A stretch of 64,000 bases of DNA from an uncultured Mycobacteriaceae bacterium. GTDB taxonomy: Bacteria; Actinomycetota; Actinomycetes; Mycobacteriales; Mycobacteriaceae. The DNA is taken from NCBI GenBank assembly GCA_902826815.1, contig CADEGF010000035.1, positions 1-64,000 of the forward strand, given 5' to 3'. The position numbers were made by a program, and so were the translations under genes. Of this stretch, positions 1-64,000 are shown piece by piece (position 1 is the stretch's first letter; every line of letters begins with the position of its first letter). The notes beneath the pieces are model-generated. The model made no database searches. It had not been told where the DNA came from and saw only the letters and a program-made list of their open reading frames with translations.

Positions 1-2576
1 CTCCGATGGCGCCCGACCTTCACTCTGGCGAGTTCGGCACGTGTCCGATCCGCCCAAAGCGGAGTTCCGAGTGCCTCGAACTCCTCAAGGGCCGCATGCA
101 GAGTCGCAGCGGCGACGCGCTTGCCGCGTTGGCGACGTTGTATCTGGCCCAGAACCAATCGGGTGCGGGCTCGTTCGAACGGCATCGAAAGGCGATCGTG
201 GTCCGCCATCGCTCGCTCGATCAAAACGCCGGCTGCATCGATGTCACCCTGGGCCGCCAACTGCATGGCCTGACAACGATTTGCCATACACAGCATCCAT
301 GGCCGGTCCAACCTGTGTCCATTGCGTTCCAGTGCTGCGATGAGCACTTTGGCATCTTCCGCCCTTCCTTGCTGGATGTATGCCTCTGCGGCGTCGGGGG
401 CGAATCCGGCGACGAAGATCTCTGTGGCCTCTGGCGCCGATTGAAGCTTCGCCATCAGTGGTTCGAGGGTGGTGATCGCCGCCTGATAGTTGCCCAAAGA
501 CACTTCCAAGAACCCCAGAATGCCGCGTGCCCAACCGGTTAGAAGTTCAGATCCCGAGCCGGCGATGGGTCCAATCGCCTCGCTGACGTCTCGGCGCGTA
601 TCGATCTCGCGGCCGGTGTACGCGGCGACGATGGCCCGAGCGATCAACGCCGCCGAGAGCTGCAGCGGCCCTTGCAACTGCTGAGCGCGCTCAGCGGTGT
701 CGTCGGCCAACAAGGCGGCGTGCGCGAAGTCTGCACGCCAAATCTCGTTGAGGACGCTGTGAAACGACACGAAGACAAGATCACTTTCCTCGCCATGCTC
801 AATACAGTGCTGTCGGACGGATAAGAATTTGTCGTGCGCCGCATCGACATGTCCTGTCCAGGACAGAAGCATCGCGTTTTGGAAGCTGGGCCGCATCGCA
901 GCCGATGTCACGGATGAAAGATCTTCCAATTCCAATGCCCGACTGAGCGTTTGATCATGTAATCCGTTGCCGACCAGGAAATGGACAACGGCTTGCACGC
1001 CAAGCGCTTCGCTGAGCAGCGAAGATTGGCCGAGACGTTCTGCGTCGCTGACGGCGTCCTCGATGGTTCGCGTCGACAACTCGTACTGACCGATCCGCAC
1101 TTGAACCCAGGCCAGGGAAATCAGGATGCGCACTCGCAAGTCAATGTCATTTCCGGCACAATCTAGAGCCGACGCGAACTCATTGGCGGCATCGAGCAAG
1201 CTGTCTTCAACCTGACTCATGACACCGAGCAGATTCAACGCCTGTGCCCTGAGTGCGCCCGGTGCGTCCGCTAAGGCCGCTTGCAACTCTGCGCGGGCGC
1301 GGACAGCATCACCACTACTGAACAAGTAGCGGCACAATAGGATTCTGCGCTCCGGTGTATCGGCTCCTAGGCCCATCGCCAGCTCGACGAGTTCGGCGGC
1401 AGCGGCAGGAGCCCCACGGATACGAGCCATTTCTGCGGCAGAATCAAGTGATTCGAAGATTACCCGGTCACCATGTGTGGCTCCCAACGCGAGATGCCGC
1501 GCATGTAGTTCGGGCTCTTTCACTACCGCCGCCAACCGTCGGTGCATTTCACGCCGACGAACGTTTCCCGCGCTCGTATACATCCCTTGAGCCAACAGCG
1601 GATGCGAGAATCGCACGCGGTGACCGTCGACCACCAAGAGGCCTGCGATCTCCGCCTCATCGAGTAGAAGGGCGAGCTGATCAACGTCCTCTTCGATCGC
1701 AGCCGTCAACAGCTCAGCGGTGGGCTCACCTAGACATGCCACCGCGAGCAACAGGTTCCACACGCCGAACGGCAGCCCGGCCAGCCGCGGCTGCACCAAC
1801 TCGGCTAGCGTCGCGGGCAATCGGATATCGGCGGTGGGCGTTTCGTCGTCGATGCCGCGGGCGAGTTCAATCCCGTAGAACGGGTTTCCATTCGACACTT
1901 CGTGGATCCGCACCATCGTCGAGCGTCGGAACGCCTTGCTGAGCCGTCGCGACAAGACGCGGTGCAGCTCGCCCAGGGCCATCGGGCCCAGCTGCACGCG
2001 TTGGATTGCGTCGGGTGAGGGCAGCTGTAAACACAGTGCACCAAGCACGCCGATTTCGGTACGGACCGTGGCCAGGAATGCGACCGACCCCGAGACGCGA
2101 CGTGCCGCGAAAGCGATGACGGCGGCGCTCGATGCGTCAAGCCACTGGAGATCGTCGATCGCAAGCAGCACTCTGTTCGTCCGGGCGACCTCGTTGATAA
2201 CAGCGAGGAACGCCGCCGCGACGGCCCGTTGATTGGAAGGAACACCTACGTCTACATCCGGGAAGAGAATCCGGTCGATCGCTACTCGTTGCGGGCGAGG
2301 AAGATTCGCCAGAACCAATTCATCGATACCAGCCAGCAAATCGGCCAAACCCGCGTAGGCCAATACGGTTTCGGATGCCGCCGCTCGCGCCGCCAACACA
2401 CACAAGCCATGCTCACGGGCGTGATCAAGCGCCGCCAACCAAAATGTTGTCTTGCCAATTCCGGCTTCGCCCTCGACTACCAAAGCCCGCGCTTGTGCCG
2501 ATGAATCTTCCAGCATCTCCGCAAATGCGCCCCACTGGGCGGCGCGATGGACGATCTCGTCGGCAGTCACCATCAT
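1..2576 (-). CDS. LuxR-family large ATP-binding (LAL/MalT-type) transcriptional regulator, 3' end cut by window edge
   Basis: Continuous minus-strand reading frame of about 858 codons running off position 1, so the C-terminal part is missing. The N-terminus is an AAA/NB-ARC-type ATPase: Walker A GEAGIGKT (about residues 36-43) and Walker B VLLAIDDLQW (about 136-145), then an NGNPFY motif typical of the regulator family. The remainder is helical, TPR-like repeats. A LuxR helix-turn-helix would be expected just outside the window; it is inferred from the family, not seen. Start chosen at ATG 2576 (ATG 2573 and GTG 2579 are alternatives); GGAAAG at 2588-2593 (minus strand) serves as ribosome site and an in-frame stop lies just upstream of 2588. 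Signal sensed is unknown. The 2577-2735 gap holds only its promoter region and a weak inverted repeat. Confidence 0.85.
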   Translation of the reverse strand, partial: MMVTADEIVHRAAQWGAFAEMLEDSSAQARALVVEGEAGIGKTTFWLAALDHAREHGLCVLAARAAASETVLAYAGLADLLAGIDELVLANLPRPQRVAIDRILFPDVDVGVPSNQRAVAAAFLAVINEVARTNRVLLAIDDLQWLDASSAAVIAFAARRVSGSVAFLATVRTEIGVLGALCLQLPSPDAIQRVQLGPMALGELHRVLSRRLSKAFRRSTMVRIHEVSNGNPFYGIELARGIDDETPTADIRLPATLAELVQPRLAGLPFGVWNLLLAVACLGEPTAELLTAAIEEDVDQLALLLDEAEIAGLLVVDGHRVRFSHPLLAQGMYTSAGNVRRREMHRRLAAVVKEPELHARHLALGATHGDRVIFESLDSAAEMARIRGAPAAAAELVELAMGLGADTPERRILLCRYLFSSGDAVRARAELQAALADAPGALRAQALNLLGVMSQVEDSLLDAANEFASALDCAGNDIDLRVRILISLAWVQVRIGQYELSTRTIEDAVSDAERLGQSSLLSEALGVQAVVHFLVGNGLHDQTLSRALELEDLSSVTSAAMRPSFQNAMLLSWTGHVDAAHDKFLSVRQHCIEHGEESDLVFVSFHSVLNEIWRADFAHAALLADDTAERAQQLQGPLQLSAALIARAIVAAYTGREIDTRRDVSEAIGPIAGSGSELLTGWARGILGFLEVSLGNYQAAITTLEPLMAKLQSAPEATEIFVAGFAPDAAEAYIQQGRAEDAKVLIAALERNGHRLDRPWMLCMANRCQAMQLAAQGDIDAAGVLIERAMADHDRLSMPFERARTRLVLGQIQRRQRGKRVAAATLHAALEEFEALGTPLWADRTRAELARVKVGRHR

Positions 2577-2735
2577 CACTAACGCCACTTTCCGTCAGCA
2601 AACGATGAGGACATCCTACGCAGACATCGCTCTAGCGCGTGAGTGAAGCGGCCATCATTCCTGTGGGGTGAGGCAGTCTCGATGTCAGATGCCGCTGTCG
2701 TGACTGGCGCTTAGCTTAGCGCGGGCGAGGGATCG

Positions 2736-3926
2736 TCAGGCGTTGACGCAGGCGCCCGTGGCGACCTGCGCGGTGTTGCCGATTTTGCCGAGTTGGTGCC
2801 CGACCTCCCTTGTGGTGAGCACGAAGCCGGTCTCCGCATCGTCCACCGCCGCGCCGAACACCACCCCGAGTACCTGACCTTGGCGGTCGATCATCGGGCC
2901 ACCCGAATTGCCTTGCCGCACAGTGCCTCTGATCGTGTAGACCTCGCGGTCGACTGTCTTGGTCTTGTAGATGTCTGGGCCCTTGAGCTCGATCGTCTCG
3001 CGTACGCGCGCCGGGGTCGCCTGGAAATCGCCGCCGCCGGGGTATCCCAACACCAACGCGTCGGTGCCACTCTTCGCCGGCTCCTGGGCGAATGGCAGTG
3101 GCGCGGCAGGCAGACCGGGGACGTCGAGGATCGAGATGTCGGCGTCCGGGTCGTAGGAAACCACGGTGGCGTCGAACGTCTGTCCATCGGACTCGACGGT
3201 CACCGTCTCAGCTCCCGCGACGACGTGCGCATTGGACATCACCCGGTTCGGCGCAACGACGAAACCCGTTCCCTCCAAGACCTTTTGGCAACCCGGCGCG
3301 ACTCCGCGAATCTTGGTGACGCTCGGCCGAACGGTCGCGACGACAGGATCGTTCACCAGCGCCGCATCCGGCGCATCGACGTTGGCGATGGGGGTGCGAC
3401 CGAACGGCTGCAGCACATCGGGCAGGCCGGAGGTGTCCAGCAGCGCCTTGAGGCGGTTGGGCACCGCCTTCAACCACGGCGGCGCCACCGAGTCGACCTG
3501 GCTGAGCACCTTCGATCCGCGTACCGCGGCGGCCAGGTTGGGCTGATTGGTCGACGTCAGCGGGGTGGCCAGCAGATACGCCACCACCGCGACGGCCATC
3601 ACCATCACGGCCACACCGATCACCGAGTCGAACATCCGCAATGTGCGGTTACGGATCGCGCCGCGCACCGCACGGCCGAGCACCACGCCCGCGATTTCGC
3701 CGATCACCACCAGCCCGAGGATCAGGAACAGGGTGATGAACAGCTGTGTCCGCGTGCCGGTGAAGTGGGTGACGATGTGCGGCGCCAGCAGCACTCCGGC
3801 CACTGCGCCGAGCACCACGCCGATGAACGACAGCAGCGAGCCGAGCGCCCCCGAGCGCCATCCCGAGATCGCCGCGACGAAGGCAACCGCCAGCACGGCC
3901 ATGTCGAGCCACTGCGACGACGTCAT
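2736..3926 (-). CDS. marP: Membrane-anchored periplasmic serine protease MarP (acid resistance)
   Basis: 396 aa. Four hydrophobic segments fill roughly residues 8-125 (CvpA-like anchor), followed by a chymotrypsin-like protease domain. The triad is visible: His234 (SNAHVV), Asp263 (DADIS) and Ser341 (GNSGGP). Cys213 and Cys393 are placed like the disulfide pair of M. tuberculosis MarP (Rv3671c). In that species MarP is needed to maintain internal pH in acid; the same role is inferred here. The start ATG overlaps the stop of the upstream NUDIX gene (ATGA), so it is translationally coupled as the last gene of an nth-thioredoxin-NUDIX-marP run. Confidence 0.96.
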   Translation of the reverse strand: MTSSQWLDMAVLAVAFVAAISGWRSGALGSLLSFIGVVLGAVAGVLLAPHIVTHFTGTRTQLFITLFLILGLVVIGEIAGVVLGRAVRGAIRNRTLRMFDSVIGVAVMVMAVAVVAYLLATPLTSTNQPNLAAAVRGSKVLSQVDSVAPPWLKAVPNRLKALLDTSGLPDVLQPFGRTPIANVDAPDAALVNDPVVATVRPSVTKIRGVAPGCQKVLEGTGFVVAPNRVMSNAHVVAGAETVTVESDGQTFDATVVSYDPDADISILDVPGLPAAPLPFAQEPAKSGTDALVLGYPGGGDFQATPARVRETIELKGPDIYKTKTVDREVYTIRGTVRQGNSGGPMIDRQGQVLGVVFGAAVDDAETGFVLTTREVGHQLGKIGNTAQVATGACVNA

Positions 3927-4705
3927 AGTTGTGCCTCCCCGTGGGTCCCATCATGACCGACGAGGGCCATCGCGTCGTCCAACTCCCGCACGTCTTCGGT
4001 GTTCCACGGCTTCGCCCACCCCGCCACGTCGAGCATCGCCGAGATCACCTGACCAGTGAACCCCCACACCAGCATCTCGTTGAGCAGGAAGGCGGGCCCG
4101 GCGAGACGTCGGGTGTTCTCCTTGCGGTACACCATCAGCCGATTCTCCGGATTGATGAACGCTCGCACCGGTACCCGCGCCACGACCGCCGTCTCGGATT
4201 CGTCGACGACGGCCACCGGGCCGGGATCTTCCGAGTAGGCGAGCACAGGAACGACGTGGAATCCCGACGGCGGGATGAACATCTTCTCCAGCGTCGCGAG
4301 CGGCTGCAGCCTGCCGGTGTCGATGCCGGTTTCCTCTCCTGCCTCGCGCAGGGCGGTATAGATGGGGCCCTCGTCACCGGGGTCCGCCGCTCCGCCGGGA
4401 AACGCGGCCTGGCCGGCGTGGTGGCGCAGCGTCGAGGCCCGAACGGTGACCAGCAGATCTGCGTCGTCGGGCAGTCCCCCGGTCGGTGAGTCCTTCGGGC
4501 CGGAGAAGAGCACGAGCACCGCGGCGTCGCGGCCCGCACCGGTCAACGCGGCCGTCGCGTTAGCGGCGGTGACCATCGCCAGCAGTCCGGCAGGCACCCG
4601 GCGCCGATAGGCCTTCTTCACGGCGTCGGCGTTGTCCACCAGCGGTTTCAGCCAGGCCGGAGCGGCGGCGGGAGTCAGCGGACTCCGTTCGCGCTCCGAG
4701 CTCAC
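3923..4705 (-). CDS. NUDIX hydrolase, CoA pyrophosphatase-like (Rv3672c homologue)
   Basis: 260 aa from the GTG at 4705, chosen because AGGAGTG lies just upstream (minus strand of 4711-4720); the frame is open further upstream but without support. The segment LRHHAGQAAFPGG followed by REAGEETGI is the Nudix box plus the LLTxRxxxLRxHxGQxxFPGG signature of the UPF0035/CoA-diphosphatase branch, which cleaves CoA derivatives to 4'-phosphopantetheine and adenosine 3',5'-bisphosphate. Substrate is from family knowledge, not shown. It sits 10 nt downstream of the thioredoxin gene and overlaps marP by 4 nt. Confidence 0.9.
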   Translation of the reverse strand: MSSERERSPLTPAAAPAWLKPLVDNADAVKKAYRRRVPAGLLAMVTAANATAALTGAGRDAAVLVLFSGPKDSPTGGLPDDADLLVTVRASTLRHHAGQAAFPGGAADPGDEGPIYTALREAGEETGIDTGRLQPLATLEKMFIPPSGFHVVPVLAYSEDPGPVAVVDESETAVVARVPVRAFINPENRLMVYRKENTRRLAGPAFLLNEMLVWGFTGQVISAMLDVAGWAKPWNTEDVRELDDAMALVGHDGTHGEAQL

Positions 4706-4715
4706 CCCGGCACTC

Positions 4716-5357
4716 CTATCTCTGGAATATCTCTGGATCGACGGCAGCGGCGATGTCGTCAGCGCTGGCGAACGAACGCGGCAGGATCTCGGCAACGCTA
4801 CCGTCCTGCCGCAGCACCACCGTCGCGGGCATCACGTTGGGCACCCGCAACGCCGCGGCGATCAAACGCCTGCCGTCCTGCAAGGTCGGCAGGTGTACAC
4901 CGAGCTCGGCGAGCCGCAGCAGCGCGGCGGTCTCGTTCTCGTCCTGGTGCACCGTCACCACCGTCACCGCAGCACCGACGCGGCGCTGGTATTCAGCCAT
5001 CGCGGGCAGTTCCTCTGTGCACGGCGCACACCAGTACGCCCACAGGTTGAGCACCACCGCCCGCCCGGCCAGAGCCTTGGCGACGTCGACGTCCGCGCCG
5101 TCGCCCGCGCATTCGACCGTGATCCCCCGCAACTTCTGCGGGCCGTCACCGGCACCGTCGAGAGGACACGGTGCGAGATCGGCACGGGCCCGCGGTTCGG
5201 CGAGTGCCTCGGGGCTATCGGCGTCGCGGTGCTCCCTGGCTGCCGCACGGTCGGGCCCGCCGGTCGACCCGTCACGGTCCAGCTGTACCCACAGCCCGGC
5301 ACCGAGAGCGACGACCACGGCCAGTACCGCCACGGTCCATCGGGTCGTCGTGCTCAT
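4716..5357 (-). CDS. Membrane-anchored thioredoxin/TlpA-like protein (Rv3673c homologue)
   Basis: 213 aa. One N-terminal hydrophobic segment (about residues 7-24) directs the rest outside the membrane. The redox motif is WCAPC (Cys110 and Cys113) in a thioredoxin fold with the usual VVLNLWAYW strand before it. Two further cysteines (near residues 64 and 83) precede the domain. Probable role: thiol-disulfide exchange on exported proteins. A GTG at 5360 directly precedes the ATG used here. Lies 18 nt after nth and 10 nt before the NUDIX gene, same strand, so probably one operon. Confidence 0.9.
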   Translation of the reverse strand: MSTTTRWTVAVLAVVVALGAGLWVQLDRDGSTGGPDRAAAREHRDADSPEALAEPRARADLAPCPLDGAGDGPQKLRGITVECAGDGADVDVAKALAGRAVVLNLWAYWCAPCTEELPAMAEYQRRVGAAVTVVTVHQDENETAALLRLAELGVHLPTLQDGRRLIAAALRVPNVMPATVVLRQDGSVAEILPRSFASADDIAAAVDPEIFQR

Positions 5358-5375
5358 CACGCGGTGCGGGGTCGG

Positions 5376-6173
5376 CTAGAGGCCGGCCAGCGCCAGCAGG
5401 TGCTCGGTCTCCGGGCCCTTGACCAGCGGTGCGGCGATGAGCGGATCCGTCGGCCCTTCGCCGAAGGACGGGCAGTCCTTGGCCAGGACACATACGCCGC
5501 AGGCCGGCTTGCGGGCGTGGCATACGCGGCGGCCGTGGAAGATCACCCGGTGGCTCAGCAGGGTCCATTCCTTGCGCTCGATCAACTCGCCGATCGCGTG
5601 CTCGACCTTCACCGGATCCTCGAGGTCCGTCCACCGCCACCGGCGGACCAGCCTGCCGAAGTGGGTGTCGACGGTGATGCCTGGAATGCCGAACGCGTTG
5701 CCGAGGATCACGTTGGCGGTTTTGCGGCCGACGCCTGGCAGCGTGACGAGCTCCTCCATGATGGCGGGCACCTCGCCGTCGAAGCGCTCGACGAGGTCCT
5801 GCCCCAACCGCATCAATGAGTTGGCCTTGTTCCGGTAGAAGCCCGTCGGCCTAACCATTTCTTCGAGTTCGGTGCGATCTGCCTGTGCATAGTCCTGAGC
5901 GGTCCTGTACTTGGCGAAGAGCGCAGGGGTCGTCAGGTTGACGCCCTTGTCGGTGCTCTGCGCCGACAGGATGGTCGCCACCGTCAGCTCCAAGGGATTG
6001 GTGAAGTCCAGCTCGCAGTACACGTGCGGAAACGCATGCGCCAGTTCGCGATTCATCCGGCGCGCCCTGCGCACCAGGCCGGTGCGGGTTTCTGAGTCCC
6101 ACTTGCGCGCAGACGCACGCCTGACCGGTTTGACCTGCGCCGGCTTCTCGGTCGAAGACTTGGAAACAGCCAC
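5376..6173 (-). CDS. nth: Endonuclease III (DNA glycosylase/AP lyase)
   Basis: 265 aa. Helix-hairpin-helix [11 protein letters not shown] with catalytic Lys151, catalytic Asp169 (TVDTHFGR), and a C-terminal [4Fe-4S] cluster loop Cys218-X6-Cys225-X2-Cys228-X5-Cys234. These are the complete active-site and cluster residues of Nth, which removes oxidised pyrimidines and nicks abasic sites in base-excision repair. About 25 residues longer at the N-terminus than the E. coli enzyme, basic and probably disordered. First gene of the nth-trx-NUDIX-marP run. Confidence 0.96.
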
Positions 6174-6266
6174 GTTGCAAGCCTACTGAGGGGGCCGACA
6201 AGGGATGCTGTGACCGGTGGTAATTCGTGATCCCACCGAGATCTTCGCCGTGTTAACTACCTGCTT

Positions 6267-6608
6267 GTGTCGTGGTTGCTCGTTGCGTTCATCCCGGGGT
6301 TGCTGATGCTTGCCACCTTCGGGCTTCAACGCCTCGAATCGAGCCTCGGTCGCGGAAGCGTCTCGGCCACCGATGTCGCCGAGTTCTTGGATCAGGCCGA
6401 GGCCGATGACGTCCGCACGCTGGTTCGGGAGGGTATGCCGGAGGCCCTGGACGGGATGCATCGCCGGATACAGGACCGCGTGTGCGAACCCGAGATCGCC
6501 AAGCTGCATTTCATCGACGACGAGTGGTCGAATTTGCCGACAATGCGCTATCCGGACAACGACGCGAATACTGAGTTTCAGCCGTCTCGGCACGCAAATC
6601 GTGTGTAG
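6267..6608 (+). CDS. Small membrane protein (Rv3675-like)
   Basis: 113 aa from GTG 6267. One strong N-terminal transmembrane segment (SWLLVAFIPGLLMLATF) and a polar, acidic C-terminal part. Synteny between nth and crp matches Rv3675 of M. tuberculosis. The homologous reading continues in frame upstream (VNYLLVSW...) to a stop at 6228 without ATG, GTG or TTG, so the true start may be the GTG used here. No ribosome site is obvious. Function unknown. Confidence 0.7.
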   Translation: MSWLLVAFIPGLLMLATFGLQRLESSLGRGSVSATDVAEFLDQAEADDVRTLVREGMPEALDGMHRRIQDRVCEPEIAKLHFIDDEWSNLPTMRYPDNDANTEFQPSRHANRV

Positions 6609-6621
6609 CGTGGCTACGCAC
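6601..6621. promoter_or_regulatory. Imperfect palindrome at the 3' end of the small membrane protein gene, upstream of crp
   Basis: Arms GTGTGTAG and CTACGCAC separated by 5 nt, one mismatch between arms. It spans the stop codon of the preceding gene, about 90 nt before crp. The half-site spacing does not fit the mycobacterial Crp consensus TGTGA-N6-TCACA, so autoregulation through this site is not supported; it could bind another factor. Confidence 0.3.
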
Positions 6622-6632
6622 GAAATGTCGAG

Positions 6633-6663
6633 CCTCTAGACTGATCTCGAAACCGTCTAGAGG
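6633..6663. repeat. Perfect 9-bp inverted repeat in the crp leader region
   Basis: CCTCTAGAC (6633-6641) and GTCTAGAGG (6655-6663) flank a 13-nt spacer, 44 nt before the crp start. As RNA it would form a stable stem-loop; as DNA it could be an operator. There is no T-run after it, so it is not a classic terminator. Confidence 0.55.
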
Positions 6664-6707
6664 TCGGGCGCGCATGTCATATCACTCAACAGCTTAAGAG
6701 GGGCAAC

Positions 6708-7382
6708 GTGGACGAGATCCTGGCCAGGGCCGGAATCTTCCAGGGGGTCGAGCCGAGCGCCGTATCCGCGCTGACGAAGCAACTGCAGCCCGTCGACTTC
6801 CCGCGGGGGCACACCGTGTTCGCCGAAGGCGAGCCTGGCGACCGGCTGTTCATCATCATCTCGGGCAAGGTCAAGATCGGCCGCCGGTCCCCGGACGGAC
6901 GCGAGAACCTGCTCACCATCATGGGCCCGTCGGATATGTTCGGCGAGCTGTCGATATTCGACCCGGGCCCACGGACCTCGAGCGCGACCACGATCACCGA
7001 GGTGCGCGCGGTCTCGATGGACCGCGACGCGTTGCGGGCCTGGATCGCCGACCGGCCCGAGATCGCCGAGCAGCTGCTGCGGGTGTTGGCCCGCCGCCTG
7101 CGTCGCACCAACAACAATCTCGCCGACCTGATCTTCACCGACGTACCCGGCCGGGTGGCCAAGCAGCTGCTGCAGTTGGCGCAGCGGTTCGGCACGCAGG
7201 AGGGCGGCGCGCTGCGGGTGACGCACGACCTCACCCAGGAGGAGATCGCGCAGCTGGTCGGCGCGTCGCGCGAGACGGTCAACAAGGCGCTCGCCGATTT
7301 CGCCCACCGCGGCTGGATTCGCCTCGAGGGCAAGAGCGTGCTGATCTCCGACAGCGAGCGCCTGGCTCGCCGAGCGCGTTAG
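6708..7382 (+). CDS. crp: cAMP receptor protein Crp (Rv3676 orthologue)
   Basis: 224 aa, nearly residue-for-residue the mycobacterial Crp. Cyclic-nucleotide domain about residues 1-115 with the cAMP pocket [15 protein letters not shown], a long dimer helix, and a winged-helix DNA-binding domain with [24 protein letters not shown] (shown in parts: recognition helix around SRETVNKAL). GTG start with AAGAGGGG just upstream. Global regulator of carbon, redox and dormancy-related genes in mycobacteria. Convergent with the next gene, stop codons overlapping by 4 nt. Confidence 0.97.
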
Positions 7383-8161
7383 GAACGCAGGTAGTCGAGC
7401 TGGGCCTGGACGCTCCATTCCGCGTAGTCCCATAGCTTTTCGTCGACGTCGGTGTAGACGTGTTCGACGATCTGGCGCGCGGTGGCGTCGTCGCCGAGCA
7501 CGCGCAGCGCGCCGCGCACCTGTTCGAGTCGTTCCTCGCGGTGCGCCAGATACATTGCCGTGACGGCCTCGAGGTCGTCGAGGTCGGGGCCGTGCCCCGG
7601 TAGCACCATTCGGCGGCCGAGGCCCTGCAGCCGTTGCAGCGAATCCAGGTACTCGCCGAGCGCGCCGTCCTCGGAGTCGATCACCGTGGTGCCCTGACCG
7701 AGCACGGTGTCCGCGGTCAGCACCGCATCATCGAGCACGAAGGACAGCGAGTCGGCGGTGTGCCCCGGCGTCGCCATCACCGTGATCCGCAGCCCGGCAG
7801 CGTCGATCACCTCACCGTCGGTCAACGGGCCGCCGAGGCCGCGCAGAAATCCGCTGCCGACCGCGCGCACCACCGCGCCGGTGCGCTCGACGATCTTGTC
7901 GATGGCGCCGGTGTGGTCTTCGTGTTTGTGGCTGATCAGGACGAGCGGGATCTTGCCGAGCCCGGCGATGTTGGCGATGTGTTCGTCGTCCTCGGGCCCT
8001 GGATCGACGATCACCATCTCGTCGCTGCCCTCGCCCCGCAGCACCCACGTGTTCGTGCCGTCCAGCGTCAACAACCCAGGGTTGTTGCACAACAGCACCG
8101 ATGCCGTCTCGGTCACCGGCCGCAACAACCCGTAGGCCGGATGCTCGACGGATGAGGTCAC
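7379..8161 (-). CDS. Metallo-beta-lactamase-fold hydrolase (Rv3677c homologue)
   Basis: 260 aa. Zinc-binding motif His78-X-His80-X-Asp82-His83 (SHKHEDHTG), then GHTADS and the later PGHGP histidine. This is the glyoxalase II/LACTB2-like branch with an MBL-associated C-terminal winged helix ([10 protein letters not shown]...). LACTB2 relatives are RNases or thioester hydrolases; the substrate here is not known. GTG start at 8161 overlaps the TGA of the upstream RidA gene. Confidence 0.88.
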
Positions 8162-8622
8162 TTGACCTCGACGATCAGCTCCACCTCTACCGGTGCGTTC
8201 AGCGGCAGTTCGGACACCCCGACCGCGGACCGCGCGTGTGCCCCCGCGTCGCCGAACACGTCGGCGAGAAGGAGCGAGGCGCCGTTGACGACGCCAGGCT
8301 GGCCGCCGAACCCTGGCGCAGACGCGACGAAGCCGACGACCTTCACGATGCGGACGATGGCGTCGAGGCCGACCAAAGAGTCGACAGCAGCAAGTGCGTT
8401 GAGGGCGCAGACCCGCGCCAGTTCCTTGCCCTGCTCGGGACTGATCTCGGCGCCGACCTTGCCGGTCCCTGCCATCTCGCCCGCCAGCATCGGCACCTGG
8501 CCTGCCGTGTAGACGAGGTTGCCGGTCTGGACCGCGGGCACGTACGCCGCGACGGGTTTGACGGTGGGCGGCAGCTCGATGCCCAGTTCAGCCAGCCTGC
8601 CCGACCATTTTCCGGCGCTCAT
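8158..8622 (-). CDS. RidA/YjgF-family enamine deaminase-like protein (Rv3678c homologue)
   Basis: 154 aa from ATG 8622, whose ATGA overlaps the stop of the upstream small gene. Carries the RidA fold signatures ([33 protein letters not shown]), in the YjgH/RidA-like subgroup that is longer than classical RidA. RidA proteins hydrolyse reactive enamine/imine intermediates from PLP enzymes; specific activity here is inferred. Middle gene of a three-gene minus-strand operon. Confidence 0.85.
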   Translation of the reverse strand: MSAGKWSGRLAELGIELPPTVKPVAAYVPAVQTGNLVYTAGQVPMLAGEMAGTGKVGAEISPEQGKELARVCALNALAAVDSLVGLDAIVRIVKVVGFVASAPGFGGQPGVVNGASLLLADVFGDAGAHARSAVGVSELPLNAPVEVELIVEVK

Positions 8623-8780
8623 TTCGGCCGCTTCAGGTAGGCGACGTGCTGCTCGCCGGTGGGCCCAGGCAGCACCGAGACCAGCTCCCAGCCGTCCTCT
8701 CCCCACTGATCGAGAATCTGCTTGGTGGCATGGGTCAGCAATGGGACGGTCGCGTACTCCCAGCGGGTCGGTTCGGTCAT
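8619..8780 (-). CDS. Small DUF4177 protein (Rv3678A-like)
   Basis: 53 aa, starting MTEPTRWEYATVPLL and containing the DUF4177 core QWGEDGWELVSVLPG. Too short to be seen in many gene finders but conserved in this place in mycobacteria. Its TGA overlaps the ATG of the RidA gene, so it is translationally coupled. Function unknown. Confidence 0.85.
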   Translation of the reverse strand: MTEPTRWEYATVPLLTHATKQILDQWGEDGWELVSVLPGPTGEQHVAYLKRPK

Positions 8781-8828
8781 GCGGCTGAGCTTATCGGGCG
8801 GCCGGTACGGCTTGGCTAGCATGCAGGG

Positions 8829-9848
8829 GTGGCTATCGAAGCGAACGACCGCAAGACGGTCGGCTGGCCGTCTCGCCTGAGCAAGGCGCGACTGCACTTC
8901 GTCACCGGCAAAGGCGGTACCGGCAAGTCGACGATCGCCGCCTCGCTGGCACTGGCGTTGGCCGCAGGCGGCCGAAAGGTCCTGCTGATCGAAGTCGAAG
9001 GGCGCCAAGGCATCGCGCAACTCTTCGACGTTCCGCCATTGCCCTATGAGGAAGTGAAGATCGCCACTGCCGACGGCGGCGGCACGGTCAACGCGCTGGC
9101 CATCGACATCGAAGCAGCGTTCCTCGAGTACCTGGACATGTTCTACAACCTCGGGCTGGCGGGCCGGGCCATGCACCGCATCGGAGCCGTCGAGTTCGCG
9201 ACGACGATCGCCCCTGGCCTGCGCGACGTGCTGCTCACCGGCAAGATCAGGGAAATCGTCACGCGTGCCGAGAAGGGTAAGCAGCCCGTCTACGACGCGA
9301 TCGTGGTCGATTCGCCGCCGACCGGACGCATCGCCCGCTTCCTGGACGTCACCAAGGCCGTGTCCGATCTGGCCAAGGGCGGTCCGGTGCATTCGCAGGC
9401 CGAGAGCGTCGTCAAGGTGCTTCACTCCGATCTGACCGCGATCCACCTGGTCACCCTGTTGGAGGCGCTGCCGATGCAGGAGACGCTGGAAGCGATCGAC
9501 GAACTGCAAGACCTGGGCCTGCCGATCGGCAGCGTGATCGTCAACCGCAACATCCCGGCCTACCTGACGCCCGACGCCCTAGCCAAGGCGGCCGAAGGTG
9601 ACGTCGACGCCGACAAGGTGCGCGGCGATCTCACCAAAGCAGGAATCATCGTCTCCGACAGTGACTTTGCCGGCTTGCTGACCGAAGCGATTCAACACGC
9701 CACGCGGATCACCGCGCGCGCGGAGAGCGCAGAGCAACTCGACGAGATCAAGGTGTCGAGGCTGGAACTACCCGCCATACCCGACGGCGTCGATCTCGGC
9801 AGCCTCTACGAGCTCGCCGAAGCGCTCAACAATCAAGGGGTCAGATGA
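8829..9848 (+). CDS. bagA: ArsA/Get3-like ATPase, BagA (Rv3679 homologue)
   Basis: 339 aa from GTG 8829. Deviant Walker [10 protein letters not shown] at residues 27-35 and the switch region [13 protein letters not shown] identify the SIMIBI/ArsA-Get3 class. In M. tuberculosis the Rv3679-Rv3680 pair forms a Get3-like complex (BagA/BagB); a role in membrane-protein or metabolite handling is reported, but mechanism is unsettled. Divergent from the DUF4177-ridA-MBL operon (48 nt between starts) and overlapping bagB by 4 nt. Confidence 0.92.
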
Positions 9849-10975
9849 GCACCACCCCGCCCGCCCTTGACATGGCGGCGATCCTGTCCGATACCTCCAA
9901 TCGCGTCGTGGTGTGTTGCGGCGCAGGCGGAGTCGGCAAGACCACCACCGCGGCCGCGATGGCCATGCGCGCAGCGGAGTACGGCCGCACGGTCGTGGTG
10001 CTGACCATCGACCCGGCCAAGCGGCTCGCCCAGGCACTGGGCATCAAGGACCTCGGCAACACCCCGCAGCGGGTCCCGCTGGCCCCTGAAGTTTCCGGCG
10101 AGCTGCACGCGATGATGCTCGACATGCGTCGCACGTTCGACGAGATGGTCATCCAGTACTCGGGACCTGAACGCGCACAGGCGATTTTGGACAACCAGTT
10201 CTATCAGACCGTTGCCACGTCGCTGGCAGGTACGCAGGAGTACATGGCGATGGAGAAGCTCGGCCAGCTGCTGGCCGAGGACCGGTGGGACCTGGTGGTC
10301 GTCGACACCCCCCCGTCCCGCAATGCGTTGGACTTCCTGGACGCACCGAAGCGGCTTGGCGGCTTCATGGACAGCAGGCTGTGGAAACTGCTTCTGGGTC
10401 CTGGCCGCGGCATCGGCAAGCTGGTGTCGGGCGCGATGGGTCTGGCGATGCGGGCGTTGTCGACGGTGCTCGGCTCGCAGATGCTCTCCGACGCCGCTGC
10501 TTTCGTCCAGTCTCTGGACGCCACCTTCGGCGGGTTCCGCGAGAAGGCCGACCGCACCTATGAATTGTTGAAGCGGCGCGGCACCCAGTTTGTCGTCGTC
10601 TCCGCGGCGGAGCCGGACGCGCTGCGCGAGGCGTCGTTCTTCGTCGACCGGCTGTCGCAGGAGCACATGCCGCTGGCGGGGCTGATCCTCAACCGGACCC
10701 ATCCGACGTTGTCGTCTCTGCACGCCGACAAGGCTTCAGAGGCCGCAGACGCGCTGGCCGCAGAGGATCCCGAGTCGCTGACCGCTGCGGTGCTGCGGAT
10801 TCACGCGGCGCGGTCGAGCACGGCCAAGCGCGAGGTTCGGCTGCTGTCGAGGTTCACCGGCGCCAACCCGCATGTGTCGATCGTCGGCGTGCCGTCACTG
10901 CCGTTCGACGTATCCGATCTGGAGGCGCTGCGCGTCATCGCCGATCAGATCACCGGCGAGAATTCCGCGGCTTAG
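9845..10975 (+). CDS. bagB: ArsA/Get3-like ATPase, BagB (Rv3680 homologue)
   Basis: 376 aa. Walker [10 protein letters not shown] at residues 26-34, the ArsA signature [17 protein letters not shown] and the TIDPAKRL segment. Partner of BagA; start ATGA overlaps bagA stop. Unlike eukaryotic Get3 no CXXC zinc motif is evident. Convergent with whiB4, stops overlapping by 4 nt. Confidence 0.92.
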
Positions 10976-11328
10976 ACAGCGCTGCGATGTTTGCGCTGGG
11001 CGGCGAAGAAGTCGGCCCAGGAAACAACTTCGGGGTGCTGCTTGAGCAGTGCGCGGCGCTGGCGCTCGGTCATCCCGCCCCAGACGCCGAACTCGACGCG
11101 GTTGTCGAGGGCGTCGGCGCCGCATTCGAGGATCACCGGGCAGTGCCTGCAGATCACCGCGGCTTTGCGCTGGGCGGCGCCGCGGACAAATAATTCGTCG
11201 GGGTCGGCCTGTCTGCAGCGGGCTTGGGAAACCCACGCGATTCGGGCCTCAGCCTCGACACCTTGGACCAAACTGGTGGGAAGAGAGGTGGTAGTAGTCC
11301 TGCGCGCAACTGGCCGTGTACTCGACAC
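10972..11328 (-). CDS. whiB4: WhiB4 iron-sulfur redox regulator (Rv3681c orthologue)
   Basis: 118 aa. The four cluster ligands are Cys38, Cys60, Cys63 and Cys69 (C-X21-C-X2-C-X5-C), followed by the WhiB turn [12 protein letters not shown] and a basic C-terminus. Strong match to M. tuberculosis WhiB4, an O2/NO-sensitive [4Fe-4S] protein that as disulfide-oxidised apo-form represses oxidative-stress genes. GTG start at 11328 supported by AAGGGG upstream. Confidence 0.95.
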
Positions 11329-11618
11329 CAGCGTTACCCCTTAAGTCCAGCCGCCGGTTACTTGACGGCTCAGTCCCTTGGTGTAGAACGCTGATGCGAT
11401 CTACGCCACATTGCGGAGGTCTTTGTTACCTGAATCGCACTGTAGGTACAAGCTAGGTGGTCACAGGGTATTTACGCAACAGTTTGTTTGCCCCTTTTTT
11501 GGGACAACCGTCCAGACTGGCGACGTGGGCGTTTCGTTATGTGGACCGTAAGGCCCTTTATGCTGGCAATCTAGCCGCGGGGCAGAGACGGGGCGACGAC
11601 CTGGCTACTGTATAGGGC
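11329..11618. other. 290-nt intergenic region between divergent whiB4 and ponA2
   Basis: No open frame with coding character. AT-richer than its surroundings, with ACAGTTTGTTTGCCCC near 11480 and TTTATGCTGG near 11560. Holds the whiB4 ribosome site at its left edge and the ponA2 -10 box at its right edge. Confidence 0.6.
11606..11611 (+). promoter_or_regulatory. Candidate -10 box for leaderless ponA2 mRNA
   Basis: TACTGT (TANNNT) followed by 7 nt and then the ponA2 ATG, the spacing expected if transcription starts at the A of the start codon. A weak AGGG also lies between, so a leadered start is not excluded. Confidence 0.45.
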
Positions 11619-14072
11619 ATGCCGGAACGCCCGCCGAACCGACCGCCGGCGACGGTCACGGTTATCAAGCTGGCGTGGTGTTGCCTGTTGGCCAGCGTGG
11701 TGGCCGCCGGGCTGATGTTTCCCGTCGTCGGCGGCTTCGGCCTGATGTCGAACCGGGCGTCGGATGTGGTTGCTAACGGCTCGGCCCAGCTCGTCGAGGG
11801 CGAGGTTCCCGGGGTGTCGACAATGGTCGATGCCAAAGGCAACGTCATCGCGTGGCTCTATTCGCAGCGCCGGTTCGAGGTGCCCGGCGACCAGATCGCG
11901 AACACGATGAAGCTGGCGATCGTCTCGATCGAGGACAAACGGTTTGCCGAGCACAACGGTGTGGACTGGAAGGGCACCCTGACCGGTCTGTCGGGCTATA
12001 TGTCTGGAAACACCGACACCCGCGGCGGCTCCACCATCGAGCAGCAGTACGTGAAGAACTACCAACTGCTGGTGATCGCGCAGACCGATGCGGAGAAGCG
12101 GGCCGCCGTAGAGACCACGCCCGCCCGCAAGCTCCGTGAGATCCGGATGGCGCTGACACTCGACAAGACGTTCACCAAGCCGGACATCCTCACCCGCTAT
12201 CTGAACCTGGTCTCGTTCGGCAACAACGCATTCGGCATCCAGGACGCCGCGCAGACCTACTTCGGCATCAACGCATCCGAGTTGAACTGGCAGCAGGCCG
12301 CGCTGCTGGCGGGCATGGTGCAGTCCACCAGCACGCTGAACCCGTACACCAACCCCGATGGCGCGCTGGAACGCCGCAACACCGTTCTCGACACGATGAT
12401 CGAGAACATCCCGCAGGAGGCCGAGGCGCTGCGCGCCGCCAAGGAAGAGCCGCTCGGCATCCTGCCGCAGCCGCAGGAACTTCCGCGCGGTTGCATCGCG
12501 GCAGGCGACCGCGCGTTCTTCTGCGACTACGTACTTGACTACCTGGCCAAGGCCGGCATCAGTAAGGACCAGGTCTCCAGGGGCGGCTACCTGATCAAGA
12601 CGACACTCGACCCCGACGTGCAGGCGCCGGTCAAGTCTGCGGTCAACAACTTCGCCAGCCCGGACATCGACGGCATCGCCAGCGTGATGAGCGTGATCAA
12701 ACCGGGTAAGGAGTCCCATGCGGTGCTGGCGATGACCAGCAACCGGAACTATGGTCTGAACCTCGACGCTGGCGAAACCATGCAGCCGCAACCGTTTTCA
12801 CTCGTCGGCGACGGCGCCGGCTCGGTCTTCAAGGTGTTCACCGTTGCCGCGGCCCTTGATATGGGCATGGGCATCAGCGCCCAACTGGACGCGCCAAGCC
12901 GCTTCGAGGCCAAGGGCCTGGGCAGCGGCGGGGCCAAGGGCTGCCCGCCTGCGACATGGTGCGTGCAGAACGCCGGAAACTATCGCGGTTCGATGAGCGT
13001 CACCGACGCGCTGGCGACCTCTCCGAACACCGCGTTTGCGAAGCTCATTTCGCAGGTGGGTGTGCAGCGCACGGTCGACATGGCGATCAAGTTGGGACTG
13101 CGGTCCTATGCGCTGCCCGGCACCGCCCGCGATTACGACCCAGAGAGCAATGAAAGCCTCGCCGACTTCGTCAAGCGGCAGAACCTCGGCTCGTTCACCC
13201 TCGGCCCTATCGAGGTCAACGCGCTCGAGCTGTCGAACGTCGCCGCCACTCTGGCCTCCGGCGGTGTCTGGTGCCCGCCGAATCCGATCGACAAGATCTT
13301 CGACCGCAGCGGCACGGAGGTGTCGGTCACCACTGAGACCTGCCAACAGGTCGTGCCCGAGGGGCTGGCGAATACGCTGGCCAACGCGATGAGCAAGGAC
13401 GATCAGGGCTCTGGCACAGCCGCGGGTGCCGCAGGCTCCGTCGGCTGGGATCTACCGATGTCCGGCAAGACCGGCACGACCGAGGCCAGCCGTTCCGCGG
13501 GCTTCCTCGGATTCACGAGTAAGTATGCCGCTGCCAACTACATCTACGACGACTCCACGGCGCCTGGCGCGCTGTGCTCGTTCCCGCTGCGCCAATGCGG
13601 CGGCGACGGGAACCTGTTCGGCGGAAACGAGCCCGCGCGAACGTGGTTCGGGGCGATGAAGCCCATTGCCAACAATTTCGGCGATGTGGCCTTGCCGCCG
13701 ACCGATCCCCGGTATGTGGACGGGGCGCCGGGCTCGAAGGTGCCGAGCGTTTCGGGCATGAACCAGGACTTGGCCCGGACCCGGATCCGGGAGGCGGGCT
13801 TCCAGGTCGCCGATCAGGCCACCTCGGTCAACAGCGCCTCGTCGGCAGGCACGGTCGTCGGAACGTCGCCAGCGGGGCAGACCGTGCCGGGCTCCATCAT
13901 CACTCTCCAGGTCAGTAACGGCATCCCGCCGCCACCTCCGCCACCTCCGGAGGGTCAGATTCCGGGTCTGCCGCCGATCGCGGGGTCGACTGTCGTCGAG
14001 ATCCCCGGCCTGCCGCCGATCACGGTTCCGATACTGGGTCCGCCGCCGCCTGCGCCGCCACCACCTCCGTAA
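11619..14072 (+). CDS. ponA2: Bifunctional class A penicillin-binding protein PonA2 with PASTA domain
   Basis: 817 aa. One N-terminal transmembrane segment (about 15-42). GT51 glycosyltransferase: EDKRFAEHNGVDWKG with catalytic Glu near residue 108 and GGSTIEQQYVKN. Transpeptidase: Ser402-X-X-Lys (SVFK), Ser468-Pro-Asn, and Lys617-Thr-Gly-Thr. A single PASTA domain follows (about 705-770) and the protein ends in proline-rich tracts. Synthesises and crosslinks peptidoglycan; in mycobacteria linked to stress and dormancy survival. Same order (whiB4-ponA2-metallophosphoesterase) as Rv3681c-Rv3683. Confidence 0.96.
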   Translation: MPERPPNRPPATVTVIKLAWCCLLASVVAAGLMFPVVGGFGLMSNRASDVVANGSAQLVEGEVPGVSTMVDAKGNVIAWLYSQRRFEVPGDQIANTMKLAIVSIEDKRFAEHNGVDWKGTLTGLSGYMSGNTDTRGGSTIEQQYVKNYQLLVIAQTDAEKRAAVETTPARKLREIRMALTLDKTFTKPDILTRYLNLVSFGNNAFGIQDAAQTYFGINASELNWQQAALLAGMVQSTSTLNPYTNPDGALERRNTVLDTMIENIPQEAEALRAAKEEPLGILPQPQELPRGCIAAGDRAFFCDYVLDYLAKAGISKDQVSRGGYLIKTTLDPDVQAPVKSAVNNFASPDIDGIASVMSVIKPGKESHAVLAMTSNRNYGLNLDAGETMQPQPFSLVGDGAGSVFKVFTVAAALDMGMGISAQLDAPSRFEAKGLGSGGAKGCPPATWCVQNAGNYRGSMSVTDALATSPNTAFAKLISQVGVQRTVDMAIKLGLRSYALPGTARDYDPESNESLADFVKRQNLGSFTLGPIEVNALELSNVAATLASGGVWCPPNPIDKIFDRSGTEVSVTTETCQQVVPEGLANTLANAMSKDDQGSGTAAGAAGSVGWDLPMSGKTGTTEASRSAGFLGFTSKYAAANYIYDDSTAPGALCSFPLRQCGGDGNLFGGNEPARTWFGAMKPIANNFGDVALPPTDPRYVDGAPGSKVPSVSGMNQDLARTRIREAGFQVADQATSVNSASSAGTVVGTSPAGQTVPGSIITLQVSNGIPPPPPPPPEGQIPGLPPIAGSTVVEIPGLPPITVPILGPPPPAPPPPP

Positions 14073-14109
14073 CCGGTGTTGTCACGTGCTTGGCAGTAGG
14101 CTGCCAAGC

Positions 14110-15066
14110 ATGGCCGCCGCTTCGACCCTGAAGAAATCTGCCGCATTGGCCGCAGGCACGCTCGCGGCCGGTATCGGCTATGCGTCAATCATCGAGCGCA
14201 ACGCGTTCGTGACGCGCGAGATCACCATGCCGGTGCTGACCCCGGGTTCGACGCCGCTGCGCGTGCTGCACATCAGCGATATCCACATGCGGCCCAACCA
14301 GCGCCGCAAGCAGGCCTGGCTGCGCGAGCTCGCCGGTCTGCAGCCGGACTTCGTGGTCAACACCGGCGACAACCTGGCGCACCCGAAAGCGGTACCCGCT
14401 GTCGTGCAGACGCTCGGCGACCTGCTGTCGGTGCCTGGTGTTTTCGTCTTCGGAAGCAACGACTACTTCGGGCCGCGGTTGAAGAACCCTGCCAACTACC
14501 TGACCAACCCGTCGCACCGGACGCACGGCGAGCCGCTGCCGTGGCAGGACCTTCGGGCCGCATTCACCGAGCGCGGCTGGCTCGACATGACCCACACCCG
14601 CCGCGACTTCGAGGTGGCCGGGCTGCGGATCGCCGCCGCGGGCGTGGATGACCCGCACCTGAAGCGCGATCGCTACGAGACGATCGCGGGGCCCGCCGAT
14701 CCGACCGCGAACCTGCGGCTCGGCGTCACGCACTCCCCGGAGCCGCGGGTCCTCGACCGGTTCGCCGCCGACGGCTATCAGCTGGTGATGGCCGGCCACA
14801 CCCACGGTGGCCAGCTCTGCCTGCCGTTCTACGGCGCCATCGTCACCAACTGCGATCTGGACCGGTCGCGGGCCAAGGGGGCGTCGCGCTGGGGCGCGAA
14901 CATGGCGCTGCACGTCTCGGCCGGCATCGGCACTTCTCCGTTCGCACCGCTGCGGTTCTGCTGCAGGCCGGAGGCGACGCTGTTGACCCTGGTGGCGGCA
15001 CCGACCGGAGGTCATGGCGCCGGGACGCGGGTGGGGCAATCCCATCCGTCCGCTTCAGTGCGGTGA
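14110..15066 (+). CDS. Metallophosphoesterase, membrane-attached (Rv3683 homologue)
   Basis: 318 aa from ATG 14110 (a GTG at 14086 is an in-frame alternative). N-terminal hydrophobic stretch (about 9-26) acts as signal or anchor. Metal-binding motifs of the calcineurin-like fold: SDIHM (Asp57, His59), NTGDN, GSNDYFG in place of the usual GNHE, VTHSPEP and GHTHGGQ. YkuE/YaeI-like phosphodiesterases act at the cell surface; substrate unknown. Overlaps the next gene by 4 nt. Confidence 0.88.
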
Positions 15067-16169
15067 CTGACGCGCCGTCGAGCGCGACTCGCAGCCAGCC
15101 GCGCGAGTGGGTGGACAACGCCGTTCGGCTGATCGAGGCCGACTCCCGGCGCAGCGCCGACACTCATCTGCTGCGCTATCCGCTTCCGTCGGCCTGGTGC
15201 GACGGCGTCGACGTTGCGCTGTATCTCAAGGACGAGTCCACCCACATCACCGGAAGCCTCAAACACCGGCTGGCCCGCTCGCTGTTCCTCTATGCGCTGT
15301 GCAATGGCTGGATCGGTGAGGCAACGACCGTAGTCGAGGCGTCCTCGGGTTCGACGGCGGTGTCCGAGGCATATTTCGCAGCGCTGCTCGGTCTGCCGTT
15401 CATCGCCGTGATGCCGGCTTCGACGAGCGCCTCGAAGATCGCGCTCATCGAAACACAGGGCGGCCGTTGCCATTTCGTGGCCGAATCCTCACAGGTGTAT
15501 GCCGAGGCTGAACGGTTGGCCGAGGAGACCGGTGGGCACTACCTGGATCAGTTCACCAACGCCGAGCGCGCCACCGACTGGCGCGGCAACAACAACATCG
15601 CCGAGTCGATCTATCTGCAGATGGGCCAGGAGGCGCATCCGATTCCGGAGTGGGTCGTCGTGGGCGCAGGCACCGGAGGAACGAGCGCGACGATCGGCCG
15701 CTTCATCCGGTACCGCCGCTACGCCACCCGGCTGTGCGTCGTCGACCCGGAGAACTCCGCGTTCTTCCCGGCGTACGCGCAAAACCGCGACGACGTAGTC
15801 ACCGGTAAGTCGTCGCGGATCGAGGGCATCGGCCGACCACGCGTCGAGCCGTCGTTTCTTCCCGATGTGGTGGACCGAATGTTGGTCGTGCCCGACGCCG
15901 CCTCGATCGCGGCCTCACGACACGTCAGCAAGGTGCTGGGGCGCCGGGTCGGACCGTCGACGGGCACAAATCTGTGCGGAGCGTTTCGCCTGCTGGCCGA
16001 GATGGTCGCCGAAGGGCGCAGCGGGTCGGTCGTCACGTTGATCGCCGACAGCGGCGATCGCTACACCGACACCTATTTCGATGACGAGTGGCTGGCCAAA
16101 GCCGGGCTTGATCCGTCAACGGAAGCCGATGTGCTCGTGGAGTTCGAGCGGTCGGGCCGCTGGCCCTGA
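15063..16169 (+). CDS. cds1: PLP-dependent L-cysteine desulfhydrase Cds1 (Rv3684 homologue)
   Basis: 368 aa, fold type II PLP enzyme of the cysteine synthase/CBS family. PLP lysine Lys67 in TGSLKHRLA, substrate loop [11 protein letters not shown], phosphate loop [12 protein letters not shown], and C-terminal GPSTGTNL. The M. tuberculosis orthologue releases H2S, pyruvate and ammonia from cysteine and affects respiration; same reaction inferred. GTG start overlaps the metallophosphoesterase stop (GTGA). Confidence 0.88.
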
Positions 16170-16270
16170 GCGTCGCCATCCCGGGTTAACGGTCCGTCCG
16201 AGGTCAGGAACAGCCACAGCGCAGCCAGGGCGAAGAAACCCACATAGATGGACGCTCCCAACCCAGTCAT
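16073..16270 (-). CDS. Possible small single-span membrane protein
   Basis: 65 aa with an N-terminal transmembrane segment ([15 protein letters not shown]) and a polar tail rich in Ser and Asp. ATG 16270 is preceded by GAGG at a good distance. Its 3' third overlaps the end of cds1 on the other strand, which may mean the real gene is shorter or the tail is unconstrained. No family recognised. Confidence 0.45.
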
Positions 16271-16433
16271 TGCTCGCCTCGCTTCGTCCGTTCTGCCGAA
16301 AGCGGCTTGTTGCCGTCATTGTGCATAACGACACCGACAAACCAGATCCATCCCTTGGCGTGGCGTGACCTATATCGCTCAACTGTGATTTTCTGGGTGG
16401 TAATCGATTTGGCAGCGGCCCTGGGCGGTGCGA

Positions 16434-16439
16434 TACGCT
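16434..16439 (+). promoter_or_regulatory. Candidate -10 box of the tRNA-Pro gene
   Basis: TACGCT (TANNNT) ending 14 nt before the mature tRNA 5' end, in the position expected for a short-leader tRNA precursor. Confidence 0.4.
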
Positions 16440-16453
16440 GTCGTGGCTTCACG

Positions 16454-16528
<75 letters not shown>

Positions 16529-16550
16529 TCGCGTCGTCGCAGATCACATG

Positions 16551-16582
16551 CTCTGACCAGTAATTCTGGTCGGGGCCTTTTC
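16551..16582 (+). terminator. Rho-independent terminator after tRNA-Pro
   Basis: Stem CTCTGACCAG / CTGGTCGGGG (two G-T wobbles) with loop TAATT, followed by CCTTTTCTGTCT. Lies 24 nt after the tRNA. Confidence 0.65.
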
Positions 16583-16618
16583 TGTCTCGACTCCCGCATG
16601 CCGCACGGCACGTCGTGG

Positions 16619-16948
16619 CTACCGGTAATAGATGTCGAGTCTCTCAATCAGTCCATCGTGGATTCTGAACACATCCGCGGCGTGGACGTATCGTCCTGCT
16701 TCACCCAGCGGGCTGGACGCTCTGATTTGCAGAATATCTGTATCTCCATCGGTGAACTTCGCTTGGATCTCGGTCACCGCCTGTCCAGCAAAGACGACCG
16801 ACTCGTAGAAATTTCTGATTGCGTCAGGGTCCGTGAACTCACCTGCGGGATGCCACAACGACGCAGTCGGTGTGAACAAGCTCATCAGCCTTTCGATATC
16901 GGCCTGGTTGACCAGCTCGATGTACTGCTGAGCTATGGACACGGTCAC
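16619..16948 (-). CDS. SnoaL/NTF2-like fold protein
   Basis: 109 aa. The pattern of an initial helix (QQYIELVNQADIERLMSLFTP), ASLWHPAGEFTDPDAIRNFYE and C-terminal strands VHAADVFRIHDGLIERLDIYY fits SnoaL-like/ketosteroid-isomerase-type folds. These are small isomerases, hydrolases or dehydratases often paired with P450s in lipid or steroid breakdown. GTG start overlaps the stop of the P450 gene (GTGA), so it was in one transcript with it. Substrate unknown. Confidence 0.75.
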   Translation of the reverse strand: MTVSIAQQYIELVNQADIERLMSLFTPTASLWHPAGEFTDPDAIRNFYESVVFAGQAVTEIQAKFTDGDTDILQIRASSPLGEAGRYVHAADVFRIHDGLIERLDIYYR

Positions 16949-18184
16949 ACCCGACGAGGATGAATGTGTACGGGCATGTGCCGTACTCCGGTGTGCTTGT
17001 TGCTGCGCACGTACTCGATGGGCCCGTTCATCGTCACGGACTCGACGCGGTCGACCAGGACGTCAAACATCACCCGCATTTCCATACGGGCCAGGGACGC
17101 ACCGAGACAGAAATGAACACCGCGTCCGAATGCAAGGTGCGAGTTGGGATTCCGGGTGATGTCGAAAGTGTAGGGGTCTGCGAACACGGCATCGTCCCGG
17201 TTCGCCGATGCCCACCACATCGTCACCTTGTCACCGGCTTTGATTCTCTTGCCGTGCATCTCGACGTCCCGGGTCGCCGTGCGCCGGTTGTACGGAGTCG
17301 TCGACGCCCAACGGAGCATCTCCTCGACCGCTGTCGGGAGCATCTCTCGGTTCTCGCGCAGCCCTTCCCACATTTCTGGCCGTTCACTCAAGGCCGACAT
17401 GCCGATTGCGATGGAGTTGCGCGTCGTCTCGCTCCCCGCTGCGACGATCAGACTCAAGAACAGCCGCTGCTCGTTCTCGCTGAGAGGTTCTCCGCCGACC
17501 AGCGCATGAGTCACGATGGAAAGCAGGTCGGTGGCGGGTGGTTCGGAACGTTTGCGTTCCAGCAAATTCGTACCGTAGGCGAGCATTTGGGCTTGCGCTT
17601 GGGCTACTCGGTCGCTGAACTCGCCGACGTCTCGTTCCTCGTAGTCGAGTGTGACGTTCGCCCAGTTCATCAACTCGTGTCGGTCTGCCTGGGGAACTCC
17701 CGCCAGTTCCGCCACTGCTTGCAGCGGAAGCTCTGCGGCTACGTCGACCAGAAAATCGCATTCACCCTTCGCGATGGCCGCGTCAACGATGTCGATCGTT
17801 CTGCCGCGAAGGTCATCTTCGATTGCTCGCAACGCCCGAGGCGTCGTGCTGGGCGTCAGTAAGCGGCGAATCTGCCGGTGCCGGGTCGTCCATCATGTTC
17901 AGTAGCGCGCCGACCGCGAACTGCATCGGCATGTCCTCCAAAGTGGTGCCGCCACCTTCGCGGTCACCGCCCGTCTCGGAAGAAAACGTCTCGGCGTCCG
18001 CAGCTACAGCGACGATGTCGGCATATTGACTGAGCACCCAGAAGTCTTCAGCGCCGGGGGTGTGCTCAGTCGGTGGATGCCACCAGACGGGAGCGTCTCG
18101 ACGTAGATCGTCGAAGACTCGATAAGGAAAGCCAGCCGTGAAACGGTCCAGATCGGCCAGGTCAATGTTCAAAAACGTCGGCAT
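16945..18184 (-). pseudogene. Cytochrome P450, broken by a frameshift near 17880
   Basis: Two adjoining frames give one P450. The first, from ATG 18184 (GGAGGG just upstream), covers PTFLNIDLADLDRF... to NMMDDP. The second runs on with HRQIRRLLTPSTTPRALRAI and includes the I-helix AGSETTRNS, the ExxR helix EEMLRW, and the haem loop FGRGVHFCLGASLAR. The break lies at 17880/17881 inside the conserved DDPxHxxxRRL segment; adding two bases (or dropping one) restores a normal protein of about 410 residues. All catalytic motifs are intact, so this is either a very recent mutation or a sequencing error. Family resembles bacterial steroid/fatty-acid hydroxylases. Confidence 0.85.
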
Positions 18185-18331
18185 CGCACCCTCCGGAAGC
18201 CTCGTCAGCCTGTTCGTCAGCGCGGTGCGCGCTGTCCTCCAGGCCATACACTTCAACTACTGGTGTCTTGTCAAGCTTTCAGTGCGCGCAACGAACGGCC
18301 GGCCGGCCGGCGAGCACTACGATCGCGATTC

Positions 18332-19309
18332 ATGACCCACGGAGCAACTGGACCGGAGTCGGCGCAAGCACACGTCGCCGAGGTTCCCCCGCTCGACCTT
18401 GCGGGCTCTGGAATCCTGCCCCCGGTCGACGAACGAGTGCGCAGGCGCTTTTGGTGGCTCGAACGAATTGCGCCCTCTCTGGGATCGCGGTGGGCAGTCG
18501 AGCTATGGTGCACCCCACCGATTCTCGAGTCGGCTCTGCGCATGCCGCCGGGTGTGCCCCCGGGACGGCCGATAGAAGCGTATTGGGACGGGCATCGGGT
18601 CGCTGGCGAGCTATGGGGCGAGGGGCCGCCGATATATCTGGTCCACGGCTGGGGCGGGCAGCGCCCGCATCTGGCAGTGTTCGTCAAACCGCTGGTCGAG
18701 GCGGGGTATCGGGTCGTTGCGTTCGACCTGCCCAGCCACAACCAATCTGACCCGGGCGAGCTCGCGCCGGGGCGAACTACCGCCACCGAGTGTGCTGACG
18801 CGATTTCGGCCATGATCGAAACCCACGGGCCCGCTTACGCGGTGGTCGCCCACTCACTCGGAGCGAACGCGACTGCGCTGGCGGCTGCTCAGGGCGCACC
18901 CGTAGGGCGCTTGGTCTTTCTAGCGCCCATGGGCGATTTCCCCCTCTATCTCGACTGGTTCGCCGCACGCCACGGCTTCGGCCGCCGGATCCGCGCAGGG
19001 CTGCACCGTCGCCTGGTGAAACGAATCGCCATGCCGCTGGAAGAGACGAACATGACGCGGGTCGGTCGACGAGCCAACTACCCGCCGTTACTTGTCATCC
19101 ATGACCCCGACGACCCGGACAGTCCGTATGCCGCCAGTCAGCGCTTAGCCACGTTATGGCCAGGCGCACAGTTACTGACGACGCGAGGGCTCGGCCGACT
19201 CGCTCATTACCGAATCCTGCGCCACCGCCCCGCTATTCGCGCCGGGGTGGAGTTCATCGGCGACCAAGCCGCTGGCCCAAGCGTCACGGAGCAACCCAGC
19301 ACGACGTAG
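18332..19309 (+). CDS. Alpha/beta-hydrolase
   Basis: 325 aa from ATG 18332 (an in-frame start at 18263 exists; no clear ribosome site for either). Oxyanion-hole motif HGWGGQ, nucleophile elbow AHSLGANA (Ser), acid in IHDPDDPDSPY and a C-terminal LGRLAHYRILRH supplying the His. Divergent from the P450 (147 nt between starts). Esterase or lipase-like activity inferred; substrate not known. Confidence 0.82.
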   Translation: MTHGATGPESAQAHVAEVPPLDLAGSGILPPVDERVRRRFWWLERIAPSLGSRWAVELWCTPPILESALRMPPGVPPGRPIEAYWDGHRVAGELWGEGPPIYLVHGWGGQRPHLAVFVKPLVEAGYRVVAFDLPSHNQSDPGELAPGRTTATECADAISAMIETHGPAYAVVAHSLGANATALAAAQGAPVGRLVFLAPMGDFPLYLDWFAARHGFGRRIRAGLHRRLVKRIAMPLEETNMTRVGRRANYPPLLVIHDPDDPDSPYAASQRLATLWPGAQLLTTRGLGRLAHYRILRHRPAIRAGVEFIGDQAAGPSVTEQPSTT

Positions 19310-19317
19310 GCACGGGT

Positions 19318-19956
19318 TCAGTCCCTAGGTCGTCGGGCGGCGATGTGATGCAGCAGCGGATGCCGTCCGGTCGCGGTGATCGTGAAGCCGCTTTCGGTCA
19401 CCAGACCACGCAGTGTGTGCGGGTCGTCGGGATCGGCGTTGCCGCCCAGTTTGTGAAGAAGTCGTCGCAGGATCGGACTGTCAGGCGGTCGTTCGTCGGC
19501 GATCAGCAGTCGGCCGCCGGGCCGCAGCACGCGGTACATCTCTTGTAACGCCTCTGCCCTTGCCGCAACGGGAATGTGGTGGATGGCCATGCTCGAGGCG
19601 ACCAGATCGAAGGCGCCGTCGCCGAAGGGCAGGTCCTGGGCGGTACCCGTGATGAACTCGGTGCACGCCGAAGCCCGCTGCCTGCAGAAGTCGACCATCG
19701 ATTGCGACGGATCGATCCCTGTCACCACGCCACCAGGCACTGCCGTAGCTGCGAGAAGACGCGTGAAATACCCTGTCCCACAGCCGACATCGAGAACACG
19801 GTCACCCCGTACAACGCAGCTCGCCACCACCAGCTTGTCCCATATGCCCTTTCGACGGCCGAGAAACACTGCGGTGGTGACGAATTCGTACAGGCGGGGC
19901 TGATGGATGACATCACCGTCGAGCGCATCGGAGCTGGCGTTCTGCGGGACGGCCAT
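19318..19956 (-). CDS. Class I SAM-dependent methyltransferase
   Basis: 212 aa. SAM-binding motif I VLDVGCGTGYFTRLL, acidic motif TGIDPSQ, motif DLPFGDGAFDLVASSMAIHHI and post-motif RVLRPGGRLLIAD (Methyltransf_11 type, UbiE/small-molecule class). Ends 9 nt from the alpha/beta-hydrolase gene on the opposite strand. Acceptor substrate not deducible. Confidence 0.85.
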   Translation of the reverse strand: MAVPQNASSDALDGDVIHQPRLYEFVTTAVFLGRRKGIWDKLVVASCVVRGDRVLDVGCGTGYFTRLLAATAVPGGVVTGIDPSQSMVDFCRQRASACTEFITGTAQDLPFGDGAFDLVASSMAIHHIPVAARAEALQEMYRVLRPGGRLLIADERPPDSPILRRLLHKLGGNADPDDPHTLRGLVTESGFTITATGRHPLLHHIAARRPRD

Positions 19957-19962
19957 ACCCCC

Positions 19963-20913
19963 TTATACCTGCGAATGGCTGTGGTGGTGCTGAGGACTGT
20001 GAGCGGGGTATGCGTGGATCATTGCCGTGGAGAGTTTCGGCACGGCGTGGATCAGGTCGTGTTCGGCGTCGTGGGCGATGCGGTGTGCCTCAGCGAGGGT
20101 TGAGCCCGGGTCGATGTCGAGCTCGGCGTCGGCGTGCAGGCGGTGTCCGATCCAGCGCATTCGCACGTTGTGCACCGACCTGACGTCGGTACGCGCATTC
20201 AGCGTCGATTCGGCGATGTCGACGACCGCGGGGTCGACGCCGTCCATCAGCCGGCGGAAGACGTCGCGCACGGCGGTTCGGAGAACGGCAAGGATCGCGA
20301 CGGTGATGACGACGCCGATGATCGGGTCGACGAGCGGGAAGCCGAGTGCCACGCCGCCTGCGCCGAGGACAACCGCAAGTGAGGTGAAGCCGTCGGTCCG
20401 AGCGTGCAACCCGTCCGCTACCAGCGCCGCAGAGCCGATCCGGCGGCCAATCCGGATGCGGTACAACGCAACCCATTCATTGCCGACGAAGCCGACGAGA
20501 CCGGCCAGCGCGACCCAGCCGACGTGCTCGATGAGCTGCGAGTGAATCAACCGCGACACCGCTTCGTACCCCGCGATAATCGCCGAAAGAAGAATCATGG
20601 TGACCACGAACAGGCCGGCGATATCCTCGGCGCGGCCGTACCCGTAGGTGTATCGGCGGGTCGCTGCCCGTGTGCCGATCGCGAAGGCGATCCACAGCGG
20701 CACGGCGGTGAGCGCGTCGGAGAAGTTGTGAATCGTGTCGGCGGCCAACGCGATCGACCCGGACACGACGACGATGGCGACTTGCGCGACCGCCGTCGCC
20801 GCCAGAACGAGCAGGCTGGTCTTGACCGCCCGGATACCCGCCGCACTGGACTCGAGCGCGCTGTCGAAACTGTCCGACGGGTCGTGGGAGTGCGGGGCGA
20901 TGTGGGGACTCAT
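19963..20913 (-). CDS. Cation diffusion facilitator (CDF) metal exporter
   Basis: 316 aa with six predicted transmembrane segments. Transport-site motifs DTIHNFSD (TM2) and DGLHARTDG (TM5) supply the His/Asp ligands; the C-terminal cytosolic domain follows (about 215-300) and the protein begins and ends with His-rich tracts (HHHSHS). Exports Zn, Co or Ni by proton antiport. Its ATGA overlaps the stop of the KmtR-like repressor gene, so metal specificity probably follows that sensor (Ni/Co). Confidence 0.92.
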   Translation of the reverse strand: MSPHIAPHSHDPSDSFDSALESSAAGIRAVKTSLLVLAATAVAQVAIVVVSGSIALAADTIHNFSDALTAVPLWIAFAIGTRAATRRYTYGYGRAEDIAGLFVVTMILLSAIIAGYEAVSRLIHSQLIEHVGWVALAGLVGFVGNEWVALYRIRIGRRIGSAALVADGLHARTDGFTSLAVVLGAGGVALGFPLVDPIIGVVITVAILAVLRTAVRDVFRRLMDGVDPAVVDIAESTLNARTDVRSVHNVRMRWIGHRLHADAELDIDPGSTLAEAHRIAHDAEHDLIHAVPKLSTAMIHAYPAHSPQHHHSHSQV

Positions 20914-21311
20914 CGCCGACTGGCCTTTCTCGGCGGATTGTCCGCGGCGATGTCACGTACGACTGGATCGTCACGATGATGCGATGGCACACCGGGACCG
21001 GAATGCTCGGCGTTGTAGACCGCGTCGACCACGAGTTGGCGCACGTGCTCGTTTTCCAGGCTGTAGTAGATGGTCGTGCCCGCTCGGCGGGTCCGAACCA
21101 GGGGTGCCATCCGCAGCTTCGCCAGATGCTCGGACACCGACGGCGCCGGCTTACCCACCTTCTCCGCGAGCTCGTTGACCGACGACTCTCCACTGGTCAA
21201 GGCGTAAAGGACGCGGATCCTGGTCGCGTCGGCGAGCATCCGGAACACCTCGACGATCAGGTTCGCCTGGTCTTCGGCAAGTGCGTCCGCGGATACATTA
21301 TCTGCGTTCAT
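20910..21311 (-). CDS. kmtR: ArsR/SmtB metal sensor, KmtR-like
   Basis: 133 aa. Winged-helix core with VNELAEKVGKPAPSVSEHLAKLRMA; the C-terminal region keeps NEHVRQLVVDAVYNAEHSGPG...SHHRDD, matching the His/Glu ligands (NEH, AEH, HH) used by M. tuberculosis KmtR to sense Ni(II)/Co(II). KmtR represses a CDF exporter there; here the exporter is cotranscribed. ATG 21311 has no ribosome site but sits 6 nt after TACTAT, so the mRNA is probably leaderless. An inverted repeat covers the start codon. Confidence 0.9.
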   Translation of the reverse strand: MNADNVSADALAEDQANLIVEVFRMLADATRIRVLYALTSGESSVNELAEKVGKPAPSVSEHLAKLRMAPLVRTRRAGTTIYYSLENEHVRQLVVDAVYNAEHSGPGVPSHHRDDPVVRDIAADNPPRKASRR

Positions 21312-21320
21312 ACGTAGATA
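21299..21320. promoter_or_regulatory. Candidate KmtR-like operator overlapping the start codon
   Basis: Near-perfect inverted repeat with 9-bp arms TATCTGCGT and ACGTAGATA around TCAT; one mismatch. It covers the predicted transcription and translation start of the sensor gene and part of the -10 box, where bound repressor would block its own and the exporter's transcription. Confidence 0.65.
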
Positions 21321-21323
21321 GTA
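21318..21323 (-). promoter_or_regulatory. Candidate -10 box of kmtR-like/CDF operon
   Basis: TACTAT on the minus strand, 6 nt before the ATG, implying leaderless transcription. Confidence 0.5.
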
Positions 21324-21383
21324 GAGGATGCGGTTCAGCCGGTGATTGTTTGATGCGCTACGGATCGGGAATTTGAGGGAGCA

Positions 21384-22403
21384 ATGACACTGGCATCACG
21401 CACGCTCGAACCCGCACCGCCAAGGGCGGCAGGGCCACTCTCGTCGACCGTTCTCGAACTGTTGGCGGGCCGACCCCTGCAGCGGTCCTTCGACCCCGTC
21501 TCCGTCCCGGTGAGCGATGCCGATCCGTACGGTCTCGATCTGCACCTCGCCCTATATGTCTGCTACGAAATGCATTACCGCGGGTTCGCAGGCGTCGATT
21601 CTCGGTGGGAGTGGAGTCCGACGCTCATCGCGGTGCGCAACCAACTCGAGGACGTGTTCCTCGATGCGGTGCGCCGCGACGTCGGCGACATCGGCGCCGA
21701 CGAGCACGCCTCGACTGAGATGGACGCGCTGTGTGTCGAACCGGCCGACGGCACAGGCCCGTCGTACTTCCTGCGCGACGAGGGAACCTGGGAACAGATG
21801 CGGGAGTACTTTGTGCATCGTTCGCTGTATCACCTGAAGGAGGGCGATCCGCACGCCTGGGTCATTCCTCGGCTGACGGGACAGGCCAAGGCGTCTTTCG
21901 TCGCGATCGAGTACGACGAATATGGCGGCGGGCGCGGCGATCTCGTGCATCAGCAGCTGTTCGCCGACCTGATGGGCGCCGCCGATCTGGACGCGTCGTA
22001 CCTGGGCTACCTCGATGCCGTACCTGCCGAAGCGCTCGCGGCGGTGAACCTGATGTCGCTGTTCGGACTGCATCGGGAGTTACGCGGTGCAGCGATAGGA
22101 CATTTCGCGTCGACGGAGATCACCTCCCCGCCTGGCTCACGCCGGCTGGTCGACGCTCTTCAACGGATGGGCGCACCGGCGCCGTGTGTGCGCTTCTACG
22201 CCGAGCACGTCGAGGCCGACGCTGTGCACGAACAGGTGGTGCGGGTAGACGTGGTCGGCGATCTGGTGGCGACCGAGCCGCTACTGGGTCCCGATGTGGT
22301 ATTCGGGATCAGGGCAAGAGATTTGGTCGAGGAGCAGCTGGCCGCGCACATGATGGAGCGCTGGGCGGCGGGTCGTTCGTCGCTACGCAGGCCGCTGAAC
22401 TGA
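21384..22403 (+). CDS. Haem-oxygenase-like iron-containing redox enzyme family protein
   Basis: 339 aa, helical. Metal-ligand pattern of the HO-like di-iron fold: Glu62-X-His64 (YEMHYRG) and EYDEYGGGRGDLVHQQL with later HFASTE. The family (Haem_oxygenas_2, PF14518) includes non-haem di-iron oxidases/desaturases. Start ATG 21384 has GAGGGAGC in front. Its 3' end overlaps the CDGSH gene by 21 nt tail-to-tail. In related actinobacteria this enzyme keeps company with a CDGSH protein and a methyltransferase (from memory, unverified), suggesting a shared pathway. Confidence 0.82.
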   Translation: MTLASRTLEPAPPRAAGPLSSTVLELLAGRPLQRSFDPVSVPVSDADPYGLDLHLALYVCYEMHYRGFAGVDSRWEWSPTLIAVRNQLEDVFLDAVRRDVGDIGADEHASTEMDALCVEPADGTGPSYFLRDEGTWEQMREYFVHRSLYHLKEGDPHAWVIPRLTGQAKASFVAIEYDEYGGGRGDLVHQQLFADLMGAADLDASYLGYLDAVPAEALAAVNLMSLFGLHRELRGAAIGHFASTEITSPPGSRRLVDALQRMGAPAPCVRFYAEHVEADAVHEQVVRVDVVGDLVATEPLLGPDVVFGIRARDLVEEQLAAHMMERWAAGRSSLRRPLN

Positions 22404-22604
22404 CGCGTTCTGGCTTCGCTGACGTTTGCGGTGGCTGGTATCGCACAGTGGATAGTTCTTCGATCGTCGGCACGCGCAGATCGCCACCATGAACCGGTCG
22501 GATTCGACGACGCTGCCGTCAGGCATCTCGATGCGCACCGGTCCCTGCACCATCACCGGGCCGGACGGAACCACCCGCACCACGCGGGCATCCTTTTCAC
22601 TCAT
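22383..22604 (-). CDS. CDGSH-type [2Fe-2S] iron-sulfur protein
   Basis: 73 aa from ATG 22604. The 3Cys-1His cluster motif is Cys43-X-Cys45-RRSKNYPL-Cys54-DTS-His58, matching CXCX2SX3PXCDGX2H except Thr replaces Gly. N-terminal half VRIEMPDGSVVESD forms a small beta unit. Likely an electron-transfer or redox-labile cluster protein. ATG overlaps the stop of the upstream methyltransferase. Its last 21 nt overlap the HO-like gene on the other strand. Confidence 0.88.
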   Translation of the reverse strand: MSEKDARVVRVVPSGPVMVQGPVRIEMPDGSVVESDRFMVAICACRRSKNYPLCDTSHRKRQRSQNASVQRPA

Positions 22605-23293
22605 GCTCTGTCCGCTCTGATCACGACCAGTTCCTCTTCCCGCCTGCCGGGTTCGAGCCGACCGGTGTCTTCGAGCCACTGTGCTCGTGCGGACAGCACC
22701 GGCCCGAACGGAATCCATTCCCAGGCAAGGATTTCAGCGTCGAGACCAGAGCTCGCCAGCGCGGCCAGTGTCTTGCGGGGCTCGGCGAACTCCGACTGGA
22801 CAAGCAGCATCGTGCCACCGCCGGCAAGATAGTCGCGCATCGACGCACACAGCGGATCTAGCACAAGCCGTCCGTCGAGGCCCGCGTCCCATGCCCTTGA
22901 CGGTCCGACATCCGATGGCGGGTCGAGACCGTCGACGCCCGGGTCGCGCGGAACGTAGGGCGGGTTACAGAGCACCAGGTCGTACGGGCCGAATTCGGCG
23001 GCACGCGCCCACGAACCGAGGTGAACACCCACGTCGACTCCGGCGACCGACACCTGTTGACGCGCGAAGTGCACTGCGCGCGGGCAGATGTCGAAGGCGG
23101 CCACTTCTGAGGCGCCTTGCTCGGCAGCCGCTATCGCGACGACCCCGCTGCCGGTGCACAAGTCGACGACTCGACGCTTGCGCGCCAGTCCGGTCTTCTC
23201 CATGACATCGATCAGCAGTTGGGAGTCTTCCTGCGGTGGATAGACACCGTCGGCGACGACTGGCAGTGCCCAGTCGTTGTAGGCAGTGGTCAA
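22601..23293 (-). CDS. PrmC/HemK-like SAM methyltransferase
   Basis: 230 aa from TTG 23293, chosen because GAAAGG lies 6 nt upstream. Motif I VVDLCTGSGVVAIAAA, FDICPRAV and the N-methyltransferase motif CNPPYVPRD typical of enzymes that methylate Gln or exocyclic amines. Shorter than PrmC, lacking its N-terminal helical domain, so probably a different substrate. Coupled to the CDGSH gene. Confidence 0.82.
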   Translation of the reverse strand: MTTAYNDWALPVVADGVYPPQEDSQLLIDVMEKTGLARKRRVVDLCTGSGVVAIAAAEQGASEVAAFDICPRAVHFARQQVSVAGVDVGVHLGSWARAAEFGPYDLVLCNPPYVPRDPGVDGLDPPSDVGPSRAWDAGLDGRLVLDPLCASMRDYLAGGGTMLLVQSEFAEPRKTLAALASSGLDAEILAWEWIPFGPVLSARAQWLEDTGRLEPGRREEELVVIRADRA

Positions 23294-23387
23294 CGTCGGC
23301 CTTTCGAACGCGGGCGGAGCTGTCGGGCTATCGATAAATGCCCCGAATCGGCAGCGCTAAACACAGCACTACATGTTTGCTCCGGCG

Positions 23388-23540
23388 TCAGTCGGCCGGC
23401 TCCTCGTCCGTCTCGGCGACATCAGGTGTGTCCTCCCGCGTCGCCATGCCGCCTTCACCGCCTTCGTCCTTCGGACCAGGCCGGCCACCTTTCGGCCCGT
23501 CGGCGTTCTCGTCGTCGTAGATTCCCCGTCCTTTGGGCAT
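23388..23540 (-). CDS. Small acidic, Gly-rich protein (50 aa)
   Basis: Starts MPKGRGIYDDENADG, continues with PKGGRPGPKDEGGEGG and ends in an acidic EDTPDVAETDEEPAD. AAAGGAG lies 6 nt before the ATG, an excellent ribosome site. Predicted disordered. No function recognised; gene-like by ribosome site, codon use and position directly after the LLM oxidoreductase frame region. Confidence 0.72.
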   Translation of the reverse strand: MPKGRGIYDDENADGPKGGRPGPKDEGGEGGMATREDTPDVAETDEEPAD

Positions 23541-23551
23541 TGCCAACTCCT

Positions 23552-24538
23552 TTATCGCGATGCGGCGCGCAGCTTGTCCAGCAGTGATGCCGCAGCTTCC
23601 TTGAGGAACAGGTCCTGGCTGTCATCGCCGACCTGCACCAAGGCGATATCGGTGAAACCGGCGTCCCAGTACTTGCTGACCGCGTCGACGATCGCGTCCA
23701 GATCGGGGCCGCACGGGATGGACTCGGCGACGTCGTCGGGCGTGACGAACTGCGTCGCCCCTTCGAAGCCTGCCGTCGTCGGCAGGTCGGAGTTCACCGC
23801 CCAGCCGCCCGCAAACCAACGGAATTGGTCGTGGGCGCGCGCGATCGCCGCGTCGCGGTCCGGATCCCAGCAGATCGGTATCTGACCGATCACCCTGACG
23901 TCGCCCGGCAGGCCGGTCCCCCGGCGTACCTGATGCCAGGAGTCCACGAGTTCCTTGTTCGGCTCGACGGCGATCAGGTGATCGGCCAGCGGTGCGAAGA
24001 CGTCCACCGACCGGTCTCCCGACACCGCAGCCGCGATCGGCACGGGGGTTTCCGGGATGTCCCAGATGCGGGCGGAGTCGACCTCGAAGTACTCGCCCTT
24101 CCAGTCGACGAGCTCACCCGTCCACAGCTCGCGGATGACCTGTATCGCTTCGCGGAGCATCTCGTGCCTGCGCACGACGGTCGGCCAACGCTGCCCGACG
24201 ACGTGCTCGTTGAGGTTCTCACCGCTGCCAACGCCGAGGGTGAATCGTCCGTCGGCCAGTATCTGCAGCGTGGTCGCCTTCTGGGCGACGACCGCGGGGT
24301 GATACCGGATCGTCGGGCAGGTGACATACGTCATCAGCTCGACCTGCTCGGTGGCGTGCGCGACCGCGCCGAGCACCGTCCACGCGTACGGCGCGTGACC
24401 CTGTGCAGACAGCCACGGAAAGTAGTGGTCGCTGGACACTTCGAAGTCGAATCCCGCGCGCTCAGCCGAAACAGCGTAGCGGACAAGCTCTTTGGGTCCG
24501 CTCTGCTCGGTCATCAGGGTGTAGCCAAAACGGGTCAT
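23552..24538 (-). CDS. LLM-class F420-dependent oxidoreductase
   Basis: 328 aa TIM-barrel of the luciferase-like superfamily: begins MTRFGYTLMTEQSGPKELV, with SSDHYFPWL, TYVTCPTIRYHPA, GRFTLGVGSGENLNEHVVG. The GSGENLNEH motif is typical of the F420-dependent glucose-6-phosphate dehydrogenase-like subgroup (TIGR03557 type). Substrate unknown. GTG 24541 is an adjacent alternative start. Confidence 0.88.
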   Translation of the reverse strand: MTRFGYTLMTEQSGPKELVRYAVSAERAGFDFEVSSDHYFPWLSAQGHAPYAWTVLGAVAHATEQVELMTYVTCPTIRYHPAVVAQKATTLQILADGRFTLGVGSGENLNEHVVGQRWPTVVRRHEMLREAIQVIRELWTGELVDWKGEYFEVDSARIWDIPETPVPIAAAVSGDRSVDVFAPLADHLIAVEPNKELVDSWHQVRRGTGLPGDVRVIGQIPICWDPDRDAAIARAHDQFRWFAGGWAVNSDLPTTAGFEGATQFVTPDDVAESIPCGPDLDAIVDAVSKYWDAGFTDIALVQVGDDSQDLFLKEAAASLLDKLRAASR

Positions 24539-24574
24539 CACACCTGGTTACCCGGGTGCTCGACGCCGAAACGG

Positions 24575-25039
24575 CTACAGCCGGGCTTTGACCGCCGCAG
24601 AGAGTCTCGCCCCGTCGGCCTTGCCCGCGGCGATCGCGGTCGCTGCCTTCATCACCTGGCCCATCTGCCGTATGCCGGGTGCTTCGCCGTTCTCCTCCGC
24701 GATCGCGGCGATGGCCGTGTCGACCACGTCTGCCAGCTCCGCGTCGTTCAGCGGTGTCGGCAGATACTCGTCGATGATGCGGGCCTCGGCGTGCTCATTG
24801 GCCGCCAGTTCGCCGCGGCCGTTCTGCGTGTAGATCTCCGCCGACTCGCCACGCTTCTTCGTCTCCCTGGCCAACACCTTGAGGACGTCGGCATCGGACA
24901 GTTCGCGCGATTCCTTGCCGGACACCTCTTCGGCCTGGATCGCCGACAGCAACATCCGCAGCGTCGCGGTGCGCAGCTTGTCCTGCGCCTTCATCGACGC
25001 CGTCAGGTCTGCCCGCAGCCGGTCCTTGAGTTCCGCCAT
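24575..25039 (-). CDS. GatB/YqeY domain protein (Rv3688c homologue)
   Basis: 154 aa, full-length YqeY: MAELKDRLRADLTASMKAQDKLRTATLRMLLSAI (start), DAEIL-like helices and C-terminal GQVMKAATAIAAGKADG. Related to the C-terminal tRNA-binding domain of GatB; role in tRNA amidation or quality control is inferred. 10 nt downstream of the SIMPL gene. Returns to the M. tuberculosis gene order. Confidence 0.9.
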   Translation of the reverse strand: MAELKDRLRADLTASMKAQDKLRTATLRMLLSAIQAEEVSGKESRELSDADVLKVLARETKKRGESAEIYTQNGRGELAANEHAEARIIDEYLPTPLNDAELADVVDTAIAAIAEENGEAPGIRQMGQVMKAATAIAAGKADGARLSAAVKARL

Positions 25040-25049
25040 GGGTGCAAAC

Positions 25050-25736
25050 CTACGCCGTCTGGTTGCCGTCCTCCCCGACGAACCGCGCATCGACCGCGGC
25101 CGACACCTCGATGTCCTCCGGGAGCAGTTCGACGTCAGGCGCACCTCCGCCGGGCGCAGCCGATCGCATGTAACCGGCGCGCTCACCGCTTTGCGGATGC
25201 AGGTTCGCGCCCAACATCCCGGCATCCGCGATGGCGATCGGGCGAATCCTGCCGAGCCCGAGCGCCTCTGCGTACTCCTGCGCCTTGACGACGGCATCCT
25301 CGACGGCTCGCGTACGCGCCTGCCGTTGCAGCTCCTTTTGTCGTTTCGACGTCAGCGCCCACTCGATGTGCGAGATCCGGAATCCGTCGGTGTTCGTGAC
25401 GTGGTTGCCGACCCATCGCGAAAGCGAAGCGAAGTCGCGGAACTTCACCTCGATTCCGACGCTCGCATGATGAACCGGCGGCAGCTGAATCCCGTCCTTG
25501 TTCCATGGTCGGTTCGACCACGTCCGAAGCTGTTCGGCCGACCACCACGTCACGGGGCCGTGGTCGCCGGTCTTCAGCGGGGTGACAGACGCCTTGACGG
25601 CCTCCAGGTCGCGCGCGACCCGGTCGTAGACAGGCTCCATCGCCGGTCCCTCGAAGGCGATGGTGGCGTGGACGGTCGCGCGTTCGGGCTCCTGGAACGT
25701 GCTGAACGTCCCTCGCACGGTGATCTCGGTCGGCAT
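25050..25736 (-). CDS. SIMPL-domain (DUF541) protein
   Basis: 228 aa, begins MPTEITVRGTFSTFQEPERATV and contains ARTRAVEDAVVKAQEYAEALGLGRI, the conserved C-terminal SIMPL segment. No signal peptide evident, so cytoplasmic in this form. Function of DUF541 proteins is unknown. Divergent from the proline-rich membrane protein (45 nt between starts). Confidence 0.82.
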   Translation of the reverse strand: MPTEITVRGTFSTFQEPERATVHATIAFEGPAMEPVYDRVARDLEAVKASVTPLKTGDHGPVTWWSAEQLRTWSNRPWNKDGIQLPPVHHASVGIEVKFRDFASLSRWVGNHVTNTDGFRISHIEWALTSKRQKELQRQARTRAVEDAVVKAQEYAEALGLGRIRPIAIADAGMLGANLHPQSGERAGYMRSAAPGGGAPDVELLPEDIEVSAAVDARFVGEDGNQTA

Positions 25737-25781
25737 GCCGCCACCGTAGCGTCGGCGGCAGACGCCCATAGGATGGTTCCC

Positions 25782-26939
25782 ATGAGCAACCCTGGGTACC
25801 CGCCACCCGGTTACCCGCCGCCGGGGTTTCAGTACTATCCACCGCCGGGATACCAGCCGTACCCGCCGCCCGGCTACCAGGGCTATCCACCGCGGGGCTA
25901 CTCCGGCTACCCGCCTCCCGGATATCCCCCGCCGGGCTACGGCGCGCTTCCGCCGATGCCGCCCGCAATCAAACCCGGCGTGATCCCGCTTCGGCCGCTG
26001 ACCCTGACCGACATCCTCAATGGGGCGTTCTCCTATATCCGGACCAACCCGAAGGCGACACTCGGGCTGACGACGATCGTCGTGGTCATCGCCCAGCTGA
26101 TCGGGCTCGCTCTGCAGATCGGCCCGTTGGCCGCGATGGGCGAGCTCGGTGTACTGGCCGGCGACGAGGCGTCGACGGCCGCGGCGCTGGGTTCGTCGGC
26201 TTCTGGGCTCGCCAGCGCAATCACCACACTGCTTGCCGGAATCGTGCTCAGCGGCATGCTCACCGTCATCGTCGGCCGGGCGGTGTTCGGTGCGAGCATC
26301 ACGATCGGCGAGGCGTGGCAACGGGTGCGCGGACGGTTCCTGCCATTGATCGGCTACACCCTGTTGTGGCTCCTCATCGTGGCTGTCCCGGTTTTCGTCG
26401 TCGTGTTCATCATCGCGATCGTCGCTCAGCTCAGCGGACCCGCGGCGGTCATCCTCGGCATCCCGCTTGCGCTCGGATTGATCGCGCTGCTGATCTACCT
26501 GTGGACGGTGCTGAGCTTCGCCGCCCCGCTGATCGTGCTGGAGCGTCTCGGCGTATTCGCGTCGATCAAGCGATCGATCAGGCTGGTGAAGGGCGACTTC
26601 TGGCGCGTGCTCGGAATCCGGCTCCTGGCCACCCTCGTCGCAGGTGTCGTCGCGGCGGCGGTGTCGATACCGTTCAGCTTCACCGGCCAAATCCTGTTGC
26701 TCGGTTCGGACGCCTCCACGACGACGATCCTGATCGCGCTCGCACTCGTCGCCATCGGAGGCGCGGTCGGGCAGATCATCACGGCGCCGTTCAGTGCGGG
26801 CGCAGTCGTGTTGCTCTACACCGACCGGCGGATCCGGGCCGAGGCGTTCGATCTCGTCCTGCAGACCGGAGCGGCCATCGCCGCCCCGGGCGCCGCACCC
26901 GACTCGACCGACCACCTGTGGCTCACCCGGCCGTACTGA
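25782..26939 (+). CDS. Proline-rich multi-pass membrane protein (Rv3689 homologue)
   Basis: 385 aa. Residues about 4-60 are tandem PPPGY/YPPPGY repeats, a cytosolic low-complexity tail; the remainder has about six transmembrane segments with long stretches of I/V/L/A (glycerophosphoryl-diester-phosphodiesterase-associated membrane domain style). Start at ATG 25782 with AGGATGG upstream (ATG 25773 is in frame). First gene of the Rv3689-Rv3693-like operon; stop and next start are 1 nt apart. Confidence 0.88.
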   Translation: MSNPGYPPPGYPPPGFQYYPPPGYQPYPPPGYQGYPPRGYSGYPPPGYPPPGYGALPPMPPAIKPGVIPLRPLTLTDILNGAFSYIRTNPKATLGLTTIVVVIAQLIGLALQIGPLAAMGELGVLAGDEASTAAALGSSASGLASAITTLLAGIVLSGMLTVIVGRAVFGASITIGEAWQRVRGRFLPLIGYTLLWLLIVAVPVFVVVFIIAIVAQLSGPAAVILGIPLALGLIALLIYLWTVLSFAAPLIVLERLGVFASIKRSIRLVKGDFWRVLGIRLLATLVAGVVAAAVSIPFSFTGQILLLGSDASTTTILIALALVAIGGAVGQIITAPFSAGAVVLLYTDRRIRAEAFDLVLQTGAAIAAPGAAPDSTDHLWLTRPY

Positions 26940-26940
26940 C

Positions 26941-27594
26941 GTGTCCGCACTCGACATCGACCGAGACGCCGCCCACGAGGCGGCGCAACGCGAGCTCGCC
27001 AAGCCGATCTACCCCAAATCCTCACTGACCGAACGGTTCCTGGAGTGGCTGCAGGACCTGCTCTATCGGATCGCCCAGGAGGGTTCGCAGCTGCCTGGCG
27101 GCTGGTTCACCATTTCGGTGCTGCTCATCATCCTCGCTGTGGCGATCGTCGTGGCCGTGCGGATCGCACGGCGAACCATGCGCACCAACCGCGGCGGCGA
27201 GCGCGCACTGTTCGATTCGCACGAGCTGACGGCGGCTCAGCACCGCGCCACCGCTGAGCGGTATGCGGCACAGGGTGATTGGTCGACGGCGATCCGCCAC
27301 CGCGTGAGGGCGATCGCGCGTCAGCTCGAGGAGGACGGGGTGCTCGACGCGGTGCCCGGCCGGACGGCGACCGAGCTCGCGAAGGACGCCGGAGCCGCGG
27401 TAGGAGGCCTGGCAGGCGAATTATCGCAAGCTGCAAATGCTTTCAACGACGTCACCTACGGCGAGCGTCCCGGCACCGAGGCGGAGTACCGCATGATCGC
27501 CGACCTCGACGGCCATCTCCGGTCCCGCGGTCCGGCCAATGCTGTCGTTCCCGGGGCTCCCGCGCCCGCGGACAACTGGACAGCGGTGCGATGA
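26941..27594 (+). CDS. DUF4129 membrane protein (Rv3690 homologue)
   Basis: 217 aa from GTG 26941. One transmembrane segment (about 58-77) and a C-terminal DUF4129 domain (ERYAAQGDWSTAIRHRVRAIARQLEEDG...GRTATELA). Such proteins accompany MoxR/DUF58 systems. Function unknown. Overlaps the next gene by 4 nt. Confidence 0.86.
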   Translation: MSALDIDRDAAHEAAQRELAKPIYPKSSLTERFLEWLQDLLYRIAQEGSQLPGGWFTISVLLIILAVAIVVAVRIARRTMRTNRGGERALFDSHELTAAQHRATAERYAAQGDWSTAIRHRVRAIARQLEEDGVLDAVPGRTATELAKDAGAAVGGLAGELSQAANAFNDVTYGERPGTEAEYRMIADLDGHLRSRGPANAVVPGAPAPADNWTAVR

Positions 27595-28733
27595 CGGACA
27601 CCGAAACGGCGATCGCGCCGACTGTCAGGCAGCGCTGGCGGACCGGTCGCTGGCTCGTGCTCGCGATCATCGTCGTCGCCGTCGTATTCACCGTCAGCAC
27701 CCTGCTGACGGCACCCCGGCCCGGCGGCCGAATGGACCCCGCCGCAACATCTTCCGAGGGTGCCCACGCCCTTGTCACTCTGCTGCGCGAGCACGGCGTC
27801 GACGTGATCGTCGCCGACGACATCGCCGGGGTGGAACGAGCGGCAAGGCCCGATTCCCTGGTGCTGACGGTGCAGACGCGCCACCTCGTCGACGTGGACG
27901 TGCTGCGGCGGCTGGCCGCAGTGCCTGGCGACCGCCTCGTCGTCGAGCCGATATCGCGAACACGAGAGACCCTCGCGCCGGAGGTGCGCAGGTCCGCCGG
28001 AGGCACCGCGGGCGGCTCTCCCGACTGTGATCTGCCGGAGGCCACCCGCGCGGGCGATGTGCAGTTCGGCGCCAGCGACACCTTCGAGGCATCCGGCGAT
28101 GTACCTGTGACCAAATGCTACGAGGGCGCGGTGGTTCGCTACACCGACGCGGGCCGCACCGTGACGGTTGTCGGCAGCGCCGACTTCATGACCAACGCGG
28201 GCCTGTTGAAGCAGGGCAATGCCGCTTTGGCGATGAACTTGGCCGGCTCCCAGCCGCGGGTGATCTGGTACGCACCGCAACGTTCCGAAGGCGAATCATC
28301 TGGCGCAGCAACGATTTCCGATCTCATTCCCGCCAATGTCAAATGGCTGGTCCTGCAGCTGTGCCTGGTCGTACTGTTGCTCGCCGTGTGGAAGGGCAGG
28401 CGCCTCGGTCCGCTCGTCGCCGAGCATCTGCCCGTGGTGGTGCGCGCATCGGAGACCGTCGAGGGCCGTGGCCGGTTGTACCGGTCGCAGCGGGCAGGTG
28501 ACCGCGCCGCCGATGCGTTGCGTACGGCCACCCTTCAGCGCCTCATGCCACGCCTCGGACTCGGGCCCACCGCCGACCGCGCCGCCATCGTCGCCACCAT
28601 CGCCCAGCGGTGCGGACACGACGCGGGCGCCGTGGGGCATATCCTCTTCGGTCCTCCACCTTCGACCGACGACGACCTGGTAAACCTTGCCAACGCACTC
28701 GACGACATCGAAAGGCAGGTCGCACAGTCGTGA
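27591..28733 (+). CDS. DUF4350 membrane protein (Rv3691 homologue)
   Basis: 380 aa. N-terminal transmembrane segment (about 22-41), an extracytoplasmic DUF4350 domain (EGAHALVTLLREHGVDVIV...), a second transmembrane segment (about 248-268) and a cytosolic helical tail. Two Cys (CDLPEA, KCYEG) in the external part could form a disulfide. Start ATGA overlaps the previous stop. Part of the MoxR2 operon. Confidence 0.86.
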   Translation: MTDTETAIAPTVRQRWRTGRWLVLAIIVVAVVFTVSTLLTAPRPGGRMDPAATSSEGAHALVTLLREHGVDVIVADDIAGVERAARPDSLVLTVQTRHLVDVDVLRRLAAVPGDRLVVEPISRTRETLAPEVRRSAGGTAGGSPDCDLPEATRAGDVQFGASDTFEASGDVPVTKCYEGAVVRYTDAGRTVTVVGSADFMTNAGLLKQGNAALAMNLAGSQPRVIWYAPQRSEGESSGAATISDLIPANVKWLVLQLCLVVLLLAVWKGRRLGPLVAEHLPVVVRASETVEGRGRLYRSQRAGDRAADALRTATLQRLMPRLGLGPTADRAAIVATIAQRCGHDAGAVGHILFGPPPSTDDDLVNLANALDDIERQVAQS

Positions 28734-29707
28734 CTCAGCCCGTAGCCGCACCGGCGGCGACATCAGATTCAGCGCGCAACGCACTGTTGGCCCTGCGCAA
28801 CGAGATCGCCAGGATCGTGGTCGGTCAGGACGCAGTGGTCAGCGGCCTGGTGATCGCACTGCTGTGCCGGGGCCACGTCCTGCTCGAGGGGGTGCCGGGC
28901 GTCGCCAAGACGCTGCTGGTCCGAACGCTCTCCGCCGCACTGCAGTTGGAGTTCAAGCGGGTGCAGTTCACGCCGGACCTGATGCCGGGCGACGTCACGG
29001 GCTCGCTGGTGTACGACGCCCGCACCGCCGAGTTCGAATTCCATCCCGGTCCGGTGTTCACCAACCTGCTGCTGGCCGACGAGATCAACAGGACACCGCC
29101 GAAGACCCAGGCCGCGCTTCTCGAGGCGATGGAGGAACGTCAGGTCAGCGTCGAGGGCGAACCACGTCCGCTGCCCGACCCGTTCATCGTCGCCGCCACC
29201 CAGAACCCGATCGAATACGAGGGCACCTACCAGCTTCCAGAGGCTCAGCTGGACCGGTTCCTGTTGAAGCTCACCGTGCCCCTGCCGCCGCGGGATCAGG
29301 AGATCGCGATCCTCGACCGTCATGCACGCGGCTTCGACCCACGTGATCTCTCCTCGGTGCAGCCCGTCGCGGGGGCGGCCGAGCTTGCCGCAGGGCGGGC
29401 CGCCGTCCGCGGGGTCTTGGTCGCCGACGAAATCCTCGGCTATATCGTTGATATCGTTGGCGCCACAAGACATTCGCCGTCCCTACAGCTTGGCGTGTCG
29501 CCACGCGGCGCGACGGCACTGTTGGCCACCGCGCGGTCGTGGGCGTGGCTGTCCGGCCGCAACTACGTGACGCCCGACGACGTCAAGGCGATGGCACGGC
29601 CGACGCTGCGGCACCGGGTGGCGCTTCGGCCGGAAGCCGAGCTGGAGGGCGCCAACTCCGACGGTGTGCTCGACGGCATTCTGGCTGCCGTGCCGGTACC
29701 GCGATAG
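28730..29707 (+). CDS. moxR2: MoxR-family AAA+ ATPase MoxR2 (Rv3692 orthologue)
   Basis: 325 aa from GTG 28730. Walker A GVPGVAKT, Walker B LLADEINR, sensor 1 VAATQNPIEYEGTYQLPEAQLDRF, and the sensor-2 region SPRGATALL. MoxR ATPases act as chaperones that fit cofactors or assemble complexes with DUF58/VWA partners, which here are the next gene. Overlaps both neighbours. Confidence 0.94.
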   Translation: MTQPVAAPAATSDSARNALLALRNEIARIVVGQDAVVSGLVIALLCRGHVLLEGVPGVAKTLLVRTLSAALQLEFKRVQFTPDLMPGDVTGSLVYDARTAEFEFHPGPVFTNLLLADEINRTPPKTQAALLEAMEERQVSVEGEPRPLPDPFIVAATQNPIEYEGTYQLPEAQLDRFLLKLTVPLPPRDQEIAILDRHARGFDPRDLSSVQPVAGAAELAAGRAAVRGVLVADEILGYIVDIVGATRHSPSLQLGVSPRGATALLATARSWAWLSGRNYVTPDDVKAMARPTLRHRVALRPEAELEGANSDGVLDGILAAVPVPR

Positions 29708-31029
29708 TGGTCCTCACCGGCCGTGCCGGTCTGGTGGCGCTGATCTGCGTGCTGCCGATCGTGCTATCGCCCTGGCCCGCAACGGCGTTCATCGTCCTGC
29801 TCGCCCTTCTGGGGATCGCAGTGACGGTGGATGTCGCGCTGGCCGCCAACACCCGTCGCCTGAACTTCGTCCGGTACGGGGAGACCGCGGCGCGGCTTGG
29901 ACAGCCGGTGGCCGCCCGCTTGGCCATCGAGAACGTCGGCGGCCGACGGTTCCGCGGCCAGGTCCGCGACGCCTGGCCGCCGAGTGGCCGGGCGGAACCT
30001 CGCACACATCCGGTGAATCTGGTTTCGGGGCAGCGGATTCAGGTGGAGACATGGCTGCGGCCGGTGCGAAGGGGCGACCAGCGTTCGGCGTTCATCACCG
30101 CGCGCTCCATCGGGCCTCTCGGGCTGGCAGGCAGACAGAATTCACACCGGGTGCCGTGGCAGATCCGCATCCTGCCACCGTTTCTCTCCCGTAAGCATCT
30201 GCCGTCGCGGCTGGCGAAACTGCGGGAGTTGGACGGCGCGGTTCCCGTGCTCATCCGTGGCCAGGGCACCGAATTCGACTCGCTGCGCGAATACGTCATC
30301 GGCGACGATGTGCGCTCCATCGACTGGCGTGCCACCGCGCGCCGCGCCGATGTCGTGGTGCGCACCTGGCGGCCCGAACGTGACCGCCGGGTGGTGATCG
30401 TGCTGGACACCGGCCGCACCTCTGCGGGCCGCGTCGGAGTCGACCCGACGCAGGCCGATCCGGGTGGGTGGCCGCGGCTGGACTGGTCCATGGACGCCGC
30501 GCTTCTGTTGGCCGCGTTGGCATCCCGCGCGGGCGACCACGTCGACTTTCTCGCCCACGACCGGGTCGGTCGGGCCGGGGTGTTCAACGCGAACCGCACC
30601 GAACTGCTCGCCCAGTTGGTGAACGCGATGGCACCGCTCGAGCCCGCACTGGTCGAATCGGATGCCGCCGCGATCGTCGCCGCAGTGCAGCGACGTGTTC
30701 GGCGGCGTGCGCTGGTTGTCCTGATGACCGACCTGAACGCGTCGGCCCTCGACGAGGGGTTGATGGCGGTGCTGCCGCAACTGTCGGCCAAGCATCAAGT
30801 GCTACTGGCCGCCGTTGCCGATCCCCGGGTCGACCGGCTGGCGGCGGGCCGGGCCGACGCAGCCCAGGTGTACGACGCCGCGGCCGCCGAACGGGCCCGC
30901 AACGACCGCCGCACGATCGCGTCACGGCTGCGCCGCCACGGGGTCGACGTCGTCGACGCCCCTCCGGACGATCTGGCACCCACACTGGCCGACCACTACC
31001 TGGCGATGAAGGCCAGCGGCAGGCTCTAA
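29707..31029 (+). CDS. DUF58 / VWA-like protein (Rv3693 homologue)
   Basis: 440 aa from GTG 29707 (its G is the last base of the moxR2 stop). Two N-terminal transmembrane segments (about 6-42), then DUF58 with RGQGTEFDSLREYVIGDD and VRSIDWRATARRADVVVR, followed by a VWA-like fold (VVIVLDTGRTS). Standard MoxR partner. Convergent with spoIIM-like gene, stops overlapping by 4 nt. Confidence 0.92.
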   Translation: MVLTGRAGLVALICVLPIVLSPWPATAFIVLLALLGIAVTVDVALAANTRRLNFVRYGETAARLGQPVAARLAIENVGGRRFRGQVRDAWPPSGRAEPRTHPVNLVSGQRIQVETWLRPVRRGDQRSAFITARSIGPLGLAGRQNSHRVPWQIRILPPFLSRKHLPSRLAKLRELDGAVPVLIRGQGTEFDSLREYVIGDDVRSIDWRATARRADVVVRTWRPERDRRVVIVLDTGRTSAGRVGVDPTQADPGGWPRLDWSMDAALLLAALASRAGDHVDFLAHDRVGRAGVFNANRTELLAQLVNAMAPLEPALVESDAAAIVAAVQRRVRRRALVVLMTDLNASALDEGLMAVLPQLSAKHQVLLAAVADPRVDRLAAGRADAAQVYDAAAAERARNDRRTIASRLRRHGVDVVDAPPDDLAPTLADHYLAMKASGRL

Positions 31030-32018
31030 CTCGTCGGAACCACGTCCGGCGCGTCCTCCACGTCGCCCGTCTCGCCCGCGGCAACGGCCTTGCGACCGAA
31101 GTGAATCACGTAGTACAGGAAGGCGATTTCGGCGATGACACCGATCGCGATACGCATGAACGTCGGCAGCGGCGACGGCGTCACGAGGGCCTCGATCAGT
31201 CCGGAGACGAGCAGCACGACGACCAGACCGACAGCGACAGACACCACCGCCCTGCCCTTTTCGGCGAGCGCCTGCCCGCGGGGCCGGTTTCCTGGTGAAA
31301 TCGCCGTCCAGCCCAGCTGCATGCCGACCGCGCCCGCCAGGAAGACCGCGGTCAACTCCAGCAGCCCGTGCGGCGCGAGGAGGCCGAGCATGATGTCGCC
31401 CTTCCCTGCGTTGAACATCAGCCCGGCGATGAGGCCGAGGTTGGCCGCGTTCTGAAAGAGGATGTAGGGGATGGGAATCCCGAGCAGTAGTGCGAACGCG
31501 ATGCACTGGGCGGCCACCAGCGAGTTGTTGGTCCAGACCTGCAGCGCGAAGGAGGCCGCGGGGTTCTCGCTGTAATAGTCGGCGACTTCGTGATTGACCA
31601 GATGCTCGATCTCGGCGGGTGTGCCGACGGTGGCCTGCACTTCCGGGTTGCCCGCCACCCACATTCCGATCACCACCGTGACGGCGAAGAACGCCACCGC
31701 GGTGGCCGCCCACCACCGCCACGACCGGTAGGCCGCGACCGGGAACGACACCGTCCAGAACCGGACGAACTCGCTCCACAGCGGCGCGTGCGCGCTGGTG
31801 ACCGCCGACCGAGCGCGCGCCACCAGAGACGACAACCTGCCCACCAGAACCGAATCGCTGGATGCCGATCGCACCATCGACAGATGGGTGGACACCCGCT
31901 GGTAGAGGTCGACGAGCTCGTCGACCTCGGCCCCGGTCAGCCGCCGACGCCGCTTGACCAGTTCCTCGAGCCGGTTCCACGTCGGGCGATGGGCGAGGAC
32001 GAACGCGTCGACATCCAC
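31026..32018 (-). CDS. Stage II sporulation protein M-like membrane protein (Rv3694c homologue)
   Basis: 330 aa from GTG 32018. N-terminal soluble helical part (about 1-95), then about six transmembrane segments with the DUF95/SpoIIM signature (LLGLLAPHGLLELTAVFLAGAVG). In non-sporulating actinobacteria this family travels with RDD proteins and MoxR/DUF58 genes; function unknown. Divergent from the RDD gene with 27 nt between starts. Confidence 0.9.
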   Translation of the reverse strand: MDVDAFVLAHRPTWNRLEELVKRRRRLTGAEVDELVDLYQRVSTHLSMVRSASSDSVLVGRLSSLVARARSAVTSAHAPLWSEFVRFWTVSFPVAAYRSWRWWAATAVAFFAVTVVIGMWVAGNPEVQATVGTPAEIEHLVNHEVADYYSENPAASFALQVWTNNSLVAAQCIAFALLLGIPIPYILFQNAANLGLIAGLMFNAGKGDIMLGLLAPHGLLELTAVFLAGAVGMQLGWTAISPGNRPRGQALAEKGRAVVSVAVGLVVVLLVSGLIEALVTPSPLPTFMRIAIGVIAEIAFLYYVIHFGRKAVAAGETGDVEDAPDVVPTS

Positions 32019-32045
32019 TCCGCGAATCCTAGTAGCGTTGAGATC

Positions 32046-32909
32046 ATGGTCGGTCAGGCGGAACAGGTGGTGACGGGTGACGCCGTCGTCCTCGACGTGC
32101 AGATCGCGCAGCTTCCGGTGCGGGCGCTGTCGGCCCTGATCGATGTCACGGTCATCTTCGTCGGCTACCTCGCGGGCGTGATGCTGTGGGCGATCACGTT
32201 GAGCGAATTCGACCCCGCGCTGTCGGGCTCGGTGCTGGTCATCTTCACCGTGTTGACGATCATCGGCTACCCGGTGATCTTCGAGAGCGCGACCCGCGGC
32301 AAGACGCTGGGCAAGATGGCGCTCGGACTGCGGGTGGTTTCCGACGACGGTGGTCCGGAACGGTTCCGGCAGGCGCTCTTTCGCGGGCTGGCGTCGTTCA
32401 TCGAGATCTGGATGTTCTTCGGCGGGCCTGCGGTGATCTGCAGTCTGCTCTCGCCGAAGGGCAAGCGGCTCGGAGATGTGTTCGCGGGCACCGTGGTGAT
32501 CAGCGAGCGGGGTCCCAAGCTCCCGCCGCCCCCGGTGATGCCGCCGTCGCTGGCGTGGTGGGCGTCGTCACTGCAGCTGTCGGGTCTCGGTGCCGAGCAG
32601 GCCGAGTTGGCGCGCCAGTTCCTTGCTCGGGCACCGCAATTGGATCCCCGGACCCGTGACCAGATGGCCTACCGGATCGCGGGTGACGTGGTCGTGCGCA
32701 TCTCACCGCCGCCACCGCCCGGTATCCCACCTCAGTTCGTGTTGGCTGCGGTGTTGGCGGAGCGGCACCGGCGCGAGCTTGAGCGGCTGCGGCCCGCGGG
32801 GCCGCCACCGCAGTCACCTCCGCCTGCGTGGGGCGGCCCTGCGCAGTGGGCGCCACCTCCGCAGGGCCCACCTGCCTCGCCGGGCGGCGGTTTCGCTCCA
32901 CCGGGCTAG
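32046..32909 (+). CDS. RDD-family membrane protein (Rv3695 homologue)
   Basis: 287 aa. RDD domain (about 20-160) with LPVRALSALIDVTVIF, GKTLGKMALGLRVV and SPKGKRLGDVFAGTVVI. C-terminal cytosolic tail is helical then Pro/Gly-rich (PPPQSPPPAWGGPAQWAPPP). Family function unknown, ion or small-molecule transport suggested for some members. Confidence 0.9.
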   Translation: MVGQAEQVVTGDAVVLDVQIAQLPVRALSALIDVTVIFVGYLAGVMLWAITLSEFDPALSGSVLVIFTVLTIIGYPVIFESATRGKTLGKMALGLRVVSDDGGPERFRQALFRGLASFIEIWMFFGGPAVICSLLSPKGKRLGDVFAGTVVISERGPKLPPPPVMPPSLAWWASSLQLSGLGAEQAELARQFLARAPQLDPRTRDQMAYRIAGDVVVRISPPPPPGIPPQFVLAAVLAERHRRELERLRPAGPPPQSPPPAWGGPAQWAPPPQGPPASPGGGFAPPG

Positions 32910-33406
32910 CGGTACCGCACACCGATCAGCATCAGCACGGCCGCGATGATCGCGGTGACGGTGCGGACGTGGTTCCACGCCGTCCACGAGGAGAGGTACG
33001 CCTGCCATTCGCGCGCGGCGTCGGCGACGGACAGCGCCGCAGGGTCCACGGTGTCGAGATGGTTGTTGAGCGGGACGTTGAACGCCATCGTGATGATCGC
33101 GGCGAGCACGCCGAAGATCGCCCCCGCCAACAGCCAGCCGCTGCCAGGCCGGCCGAACTGCACGACTGCCGCCACTCCGACCGCGACCGCGAGCACCGCG
33201 GCCCCGAGATACGCCAGCAGGAAGGGCGCGCTGGTGTTCGCCTCGACGTTCATTCCGCGCATCGCGGTGATCGCAGTGACCGGCCCGGTGCGGTCGAGGC
33301 CGCGCATGACGAAGGTGGAGAAGACGTACATCATGCCTGCGGCGGCGGCGCTGGCGATCGCAGCGATAGTGGTCAGGATGACTAGTGGGCTCATGTTCAT
33401 GGTCAT
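32906..33406 (-). CDS. DUF1772/anthrone-oxygenase-like membrane protein
   Basis: 166 aa, four transmembrane segments. Pattern MMYVFSTFVMRGLDR, ...AFNVPLNNHLDTV, REWQAYLSSWTAWNHVRTVTA is typical of DUF1772. Three in-frame ATGs at 33406, 33400 and 33394; the first is used, none with a clear ribosome site. Function unknown. Tail-to-tail with the RDD gene, overlapping by 4 nt. Confidence 0.82.
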   Translation of the reverse strand: MTMNMSPLVILTTIAAIASAAAAGMMYVFSTFVMRGLDRTGPVTAITAMRGMNVEANTSAPFLLAYLGAAVLAVAVGVAAVVQFGRPGSGWLLAGAIFGVLAAIITMAFNVPLNNHLDTVDPAALSVADAAREWQAYLSSWTAWNHVRTVTAIIAAVLMLIGVRYR

Positions 33407-33468
33407 GAGTCAACCGATTGCCGACGAGACGATCCATCGCTCATAGTCCCGACTGCATACGCATACGT

Positions 33469-34137
33469 CTACGCGGCACCGACCGCCCTGTACAGCTTCA
33501 GCGACACCGCGGTCAGCCACGCCCACACCAGCACGACCGCCGCGGTGAACGACAGAATCGCTGCCGCGCTGCCCCCAGACGAGGCCATCAACACGAACGT
33601 GGCGGCGAAGAAGGCCCCAGCGAATCGGGAGAACCCCGCCCATCCTCGTTCGCGATGTCTCGCGAAGTACGCGGCGATCACAACGCAGCCGGCGACGAGG
33701 CAGAGGAAGGCGATTCCTGCGACGAGAAAGTGCACCATCCCATGCCAACTCGGCTCCGCCATGCCAGCTGGTGTCCCGGGCGGGAACCCGTCCGACGGGT
33801 CCGCGCGAAAGATCCCAGCGGCCATCAATCCCGCACCGTAAGCACCGATCAGGCAGGAAGCCCATACCGCGGAACGTCCCGCACCGAGCGCACGACGAAT
33901 GCCGACTGCAGCGGCGATCGTCATCGCGCCGGAGACCAAGAAGGTGGCGACCTGGACCCAGCCCAAGTCGCCGTTGGCCAGTTGGCTGGCGGCGTGGCGA
34001 GTGGGATCGAACCCGTCCCTGGTCGCGGCTTGCGCTGCCACTGCGATGACGTAGATCGGCCCGGCGATCACGCCATAGCCGAGCAGCGACTTGGTGACCC
34101 GATCGGCCAGTGGCGGACATGTCGTGTCGGCGGTCAT
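33469..34137 (-). CDS. DUF998 membrane protein, TetR-paired
   Basis: 222 aa, about six transmembrane segments, with conserved RDGFDPTRHAASQLANGDLGWVQ and PSWHGMVHFLVAG as in DUF998 proteins. ATG 34137. Divergent from a TetR gene across an 87-nt region with two palindromes, so probably its regulatory target. Biochemical role unknown. Confidence 0.82.
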   Translation of the reverse strand: MTADTTCPPLADRVTKSLLGYGVIAGPIYVIAVAAQAATRDGFDPTRHAASQLANGDLGWVQVATFLVSGAMTIAAAVGIRRALGAGRSAVWASCLIGAYGAGLMAAGIFRADPSDGFPPGTPAGMAEPSWHGMVHFLVAGIAFLCLVAGCVVIAAYFARHRERGWAGFSRFAGAFFAATFVLMASSGGSAAAILSFTAAVVLVWAWLTAVSLKLYRAVGAA

Positions 34138-34156
34138 GCTGGACGCCCCCTTCAGA

Positions 34157-34171
34157 ACTGGACCGTACAGT
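34157..34171. promoter_or_regulatory. Candidate TetR operator 1
   Basis: ACTGGACCGTACAGT, an imperfect palindrome with ACTG/CAGT ends. The minus-strand TACTGT (34167-34172) inside it is a plausible -10 box for the DUF998 gene, so bound repressor would block that promoter. Confidence 0.5.
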
Positions 34172-34188
34172 ACTCGGCTTCGAACTAG

Positions 34189-34198
34189 ACTGTCCAGT
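34189..34198. promoter_or_regulatory. Candidate TetR operator 2
   Basis: ACTGTCCAGT, same ACTG/CAGT half-sites with a shorter centre. It overlaps the end of TAGACT (34186-34191), a plausible -10 box for the tetR gene. Confidence 0.5.
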
Positions 34199-34224
34199 AC
34201 TTCTGCAAGAGATGGGCGCGCGAC

Positions 34225-34857
34225 ATGGTCGAGACGGCACTGCCCGAGCGATCCGCTCTCAAACGGCGGTCGATTCTCTCGGCGGGGCAGCGACTTTTTC
34301 TGACGCACGGCTATCAAGGCACGAGCATGGACCAGGTCGCGGCGATGGCATCGGTGTCGAAGCAGACCGTGTACAAGCACTTCGGCGAGAAGCGCGAGCT
34401 GTTGTTCGCGATCGTCACCGATGCACTCGACGGCGCGGCCGGCGCCATAGGCAGCCAGATCGCCGCCCTTACCGACAGCGATGATCTCGAGGCCGACTTG
34501 ACCGCTCTCGCGGGCGACTATCTGCGCGCAGTCATCCAGGAGCCGGTTGTGCAACTTCGACGCCTCGTGATCGGCGAGGCCAACCGTCTCCCCGAGCTTG
34601 CGCGGCTGTACTACGAGCACGCCCCGGTGCGCACACTGGTTTCGCTGGCCGGGGCGTTCGCCGCATTGGGTGAACGTGGTGCGTTGAACGTGCCCGAACC
34701 CGCGCTGGCCGCAGAACATTTCGCATTTCTGATCGTCGGCAGGCCGATCGACCAGGCGCTGTTCGAGGGGGCGCCTGCGGTTCTTACCGGCGTTGATGTC
34801 GATTCGTATGCGAGGGCGGGCGTCCGAGTATTCCTGGCTGCATACCGGTCGCGTTAG
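34225..34857 (+). CDS. TetR/AcrR-family repressor
   Basis: 210 aa. N-terminal HTH with GYQGTSMDQVAAMASVSKQTVYKHFGEK, the usual TetR recognition helix, and a C-terminal ligand domain of the TetR_C_7/AefR-like type. Start ATG 34225. Probably represses itself and the divergent DUF998 gene through ACTG...CAGT palindromes. Ligand unknown. Confidence 0.9.
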   Translation: MVETALPERSALKRRSILSAGQRLFLTHGYQGTSMDQVAAMASVSKQTVYKHFGEKRELLFAIVTDALDGAAGAIGSQIAALTDSDDLEADLTALAGDYLRAVIQEPVVQLRRLVIGEANRLPELARLYYEHAPVRTLVSLAGAFAALGERGALNVPEPALAAEHFAFLIVGRPIDQALFEGAPAVLTGVDVDSYARAGVRVFLAAYRSR

Positions 34858-34893
34858 GCTCGCGGCGGCCCGAGGCGAGGAGGGAGACAACCC

Positions 34894-35832
34894 GTGGACG
34901 CCGTAGTCGGACTGCTCGACGGTGTGCGGGCGCGCGGTGCGTTCGTGCTGCGGATGGTGCTCGACCCGCCGTGGTCGATGCGAATTCAGGACGACGCCCC
35001 GCTCACGCTGATCTGCCAGACGCATGGCAGGGCGGCCATCGTCGGTGACAGGACCGGAACCGTCTGGCTCGAGGCGGGCGACGTCGCCGTCACGCGCGGT
35101 ACCGAGCACTACCTGTTCGCCGACGATCCGGGTACCCGGCCGATGGTCGTCATCCATCCAGGGCAGCGCTGCACCACCCTCGCGGGCGACGACCTTCGCT
35201 TCGAGATGTCGCTCGGGGTGCGCACCTGGGGCAACAGTCCCAGCGGCTCAGACCGCTCGATCGTCTGCGCATACGAAGGCCACAGCGAGGTCAGCTCCCG
35301 CCTGCTCGATGCCTTGCCGGCTGTGCTGGTACTGCGCGGAAACGATTGTGATACAACGCTGGTCGACCTGCTCGCCGCGGAAGCAGGTCGGGGCGGGCCG
35401 GGGCAGGAGGCCTACCTCGACCGGCTCCTCGACCTACTGCTCATCGCGGTGCTGCGCACATGGTTCGACCGCGAGGAGAACGCGCCGCCGTGGTGGCACG
35501 CCGAACAGGACCCGGTGGTGGGACAAGCGCTTCGCTTGATCTACAACAACCCCGCGCATCCGTGGACTGTGGCGAATCTGGCTGCGGCCGTGGGCTCCTC
35601 GCGGGCGGTGTTCGCGCGGCGGTTCACCGAGCTGGTTGGCGAGCCGCCCATCGCGTTCCTGACGGGTTGGCGCCTCGCGCTCGCGGCCGACCTGCTGCGG
35701 TCCAGCAAGGCGACCATCGCCGCGGTGGCCAAGCAGGTCGGCTACGGCACCCCGTTCGCATTGAGCAGTGCGTTCAAACGAGCCTACGGCGTCAGCCCGA
35801 ACGCGCACCGCGCCACGGCCCAGACGGCTTGA
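34894..35832 (+). CDS. AraC-family regulator with N-terminal cupin
   Basis: 312 aa from GTG 34894 with GAGGAGGGAGACAACCC upstream. N-terminal cupin_6 domain (about 10-190) and C-terminal double HTH (about 215-310): WTVANLAAAVGSSRAVFARRF and KQVGYGTPFALSSAFKRAYGVSP. Ligand and targets unknown; an oxidoreductase usually lies next to this type, but here neighbours are tetR and a carotenoid oxygenase. Confidence 0.9.
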   Translation: MDAVVGLLDGVRARGAFVLRMVLDPPWSMRIQDDAPLTLICQTHGRAAIVGDRTGTVWLEAGDVAVTRGTEHYLFADDPGTRPMVVIHPGQRCTTLAGDDLRFEMSLGVRTWGNSPSGSDRSIVCAYEGHSEVSSRLLDALPAVLVLRGNDCDTTLVDLLAAEAGRGGPGQEAYLDRLLDLLLIAVLRTWFDREENAPPWWHAEQDPVVGQALRLIYNNPAHPWTVANLAAAVGSSRAVFARRFTELVGEPPIAFLTGWRLALAADLLRSSKATIAAVAKQVGYGTPFALSSAFKRAYGVSPNAHRATAQTA

Positions 35833-35839
35833 TGGTCGC

Positions 35840-35896
35840 CGAGACTGAATTCCTGCAGGCCGCTTCTCGCACTTTCGCTGCTGGAATTCCGTCTCG
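35840..35896. repeat. Large inverted repeat between convergent araC-type and carotenoid oxygenase genes
   Basis: Arms CGAGACTGAATTCC (35840-35853) and GGAATTCCGTCTCG (35883-35896) match at 13 of 14 positions around a 29-nt spacer. Placed exactly in the 74-nt gap between two converging stop codons. No T-run; could be a bidirectional transcription stop or a dispersed intergenic palindromic element. Confidence 0.6.
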
Positions 35897-35906
35897 CGAT
35901 TGTGGA

Positions 35907-37250
35907 CTACTGGCCGCTGATCCAGTTGCCGTGGAAGCCGTGCGGAACACGCTGCGGCAGCTGGATTCTTGCGACCGGATCGCCGGAGAAGTCCGACGCG
36001 TCGATGATCACCAGGTCGCTGCCGTTGCGGGCGGGGTCGTACACGTAGCCCAGATACCAGCCGCTGCTTTCGTCGGAGGACCCGGCCGTCGACGGCACGA
36101 ACACCGCCTCGCCGGGCTGGCCGGGTGACTGCTGCGTGCCCAACCGGTGCTCCACCGCCGCGCCGGTATCGAGGTCATACCGGACCCAGTTGCCATCGCC
36201 GACGGACACCGCGTAGCGGGCCCGCATCCCGGCCAGCCGGTCGTCGATGCGGGGGAACTCCACCGCACGGTCGTCGAGTTGACGCTCCGTGACCCGGCCG
36301 GTCTTCATGTCGATGGTCCAGCTCCACAGCACGCCGTCTGTTTCGAAGCCGCTCGTCCCTCGCCACAGTTCCGGATACCGGACCGCCTGCAGCACAATGG
36401 AATCACCGTCGTCGTGGGCGTTTGCGACGTGGAAGACATAACACGGGTCGATGTCGAGCCAGCGCACCTCCCCGAACGGGTCGTCACGGCGCAGCACTCC
36501 GAACCTGGCGCCGTAGTTGTCGTCCCACCGGTAGGGCATATCGCGGCCTGCCGACATCGCGATCTCGAGGTCGAACACGATGGGCAGATCCATGAAGATC
36601 ACGTGCTCCGCGGTCATGGCGAAGTCGTGCATCATCGTCAGCGCGGGCACATCGAGCGGCCGGTTGATCGTGAGCTCGCCGTTGGCGTCGGCACGGTGGT
36701 AGGTCACGTGCGGTTGGAAGATGTTGCCGTAGCCGAAGAAGTGCAGTTCCCCCGTCGTCGGGCAGATCTTCGGGTGGGCAGTCATCGAATCTGCCAACTT
36801 GCCGCCGAAGTCGTAGGCGCCCACCGTCTTCAGGTCGTTGGTGATCTCGTAGGGCAACGACGACTCGACCAATGCCAGTGTCTTACCCGCGTGGTTGACC
36901 ACGTGGGTGTTGGCGACGCTGGAGTGCAGGTTGCGCGTGCCGTCGGCGTTGTAGAGCGGGAAGGCCTCCTCGAAGCTCTCGGTGCGCACCCATCGGTTGC
37001 GGTACCAGGCGGCGCGGCCGTCTTCGATCCGAACGCCGTGCAGCATCCCGTCGCCGCTGAACCAGTGGCCGGTGGCCTGCCGCGGGTTCGGGCCGTTGCG
37101 CAGGTACCAGCCGTCGAGTTCGGCCGGGATCGCGCCCTCGACGGGCAGATCGAACTCGGTGAGTTCATCGGCGACCGGTGCGTAGTTGTCGCGCTGGAAG
37201 AAGTCGCCGGTGCCGAAAATCGCTGAAGTGTTCGTCGTGGTCTCGGTCAT
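35907..37250 (-). CDS. Carotenoid cleavage oxygenase (RPE65/lignostilbene dioxygenase family)
   Basis: 447 aa from ATG 37250. Seven-bladed propeller enzyme with the four Fe(II) histidines visible: His159 (MTAHPK), His208 (MMHDFAMT), His274 (YVFHVANAHDD) and His440 (HGFHGNW). NGPNPR and GDGMLHG near the N-terminus are family marks. Cleaves a double bond of a carotenoid or stilbene-type substrate; substrate not deducible. Divergent from a PadR repressor, with a PadR-type operator between. Confidence 0.92.
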   Translation of the reverse strand: MTETTTNTSAIFGTGDFFQRDNYAPVADELTEFDLPVEGAIPAELDGWYLRNGPNPRQATGHWFSGDGMLHGVRIEDGRAAWYRNRWVRTESFEEAFPLYNADGTRNLHSSVANTHVVNHAGKTLALVESSLPYEITNDLKTVGAYDFGGKLADSMTAHPKICPTTGELHFFGYGNIFQPHVTYHRADANGELTINRPLDVPALTMMHDFAMTAEHVIFMDLPIVFDLEIAMSAGRDMPYRWDDNYGARFGVLRRDDPFGEVRWLDIDPCYVFHVANAHDDGDSIVLQAVRYPELWRGTSGFETDGVLWSWTIDMKTGRVTERQLDDRAVEFPRIDDRLAGMRARYAVSVGDGNWVRYDLDTGAAVEHRLGTQQSPGQPGEAVFVPSTAGSSDESSGWYLGYVYDPARNGSDLVIIDASDFSGDPVARIQLPQRVPHGFHGNWISGQ

Positions 37251-37260
37251 CAGTCTAATC

Positions 37261-37284
37261 TGACATGTCACTAATGACATGTCA
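37261..37284. promoter_or_regulatory. PadR operator between carotenoid oxygenase and padR
   Basis: Two copies of the perfect palindrome TGACATGTCA (37261-37270 and 37275-37284) with a 4-nt gap. Together they contain ATGT-N8-ACAT (37265-37280), the recognised PadR-family consensus. A degenerate third copy TGGCATGTAC is at 37289. Confidence 0.75.
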
Positions 37285-37295
37285 AGAGTGGCATG

Positions 37296-37301
37296 TACTA
37301 T
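37296..37301 (+). promoter_or_regulatory. Candidate -10 box of padR
   Basis: TACTAT followed by 7 nt and the GTG start, suggesting a leaderless mRNA directly downstream of the operator palindromes. Confidence 0.5.
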
Positions 37302-37308
37302 CCCGTTT

Positions 37309-37839
37309 GTGAGCCTTCGGATGGCGGCGCTCGGCCTGCTGGCCCAGCAGCCGGGCAGCGGTTACGACCTGCTGCGAACATTCGAGAAGTCGATGGCCAA
37401 TGTGTGGCCCGCGACGCAGAGCCAGCTCTACGGCGAGCTGAACAAGCTCGCCGACGCCGGGCTCATCGAGGTGACCGACATCGGCCCCCGCGGCCGCAAG
37501 GAGTACCGCATCACGGCTGCCGGCCGCACCGAACTGCAGCGGTGGATGACGAACCCCGATGGCGACCCCCCGTTTCGCGACGCATCTCTGTTGCGGGTCT
37601 TCCTGCTCGGCGAGATCGAACCGGACCAGGCCCGTAGGCACATGGTGGCGGTCGCCGAGCACGCCGATTCCGAGGTCAAACGGCTCGAAGCACTCAAGGA
37701 CGCCATCGACTGGACCGACGGCGACGGCCTGTTCTTCGGCAGGGCCGCCCTCGAGTACGGGCTGCGCCTCGGCGCGATGGAGGCAAAGTGGGCGCGATGG
37801 GTCATCGCCGAAATCGACCAGCGCCGCAAAAAACTGTAA
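37309..37839 (+). CDS. PadR-family repressor
   Basis: 176 aa from GTG 37309. PadR winged helix: LGLLAQQPGSGYDLLRTFEKSMANVWPATQSQLYGELNKLADAGLIE (in parts) and a C-terminal Vir_C-type helical domain. The start codon follows the -10 box by 7 nt, so no ribosome site is expected. Probably represses itself and the divergent carotenoid oxygenase gene through the TGACATGTCA pair. Inducer unknown, perhaps a phenolic or apocarotenoid. Confidence 0.9.
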   Translation: MSLRMAALGLLAQQPGSGYDLLRTFEKSMANVWPATQSQLYGELNKLADAGLIEVTDIGPRGRKEYRITAAGRTELQRWMTNPDGDPPFRDASLLRVFLLGEIEPDQARRHMVAVAEHADSEVKRLEALKDAIDWTDGDGLFFGRAALEYGLRLGAMEAKWARWVIAEIDQRRKKL

Positions 37840-37883
37840 TCAGAACCGCGCGCCGAACTCACTTGGGCGTTGCATCACGATAG

Positions 37884-37912
37884 CTTCCGATATATCGTTG
37901 ACGTATCGGAAG
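37884..37912. promoter_or_regulatory. Inverted repeat upstream of the second PadR gene
   Basis: Perfect 9-bp arms CTTCCGATA (37884-37892) and TATCGGAAG (37904-37912) with an 11-nt spacer, about 40 nt before the ATG. Probable autoregulatory operator. Confidence 0.6.
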
Positions 37913-37951
37913 CGCACAGGGCGTTTCCCGACGAAAGTAGGACTTTCACCA

Positions 37952-38677
37952 ATGAACGACCCATTCACACCACCACCAAGTGGGTTCGGCTTCGGCTTCG
38001 GTCCCGAGCAGCGCCGAGCCCTGCACGAACACCGTCGGCAGGCTCGTCGCGATTTCCGCGAGCACGTGCGTGAGCACGGCACCGACCGGCACGGACCGTT
38101 CGCCCCCGGCTTCCAGGCCGGTTTCGGCGGATTCGGTCCAGGCCGCGGCGGCTTCGGCTTCGATCCGCGCGGCGGATTCGGCTTCGGCGGCCCACGCGGC
38201 CGTCGCGGCGGAGGCCGACGCGGTAAGCGCGGCGACGTCCGCGCCGCGATCCTTGTTCTGCTCGCGGACCGCGAGATGCACGGCTACGAGATGATCCAGG
38301 AGATCGCCGACCGCAGCGGCGGCCTGTGGCGCCCCAGCCCGGGCTCCGTCTACCCGACGCTGCAACTGCTCGTCGACGAGGGCCTCATCGTGGGCACCGA
38401 AAGCGAAGGCAGCAAGCGGCTTTTCGGGCTGACCGAGGACGGCCGCGCCGCGGCCGAGAAGGTCGAGACACCGCCGTGGGACGAGATCGCCGAAGGCTGG
38501 AAGGATCAAGCTCCCGGCCAGATCAATCTCCATACCGCTGTCACCCAGTTGATGGGTGCGGTTGCGCAGTCGGCGTACGCCGCCGGCGAGGAGCAGCAGC
38601 AGCGCATCGTCGACATCGTCAACAACGCGCGCCGCGAGATCTACAACATTCTCGGCGAGACGGACGGGACCGAGTAG
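37952..38677 (+). CDS. PadR-family regulator with Gly/Phe-rich N-terminal extension
   Basis: 241 aa. Residues about 10-95 are a low-complexity, Gly/Phe/Arg-rich tail (repeats like GGFGFG, GRGGFGF, GPRGRRGG), then a PadR winged helix (DVRAAILVLLADREMHGYEMIQEIADRSGG..SPGSVYPTLQLLVDEGL, in parts) and a C-terminal helix. The tail is unusual compared with the 110-180 residues of most PadR proteins and may bind nucleic acid or mediate assembly. Targets besides itself unknown. Confidence 0.88.
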   Translation: MNDPFTPPPSGFGFGFGPEQRRALHEHRRQARRDFREHVREHGTDRHGPFAPGFQAGFGGFGPGRGGFGFDPRGGFGFGGPRGRRGGGRRGKRGDVRAAILVLLADREMHGYEMIQEIADRSGGLWRPSPGSVYPTLQLLVDEGLIVGTESEGSKRLFGLTEDGRAAAEKVETPPWDEIAEGWKDQAPGQINLHTAVTQLMGAVAQSAYAAGEEQQQRIVDIVNNARREIYNILGETDGTE

Positions 38678-38725
38678 TCGCGATCCAACCGGAATAGCCC
38701 GGCGGGAATGGTGTACGCACTAGCT

Positions 38726-39607
38726 ATGCAAACCTTCCCGCTGGGCTCTTTCCATGTCGGTCGTGTCGGATACGGCGCCATGCAGCTACCCGGTCCAGGG
38801 GTTTTCGGCCCTCCCCGCGACCACGATGAAGCGCTCGCGGTGCTGCGCCGGGCCGTCGACCTGGGCATCAACCACATCGACACCGCACAGTTCTACGGGC
38901 CTCAGGTGGCCAACGAACTCATCCGCGAGGCACTTCACCCGTACCCGGCCGACCTGGCCCTGGTCAGCAAGGTAGGCGCCCGCCGTGACGAGGCAGGCGC
39001 GTGGCTGCCCGCGCAGCAGCCCGATGAGCTGCGCGCCGGCATCGAAGAAAACCTGCAGACCCTCGGCACCGACCGGCTCGCCGCGGTGAACCTTCGCGTG
39101 CACGACGAGGCCGGCGACCCGAACGCACCTGCGCAGGTGAACCGCGAGCTGTTCGAGCGTCAGCTCGACACCATGATCACCGCCCGCGACGAGGGACTGA
39201 TCGGCGGTATCGGCCTGTCCAGCATCGCCGATGACCATCTGCGAATCGCGTTGGACCGCACCGAGATCGTCTGCGTCCAGAACGCGTACAACCTCGTCGA
39301 CCGGACTTCTCAGCCTGTGCTTGACGCATGTATCGAGCACCACATCGCGTTCGTGCCGTTTTTCCCGCTCGGCTCCGCGTTCACCGCCGACAATCCCGTG
39401 CTCGGCCACCCGGCCGTCAAGCGGGAAGCGGAGAAGCTCGGCCGCACCCCGGCGCAGATCGCGCTGGCGTGGACGCTGTCGATTGCGCCGAACGTGCTGC
39501 TGATCCCCGGTACCTCGTCGGTCGCGCATCTGGAGGAGAACACCGCCGTCGCCGACATCCAGCTCGACGATGACGCCACACGCGAACTCGACGACGCGGC
39601 CCCGTAA
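38726..39607 (+). CDS. Aldo/keto reductase
   Basis: 293 aa from ATG 38726 (ATG 38708 is in frame; neither has a good ribosome site). AKR barrel with active-site Asp/Tyr in INHIDTAQFYGPQ and Lys in LVSKVGARRD; catalytic His in the usual VNLRVHDE position. C-terminal NADPH-binding IPGTSSVAHLEENTAA-like segment. Reduces small aldehydes or ketones. Convergent with glpK. Confidence 0.9.
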   Translation: MQTFPLGSFHVGRVGYGAMQLPGPGVFGPPRDHDEALAVLRRAVDLGINHIDTAQFYGPQVANELIREALHPYPADLALVSKVGARRDEAGAWLPAQQPDELRAGIEENLQTLGTDRLAAVNLRVHDEAGDPNAPAQVNRELFERQLDTMITARDEGLIGGIGLSSIADDHLRIALDRTEIVCVQNAYNLVDRTSQPVLDACIEHHIAFVPFFPLGSAFTADNPVLGHPAVKREAEKLGRTPAQIALAWTLSIAPNVLLIPGTSSVAHLEENTAVADIQLDDDATRELDDAAP

Positions 39608-39617
39608 TCGCGAATTG

Positions 39618-39655
39618 GGCGCGCTAACGCACCCGTGAGCGTCGACGAGCGCGCC
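39618..39655. repeat. Inverted repeat between convergent AKR and glpK genes
   Basis: Perfect 8-bp arms GGCGCGCT (39618-39625) and AGCGCGCC (39648-39655), 22-nt spacer, filling the 52-nt gap between the two stop codons. No T-run. Bidirectional termination hairpin or dispersed repeat element. Confidence 0.5.
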
Positions 39656-39659
39656 GAAA

Positions 39660-41222
39660 TCACTCCACGTCGACCCAGTCCAGTGTGCGCTCGACGGCCT
39701 TCTTCCAACCGGCGTAACCGGCGCAGCGCTGGTCCTCGGTCCAGGTCGGAGTCCAGCGCTTGTCCTCCTGCCAGTTGGACCGCAGATCGTCGGGGTTCTC
39801 CCAGAACCCGACCGCAAGGCCCGCCGCATACGCCGCGCCGAGCGCGGTGGTCTCGGCGACCACCGGCTTGACGACGTCGACGCCGAGGACGTCTGCCTGG
39901 ATCTGCATGCACAGGTCGTTCGCCGTAATGCCGCCGTCGACCTTCAGCACCTCCATGTGCACGCCCGAGTCTGCCTCCATTGCGTCGACGACGTCGCGGC
40001 TCTGGTAGCAGATCGCCTCGAGCGTCGCCCGCGCCACGTGCGCGTTGGTGTTGAACCGCGACAGCCCGACGATCGCGCCGCGCGCATCGGAGCGCCAGTA
40101 CGGTGCGAACAAACCCGAGAAGGCGGGCACGAAGTACACCCCGCCGTTGTCGTCGACCTGTCGGGCCAGCGACTCGCTCTGTGCCGCGCCGCTGATGATG
40201 CCCAGTTGATCGCGCAGCCACTGCACGGCCGAACCGGTGACGGCGATCGAACCCTCAAGCGCGTAAACGGGTTTCGCGTCACCGAACTGGTAGCAGACCG
40301 TCGTCAGCAAGCCGTTCTCCGAGCGGACGATCTTCTCGCCGGTGTTGAGCAGCAGGAAGTTTCCGGTGCCGTAGGTGTTCTTGGCCTCGCCCGCGTTCAG
40401 GCACACCTGGCCGACCATGGCGGCCTGCTGGTCGCCGACGATCCCGGTCATCGGGACCTGCCCGCCGAGCGGACCGTCGTCGAGCGTGGTGCCGTATGAC
40501 TCCGGATACGACGACGGCTTGATCTCGGGCAGCATCTCGCGGGGGATGCCGAAGAACGACAGCAACTCGTCGTCCCAGTCGAGCGTCTCGAGGTTCATCA
40601 GCATGGTCCGGCTGGCGTTGGTGACATCGGTGGCGTGCACACCGCCGCGGGGTCCCCCGGTCAGGTTCCAGAGCACCCAGGTGTCCGCGGTGCCAAAGAT
40701 CGCATCGCCCTTCTCGGCGTCGGCCCGCACCCCGTCGACGTTGTCGAGGATCCACTGCACCTTGCCGCCCGCGAAGTACGTCGCGGGAGGCAGGCCTGCC
40801 TTGCGCCTGATCACATCGCCGCGCCCGTCGCGGTCGAGCGCCGACGCGATCCGATCGGTGCGGGTGTCCTGCCAGACGATGGCGTTGTAGTACGGGCGGC
40901 CGGTCTTGCGGTTCCACACCAGCGACGTCTCACGCTGATTCGTGATGCCAAGTGCGGCAAGGTCGCCGGCGGAGAGCTTCGTGTTGTTCAGCGCCGACGT
41001 CAGCACCGACGCGGTGCGCTCGATGATCTCGACCGGATTGTGCTCGACCCAGCCTGCCTGCGGCAGGATCTGTTCGTGTTCGAGCTGATGGCGGCCGACT
41101 TCGGCGCCGTCGTGGTCGAAGATCATGCAGCGGGTGCTCGTGGTGCCCTGATCTATTGCCGCAATGAATTCGCGAATCTCTGCCAACCTCCCGCTCGCCT
41201 CCTGACGGCCGCCGTCGTCCAT
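39660..41222 (-). CDS. glpK: Glycerol kinase
   Basis: 520 aa, FGGY kinase: [16 protein letters not shown] phosphate loop, [30 protein letters not shown], and the C-terminal [19 protein letters not shown]. Phosphorylates glycerol to glycerol-3-phosphate with ATP. Nearly colinear with M. tuberculosis GlpK (Rv3696c). Start taken at ATG 41222; it overlaps the start region of the divergent methyltransferase gene; a TTG at 41186 next to GGGAGG is a weaker option. Confidence 0.95.
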
Positions 41223-41223
41223 C

Positions 41224-41997
41224 ATGGACTACATGCCTGCCGAGATCGTCGACATTGACCGCATGCCAAGGGGCGGGCCAACCGCATCGTGCCTCGACCG
41301 GCTGCTGCAGACCGATCGGCTGGAGTACCTGGATCGCGACGACGTCGACGAGCAGAAGAAGCGCAGCGTGATCCGGGCGCTGGAATGGACCGGCGAGGTG
41401 TTCGGCAACACCGAGAAGTTCGCGCGGATCGTGCTCGACGAGGTAGCCGACGTGCCCGACCCCAAGATTCTCGAGCTCGGTGCGGGCCACGGCGCCCTGT
41501 CGAGCAAGCTGCTGGAATGGCATCCGACCGCGGAGCTCACTGTCACCGATGTGGAAGCGGCGTCGGTGAAGGCGATCGCGGCGGGCCACCTCGGCGAGGA
41601 TCCGCGCGCGACGGTGCGCACGATGGACGCGACGGCCATCGATGCGCCAGACCGGCATTTCGACCTCGCCGCTTTCGTGTTGTCGTTCCACCACCTGCCA
41701 CCGGTGCTGGCGTCCCGGGTGATCGCCGAAGGGACCAGGGCTGCGACCAAACTGCTGATCATCGACCTGCCGCGGCCGCCGTCGCCGTTGCACATCGTCC
41801 GTCTCGCGACGATGCTGCCGTTCGCTTTATGGCTCCCGTTCGTGCACGACGGCGTGATCAGCTCGCTGCGCACCTACAGCCCCTCGGCGCTGCGTGCGCT
41901 CGCCGCACACGCCGACCCGTCCATCGACATCGAACTGCGCGGTGGCCTGGCCAGCGCCCAGATCGCGATCGCCAGCCGCCCGCCTCAGTCCATATAG
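41224..41997 (+). CDS. Class I SAM-dependent methyltransferase
   Basis: 257 aa from ATG 41224 (or ATG 41233). Motif [19 protein letters not shown], acidic [23 protein letters not shown] and [14 protein letters not shown]-terminal [13 protein letters not shown] as in lipid/quinone methyltransferases. Starts overlap head-to-head with glpK, so the two probably use an intertwined promoter. Substrate unknown. Confidence 0.85.
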
Positions 41998-42326
41998 CGG
42001 CGGTGGTGGCCCCAGCCGCCGCCCTGGGAGATCAGCACGATCACGAAGATGGCGTAGAAGATGATGAACAGCAGGAGCAGGCCGCCCGCGATCCAGAGCG
42101 AGAGCTGACCAAGGCGACGCACCCGGTCAGATGCGTACTGCGCACCGGCGAAGTTGCCTGCCGCCCACAGCGGGTACACGTTGAACGCGTGGCTGAACGC
42201 CGAGAACGACAGCGGCCAGAAGAACAGCACGGCAGCCACCGCCCACCCGACGTTGTGCGGCGGCGGGCCGACTGGCGCAGGAGCGGCAGGCGGCTGCGGT
42301 GCGGTGGTCGGTTCGGATTCGGTCAT
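41985..42326 (-). CDS. CD225/dispanin-family membrane protein
   Basis: 113 aa. Pro-rich cytosolic N-terminus (PPAAPAPVGPPPH), then the CD225 pattern NVGWAVAAVLFFWPLSFSAF...YPLWAAGNFAGAQYASDR and a second transmembrane segment. The LWAAGxxAGAQxAS motif is characteristic of dispanins (the family of eukaryotic IFITM proteins). GGGGAGCC lies before ATG 42326. Function in bacteria unknown. Its 3' end overlaps the methyltransferase end by 13 nt. Confidence 0.85.
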   Translation of the reverse strand: MTESEPTTAPQPPAAPAPVGPPPHNVGWAVAAVLFFWPLSFSAFSHAFNVYPLWAAGNFAGAQYASDRVRRLGQLSLWIAGGLLLLFIIFYAIFVIVLISQGGGWGHHRRYMD

Positions 42327-42431
42327 TACAGGCTCCCCAGTCGAATATTGGCGACAACATCCGAACGTACCCGCAGCGGGGATATCCCGATTTCCTTGCG
42401 CACGCGTCACAGAGCCTGTTGCATCGGCGTT

Positions 42432-43910
42432 GTGGGCGAAGAGGTGAAGCAAACCGACTTCAGTCGCGAGCACCGTCGCGAATACCGACGCAAGGTGCAG
42501 CTGTGCCTTGACGTGTTCGAGACGATGCTGACCCGGTCCAGCTTCGAATTCGAGCGTCCGCTGACGGGCATGGAAATCGAATGCAACCTCGTCGACGCCG
42601 GCTATCAGCCCGCGATGAGCAACTCCGAGGTGCTGGCCTCCATCGCGGATCCGGCGTACCAGACCGAATTGGGCGCCTACAACATCGAATTCAACGTTCC
42701 GCCCCGCCCCCTGCCCGGCAGGGCCGCGCTCGAGCTGGAATCCGATGTCCGCGGCAGCCTCAACGCCGCCGAATCGAAGGCGAACTCGAGCGGCTCCCAC
42801 ATCGTGATGATCGGCATCCTGCCGACGCTTATGCCGGAGCACCTTTCCGGCGACTGGATGAGTGATTCGACGCGTTATCAGGCCCTCAACGATTCCATTT
42901 TCTACGCCCGCGGCGAGGACATCCAGATCGACATCGCAGGCCCGGAACGGCTCAGCCTGCAGGCCGCCACCATCGCACCCGAATCCGCTTGCACGAGTAT
43001 GCAACTGCACCTGCAGGTGTCGCCGGAGGACTTCGCGAAGAATTGGAACGCCGCGCAGGTGATCGCGGGTCCGCAGCTGGCACTGGGCGCCAACTCGCCG
43101 TACTTCTTCGGGCACCAGCTGTGGTCGGAGACGCGGATCGAATTGTTCGCGCAAGCCACCGACACCCGGCCAGACGAGCTGAAGGCCCAGGGCGTGCGCC
43201 CGCGCGTCTGGTTCGGTGAACGGTGGATCACATCGATCTTCGATCTGTTCGAGGAGAACGTCCGCTACTTCCCGTCGCTGTTGCCTGAACTGTCCGACGA
43301 GGATCCCGTCGCCGAACTGGCCGACGGCCGCACCCCGAACCTGCCGGAACTGCGGCTGCACAACGGCACGATCTACCGGTGGAATCGGCCGGTCTACGAC
43401 GTCGTGGAAGGCCGACCACACCTGCGGGTGGAGAACCGCGTGCTGCCCGCCGGTCCAACCGTCGTCGACATGATGGCGAACTCGGCGTTCTACTACGGAT
43501 TGCTGCGCAGCCTGTCCGAAGAGGACCGCCCACTGTGGACAAAGATGAGTTTCGCTGCGGCACACCAGAACTTCCTCGAATCCGCGCAGCACGGCATGGA
43601 TGCGCGGCTGTACTGGCCCGGCCTCGGCGAAGTGACGCCGGACGAACTGGTGCTGCGGCAATTGCTGCCGATGGCGCGCGACGGCCTGCGCAGCTGGGGC
43701 GTCTCCGATGAGGTGACCGACCGCTATCTCGGTGTCATCGAGGGCCGCGCCAAGACGGGCCGCAACGGTTCGGTATGGCAGGTGGAGACGGTGCGGGCAC
43801 TGCAGGAACGCGGCATGGCACGCCCGGAGGCGCTGGCCGAGATGCTTCACCTGTACTGCGAGCAGATGCACAGCAACGAGCCGGTGCACACCTGGGAGAG
43901 CGTGCGGTGA
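42432..43910 (+). CDS. GCS2-family carboxylate-amine ligase (YbdK/glutamate-cysteine ligase type)
   Basis: 492 aa from GTG 42432 (starts MGEEVKQTDFSREHRREYR). The GCS2 motifs are MEIECNLVD, YNIEFNVPPRPLPG, MQLHLQVSPEDF and VENRVLPAGPTVVDM. ATP-grasp-like ligase joining an amino group to glutamate or a related acid. This is additional to egtA in the same window, so it probably makes a different gamma-glutamyl or amide product. Coupled to the lipoprotein gene (GTGA overlap). Confidence 0.86.
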   Translation: MGEEVKQTDFSREHRREYRRKVQLCLDVFETMLTRSSFEFERPLTGMEIECNLVDAGYQPAMSNSEVLASIADPAYQTELGAYNIEFNVPPRPLPGRAALELESDVRGSLNAAESKANSSGSHIVMIGILPTLMPEHLSGDWMSDSTRYQALNDSIFYARGEDIQIDIAGPERLSLQAATIAPESACTSMQLHLQVSPEDFAKNWNAAQVIAGPQLALGANSPYFFGHQLWSETRIELFAQATDTRPDELKAQGVRPRVWFGERWITSIFDLFEENVRYFPSLLPELSDEDPVAELADGRTPNLPELRLHNGTIYRWNRPVYDVVEGRPHLRVENRVLPAGPTVVDMMANSAFYYGLLRSLSEEDRPLWTKMSFAAAHQNFLESAQHGMDARLYWPGLGEVTPDELVLRQLLPMARDGLRSWGVSDEVTDRYLGVIEGRAKTGRNGSVWQVETVRALQERGMARPEALAEMLHLYCEQMHSNEPVHTWESVR

Positions 43911-44350
43911 CAGCCGCGTTGAGGCGGGCGCTTTCGGTGACGGCGCTGGCCCTCGCTCTGGTCGGTTGCGAGATGAGCCGCGAAGCCGATGCGGATCCGG
44001 TCGCGCCCTCGCTGGGCCAGGAGTTCGTCCTCGGAGGCGGTCAGGAAGCGGTGTTTCGCGGCGACGATCTGAATGTGCGGTTCAGCGAACTGCTCGAGGA
44101 CTCCCGGTGTCCGACCGAGGTCGAGTGCTTCTGGACGGGACAGGCGCGCATCGCCGTCATTGTGCAGCCAACCGGACGTCCCTCTACGACGGCGTATTTC
44201 AACACCAACCCCGCTCCCAGGGAGAACGTGCAAACCGTCCGCGCAGGCGACTACTCCGTCGAGCTCAAGAAGCTCGAGCCGTACCCGCGCACACCCGGCG
44301 ATCCGATCTCCTTCTCCGACTACCGGGCGACGCTGCTCGTCCAGCGCTAG
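43907..44350 (+). CDS. Putative lipoprotein
   Basis: 147 aa from GTG 43907. Signal peptide with lipobox ALVGC (Cys about residue 21), then an extracytoplasmic beta-rich domain with two Cys (DSRCPTEVECFW) likely disulfide-bonded. The CPTxVxCxW segment recurs in small bacterial secreted proteins of unknown function. Translationally coupled to the GCS2 ligase. Confidence 0.75.
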   Translation: MTAALRRALSVTALALALVGCEMSREADADPVAPSLGQEFVLGGGQEAVFRGDDLNVRFSELLEDSRCPTEVECFWTGQARIAVIVQPTGRPSTTAYFNTNPAPRENVQTVRAGDYSVELKKLEPYPRTPGDPISFSDYRATLLVQR

Positions 44351-45726
44351 TGACCCGCACCAGCTTTCACGGGCTCCCGCTCGTCGTCTGACGGCTCGTC
44401 GTCGTTGTCGATCATCGTCGCTTCGTCGAACGGCCGGTCACCGTCGAGCACCTGCTGCAGCTGGCGGGAGTCGAGCGAATGTGTCCAGGTTCCGATCAGC
44501 ACCGTGGCGACCGCGTTCCCCGAGAAATTGGTGACCGCGCGCGCCTCGGACATGAACCTGTCGATGCCAACGATGATGCCGACACCGTCGAGCAGATCGG
44601 GGCGGTGTGCCTGCAGTCCGGCGGCCAGAGTCGCAAGGCCGGCACCGCTGACCCCTGCCGCACCCTTGGACGCGATGATCATGAAGGCGAGCAGACCCAA
44701 CTGCTCAGGTAGTGACATCGGCGTGCCCATCGCGTCAGCGATGAACAGCGACGCCATCGTCAGGTAGATCGCGGTGCCGTCGAGGTTGAACGAATAGCCA
44801 GTCGGCACAACGATTCCCACCGTCGCCGGTTTTACCCCAGCGTGCTCCATCTTGGCGATCAGCCGTGGCAACGCCGACTCCGACGACGACGTCGCGACGA
44901 TCAACAGGTATTCGCGGGCGAGATAACGCACCAGCTTGAAGATCGACACCCGGCTGACGGTCCACAGCACGGCACCAAGCACACCGAACACGAAGATGAC
45001 ACAGGTCAGATAGAACGCGAGCATCAGCACCGCGAGCTGGACCACCGCGTCGAACCCGGTCGCCCCGACCACCTCGGCGATCGCACCGAACGCGCCGATG
45101 GGCGCCGTCCAGAGCACGCCGATCAGGATGCGGAACACCAGCTTCTGCAACAGCTCGATGCCGCGCAGCAGCGGCGCGCCCGTGCTGCCCATCGCTTGAA
45201 TCGCGAAGCCGACCAGAATCGCGACGAAGAGTGCCTGCAGCACATTCCCCTCGGTCACCGAAGAGAACAGCGTGGTCGGGATGATGTTGGAAAAGAACTC
45301 CATCGGCCCGCCTTCGGAGGCGGCCTTGCCTGCGAGTTCGGCGCCCTTGGCCGGATCGGATGGGATGTTGAGGCCGGTGCCCGGCTTGATGATGTTTCCG
45401 ACGACAAGGCCGATTCCGAGTGCGATGGTGGACATCACAAGGAAGTAGACGAGCGCCATCCCGCCGACCTTGCCGACCGCGGCCGCCTTGATCTTGCCGA
45501 TACCGAGCACCACCGTGCAGAAGATGACCGGGATGATCATCATCTTGATCAGCTTGACGAACAGTTCGCCAAGCACCCCGAGCGACTTACCCACCTCCGG
45601 CGCGACAAGGCCGACGATGATGCCTGCGACCACGCCGATGATCACCATGATGTAGAGCCAATGGGTACGGTCCCGCTTCTGCTTCTGCGGTTTCTCATCG
45701 CGCTCAGCGTCGACATGCTCGGTCAT
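44347..45726 (-). CDS. dctA: C4-dicarboxylate/proton or sodium symporter, DctA/GltP family
   Basis: 459 aa, about eight transmembrane helices plus re-entrant loops. Family marks SSSESALPRLIAKME, PTGYSFNLDGTAIYLTMA and ASKGAAGVSGAGLATLAA; IVGIDRFMSEARAVTNFSGN near the end binds substrate. Transports succinate, malate, fumarate or glutamate-type acids. Acidic/basic tails at both ends. Overlaps the lipoprotein end by 4 nt; 50 nt after egtE. Confidence 0.93.
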   Translation of the reverse strand: MTEHVDAERDEKPQKQKRDRTHWLYIMVIIGVVAGIIVGLVAPEVGKSLGVLGELFVKLIKMMIIPVIFCTVVLGIGKIKAAAVGKVGGMALVYFLVMSTIALGIGLVVGNIIKPGTGLNIPSDPAKGAELAGKAASEGGPMEFFSNIIPTTLFSSVTEGNVLQALFVAILVGFAIQAMGSTGAPLLRGIELLQKLVFRILIGVLWTAPIGAFGAIAEVVGATGFDAVVQLAVLMLAFYLTCVIFVFGVLGAVLWTVSRVSIFKLVRYLAREYLLIVATSSSESALPRLIAKMEHAGVKPATVGIVVPTGYSFNLDGTAIYLTMASLFIADAMGTPMSLPEQLGLLAFMIIASKGAAGVSGAGLATLAAGLQAHRPDLLDGVGIIVGIDRFMSEARAVTNFSGNAVATVLIGTWTHSLDSRQLQQVLDGDRPFDEATMIDNDDEPSDDEREPVKAGAGH

Positions 45727-45776
45727 GGTCGGCCCCCTCGGTGTCGTGCCTAAGGGATAACCAGAAGTGGGCTGTG

Positions 45777-46904
45777 TCACACCTGAGCGGTCGCGGCCAC
45801 CAGCGCCTCGGCGAATATGCCCAGCTCCTCGGCGGTGGTGTCGACGTGCGGTGTCACCCGCAACACCGGCGCGGACATCTCGAACGGCGCGCGCTGCACC
45901 TCGGCGTAGGTGGTGACGATTCCGCGCTCGGCGATCAGCCAGGCCCGCACCCGTTCCGGGTCCGCCCCCTTGGTCGCGGACAGGGTGGTGATAGCCGTCG
46001 GTTCGTCGACGGGCTCGACGACCCGCCACCCGTCGACATCGGCCAGCGTGGCGCGGGTCAGTCGCCCCACCTCGGCGAGCGCGGCCCGAATGTTCTCCGG
46101 ACCCGCCGCAAGGTTCTCCCCGAGCGCGACCGAAAGTCCCACCCGTGCAGCGAGATTGGTTTCGCCCTGTTCCAGCCGCTGCAGCACAGTGAACGGCAGG
46201 TTCCATTCCGGCGGTGGCAACCGTGGTTGCAGGCGCTCAGCCAACTCGGGCCGGATCGCCAGCATGCCCACACCGCGCGGGCCCGCGGTCCATTTGCGTG
46301 ACGACGAGTAGATGGCATCGGCTCCGACCACGCAGTCGACGTGTCCGAAAGCCTGCGCGGCGTCGATCACCAGCGGCAAGCCGAGACCGCGGCACACCTC
46401 GGCGAGCTCGCGGGCAGGCTGGACGATGCCACGGTGGCTGGCCAGCTGCGTCAGATGCACCAGCTCGGGCGGATTGACGGCAAGGACTGTCGCGGCCTCG
46501 TCGACCGCGAGGCGCCCGTCGCCGTCGACCGGAAGCGCCCGCACCCCAAAGCCGTTGGCGGCCATTATCGCGAGGTTCGGGCCGTACTCGCCGGGTAGGC
46601 ACGCCACGGTGCGCGGCCCGGCCCAGCTGCTCAGCAGCAGATCGAGCGAGTTGTTCGAGCCGGTGGTGTAGACGACGTCGGCTGCGCTCATCCCGGTGAG
46701 CGCCGCGACTGCGGCACGGCCGGCATCAAGGGTGGGCGTTGCCGCTTCCGCGGCCACGTAGCCGCCCACCTCGGCCTCGTGTCTGGCGTGCGCAGTGGCG
46801 GCGTCGATGACCGCGAGGCTCTGACGTGAACAGGCGCCGCTGTCCAGGTGCAGGCCTGCGACCGTCGGCCTCGCGGCCCGCCACCGGTCGGCGAGTGCCG
46901 TCAT
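45777..46904 (-). CDS. egtE: Ergothioneine biosynthesis PLP C-S lyase EgtE
   Basis: 375 aa from ATG 46904, overlapping the egtD stop. Class V aminotransferase fold: [33 protein letters not shown] and PLP lysine in [13 protein letters not shown]. Cleaves hercynylcysteine sulfoxide to ergothioneine. Last gene of egtA-B-C-D-E. Confidence 0.95.
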
Positions 46905-47902
46905 TTCGTCGACAGCGACAGACCGAAGTCGCCCGCCCTGTCCGTCCACCACCGGGTGCGCCGCAGGCCTGCGGCCGACAACTCGTCTGCCACGCCGTCG
47001 GGGCGGAACTTGCACGACACTTCGGTGAGCATCTCCTCGCCCGCCCCGAAGTCGACCGTCAGGTCGAGCGCCGCGACGTGCACCCGCTGCGGCGAGGTTG
47101 CGCGCAGCCACATCTCGATGCGTTGCTCGTCGGCGTTCCAGCGGGCCACATGCTCGAAGGCGTCGATGTCGAAGTCGGCGTCCAGCTCGCGGTTGACCAC
47201 GGCAAGCACATTGCGGTTGAACCGCGCCGTCACGCCTGCGCTGTCGTCGTAGGCACGGACCAACCGTTCGGTGTCCTTGACCAGATCGGTGCCGAGCAGC
47301 AGGGTGTCGCCGGGCGCAAGGGTATCGGACAGCGTCGAAAGGAACTCGGCGCGCGGGCCGGTTGTCAGGTTGCCGATGGTGGATCCGAGGAACACCACCA
47401 GACGGCGTCCGACGCGCGGGATCTTGGCGAGGTGCTCCTCGAAATCGCCACAGACTGCGTCGATCTCGATGCCCGGGTACTCGTCGAGGATCGCCGAGCT
47501 GGCAGCTTGCAGCATTGAAGCATCGACGTCGAAGGGGATGAAACGGCGCAGTGATCCGGTGTCACGCAGTGCGCTGAGCAACAGCCGTGTCTTCTCCGAC
47601 GTACCGCTGCCGAGCTCGACCAGCGTGTCGGCACCCGATGCCGCGGCGATTTCGGTCGCACGGCCGCGCAGGATCTCAGCCTCCGCCCTAGTCGGGTAGT
47701 ACTCGGGCAGCCTGGTGATCTGGTCGAACAGATCACTACCCGTCGAGTCGTAGAACCACTTGGGCGGCAACGACTTCGGCGTACGGGTCAAGCCGTCGTG
47801 GACATCGCGGCGCAGCGTCTGCGCGGCGGAGTCCGCAGCGAGGTGGTTGGACAGCGACAGGGTTGATGCGCGATCCGCGTTCGCTTCTCGCTGGACTGTC
47901 AT
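46901..47902 (-). CDS. egtD: Histidine N-alpha-methyltransferase EgtD
   Basis: 333 aa. SAM motif [37 protein letters not shown], and [25 protein letters not shown] (in parts) conserved in EgtD. Trimethylates histidine to hercynine. ATG 47902 overlaps the egtC stop. Confidence 0.97.
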
Positions 47903-48594
47903 GCCGATCCTTTCAGCGCGATCATCTCGACCCGGGAGCCGCGCACCGTGACCAGGTGGCGGTCGGGGATCTCCTGCCAATCCTCGTCGTCGTCGAACGG
48001 TTCGCTTGCAAGCACGACGCCTTCGTCACGCCACAGCACGAACAGCGTGTCGCCCCATGTGGTGGCACGCAGTTCAGAACCATTGCCCGCCAGTATGTTC
48101 AGCCTGGCGTTCGGATCGGCCGCCGCGACCTCGACGACCGTGTCCCCCAGCGCGTCAAGCCCACGCTCGAAGATCAAAGCGGCGAGAAGAGCACTGTCGT
48201 TGGTGGATTCCGCCGCAGGCGAGGCGGGCAGCACCGCGCGATCGACAAGACCGTTGTGCGAGAGCAGCCACTGCCCGTCGGTGAACGGTGCGGACGCCGA
48301 CGCCTCGATGGGCATTCCGACGCTGGCCGATCGGACCGCGGCCACCACGCAGCCCCCACGAAGCACGGGCGCCACCGAAGCAAACGATGCGTCACCCCAC
48401 AGCGGGGCGGCGCTGCGCCACCGTCTTGCGACTCCGTCGTCGTCGAAGAACCCGACGCCCCAACCGTCGGCGTTCATCAGGCCGTGTTTCTGCCAGCGCG
48501 GTGAATACGACTGCACGAGAAGGCCGTACGGAGGATCGAGCGTGAGCGACGCCACCGACCGCGGCTGACCCAGCCAGCCAAGGTGCCGACACAT
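47899..48594 (-). CDS. egtC: Gamma-glutamyl hercynylcysteine sulfoxide amidohydrolase EgtC
   Basis: 231 aa. Class II (Ntn) glutamine amidotransferase fold beginning MCRHLGWLG, so Cys2 becomes the N-terminal nucleophile. [10 protein letters not shown] and LSHNGLVD are further family motifs. Removes glutamate from the sulfoxide intermediate. Overlaps egtB and egtD by 1 and 4 nt. Confidence 0.96.
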
Positions 48595-49892
48595 CAGACG
48601 TCCCAGGCGAGTCGGAGGCCGCTGAAGATCTGCCTGCGGATCGGATGGTCCCAGTTGCGGAAGCTGGGCCGAAGGATGTCGGCTGCCACGGCCCACGACC
48701 CACCACGCAGCACCTTGTAGTCGCCGTCAAAGAACGGCTGGCTGTAGAGGTCGTAGATCATCGGCGTGAATCCGGGCCACGGCCGCAGCGGTGACGACGT
48801 CCACTCCCACACATCGCCGAGCATCTGCTCGGCGCCGTAGGCCGACGCACTTGCCGGGTACGCGCCGACCGGGGCGGGCCGCAATGCGTCACCGCCGAGA
48901 TTGGCCAGCGCGGTCGTGGGTTCGGATGCGCCCCAAGGGAATCGACGTCGAGCGCTTGCTTGCGGGTCCCACGCTGCGGCCTTCTCCCATTCCATTTCGG
49001 TGGGCAGCCGCGCACCCGCCCACGCCGCATAGGCCTCCGCCTCGAAGTACGTGATGTGCTGAACGGGTTCGTCGGCGGGAATGTCCTCGGTGTGACCGAA
49101 CCGGGTGCGGGTGCCCGCGAGATCACCGCGGTTCCAGAACTGCGGCGATGTCAGCCCCGCCTTCTCGCAGTAGGTCCAGCCGCGCTCCGACCACCACCGC
49201 GGCTCCCGATAGCCGCCGTCGTCGACGAACTGGCGCCATTCGCGGTTGGTGACGGGCACCCGACCGATGCGGAACGCGGGCACGTCCACCTCGTGTGCGC
49301 ACCGCTCGTTGTCGAGTGACTGCGGTTCGGTCACCGCGTCGACGCCGAGCACGAATGTGCCGCCGGGCACCAGCACCGAGGTGCCCGCGACATCGGGCCT
49401 GCCGGCTGGCAGCGGGCTCCCGCGGTCGAGCAGCGGCGGCCCCGATCGAAGGTTGAGCGCAGCCAGCATCGTCTCGTCGTGCTGGTTTTCGTGGCTGATC
49501 ACCAGCCCGAAGTTGAACGCGGCGTCGCTGTCGTCGTCGGTCAAGGCGTCGAGGGTGTCGAGGGTGTCGAGCGCCTTGTCGCGCACGGTCGCGCAGTAGG
49601 CGCGTGCATCGGTCGGCGGAAGAAGCGGCAACTCGACCCGGCTTGCACGCGGGTTGCGGAACGCGTCGTAGAGCCGCTCGACATCGGGAGCCAGCAGGCC
49701 GGGTCGTTGCGGGTTGTTGTCCCGCAGCAGCCACAGCTCTTCCTGCCATCCGATGTGCGCGAGGTCCCACACCAGCGGGCTCATCAGTTGGTCGTACTGC
49801 CGGTGCAGTTCGGCGTCGTCGAACTCGACGAGCCGAAGCGTCCGTTCGCGCGCCTTGGTAAGCCGCTGCGCCAGCGATTCGCGTGCGGTCAC
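48594..49892 (-). CDS. egtB: Sulfoxide synthase EgtB
   Basis: 432 aa. DinB_2 domain with three Fe ligands: His46 (LAHIGWQEE), His134 and His138 (SHENQHDET); FGE-sulfatase-modifying domain with [33 protein letters not shown] and VLRGGSWA. Couples gamma-glutamylcysteine to hercynine with O2. Overlaps egtA by 4 nt. Confidence 0.97.
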
Positions 49893-51184
49893 TGCTCCCC
49901 TTGCGCCAGTTCGGTGACCGCGGCAGCGATCCCGTTTCGCACCACCCGGTCGGAGAAGTCGTCGGCGGGTGAGCGTCCTTCTTCGACCGAACGCATCAGC
50001 CGCTGCATCGATTCCTCGAGTTCGGCGGGTGCCCGTTCGGCCGCGGCGTGTACGCAGCGGATCGCCGCTTCCTTCAGCCGCCGGTCACCGAGGCCGATCT
50101 GAGCGGCTCGATCCCATGCCGTCGCGACGGGTTCGGTGACCTCGGCGGCGATATCGGCGGCTGCTGGATCATCGAGAAGCGTGGTGAGGGTGAACACCAG
50201 CGCGGGCCAATCCTCGTCGGGCACGCTGTCGAGGTAGCGGATCTCCAGGAACCCGCGCGGCCGGACCGGAGGAAACAGGGTCGTCAGGTGGTACTCCAGG
50301 TCAGCCATTGTCGGACGGCGGTCACCGAGCAACACCCGGCCGTCGGCCCATTCCACGAACGGCACCCAATCACCCATCGGCACGGCGTCTTCTTCCGGGG
50401 TGGGGTGCACAAGCATCACGGGTGCCTTCATCGCGTAGCGGGCCCAGTCGCTGGCCGGGTCTTCACCGCTGAGACCAAGGATCGGGCCGCACCGCGCAGA
50501 ATCGAGCTGACTCCACACCCACTGCCGTGAACTGCGCCAACCGGTGAACTTCCCGCTGAGCAACGGTGAATTGCCGGCGATCGCCACCATTGTCGGGCCG
50601 AGCGCGTGCGCCAGTTGTATGCGCTTGGTCCACTCCGCCTGCGGGCCCGCCTCCAGGTTCACCTGCACGGACGCGGTCGACGTCATCATCGCCGCCGCGG
50701 CAGCACCACTCTTGCTTGCCTCGAAGAACTGCTCCATAGCGCGGTAGCGATCGCCGGGATTCACCCGTTTCGCGGGCCGTAGCGGGTCCGCGCCCAGCAG
50801 CACCAGACCGAAGCCCTCCTCGGCGAATACCCTTCGCAGTACCTCACGGTCCTCGACCATGGCGTCGATCGCCGGCAACGCACCATTCATCGGCGGCCCG
50901 GACAGTTCCACCGCTCCCCCGGGTTCGAGCGTGATCAGGCTGCCACCGGGGAGTGCCGGGACGCCTGCGACGACGGCGGTTAGCTCGTCCCAGGCCGGCC
51001 GGCGAAGTGGGTCTGCGGTGTCGAAGCAGTGTGCTTCGATCTCCAGGCCGACTCGGCCCACGGGGCCATCAGTCAGACAGTTGGCAATGATGTAGGAAAC
51101 GGCCTCGTTCGCGCTGGTCAGCTCGGTGTCAGAAGGCGGGCCACGGTGCCCTTCGTCCCGCTCGGTCGTGATGGTGTTGGTCAT
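49889..51184 (-). CDS. egtA: Glutamate-cysteine ligase EgtA
   Basis: 431 aa from ATG 51184. GCS family: [30 protein letters not shown] and [11 protein letters not shown]. Makes gamma-glutamylcysteine, the sulfur donor for EgtB. First gene of the operon; its promoter must lie in 51185-51305. Confidence 0.95.
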
Positions 51185-51305
51185 CCCAACAATCCCTTTC
51201 CGGCTCCGGAACGATCGCGGCCACACTCCATCTTCCAGAGAAGACTGACAAAAGCCCGCGATTTTTTCCTGACAGATCGGAGTCGGGTACCCAATCGGTC
51301 CGCGG

Positions 51306-51947
51306 TTACTGCCCCAATGTGTTCTGCATCGCGCCTGCCAGCACGTTCACCGCGGGCCCGCCGTTGCCGGCCTGGCAGACTTTCGCCTGTAGCAGAACGT
51401 TCTCCCGAAGCCGGGTGGTGTTGAAGCAGCGTCGGTCGGTGCCCGCCTCCTGCTTCACCCAGTCGGCGTCGGTCGCCGTCGCGGGCCCACCGGTGAACGA
51501 CCACACCTCGGTCGCCATGTTGTCAAGGTGCATCGCCGTCGTCTGGCCCGAACAGCCGACGGTTCTGTCGACGACCCGGTGAAAGGCCCGGTCAGCGGCC
51601 TCGTTGGTGGCGAACACCCCGATGGCCTGCTTGACGCGGTGCGTGTCGTCGGTCGCCGACTCCTGCGTCGTCGTGCCGTTGAACGAAGCCAGGTCTGGAT
51701 CGGCGTACACCTCGGGCAGCCCGATGTCGGCCCAGTTGTTGCACACCGGATTGTCGACCCAATACGCCTGGAACGGGCCGGTGAACGGCCCGTCGAACCG
51801 CAGTGTCGCACCGACGATGTTGCCGACCGAACCCTTGCCGAGCACGGCGTAGTTCACCACGCCGGGGTCCGACGGCCGGGCGCCAGCAGGGGCGGCCACC
51901 GCGAGGCCGACAGCCAGACCGACGCCGGCGAGGGCGGCGGTGCGCAT
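51306..51947 (-). CDS. Secreted sensor-domain (PknH-extracellular-like) protein (Rv3705c-like)
   Basis: 213 aa. Signal peptide (about 1-23, AAPAGA cleavage). Mature domain matches the PknH C-terminal sensor fold (PF14032-type): FDGPFTGPFQAYWVDNPVCNNW..., VDRTVGC, RRCFNTTRLRENVLLQAKVC, with four Cys likely in two disulfides. Function unknown; conserved beside the egt operon. Confidence 0.82.
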   Translation of the reverse strand: MRTAALAGVGLAVGLAVAAPAGARPSDPGVVNYAVLGKGSVGNIVGATLRFDGPFTGPFQAYWVDNPVCNNWADIGLPEVYADPDLASFNGTTTQESATDDTHRVKQAIGVFATNEAADRAFHRVVDRTVGCSGQTTAMHLDNMATEVWSFTGGPATATDADWVKQEAGTDRRCFNTTRLRENVLLQAKVCQAGNGGPAVNVLAGAMQNTLGQ

Positions 51948-51953
51948 TATGGG

Positions 51954-52382
51954 CTAGACCTTCGCCGACAGCTTGACGTCGATGTTGCCGCGGGTGGCCT
52001 TGGAGTACGGGCAGACCTGGTGCGCCTTCTCCATCAGCTCCTCGGCCGCGCTCTGCTCGAAGCCGGGCAGATAGCCGATCAGGTGCGCGTTGATGCCGAA
52101 GCCGCCCGCCGGGTCCTTGCCGAAGCCGATCTGGGCGGTGATGCCTGCGGCGTCGTCGACGTCGATCTTCTCGTTGCGGGCGACCAGGCGCAGCGCGCCG
52201 AGGAAACATGCGGCGTAGCCCGCCGAGAACAGCTGCTCGGGGTTGGTGCCCTCGCCGTTGCCGCCCATCTCCTTCGGGTGGCGGGTGTCCAGGTCGATCC
52301 GGCCGTCCGACGACTTCACGTGGCCTTCGCGGCCGCCCCCGGTGGCGGTTGACTCTTCTGTGAAAACGACTTCGATACTCAT
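51954..52382 (-). CDS. Organic hydroperoxide resistance protein, Ohr/OsmC family
   Basis: 142 aa from ATG 52382 (in-frame ATG 52394 adds four residues). Peroxidatic Cys59 (GYAACFLGAL) and resolving Cys124 (QVCPYSKATRG) are both present, as are the surrounding Ohr-type residues. Reduces organic hydroperoxides using lipoylated partners. 59 nt after the FAD enzyme, same strand; the next gene (51306-51947) starts 6 nt on. Confidence 0.93.
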   Translation of the reverse strand: MSIEVVFTEESTATGGGREGHVKSSDGRIDLDTRHPKEMGGNGEGTNPEQLFSAGYAACFLGALRLVARNEKIDVDDAAGITAQIGFGKDPAGGFGINAHLIGYLPGFEQSAAEELMEKAHQVCPYSKATRGNIDVKLSAKV

Positions 52383-52441
52383 GGGCTTGATCATGCCAGC
52401 CCGGTACCAGACGGCAAGACGCCGTCGGTGGTGGCTGAGCT

Positions 52442-54043
52442 TCAGCGCCGCCGTCGACGCTTCGCGTCGCGAAGCACCTCTCTGGCGGCGTTGCGACCGT
52501 TCGCCCCGGTGACACCCCCACCAGGATGGGTGCCCGCGCCGCAGAGGTAGAGCCCGGGCACCGGGGTCCGGTACTTCGCCCAGCCGCGCACCGGACGCAT
52601 GAACAGCAGTTGGTCGGGGGACATATCGCCGTGCAGTGCGTGCCCGCCGGTCAAACCCATCACCCGCTCCATGTCCAGCGGGCTCAGCACCTGGCGATGC
52701 TCGATCAGCCCGCTCAGGCCGGGAAAGTAGTTTTCGAGTTGGGCGATGACCTCGTCGGCGCGGGTGTCCTTGATGTCGTCCCAGTTCTCGTCGCGAAGGT
52801 GGAAGGGCTGCGAGTTCACGTCGATCGTGGCGATGTGCTTGCCCTCGGGCGCGAGCGAGGGGTCGTGCACAGTCGGAAAGACGATCTCGACGTGTGAGTC
52901 CCGCACCGCCAGGCCGTACTGTGCCTGCGCCTGATGCAGATCCATCTCGGCGATGAACGGATTCACCTCCATGATGCCCCGATGATAAGGCTGCACTCCG
53001 TCGCGAGGATGTCCTGTGACATAAGGCAATTCGGTCAACGCCAGATTGATCTTTATGCTGGTGCCCATGCAGCGGTAGCTCTCCACCTGACGCACGAAAT
53101 CGTCGGGCAGATCGCCGCGGTCGCACAGCGTCAGGAAGGTGTGCTTGGGGTCGGCGTTGGACAGCACCCGGGTGGCGGTGATCTCCTCACCTGAGACCAA
53201 CCTCACCCCGGTAGCCTGCCCTCCGCTCGTCACGATGCCTTCGACAGATGCATCGCAACGGATTTCAGCACCGGCTTCCCGCGCCGCGTGCGCCATCGTC
53301 TCGGTCAGCACGCCCATCCCGCCGCGCACGAAACCCCACTGGCGCACCCCGCCGTCGGTCTCCTCGCTCGCGTGGTCGTGCAGCAATACGAACGCCGTAC
53401 CAGGAGTGGACGGCCCCGCCACGCTGTCGTTGATCGCGTGCCAGCCGAGTGCCGCCTTCACGTGTTGGCTGTCGAAGTGCTCGGCCAGTATTCCGTGCGC
53501 GCTGGTGGTGAACAACCGGGCCAGCTGATCCAGATGCTTGCGGGCGCGCAAACCCACCCCGCCCAGCTTCGCCAGCCCGCGCAGATCGTCGAGGCTCTTC
53601 ACCCGCGGGTCGGGGGCGGTCCAGTCGAAGATCGGCAGCACCTGCTGGACCATGTCGCTGAGGTCCTCTTCGAACTTCGGCAGGGCGCGCGCGTCGTGCT
53701 CCGAGAAATACTTCGTCGCCGCCACGTTCTCGGCCATGTCGTCGCCCAGGTAGTAGCTCGCGCCGTCGGCGTACAGGTTCAGCGTCGGACCCGCCGGGTC
53801 GACGTAGATTCCGCGCCGCTCCAGTTGCATGTCCTGCCAGATCGCCTCGCGCAACATCGACAACACGTATGCGCCGGTCGACGCCCGGTAGCCGGGAGCG
53901 AATTCCTCGGTATTGCAGGCCCCGCCGACGAACGGACGACGCTCCAGGATCAGTGTCTTCAGCCCGGCCCTGGCAAGGTAGAAGCCTGCGACCAGACCGT
54001 TGTGCCCACCACCGACGATCACCGCGTCGTAGTGCGTGCTCAT
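52442..54043 (-). CDS. FAD-dependent phytoene desaturase/PYROXD2-like oxidoreductase
   Basis: 533 aa. N-terminal dinucleotide-binding motif [21 protein letters not shown]-terminal [20 protein letters not shown] of the CrtI/PYROXD2 group. Member of the family that oxidises C-C or C-N bonds without a dedicated carotenoid context. Last gene of the six-gene operon; ATG 54043 overlaps the dehydratase stop. Substrate inferred only as an intermediate of the operon pathway. Confidence 0.87.
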
Positions 54044-55695
54044 CGCGGCATCACGGCGCCCTCGCAGGCCGGCGCCACATTCTGTGCGTAGAAGGCCAAG
54101 TATCCCGATTTCACGTTGGGCTCGCGGCGCACCCAGGCGGCCTTGCGGGCGGCCAGCACGTCGTCGGGCACGGCCAGGTCGAGCCTGCGGTTGTCCAGGT
54201 CGATCAGAATCCGGTCGCCGTCCTCGACCAACCCGATCGGCCCGCCGTCGGCAGCCTCGGGCCCGACGTAGCCGATCGCCGGGCCGTGCGTCGCCCCGGA
54301 GAATCTGCCGTCGGTGATCAGCGTGACGCTTTCGGAAAGTCCCATCCCGACGACCGCCGACGTCGCGCCGAGCATCTCGCGCATACCAGGCCCGCCCCTT
54401 GGCCCCTCGTTGCGGATGATGATGGCCGTGCCGGGTGTCACCTCGCCGCCGAGGATCCCTTCGATCGCGGACTCCTCGTCCTCGAACACCTTGGCCGTGC
54501 CGTCGAATTTCCACATCGACGGGGCGACGCCTGACGCCTTCACCACCGCACCGTCCGGAGCCAGGCTGCCACGCAGGATGAAGATCGCGCCTTCTTGGGC
54601 GATCGGATTGTCGCGGGACGCCAACAGTTCCGGGTTGAGATTCTCAGCGGCAGAGGCAATCTCGCCAGTGGTCTGACCCGAAACGGTGATCGTCGACTTG
54701 TGGATGAGGTCACCGAGCTCACTCAGCACCGCCGGAACACCTCCTGCCGCATGCAGTTCGGTCACGCCCCACGGACCCGACGGAGCGAGCTTGGCCAGCG
54801 TCGGTGTCTGCCTGCCGACGCGGTCGATCGTGTCGTAGTCCAACTCGATGCCCGCCTCCTTGGCCATCGCGATGAAGTGCAGCACCAGGTTCGTCGATCC
54901 GGACACCGCCAGTGAGACGCGCAATGCATTCTCGAACGCCTCGGTGGTCAGGATGTCACGCGGGCGAACGTTCTCCCGGAACAATTCGACGATCCGCATA
55001 CCGGTGTACTTCGCGGCCCGAATCTGGTTGTTGCAACCGGCGGGCATGGTGCCTGTGTGCGGCAGAGACATCCCGAGCGCCTCGCAGTAGATGCCCGCGG
55101 TGTTGCCGGACGTCAGGGTGTCACCGGCCCCTGGCCCTGGGAACAGTTCGTCCTCCCAGTGCTTGAGGGTGGCCTCGTCGACCTCACCTCGCACCACCCC
55201 TCCGACGCCGTCGTAGACGGTCTCGAGGAACAGCTTCTTGCCGCGGTACACGCCGTAAGGCGTTGGGCCTGCATACAACAGCATCGACGGCAGGTTGAGC
55301 CGGGCAGCCGCCATCACCATGCCCGGCGTCGGCTTGTCCCCGCCGGTCAGCAGCACCAGTGCGTCTATCCCGTGGCCCTCGGCCATCAACTCGACCGAGT
55401 CGGCAACCACGTCGCGGCTCGGTAGCACGTAGCGCATGCTGCGTGCGGCGAAGGCCTCGCTGTCGGTGACGTGAAACGTGTTGAACTCGATCGGCGTCCC
55501 GCCCGCCATCCGCACCCCCGACTTGACGGCGTCGACGAGCGTGCGCAGGTGTGCGTTCTCCGGGGAGAAGTCCTGATAGGTGTTGGCGATCATGATGAGC
55601 GGCTGACTGAGTTCCTCGTCGGTGAAGCCTGCGCCCTTTATCCACGCCCGCTGCAGCGAGCGGTCGGTACCCACGAACTGGTCTCTACTGCGCAT
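54040..55695 (-). CDS. IlvD/Edd-family dehydratase lacking the iron-sulfur cysteines
   Basis: 551 aa, alignable over its length with dihydroxy-acid/aldonate dehydratases. The three cluster cysteines are replaced: Glu46 where PCN is expected (SPENAH), Gly119 where CDK is expected (GGDK), and Gly191 in GPGAG instead of GxGxC. The carbamylated Lys position is kept (Lys121) and so is the C-terminal TDGRFSG. The enzyme thus cannot bind a canonical [2Fe-2S]/[4Fe-4S] cluster. It may use another metal or do other chemistry. Start overlaps the lyase gene by 11 nt. Confidence 0.88.
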
Positions 55696-57937
55696 GTGTC
55701 CTCACTTGTTCTCGTAAAGGTGTTGTTTCCAAGGCATTTTCGATGGATTCGAGCACCACCGATGCCACCCGCTCGGCCTGCTCGGCCGTGATCACCAGCG
55801 GTGGCCGGATCTTCAGCACATTTCTCCGACGGCCAGTCGCACCGATCAGTACGCCGTGACGACGCGCGACGTCGAGCACACCGGCGGCCAATGCACCATC
55901 TCCGCTCAGCTCAACGCCGATCAACAATCCGCGCCCGCGAACGTCGTGCACTGCGGGGTGTCCGGCCGCCGACAGTCGCGATCGCAGCAGGGCTCCCATT
56001 TCGTCCGCGTGCTCGATGAGACGCTCGTCGACGATGACGTCGAGGACCGTCGATGCGGCCGCGGCCGCTACCGGTCCGCCCGCATAGGTGCTGAAGAATT
56101 CGCTCTGGGCGGCAAGCGATTCCACGTCGGCGCTTCGCGCGATTACCGCTGCCACGGGGTGGCCGTTACCCATCGGCTTACCCAGCGTGACGAGATCCGG
56201 ATCGAGCCCGGCGCCCACGAACGACCACAGATGGTCACCCGCGCGACCGAACCCGGCCTGGACTTCGTCGGCCACCACCAGCGCACCGGCTCGTCGGGCT
56301 GTGCCGGTCAGCGCTGCGTGATAGCCATTGCCGGGCACCAGGATTCCATCGCTGGTGTAGGTGGGATCGACAAACACCGCGGCGGGCTCGTGGCCACGTT
56401 CGGTGAGTTCCGCGACGGCACCTTCCAGATCCGCGCCGACCTCGAACGTTGCGACATGATCGGGTGCCCACCCGCCGCGCCACTGCTCGGGGGACAGGGC
56501 CGTCGTCGCCGTCGTGACGCCGTGGTAGGCGAAATCGGAGACCACCGCACCGGTGTGGCGGGTGACGGCGGTCGCTATCCGCCACGCCAGGTCGGTGGCC
56601 TCGCTGCCGGAGTTGAGGAACAGCACCGTGTCCAGTCCTAAATCAGCGGGCATGCTCGCGACCAGGCGTTCGGCCAACTCGATCGCGCGCGGGTGCAGAT
56701 AGCGCAGGTTGGTACTCAGCAGGCGGACTTGGTCGGCGATCGCCGTCGCCACCCGAGGGTGTGCGTGCCCGACCACCGGCACATTGTTGTAGGCGTCGAG
56801 GTAGCTCCGCCCGTCGGCGTCGAAAAGCCTTGCGCCACTTCCGCGGACCGGTGCCAGTGGTTCGCGGTAGGTCAGGGGCGCCAACGCGGTGCCGAATACC
56901 GCGTCGCGGCGGGCGCGTAGGTCCGTAGGACGGGGGCGGGGATCCCCGAGTTCGCCTAACAGGTTCCACGCGCCTGCGTCCCAGCTGGACAGGTAGTCGG
57001 CGATGTCGGGTCGCTCGGCGCGGCGCGCCGCCGACAGGCTCAGCGTTATCGCGTTGCGCAGCTTGAGCGTGTCGACCAGCACTTGACGTTCGACGGGTTC
57101 CAACGGGCAGACGGCTGTGTAGCCGTCGAGGAACAGCCCGATGGTCGACTGCAGGTCGCGACCGGTCCGGGTGGACGCCACCGACGACAGCGCCGCAGCC
57201 ACATCCCACACCAGCGCCGTGTGGGTGAGGTCGCCGAAATCGATGATGCCGCACACGTGGTCGTCGTCGTCGAGTAGCAGGTTGTCCAGCGTCAGGTCGG
57301 AGTGCACCGGCTGCGCGCGCAGCCCCGACCACATCGGCGCCACAACAGCCTCGAAGCGGTCGAATGCGGCGAGCACCATGGCGCGCCCGTCCGGGTCGCT
57401 GATGGCGTCGGCCAGCGGGCGCACGTCGTGGCGGGACTCGGCGTGCCACGGCAGCCTGCGCGCGGCGGCGGGGTGGAAGAAGCCGCGCAACGCGAGCCCG
57501 AGCCGCGCCGAAACGGCACCGAATTCTTTGACCGCAGACGGCCTCAGCGTTGCGCCAACCTTCGATGCTCCCCCCGGCAGCTGCCGATACAACCGCACCA
57601 ACCGCGATGTCTGTCCCGACGGTGCGGGAGCGACTCCGTGTAGTTCACCGGTGACCGCGCGCAGCGGCACGGCTATCGGAAGGCCGGGATCCACCTGATG
57701 CGCCCACACCGCGGCGCGCCCTTCGAGGTCCACATCGTCGACGGGCGTTGCGGGGTGGGAGATCTTGACGACCCGGCCGTCGCCGCGCCCGTGGAGCAAC
57801 GCGGTCTGGTCACGTTCGCTGTCGAAATGTGCGGACACGGCGCCGTCGAATCCGAACAGCTCGGCGACGACGGCCGCGATGGCGTCATCATCGAATGCGT
57901 CGGCGGATTCGGCAAGCAGATCGGCCAGGCGGCTCAT
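55685..57937 (-). CDS. Fused APH-like kinase and class III PLP phospholyase
   Basis: 750 aa in two domains. Residues 1 to about 330 form a choline/hydroxylysine-kinase (APH) fold with [11 protein letters not shown] (His212, Asp214, Asn219) and IIDFGD (Asp233). Residues about 340-750 form a class III aminotransferase with Asp557 (VVADEVQ) and Lys587 (TLGKPMGNG). [14 protein letters not shown] and STNLRYLH match the ethanolamine-phosphate/phosphohydroxylysine phospholyases (AGXT2L group) rather than transaminases. Family knowledge predicts ATP-phosphorylation of a hydroxy-amine, then release of Pi and NH3 giving an aldehyde. ATG 57937 overlaps the permease stop. Confidence 0.85.
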
Positions 57938-58782
57938 GCGGTTTCCATCCGGTTGAGCCGAGCGAAGCGGTACGCCAAAAGCGCGAAGATCCCGGACAGT
58001 CCGAGCATGACGAGGTTCATCGCCGAGCCGGTACCCCAGTCACCCTCCTCCAGGATCACATCGCGGATGCGCTGGCCGAGCATGTACGACGACGGCCCAC
58101 CGACGATGTCGGCGGCGACGAAGTCGGCGTACATCGGGATGTAGACCAGGATCGCGGCCACGAAGATACCGGGCGCTGCCAGCGGCACCAGGATTCGCCT
58201 GAACTGTTGAAACCAGTTGGCGCCCAGGTCAGTTGCCGCTTCCAGCGTCACCGGGTCGATCGCCTTCATCGCCGCGTAGATCGGGATCGTGGTGTAGGTG
58301 ATGTAGGACGTGACGAGGCCGATCACCACCGCAAACGGACTGTAGAGCAACCAGTCGACAGGAGGCCCCGGCAGTATCCAGTTGATCAGCCCGTTGCGGC
58401 CGAGGATGACCTGCCAGGCGTAGACCCGCACAACGGGCGCCAGTTCGTCGGCGACAACAAGTGCGAGCAGCAGGAACAGTTCGCGCCGCCCCGCCTTGAA
58501 CACCATGTAGTAGGCCAGCGGGAGCGCGATCGCGAGCATGAGCGCCATCGCGATCGTGACGATGACGAACGTCGTCAGCGCGATCTTGAGGTTCAGATGA
58601 TCGGTGAGCGCATCCCCGTAGTGCTTCAGGGAAAAGCCGCTGGCCGTCCTCGGCGGGAACTTCAGCACACTCATCTGGATCAGCACCGCGAACGGCACCA
58701 CGAAAAACAGCAGAAGAGCTGTGGTTGGCGCCGCCAAAACCGCCAGTGCACCGCGTGTTCCGGTCTCCGATCGCAGCCTCAC
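57934..58782 (-). CDS. ABC transporter permease (PotB-like)
   Basis: 282 aa from GTG 58782, six transmembrane segments. EAA loop EAATDLGANWFQQFRRILVPLAAPG contacts the ATPase. Spermidine/putrescine-type importer family. Overlaps both neighbours by 4 nt. Confidence 0.92.
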   Translation of the reverse strand: MRLRSETGTRGALAVLAAPTTALLLFFVVPFAVLIQMSVLKFPPRTASGFSLKHYGDALTDHLNLKIALTTFVIVTIAMALMLAIALPLAYYMVFKAGRRELFLLLALVVADELAPVVRVYAWQVILGRNGLINWILPGPPVDWLLYSPFAVVIGLVTSYITYTTIPIYAAMKAIDPVTLEAATDLGANWFQQFRRILVPLAAPGIFVAAILVYIPMYADFVAADIVGGPSSYMLGQRIRDVILEEGDWGTGSAMNLVMLGLSGIFALLAYRFARLNRMETA

Positions 58783-59606
58783 GCTGCCGCCCCCACGTGC
58801 GTGCCGCCGGTGATCATGGCGGTGGCGGCTTCATTGCTCGTCCTGCGCTTGATGAGTTTCAGGCAGCCCCAGATCAGCAATAGCTGCGCTGCCGAGATCA
58901 GCGCGGAGACGGCGTTGACGACGGCGGTGTGGTCGGGATCGCGAACCGATGAGTAGACCCAGACCGGAAAGGTCTGCTGGAATCCGATGGTGAATGCGCT
59001 TATCTCGTAGTTGTTGAACGACCAGGTGAACGCGAAGATGCCCGCGGCGGCAAGAGCCGGCGCCACGTGGGGGAACACGATGTAGCGCAGCACCTGGAAG
59101 CGATTGCAGCCCAAGTCGATCGCGGCTTCCTCCTGGCTGCGCTCGAACCGGAATAGCTGGGCGCCGACGATCGCGGTGACCAGAGGAAAGGTGCACACCA
59201 CCTGTGTCGCGATCACTGTGGTCAAGCCCAGCGTGATATCGGCCTTCGCGTAGGCCATCAACGCGGCAATTCCTATCACCAGCCACGGGAGGATGAGCGG
59301 CGCGGCCACCAGTCCCGCCACTGCTCCCCTGCCTCTGAAACGGAAGCGGGTCAGTCCGAACGCCGCCAGCGTGCCGAGCACAAGGCAGACCGGCGCGACG
59401 ATGACGGCGACGATGGTCGAGTTCAGCAGTGCGCTCTGCAGCGACGGGTCGCGCAGGGCGGCGCGGTACCAGCGCAGCGTCAACCCCTCGAACGGCAGAG
59501 CCAGGACGCTGGAGTCGTTGAACGAGAAGAGCACCAGGATCAGCAGCGGCCCGAAGAGGACAGCGCCGACGACGATCAGGAAGGTGCGCCAGAGGGATGC
59601 GCTCAC
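58779..59606 (-). CDS. ABC transporter permease (PotC-like)
   Basis: 275 aa from GTG 59606, six transmembrane segments. EAA loop EEAAIDLGCNRFQVLRYIVFPHVAPA. Partner of the PotB-like subunit. 19 nt after the binding-protein gene. Confidence 0.92.
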   Translation of the reverse strand: MSASLWRTFLIVVGAVLFGPLLILVLFSFNDSSVLALPFEGLTLRWYRAALRDPSLQSALLNSTIVAVIVAPVCLVLGTLAAFGLTRFRFRGRGAVAGLVAAPLILPWLVIGIAALMAYAKADITLGLTTVIATQVVCTFPLVTAIVGAQLFRFERSQEEAAIDLGCNRFQVLRYIVFPHVAPALAAAGIFAFTWSFNNYEISAFTIGFQQTFPVWVYSSVRDPDHTAVVNAVSALISAAQLLLIWGCLKLIKRRTSNEAATAMITGGTHVGAAA

Positions 59607-59625
59607 CGGCGGGGTGCGCGACTAC

Positions 59626-60738
59626 TCACGACGCCTTGACCTCGGCCCACGCCTTCACCCAAGCGGCGCGGTCCTTGGGCGGGGCCGCCGGAATCGCATT
59701 GTCGAGATCGAAGAGCGTGTCCAGCGCGGCGTCCTTGCGAACCTCCGGGGTGACCGCGTCGATGATTCCCTCGTTGGACGTCATGTAGTTCCAGTTGGTC
59801 GCCTCGTAAACCTGCGCGGGCAGGCTGGTGTACCAGTTCAGCAGCGCGTAGGCGGCATCCACGTTCTCGTCGGCGATGTGGGGGCTGATGCCGTAGCCGC
59901 ACGTCCACAGCATCTGACCTTCCTTGGCGACGGCGAACTTCACATTGAGCCCGTCGGCCTGCAGGTCCTTCACGATGTTGGTGTAGCTGCTGGCGATATC
60001 GATCTCACCCGACTTGAACTGGGCCACGAGCTCGCCCTGGTCCTCCCAAAGGGTGCGGAACTGGCCGCGGTTGTCGGACAGGAACTTCTTGACGCTCTCG
60101 AGCTGCGCGGCATCGATGTTCAGCGGATCGGTGATGCCGGTGGCCAGCGCGCCGATGTCGATCGCGGTGACCGCGTTGTCCTGCAGCGACGCCCGGCCCT
60201 TGTACTGCGGGTCGAACAGATCCGTCCAGGACGCAGGCGGGGTGGTGATCTTGTCGGCGTTGTACATCAGTCCCGCGGTGCCCGCGTCGACCGGGACCAC
60301 GTAGAACTCGCCGTCGACGGTGACGCCCGGCATCTCCTTCATCGCAGGCCAGATCTTGTCCCAGTTCTCCAGGCGGGAGGTGTCCAGCGGTGCGTATACG
60401 CCCTTCTCGACGGCCTCCTGCGATGCTTCGTCGACGCAGGTGTTGATGACGTCGGCCTTGAATCCGGCCTGGACCTTCGCGATGGCTTCTTCGTTGCTGC
60501 CGAACGAGGCGGTCTCCAGCTTGACGTTCGGATACTTCTCGTAGAACGACTTCATGTAGTCGGCGTCGTAGCCGTCCTCGTAGGAGTACAGCCGGATGGT
60601 GCCGGTGATCGAGGCAGGGTCACTCGGGTTCGTCTGGCCTGCGCCTGCGGCCTGCGAGTCGCCGCCGCCGCAACCGGCGAGCAGCACTGCGAGCACGGAT
60701 GCACAGGTGCAGGCCAGCTTCTTCTGGGTGCTTGTCAC
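59626..60738 (-). CDS. ABC transporter substrate-binding lipoprotein (PotD-like)
   Basis: 370 aa from GTG 60738 with GAGGAGTGACGC upstream. Lipobox LLAGC (Cys about 23), then a bilobal binding protein of the polyamine/spermidine class (SYEDGYDADYMKSFYEKYPNVKLE, WEDQGELVAQFKSGEIDIASSYT). The class binds small cationic amines or amino acids. First gene of the operon; no ATPase gene is found nearby. Confidence 0.9.
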   Translation of the reverse strand: MTSTQKKLACTCASVLAVLLAGCGGGDSQAAGAGQTNPSDPASITGTIRLYSYEDGYDADYMKSFYEKYPNVKLETASFGSNEEAIAKVQAGFKADVINTCVDEASQEAVEKGVYAPLDTSRLENWDKIWPAMKEMPGVTVDGEFYVVPVDAGTAGLMYNADKITTPPASWTDLFDPQYKGRASLQDNAVTAIDIGALATGITDPLNIDAAQLESVKKFLSDNRGQFRTLWEDQGELVAQFKSGEIDIASSYTNIVKDLQADGLNVKFAVAKEGQMLWTCGYGISPHIADENVDAAYALLNWYTSLPAQVYEATNWNYMTSNEGIIDAVTPEVRKDAALDTLFDLDNAIPAAPPKDRAAWVKAWAEVKAS

Positions 60739-60776
60739 GCGTCACTCCTCGGATCGGGGCCCCCGCTCTGGGCAGA

Positions 60777-60805
60777 ACGCTATTTCGCAGACCACAGATT
60801 GTCAA
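60777..60805 (-). promoter_or_regulatory. Operon promoter
   Basis: TTGACA (60800-60805, minus strand) and TAGCGT (60777-60782) separated by 17 nt, upstream of the binding-protein gene. Its -35 box lies inside the operator-like TTGTCAACA. Confidence 0.65.
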
Positions 60806-60809
60806 CAGT
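60798..60809. promoter_or_regulatory. Candidate GntR operator at the importer promoter
   Basis: ATTGTCAACAGT; its core TTGTCAACA is identical with the palindrome at 61571-61588 next to gntR. It covers the -35 box. Confidence 0.6.
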
Positions 60810-60858
60810 TTACCGTCGGCCTGAAACGGCCGCCTACCAGCGGCTGTTCAGTTCCGGA

Positions 60859-61536
60859 TCAGTCGGTCTCGTTCAGCAGCTCAACCAACTTGTCGCCGGC
60901 CTCGAGGGAATGCTCCCTGGTCAGCCTGGCCGCCAGTTCCTCGTCGCCGGATTCGATGGCGTCCACGATGGGCTCGTGCTGGCACACGACCTCATCCAGG
61001 GACGGCATGATCTTCTCGTCGAGACGAAGCAGGCCGCGGATGGTCGGGACGTAACGCAGGAAGACCTCGTGCACGCGCGAATTCCCCGACGCCGCGCACA
61101 GGCCGTCGTGAAACGCCAGGTCTGCCCGTGCCACTGCGCTCGCGTCGCCGGTGGCGGCCGCCTCGCTGATCCCGGCCACCAGAGTCCGAAGCCTGGCAAC
61201 CGCGGCCGGATCCTGTGCGCGGCATACCAGGCGCGCGGCGAGTTCCTCGACCGATGCGCGCAGCGCGTAGATGTCGCTCACGTCCTTTGCCGTCAGGCTC
61301 ACCACGAACGTGCCGCGCCGCGGCTCCTCGGCGAGCAGCCCCTCGGCCCGCAGAATCTTGAACGCCTCACGGACCGGCCCGCGGCTGACATTCAGTTGTT
61401 CGGCGATATGCGCCTCTTTGAGGTGCTCGCCCTGGCGGAAGCCACCGAGGACGATTTGTTCGCGAATCCGGTCCGCGGCGTCCTCGGTGAGCGACCGAGG
61501 CACGTCGATGGGCCGTAACGTGACAGGATCGGTCAT
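60859..61536 (-). CDS. GntR/FCD-family repressor
   Basis: 225 aa. N-terminal winged HTH with HIAEQLNVSRGPVREAFKILRAEGL and C-terminal FCD domain keeping the metal/ligand residues (ADLAFHDGLCAAS...HEPIVDAIESGD). The gene is divergent from the enolase-superfamily gene. The ATG follows TAGTCT (61543-61548, minus strand) by 6 nt, so it may be leaderless. Ligand is probably a metabolite of the operon substrate. Confidence 0.9.
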   Translation of the reverse strand: MTDPVTLRPIDVPRSLTEDAADRIREQIVLGGFRQGEHLKEAHIAEQLNVSRGPVREAFKILRAEGLLAEEPRRGTFVVSLTAKDVSDIYALRASVEELAARLVCRAQDPAAVARLRTLVAGISEAAATGDASAVARADLAFHDGLCAASGNSRVHEVFLRYVPTIRGLLRLDEKIMPSLDEVVCQHEPIVDAIESGDEELAARLTREHSLEAGDKLVELLNETD

Positions 61537-61559
61537 TTTGGCAGACTACCAACTGGATT

Positions 61560-61569
61560 GTGTCGACAC
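61560..61569. promoter_or_regulatory. Palindrome GTGTCGACAC between gntR and the enolase-superfamily gene
   Basis: Perfect 10-bp palindrome in the 65-nt divergent intergenic region, next to the main GntR operator. May be a second binding site. Confidence 0.35.
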
Positions 61570-61570
61570 G

Positions 61571-61588
61571 CATTTTGTCAACAAAATG
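61571..61588. promoter_or_regulatory. Candidate GntR operator at the gntR/enolase divergent promoter
   Basis: CATTTTGTCAACAAAATG, 8-bp arms with a 2-nt centre mismatch. Abuts the -10 box of the enolase-superfamily gene. Confidence 0.7.
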
Positions 61589-61594
61589 TAATGT
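61589..61594 (+). promoter_or_regulatory. Candidate -10 box of the enolase-superfamily gene
   Basis: TAATGT followed by 7 nt and the GTG start, implying a leaderless mRNA. Confidence 0.5.
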
Positions 61595-61601
61595 ACCGAA
61601 C

Positions 61602-62726
61602 GTGACGAAGATTGCGCGACTCGAAGCATGGGCACTGGGACCCGACGTCGAACGGTTCCGATACACGTCGTTCTCCGATGAGGTGTTCACCACGACGACG
61701 CTGGTGCGCATCACCGACGCCGACGGTACGACGGGAATCGGGGCCTATGACTCCGACACATTCGGCATGTGGGACCGCGGTCCGATCGAGACGCTGCGCC
61801 CACTGCTGCCGCGACTTCTTGGCATGGACGCCGACGACCGGGACGCCGTCTACGCACTGGTATCGGAGGACAACACGTCTGCCTTCCCGCCTGCGGTGCG
61901 CTCGACGATAGATACTGCGTTGTGGGACTTGGCATCCCGACGAAGTGACAAGCCATTGCGGGAGATGCTGGCTGGCGGGGTGACTCCAACGTCACTGCCG
62001 GGGTACGCCTCGGTCCCACTGCTGGACGATGAGGACGCCTATCGCAACGCGTTGACCAGCTTCGTCGAATCCGGTTACCGCGCAGTCAAACTGCACGCGT
62101 GGGGAATCCCCGAACGCGATGCGGCGCTGCTGGGCACCCTGCGCCGGGCATTTCCCGATCTGGTCCTGATGTTCGACGCAGAGGGACGCTATGACCTCGA
62201 TGGTGCGCGGACGGTGGCAGCCGCGTGCGACTCCGTCGACGCACGCTGGTTCGAGGCGCCGTTGCCCGACTTCGACCTGCAGGGCTACTTGGCGTTGCGC
62301 GATGAATTCGGCTCCCTGCCAATACTTCCCGCAGGCGATGCGATCTGGCAGCCCGATCTGCTTGCCAATGTGCTGCGACTGGGGCCGTTCAGCGCGGTGC
62401 GGTTCGACGTCTCGTTCGTCGGTGGCCCGACCCCGGCGGTCCGGATGATCCGCGCCGCCGAGGAGGCGGGCCTCGATGTCGAGCTGATCAGCTACGGCCA
62501 TACCGTCATTCAAGCCGCGGATCTACAGGTCGCGCTCGCGTTCGGCAGGACGTCGTATTTCGAGCAGGCGGTCCCGGTCGAACCGTTCGAGCATGGCGTC
62601 ACCGACGTGTTGCGCACCGGCTCCGACGGACTGGTCCATGCGCCGGACAACCCGGGGCTGGGGATCGGGCTTGACGAAGCCGTCGTCGACGCGATCGCGT
62701 TCGAGCGGTTCGTCGTCGGCTGCTGA
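61602..62726 (+). CDS. Enolase-superfamily (mandelate racemase/muconate lactonizing-like) enzyme
   Basis: 374 aa from GTG 61602. Lys in VKLHAWG, metal ligands in LMFDAEG (Asp), WFEAPL (Glu) and LPAGDAIW (Asp), and His general base in ISYGHTV fit the MR-type group. N-terminal capping domain about 1-125. Likely a sugar-acid dehydratase or racemase. Divergent from gntR and probably co-regulated with the importer operon. Specific substrate unknown. Confidence 0.85.
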   Translation: MTKIARLEAWALGPDVERFRYTSFSDEVFTTTTLVRITDADGTTGIGAYDSDTFGMWDRGPIETLRPLLPRLLGMDADDRDAVYALVSEDNTSAFPPAVRSTIDTALWDLASRRSDKPLREMLAGGVTPTSLPGYASVPLLDDEDAYRNALTSFVESGYRAVKLHAWGIPERDAALLGTLRRAFPDLVLMFDAEGRYDLDGARTVAAACDSVDARWFEAPLPDFDLQGYLALRDEFGSLPILPAGDAIWQPDLLANVLRLGPFSAVRFDVSFVGGPTPAVRMIRAAEEAGLDVELISYGHTVIQAADLQVALAFGRTSYFEQAVPVEPFEHGVTDVLRTGSDGLVHAPDNPGLGIGLDEAVVDAIAFERFVVGC

Positions 62727-62755
62727 GTTCGGCGCCGGCCGCATCCAGGACAACC

Positions 62756-62774
62756 ACAAGCGGCATCCGCTTGT
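62756..62774. promoter_or_regulatory. Perfect inverted repeat, probable antitoxin operator
   Basis: ACAAGCGG (62756-62763) and CCGCTTGT (62767-62774) around CAT. Lies immediately before the -10 box of the xre gene. Confidence 0.7.
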
Positions 62775-62775
62775 A

Positions 62776-62781
62776 TAGAAT
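62776..62781 (+). promoter_or_regulatory. Candidate -10 box of xre-abiEii
   Basis: TAGAAT followed by 7 nt and ATG 62789, suggesting a leaderless mRNA. Confidence 0.5.
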
Positions 62782-62788
62782 GAGAAAC

Positions 62789-63265
62789 ATGCCTGCTACA
62801 TCGCCGCCCATCGTGCACGCCGCGGCGGCCGATCTCGGGGTCCTTGGCGCCGCAATCAGAGCTCGGCGCGCAGAACTCGGCCTCAGCATGGTCGCCACTG
62901 CCGGAGCTGCCGGGATCTCCCGAGTCACGCTGCACCGAATCGAGCGGGGAGTGCCAGCGGTCACCATGGGGGCATACATGAACGCCGCCGCCGCATTAGG
63001 TCTGAGAATCACCGCCTGCAGTCCAACCAGTCACGCCGCCAGCACGAGTAGCGCATACGCCGCGGCTGTCCGCGTTCGTGACTATCCGCAGCTGCGTCAA
63101 CTCGCTTGGAACCTCAGCGAGGAAACCACTCTCACCGAGGAGGAAGCGCTTCACCTGTACGAGCGCAACTGGCGCCACGTCGACCAGTCCACAATCACCG
63201 AAAGCGAGCGGGACTTCATCCAGCACCTCGCCGACACGTGGAGCGGCGGGAGGCTTCTTGTTTAA
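62789..63265 (+). CDS. XRE-family HTH protein, probable antitoxin
   Basis: 158 aa from ATG 62789. N-terminal XRE helix-turn-helix (LGAAIRARRAELGLSM...AGISRVTLHRIERGVPAVTMGAYMNAAAALG, in parts), then a helical C-terminus. AbiEii toxins normally pair with an AbiEi winged helix; this XRE partner is a recurrent alternative. Its TAA overlaps the toxin start region. Probably autoregulates via the repeat at 62756. Confidence 0.82.
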   Translation: MPATSPPIVHAAAADLGVLGAAIRARRAELGLSMVATAGAAGISRVTLHRIERGVPAVTMGAYMNAAAALGLRITACSPTSHAASTSSAYAAAVRVRDYPQLRQLAWNLSEETTLTEEEALHLYERNWRHVDQSTITESERDFIQHLADTWSGGRLLV

Positions 63266-63950
63266 CCGGCCACGCCACCGCCTCGTCGCGGCCATCCTTG
63301 ACTCGCTCGACGCGGGCGTCCTGGTGGCGCATCGGTGCTACTTCGGTGGAGGAACCGCGATCGTGCTGCGGCGCAACGAGTACCGTGAATCCCTCGACGT
63401 CGATTTCCTGGTGTCCGACATCGACGGCTACCGCGGTCTACGTGAGCTCGTCACCGACAGTGGCGGCATCAACGCACTTGCCCGACGCCCCCTGCACCCG
63501 CTGCGCGAGGTACGTGCCGACCAGTACGGGCTGCGCACCCTCATCGACGTCGAGGGCAGCCCAGTCAAGCTCGAAATCATCCACGAAGGACGTATCGTGC
63601 TCGACGCACCATCCGCTGACGACCACGTGTGCGGTGTCTGGACACTGAGCACCCTCGATATGGCTGCCAGCAAGCTGCTTGCCAACGCTGACCGCTGGGC
63701 CGACCCCGGCGTGTTCCATCGCGACCTGATCGACCTGGCCATGCTCGAACCCTCACCCGAGATCCTGCGTGCCGCGATCGGCAAAGCGTCGCGCGCCTAT
63801 GGAGACAGCATCGAGCACTGCCTCGACGCCGCGATCGACCTTCTCGGCGACAAACCCGAACGACTCGACCAGTCCATTGCCGCCCTACGGATCGATACCC
63901 CGAAAGACATTCTGTGGCAGAAGATTCAGCATCTCCGCCCGCCTCCTTGA
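63258..63950 (+). CDS. AbiEii/AbiGii-family nucleotidyltransferase, probable toxin
   Basis: 230 aa from TTG 63258 with GGGAGG 4 nt upstream. GG-[T/A]-motif FGGGTAIVLRRNEYRESLDVDFLV, the metal-binding DxD of the DNA polymerase beta-like fold. Family members phosphorylate or nucleotidylate tRNA 3' ends or GTP-bind; target unknown here. Overlaps the xre end by 8 nt. The 63951-64000 tail has no gene. Confidence 0.82.
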   Translation: MFNRPRHRLVAAILDSLDAGVLVAHRCYFGGGTAIVLRRNEYRESLDVDFLVSDIDGYRGLRELVTDSGGINALARRPLHPLREVRADQYGLRTLIDVEGSPVKLEIIHEGRIVLDAPSADDHVCGVWTLSTLDMAASKLLANADRWADPGVFHRDLIDLAMLEPSPEILRAAIGKASRAYGDSIEHCLDAAIDLLGDKPERLDQSIAALRIDTPKDILWQKIQHLRPPP

Positions 63951-64000
63951 CGACCAGGTGGCCCTCAGCTGCTTCTTGACAGCGCGACGGCGGCAATCGC

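Follow-up and report, generated by a model that had tools for sequence, protein, structure and literature searches.

The dehydratases of the IlvD/Edd family (DHAD, L-arabinonate dehydratase, and D-xylonate dehydratase; structures 6ovt, 6nte, and 5j84) owe their oxygen sensitivity to an iron-sulfur cluster. According to excerpts of two reports, IlvD/Edd enzymes are "all containing iron-sulfur-clusters" (PMC9632902), and two of the three cysteines, though not all three, are fully conserved across the family (PMC5770437). In the open-licence literature, a search of titles and the starts of abstracts found nothing on a cluster-less IlvD or on the gene set described below. Ethanolamine-phosphate and 5-phosphohydroxylysine phospholyases (solved examples: ETNPPL, 6tor; phospholyase, 5g4i) carry the same lyase-domain signatures as one of the proteins reported here and are likewise paired with an APH-type kinase (a hydroxylysine-kinase-like partner). 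Hydroxylysine kinase and ammoniophospholyases are reportedly the subject of a 2012 paper, and the PRK06148/06149 proteins presumably hold a peptidase domain between kinase and lyase. Importers of the PotABCD/YdcS type comprise a binding protein, two permeases, and a PotA-type ATPase, as does the system here.

We analyzed a 64,000-nucleotide stretch (the window; positions 1 to 64,000 of contig CADEGF010000035.1 [C35], assembly GCA_902826815.1) from an uncultured Mycobacteriaceae bacterium. A sequence-only reading had placed in it an uptake-and-catabolism regulon of eight genes; profile searches and inspection of the sequences found all eight as open reading frames of the claimed families. Four loci were compared, i.e., the window, L004, L005, and L010, from the window's own genome, a genome of the same genus (G132, which holds L010), and two named Mycolicibacterium genomes. 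We refer to the window's gene set as module B and to a neighbouring conserved operon, mostly past the window's end, as module A.

52442..54043, minus strand: FAD-dependent oxidoreductase, CrtI/CrtO/amine-oxidase-like superfamily, 533 aa (PF01593, 3e-20)
54040..55695, minus strand: IlvD*, an IlvD/Edd homologue of 551 aa in which the three cysteines that ligate the Fe-S cluster are absent (PF00920 and PF24877, structure alignment, motif tables, tree)
55685..57937, minus strand: fusion of an APH-type small-molecule kinase (residues ~1-330) and a class-III aminotransferase-fold lyase (~335-750) (PF01636, PF00202)
57934..58782, minus strand: ABC permease, PotB-like (PF00528; NF007044 at 1.2e-35, under the NF007044 cut-off)
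58779..59606, minus strand: ABC permease, PotC-like (PF00528; NF007047 at 7.6e-42, under the NF007047 cut-off)
59626..60738, minus strand: SBP1, solute-binding protein, PotD/YdcS-like (PF13416, 1.6e-29; relatives 4gl0 and 4eqb)
60796..60811, no strand: putative operator upstream of SBP1, AGATTGTCAACAGTTT (exact core; position conserved in L004 and L005, and in L010 with a single mismatch)
60859..61536, minus strand: GntR/FCD transcriptional regulator (PF00392 and PF07729)
61572..61587, no strand: putative operator between gntR and the enolase-superfamily gene, ATTTTGT-CA-ACAAAAT, palindrome arms of 7 bp (exact core)
61602..62726, plus strand: enolase-superfamily (MR_MLE) protein (PF13378, 2.6e-36)
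63965..64000, minus strand: Kbl/BioF-like gene, final bases only (last gene of module A)

On the minus strand, the genes run in the order SBP1, permease, permease, kinase-lyase fusion, IlvD/Edd, and FAD oxidoreductase. The proposed six-gene overlapping operon holds for four junctions (overlaps of 4, 4, 11, and 4 nt), while a gap of 19 nt separates SBP1 from the first permease. The gntR gene, which had been called divergent, lies 120 nt upstream of the operon on the same strand; its only divergent neighbour is the enolase-superfamily gene beyond it, for which a GTG start at 61602 appeared likelier by eye than one at 61560. The best solved relative of the enolase-superfamily protein (4jhm) has no specific function name. 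By eye, the N terminus of SBP1 is lipoprotein-like. The FAD oxidoreductase matched NF045689 at 2.5e-73, but its score of 247.5 bits is short of the cut-off (1000). A scan for promoters and terminators gave no yield above chance.

The gntR, binding protein, kinase-lyase, IlvD*, and FAD genes occurred together in all four loci, as expected of a conserved GntR-linked import-and-catabolism set, and the objection named in advance (i.e., genes that do not co-occur) thus failed. The window, L004, and L005 share one module B order; in L010, the kinase-lyase, IlvD*, and FAD genes were still grouped, and gntR (two copies), SBP, and the permeases were rearranged. The enolase-superfamily gene was found in three of the four loci. 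Identities to the other three loci were 86 to 91% for the FAD oxidoreductase, 69 to 82% for SBP1, and 75 to 84% for GntR. Among the five genes for which dN/dS was measured against these loci, IlvD* (0.07 to 0.10) and the FAD gene (~0.08 to 0.13) had the lowest values, closely followed by the enolase-superfamily gene (0.11 to 0.13; two loci).

The set is not the complete unit it had been taken for, because a second conserved operon adjoins it, beyond what the sequence-only reading had in view. Module A extends along the contig to approximately base 72556 and encodes an alkaline phosphatase (its first gene in all four loci), a PotA ATPase, a second binding protein (SBP2), two permeases, a class-III aminotransferase-fold enzyme, a Kbl-like acyltransferase, and a CpsB/CapC-like protein; modules A and B were adjacent in 4/4 loci.

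The six-gene operon contains no ATPase gene. In the window's genome, an ATPase with ABC_tran and TOBE_2 domains is encoded at ~C35:70087-71250 and is 78% identical to the PotA-like ATPase of G132, which passes TIGR01187 (potA). The PotA ATPase of module A thus supplies the component lacking from module B, giving a complete set of importer genes. Unlike PotABCD/YdcS systems, this one takes its ATPase from the adjacent module and has two binding proteins, with a Cys in SBP1 (LWTCG) where 4gl0 and 4eqb (LWFDN) have an Asp, so that the acidic amine contact is missing. We take this Asp to be the polyamine-contacting residue in PotD; the ligand of SBP1 is therefore probably not a standard polyamine.

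The shared core claimed as an operator was confirmed at the sequence level. The core TTGTCAACA occurred exactly twice in the window (60799-60807 and 61575-61583; 0.14 expected), a count reached in 0 of 100 shuffles, and exact copies lay at cluster genes in L004 (two), L005 (two), and L010 (three, one of them preceding a PHP-domain gene), making nine over the four cluster stretches. In a Rhodococcus locus (L025), an exact core lay between gntR and IlvD*. When a single mismatch was tolerated, the count of the ten-base core TTGTCAACAR was unexceptional (5 seen versus 2.54 expected; 13 of 100 shuffles reached 5). Candidate palindromic sites of a GntR/FCD regulon were thus present at the regulator's own and target promoters in the four loci, and the core was also abundant elsewhere: the window's genome held 63 matches, compared with 38 for a reversed control. 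The idea that the core defines a specific regulon was rejected given these many other sites. Among nine matched places inspected, one on contig C6 lay near both a gene for a class-III aminotransferase-fold protein and another GntR gene (38% identical).

The assignment of the aminotransferase-fold domain to the phospholyases is supported by sequence comparison. Its closest solved structures were the phospholyase 5g4i (1.9e-81) and ethanolamine-phosphate phospho-lyase 6tor (2.3e-71), followed by 7nn1 (1.4e-51), and it carries the PLP lysine K587 and signature motifs including TLGKPMGNG. The motifs YNNV, GH.HP, GKPMG, and (N/D)VLKIRPPL were common to this domain and to separate or fused kinase-lyase pairs of Sinorhizobium, Variovorax, and Natribaculum, and its signatures differed from those of the aminotransferase-fold protein in module A. 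An excerpt of another report (PMC8154272) describes a lyase with the class-III aminotransferase fold; the domain here has that fold, but its NF049939 score (160 bits) is far under the family cut-off of 525. The fusion is a single chain of two domains that lacks the intervening peptidase domain of PRK06148/06149 proteins, and it differs from ETNPPL-type systems in its operon partners and in the loss of the kinase in G132. Three loci (window, L004, and L005) have intact kinase motifs; in G132, the HxD...N and DFG-like motifs were lost and APH was no longer recognised, with the lyase domain intact. Phosphorylation, which had been proposed as a step of the pathway, is therefore unsupported as a fixed one, its kinase motifs being lost in one genome of four.

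The proposed dehydration by the IlvD/Edd enzyme is unsupported as it was put forward. We aligned IlvD* with 6nte, 6ovt, 9ix7, and 5ym0 and compared the motifs of 11 IlvD* rows with those of 22 other family rows. IlvD* has the two-domain ILVD_EDD fold (PF00920, 4.5e-101; PF24877, 2.4e-69), and it matches the known dehydratases in length, Mg-site Asp/Glu/Lys residues, and catalytic Ser; it is 33 to 45% identical to the 22 cysteine-bearing rows. In contrast to these dehydratases, the [2Fe-2S] ligand cysteines are replaced by Glu46 (55560-55558), Gly119 (55341-55339), and Gly191 (55125-55123), so that the family's Cys-Asp-Lys and third ligand read Gly-Asp-Lys and Gly. Glu46 and Gly119 were present in 11/11 IlvD* rows, versus Cys at 119 in 22/22 other rows; thus, two of the three ligands were replaced in every IlvD* row and all three in 7 of 11, a Cys at the third position being retained in four alphaproteobacterial members. 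D78, D120, K121, E430, and S466 (Mg ligands, carbamylatable Lys, and catalytic Ser) were kept in all 11 rows, and T196S, A197G, Y429N, and H476Y were fixed in ten close members. The clade is rare (11 rows; tree support, 100/99) and has members in both actinobacteria and alphaproteobacteria; in 11 of 13 loci, a gntR gene of the FCD type lies near IlvD*. Homologues 81% identical to IlvD* are encoded in Streptomyces iranensis and Rhodococcus JS3073.

The dN/dS values given above, together with 0.16 against Streptomyces, indicate that IlvD* is under strong purifying selection. Given that the three cluster cysteines are gone from IlvD*, a member of this rare clade, iron-sulfur dehydration cannot be assumed. 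Outside the four loci, IlvD* genes stood near an MFS transporter and an amidase, hydantoinase A/B genes with TRAP, or an amino-acid permease and an aldehyde dehydrogenase; therefore, IlvD* is not tied to the phospholyase. It is conceivable, though rather doubtful, that these proteins form a cluster-less IlvD/Edd clade that turns over hydroxy acids with Mg2+ alone, with the invariant Glu46 as a Bronsted acid replacing the iron Lewis acid, and that this naturally oxygen-tolerant clade was recruited to amine catabolism. If true, it would be an oxygen-tolerant form of an enzyme class whose weak point is the cluster. As a conserved group without the ligands, the clade offers a direct test of whether the fold can do chemistry with Mg2+ alone, a question relevant to how enzymes evolve and to oxygen-stable dehydratases for biotechnological use.

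The overall import-and-catabolism reading keeps its conserved gene set and phospholyase-like domain and loses IlvD dehydration, fixed phosphorylation, and completeness. Our best explanation, held tentatively and a little short of probable, is that two operons under GntR control, one of them in the window, form a system for the uptake and breakdown of a small hydroxylated primary amine or amino acid, and that IlvD* functions in it cluster-free. It draws on the adjacency of modules A and B in all four loci, the operator core in each of them, the phospholyase-like lyase, the IlvD* residues, and the low dN/dS of IlvD* and FAD. The sequences themselves show the gene families, the pairing of the modules across four genomes, the operator core that these share, and the loss of the cysteines; the remaining steps we infer as follows. 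The exported alkaline phosphatase may release the amine from a phosphate ester, and the two binding proteins would use the PotB/PotC-type permeases and the module A ATPase. The kinase domain would phosphorylate the hydroxyl adjacent to the amine, and the lyase domain would eliminate phosphate and ammonia to give an aldehyde. IlvD* could convert a hydroxy-acid product with no Fe-S cluster involved, the substrate being bound by Mg2+ and a carbamyl-lysine and Ser466 taking the alpha proton; Glu46 could replace iron as general acid in a dehydration, or IlvD* might only epimerise. The FAD and enolase-superfamily enzymes may perform downstream oxidation, dehydration, or racemisation, and GntR would be released by an inducer. 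Counted against this explanation are the degenerate G132 kinase, the SBP1 Cys, the other contexts of IlvD*, the genome-wide abundance of the core, and the need of a phospholyase product for an aldehyde dehydrogenase. A single query (from Rhodococcus L025), which a divergent enzyme could escape, found none in the window or in the remaining cluster stretches. The gene set also provides a defined target for deletion with which a bacterial pathway of amino-alcohol catabolism could be assigned.

Plain use of ethanolamine/phosphoethanolamine (or 1-amino-2-propanol) would have the alkaline phosphatase free an amino alcohol for import and for conversion by the kinase-phospholyase to acetaldehyde or propionaldehyde, the other enzymes belonging to other branches. 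The phosphatase heading module A in 4/4 loci and the closeness of the lyase domain to phosphoethanolamine-type lyases fit this scheme. We nevertheless consider it unlikely, as it leaves the IlvD*, FAD, Kbl-like, and second aminotransferase-fold genes unexplained despite their co-travelling in 4/4 loci, the strongest constraint among the measured genes is on IlvD* and FAD rather than the kinase, the G132 kinase is lost, and the single query found no aldehyde dehydrogenase.

It is also unlikely that IlvD* is an ordinary dehydratase of dihydroxy or sugar acids that still uses other ligands to bind an iron centre, Fe-S or otherwise. Its scores just under the dehydratase cut-offs (NF002068, 643.1 of 644 bits; TIGR00110, 611.1 of 618.15) and the third-position Cys of the four alphaproteobacterial members point that way; the ligand replacements in 11/11 rows, complete in 7/11, do not. 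The window protein has a cysteine near the third position (Cys204), which it shares only with L003 and L004; among the IlvD*-type rows compared, the remaining eight carry Thr, Val, or Ala there.

Catabolism of an ordinary non-hydroxylated amine or polyamine, with the aminotransferase-fold domain a transaminase and the kinase domain having another role or none, would suit the PotABCD-type transporter genes and the degenerate G132 kinase. It appears quite improbable in view of lyase signatures that track the phospholyases and differ from the module A protein, the fusion or adjacency of kinase and lyase in several other genomes, and the SBP1 site without Asp. Finally, loss of the family-defining ligands might suggest that IlvD* has no catalytic role, either as a dead remnant or as a protein with a non-enzymatic function, which is very unlikely considering its retained Mg ligands, family-carbamylated Lys, and catalytic Ser (11/11 rows), its low dN/dS both within the four loci and against Streptomyces, and its spread across two bacterial groups with an FCD-type gntR gene usually nearby.

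No single substrate among ethanolamine, 1-amino-2-propanol, hydroxylysine, threonine-derived aminoacetone, and polyamine fits all of the genes. A search of the class matched kinase-lyase fusions in 6 of 394 genomes (the window's, G132, G300, G391, G392, and G205). The fusions outside the window and G132 gave no clue to the substrate: around three of them (L017, L018, and L019), the only module A/B matches were generic ABC-ATPase similarity (31 to 33%; L017 and L019), and the fourth (L020) lies on a 4.4-kb contig. The possibility that IlvD* substitutes for the host's normal IlvD was also rejected. The window's genome initially seemed to lack a second IlvD/Edd gene; contig C113, however, begins at base 1 with the sequence just past the canonical ilvD of M. 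vanbaalenii BC8_1, and the canonical gene was thus most likely lost in an assembly gap.

Uptake and breakdown of a small hydroxylated primary amine is the most probable role of module B, the gene set encoding a solute-binding protein (SBP1), two permeases, a kinase-lyase fusion, an IlvD/Edd homologue (IlvD*), an FAD oxidoreductase, GntR, and an enolase-superfamily protein. The sequence-only reading had proposed uptake and catabolism of such an amine; a conserved import and catabolism gene set and a phospholyase-like lyase support this, whereas the proposed kinase step is probably dispensable and IlvD* lacks cluster ligands. A phospholyase step is likely, preceded by a kinase step that would be usual yet dispensable, and IlvD* is predicted from its sequence to work without a cluster.

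All eight genes were present, with the families as claimed, in the window (bases 1 to 64,000 of the 74,699-bp contig C35; genome, 6.87 Mb). In a scan of named genome contigs, the closest genomes in these genes were Mycolicibacterium, which suggests that the window too comes from a Mycolicibacterium. The minus-strand succession is SBP1, permease, permease, kinase-lyase fusion, IlvD*, and FAD oxidoreductase. Four junctions of this "overlapping" six-gene operon do overlap (by 4, 4, 11, and 4 nt), but SBP1 and the first permease are separated by 19 nt. The enolase-superfamily gene is divergent, as described, though from gntR, which itself lies upstream on the operon's own strand. The following features belong to or adjoin the set:

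51954-52382, minus strand: OsmC-family gene, immediately following the FAD gene on its strand
54040-55695, minus strand: IlvD*, 551 aa
59293-61518, plus strand: 741-aa ORF antisense to SBP1 and gntR
62771-63950: HTH-type gene and, after it, an AbiEii-type nucleotidyltransferase gene; the pair separates the enolase-superfamily gene from a neighbouring conserved operon (module A)

The 741-aa ORF resembles the shadow ORFs of GC-rich sequence. The OsmC-family gene was unmatched in a search of the other cluster stretches and is therefore probably outside the gene set.

Co-occurrence of the gene set across genomes, the check that had been named for the proposal, was borne out: gntR, SBP1, the kinase-lyase gene, IlvD*, and FAD were each present, together, in 4/4 loci carrying both modules (the window; L004 and L005, from two named Mycolicibacterium; and L010, from G132, a genome of the window's genus). 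The enolase-superfamily gene was present in three of these loci; a search of L010 and the adjacent 15 kb detected none. Module-B type permeases occurred in two loci; in L004, SBP1 and the kinase-lyase gene had no permease between them, and L010 carried instead a single permease pair, of module-A type, placed in its module-B stretch. Gene order was identical in the window, L004, and L005, and in L010 was gntR copy 2, kinase-lyase, IlvD*, FAD, cupin, two permeases, gntR copy 1, and SBP1. An EutQ-type cupin gene followed FAD in L005 and L010, with a homologue near IlvD* in Rhodococcus; searches of the window and L004 found none.

The best solved relatives of the C-terminal domain of the kinase-lyase protein were phospholyases (5g4i and 6tor). 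Its lyase-domain signatures agreed with those of kinase-lyase pairs from Sinorhizobium, Variovorax, and Natribaculum and were unlike those of the module A aminotransferase-fold protein. Kinase motifs were intact in the window, L004, and L005. In G132, the kinase domain (L010:10255-11253) was missing these motifs and partly deleted, its identity was down to 45%, and Pfam detected no APH domain, while the reading frame was still open and the lyase domain still 75% identical. This loss beside a retained lyase argues against phosphorylation as a fixed step of the proposed pathway: in G132, either the substrate is pre-phosphorylated or phosphorylated by another kinase, or the lyase is independent of phosphorylation.

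The dehydration suggested by the IlvD/Edd family fared no better, since the cluster ligands are gone. Alignment with solved dehydratases and 22 other family members placed Glu46, Gly119, and Gly191 at the [2Fe-2S] cysteine positions of IlvD*. Among 11 cysteine-poor rows, the first position was Glu and the second Gly in all 11, and the third was Gly in seven and Cys in four (the alphaproteobacterial-type L008, L009, L026, and G815). In the 22 other rows, the second and third positions were invariably Cys, and the first was Cys in 19 and Gly in three (Subdoligranulum, Monoglobus, and Paenibacillus). The motif counts omit L007 (Streptomyces) and the truncated L027, both of which read Glu, Gly, Gly in a separate alignment. 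D78, D120, K121, E430, and S466 were retained in 11/11 cysteine-poor rows. According to PMC5770437, two of the three cysteines are invariant across the family, and some members may have different cluster types; cluster loss is not what it proposes. In a 33-row tree, the cysteine-poor rows formed one side of a branch (support, 100/99), with some long branches flagged, including that of a 48% identical Streptomyces iranensis member. This second cysteine-less homologue (L062:9211-10869) overlaps an FCD-type GntR gene downstream. Nineteen alignment columns, one of them a C-terminal gap column, were fixed in ten close IlvD* members and unlike the state common to ≥85% of 14 close canonical proteins; they include G119, S196, G197, N429, and Y476, which lie near the motifs. 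Positions 46 and 191 drop out under this criterion, since canonical proteins vary at the first ligand and IlvD* members at the third. Canonical ilvD was not found in the window's genome assembly. The edge of another of its contigs (G000:C113:1) begins with sequence that neighbours canonical ilvD in a relative, and an assembly gap is therefore likely.

Selection was assessed by NG86 for five genes by comparing the window with the other three loci. At partly saturated dS (0.57 to 1.11), dN/dS was 0.07 to 0.10 for IlvD*, 0.08 to 0.13 for FAD, 0.11 to 0.13 for the enolase-superfamily gene (two loci), 0.17 to 0.27 for SBP1, 0.16 to 0.21 for the lyase domain, and 0.21, 0.29, and 0.58 for the kinase domain. 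IlvD* and FAD were thus the most constrained of the five, with the enolase-superfamily gene close behind.

IlvD* served as the probe for conservation searches. Among named genome contigs, six of 35 pattern matches were confirmed (two Mycolicibacterium, two Streptomyces, and two alphaproteobacterial MAGs). IlvD* was detected in at least 2/148 genomes of the genus (E ≤ 1e-150), 2/394 of the class (E ≤ 1e-150), and 2/397 of the order (E ≤ 1e-145), each time the window's own genome and G132. It was also detected in at least 2/337 genomes of the class of the alphaproteobacterial MAG G526, this genome included, and in at least 1/200 of the family of S. iranensis, namely, S. iranensis itself (both E ≤ 1e-145). 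These counts are lower bounds because 3 to 9 candidates were scored per genome. Among 59 plasmid records with a match, three were close relatives: Rhodococcus JS3073 (81%), Ensifer adhaerens (66%), and Arthrobacter (79%; L027:10001-11284, a truncated copy matching no more than residues 1 to 377 of 551). This rare and scattered occurrence suggests horizontal spread. The gene settings were as follows:

Streptomyces iranensis: MFS transporter; amidase nearby
Rhodobacteraceae MAG: hydantoinase A and B genes, TIM-barrel protein, TRAP transporter
Alphaproteobacterial MAG: ABC transporter genes with an SsuA-like binding protein, D-2-hydroxyacid dehydrogenase, amidase, amidohydrolases
Rhodococcus: amino-acid permease, DAO-type FAD enzyme, aldehyde dehydrogenase, cupin, HAD hydrolase
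Ensifer: HAD hydrolase, ornithine-cyclodeaminase family, transporters (the last judged by eye)

Given these varied settings, IlvD* is not tied to one pathway but serves as a portable component in several catabolic sets. In 11 of the 13 loci compared, a homologue of the window's GntR gene was next to IlvD* or close by; the exceptions were L008, with none there, and L061, where a GntR-aminotransferase (MocR-like) gene took its place.

Module A adjoined module B in 4/4 loci. It comprises an alkaline phosphatase, a PotA ATPase, a CpsB/CapC-type protein (not found in L010), a second solute-binding protein (SBP2), two permeases, a class-III aminotransferase-fold protein, and a Kbl/BioF-like acyltransferase, and it supplies the ATPase missing from the reported operon. 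The Kbl-like protein was closest to 2-amino-3-ketobutyrate CoA ligase (1fc4), and the aminotransferase-fold protein to alanine/serine racemase and GABA transaminases. In L005, a gap of just about 20 bp separates the ORFs of the two modules; in the window's genome, module A starts at the window's right edge, behind the HTH/AbiEii-type pair. This pair is possibly a type IV toxin-antitoxin system, and a search of the other cluster stretches found no counterpart of its HTH-type gene.

The shared core of the putative operators was confirmed in the sequence: exact TTGTCAACA occurs twice in the window, once ahead of SBP1 and once in the gap separating gntR from the enolase-superfamily gene (0.14 expected; 0/100 shuffles with two). 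Exact cores numbered two each in L004 and L005, three in L010 (one preceding a PHP-domain gene), and one in Rhodococcus L025, with none in L006, L008, L009, L026, L017, L018, or L019. The putative sites in four genomes resemble the palindrome AGATTGT-YR-ACAATCT. The core is not private to the two modules, because TTGTYRACAR matched 63 times in the genome and its reversed control 38 times, with both strands scanned and each palindromic site entering twice. At G000:C6:133944-139684, three core matches lie within 6 kb. A gene for a GntR paralogue (38% identity) and one for a class-III aminotransferase-fold protein are close by, so this may be a sister regulon.
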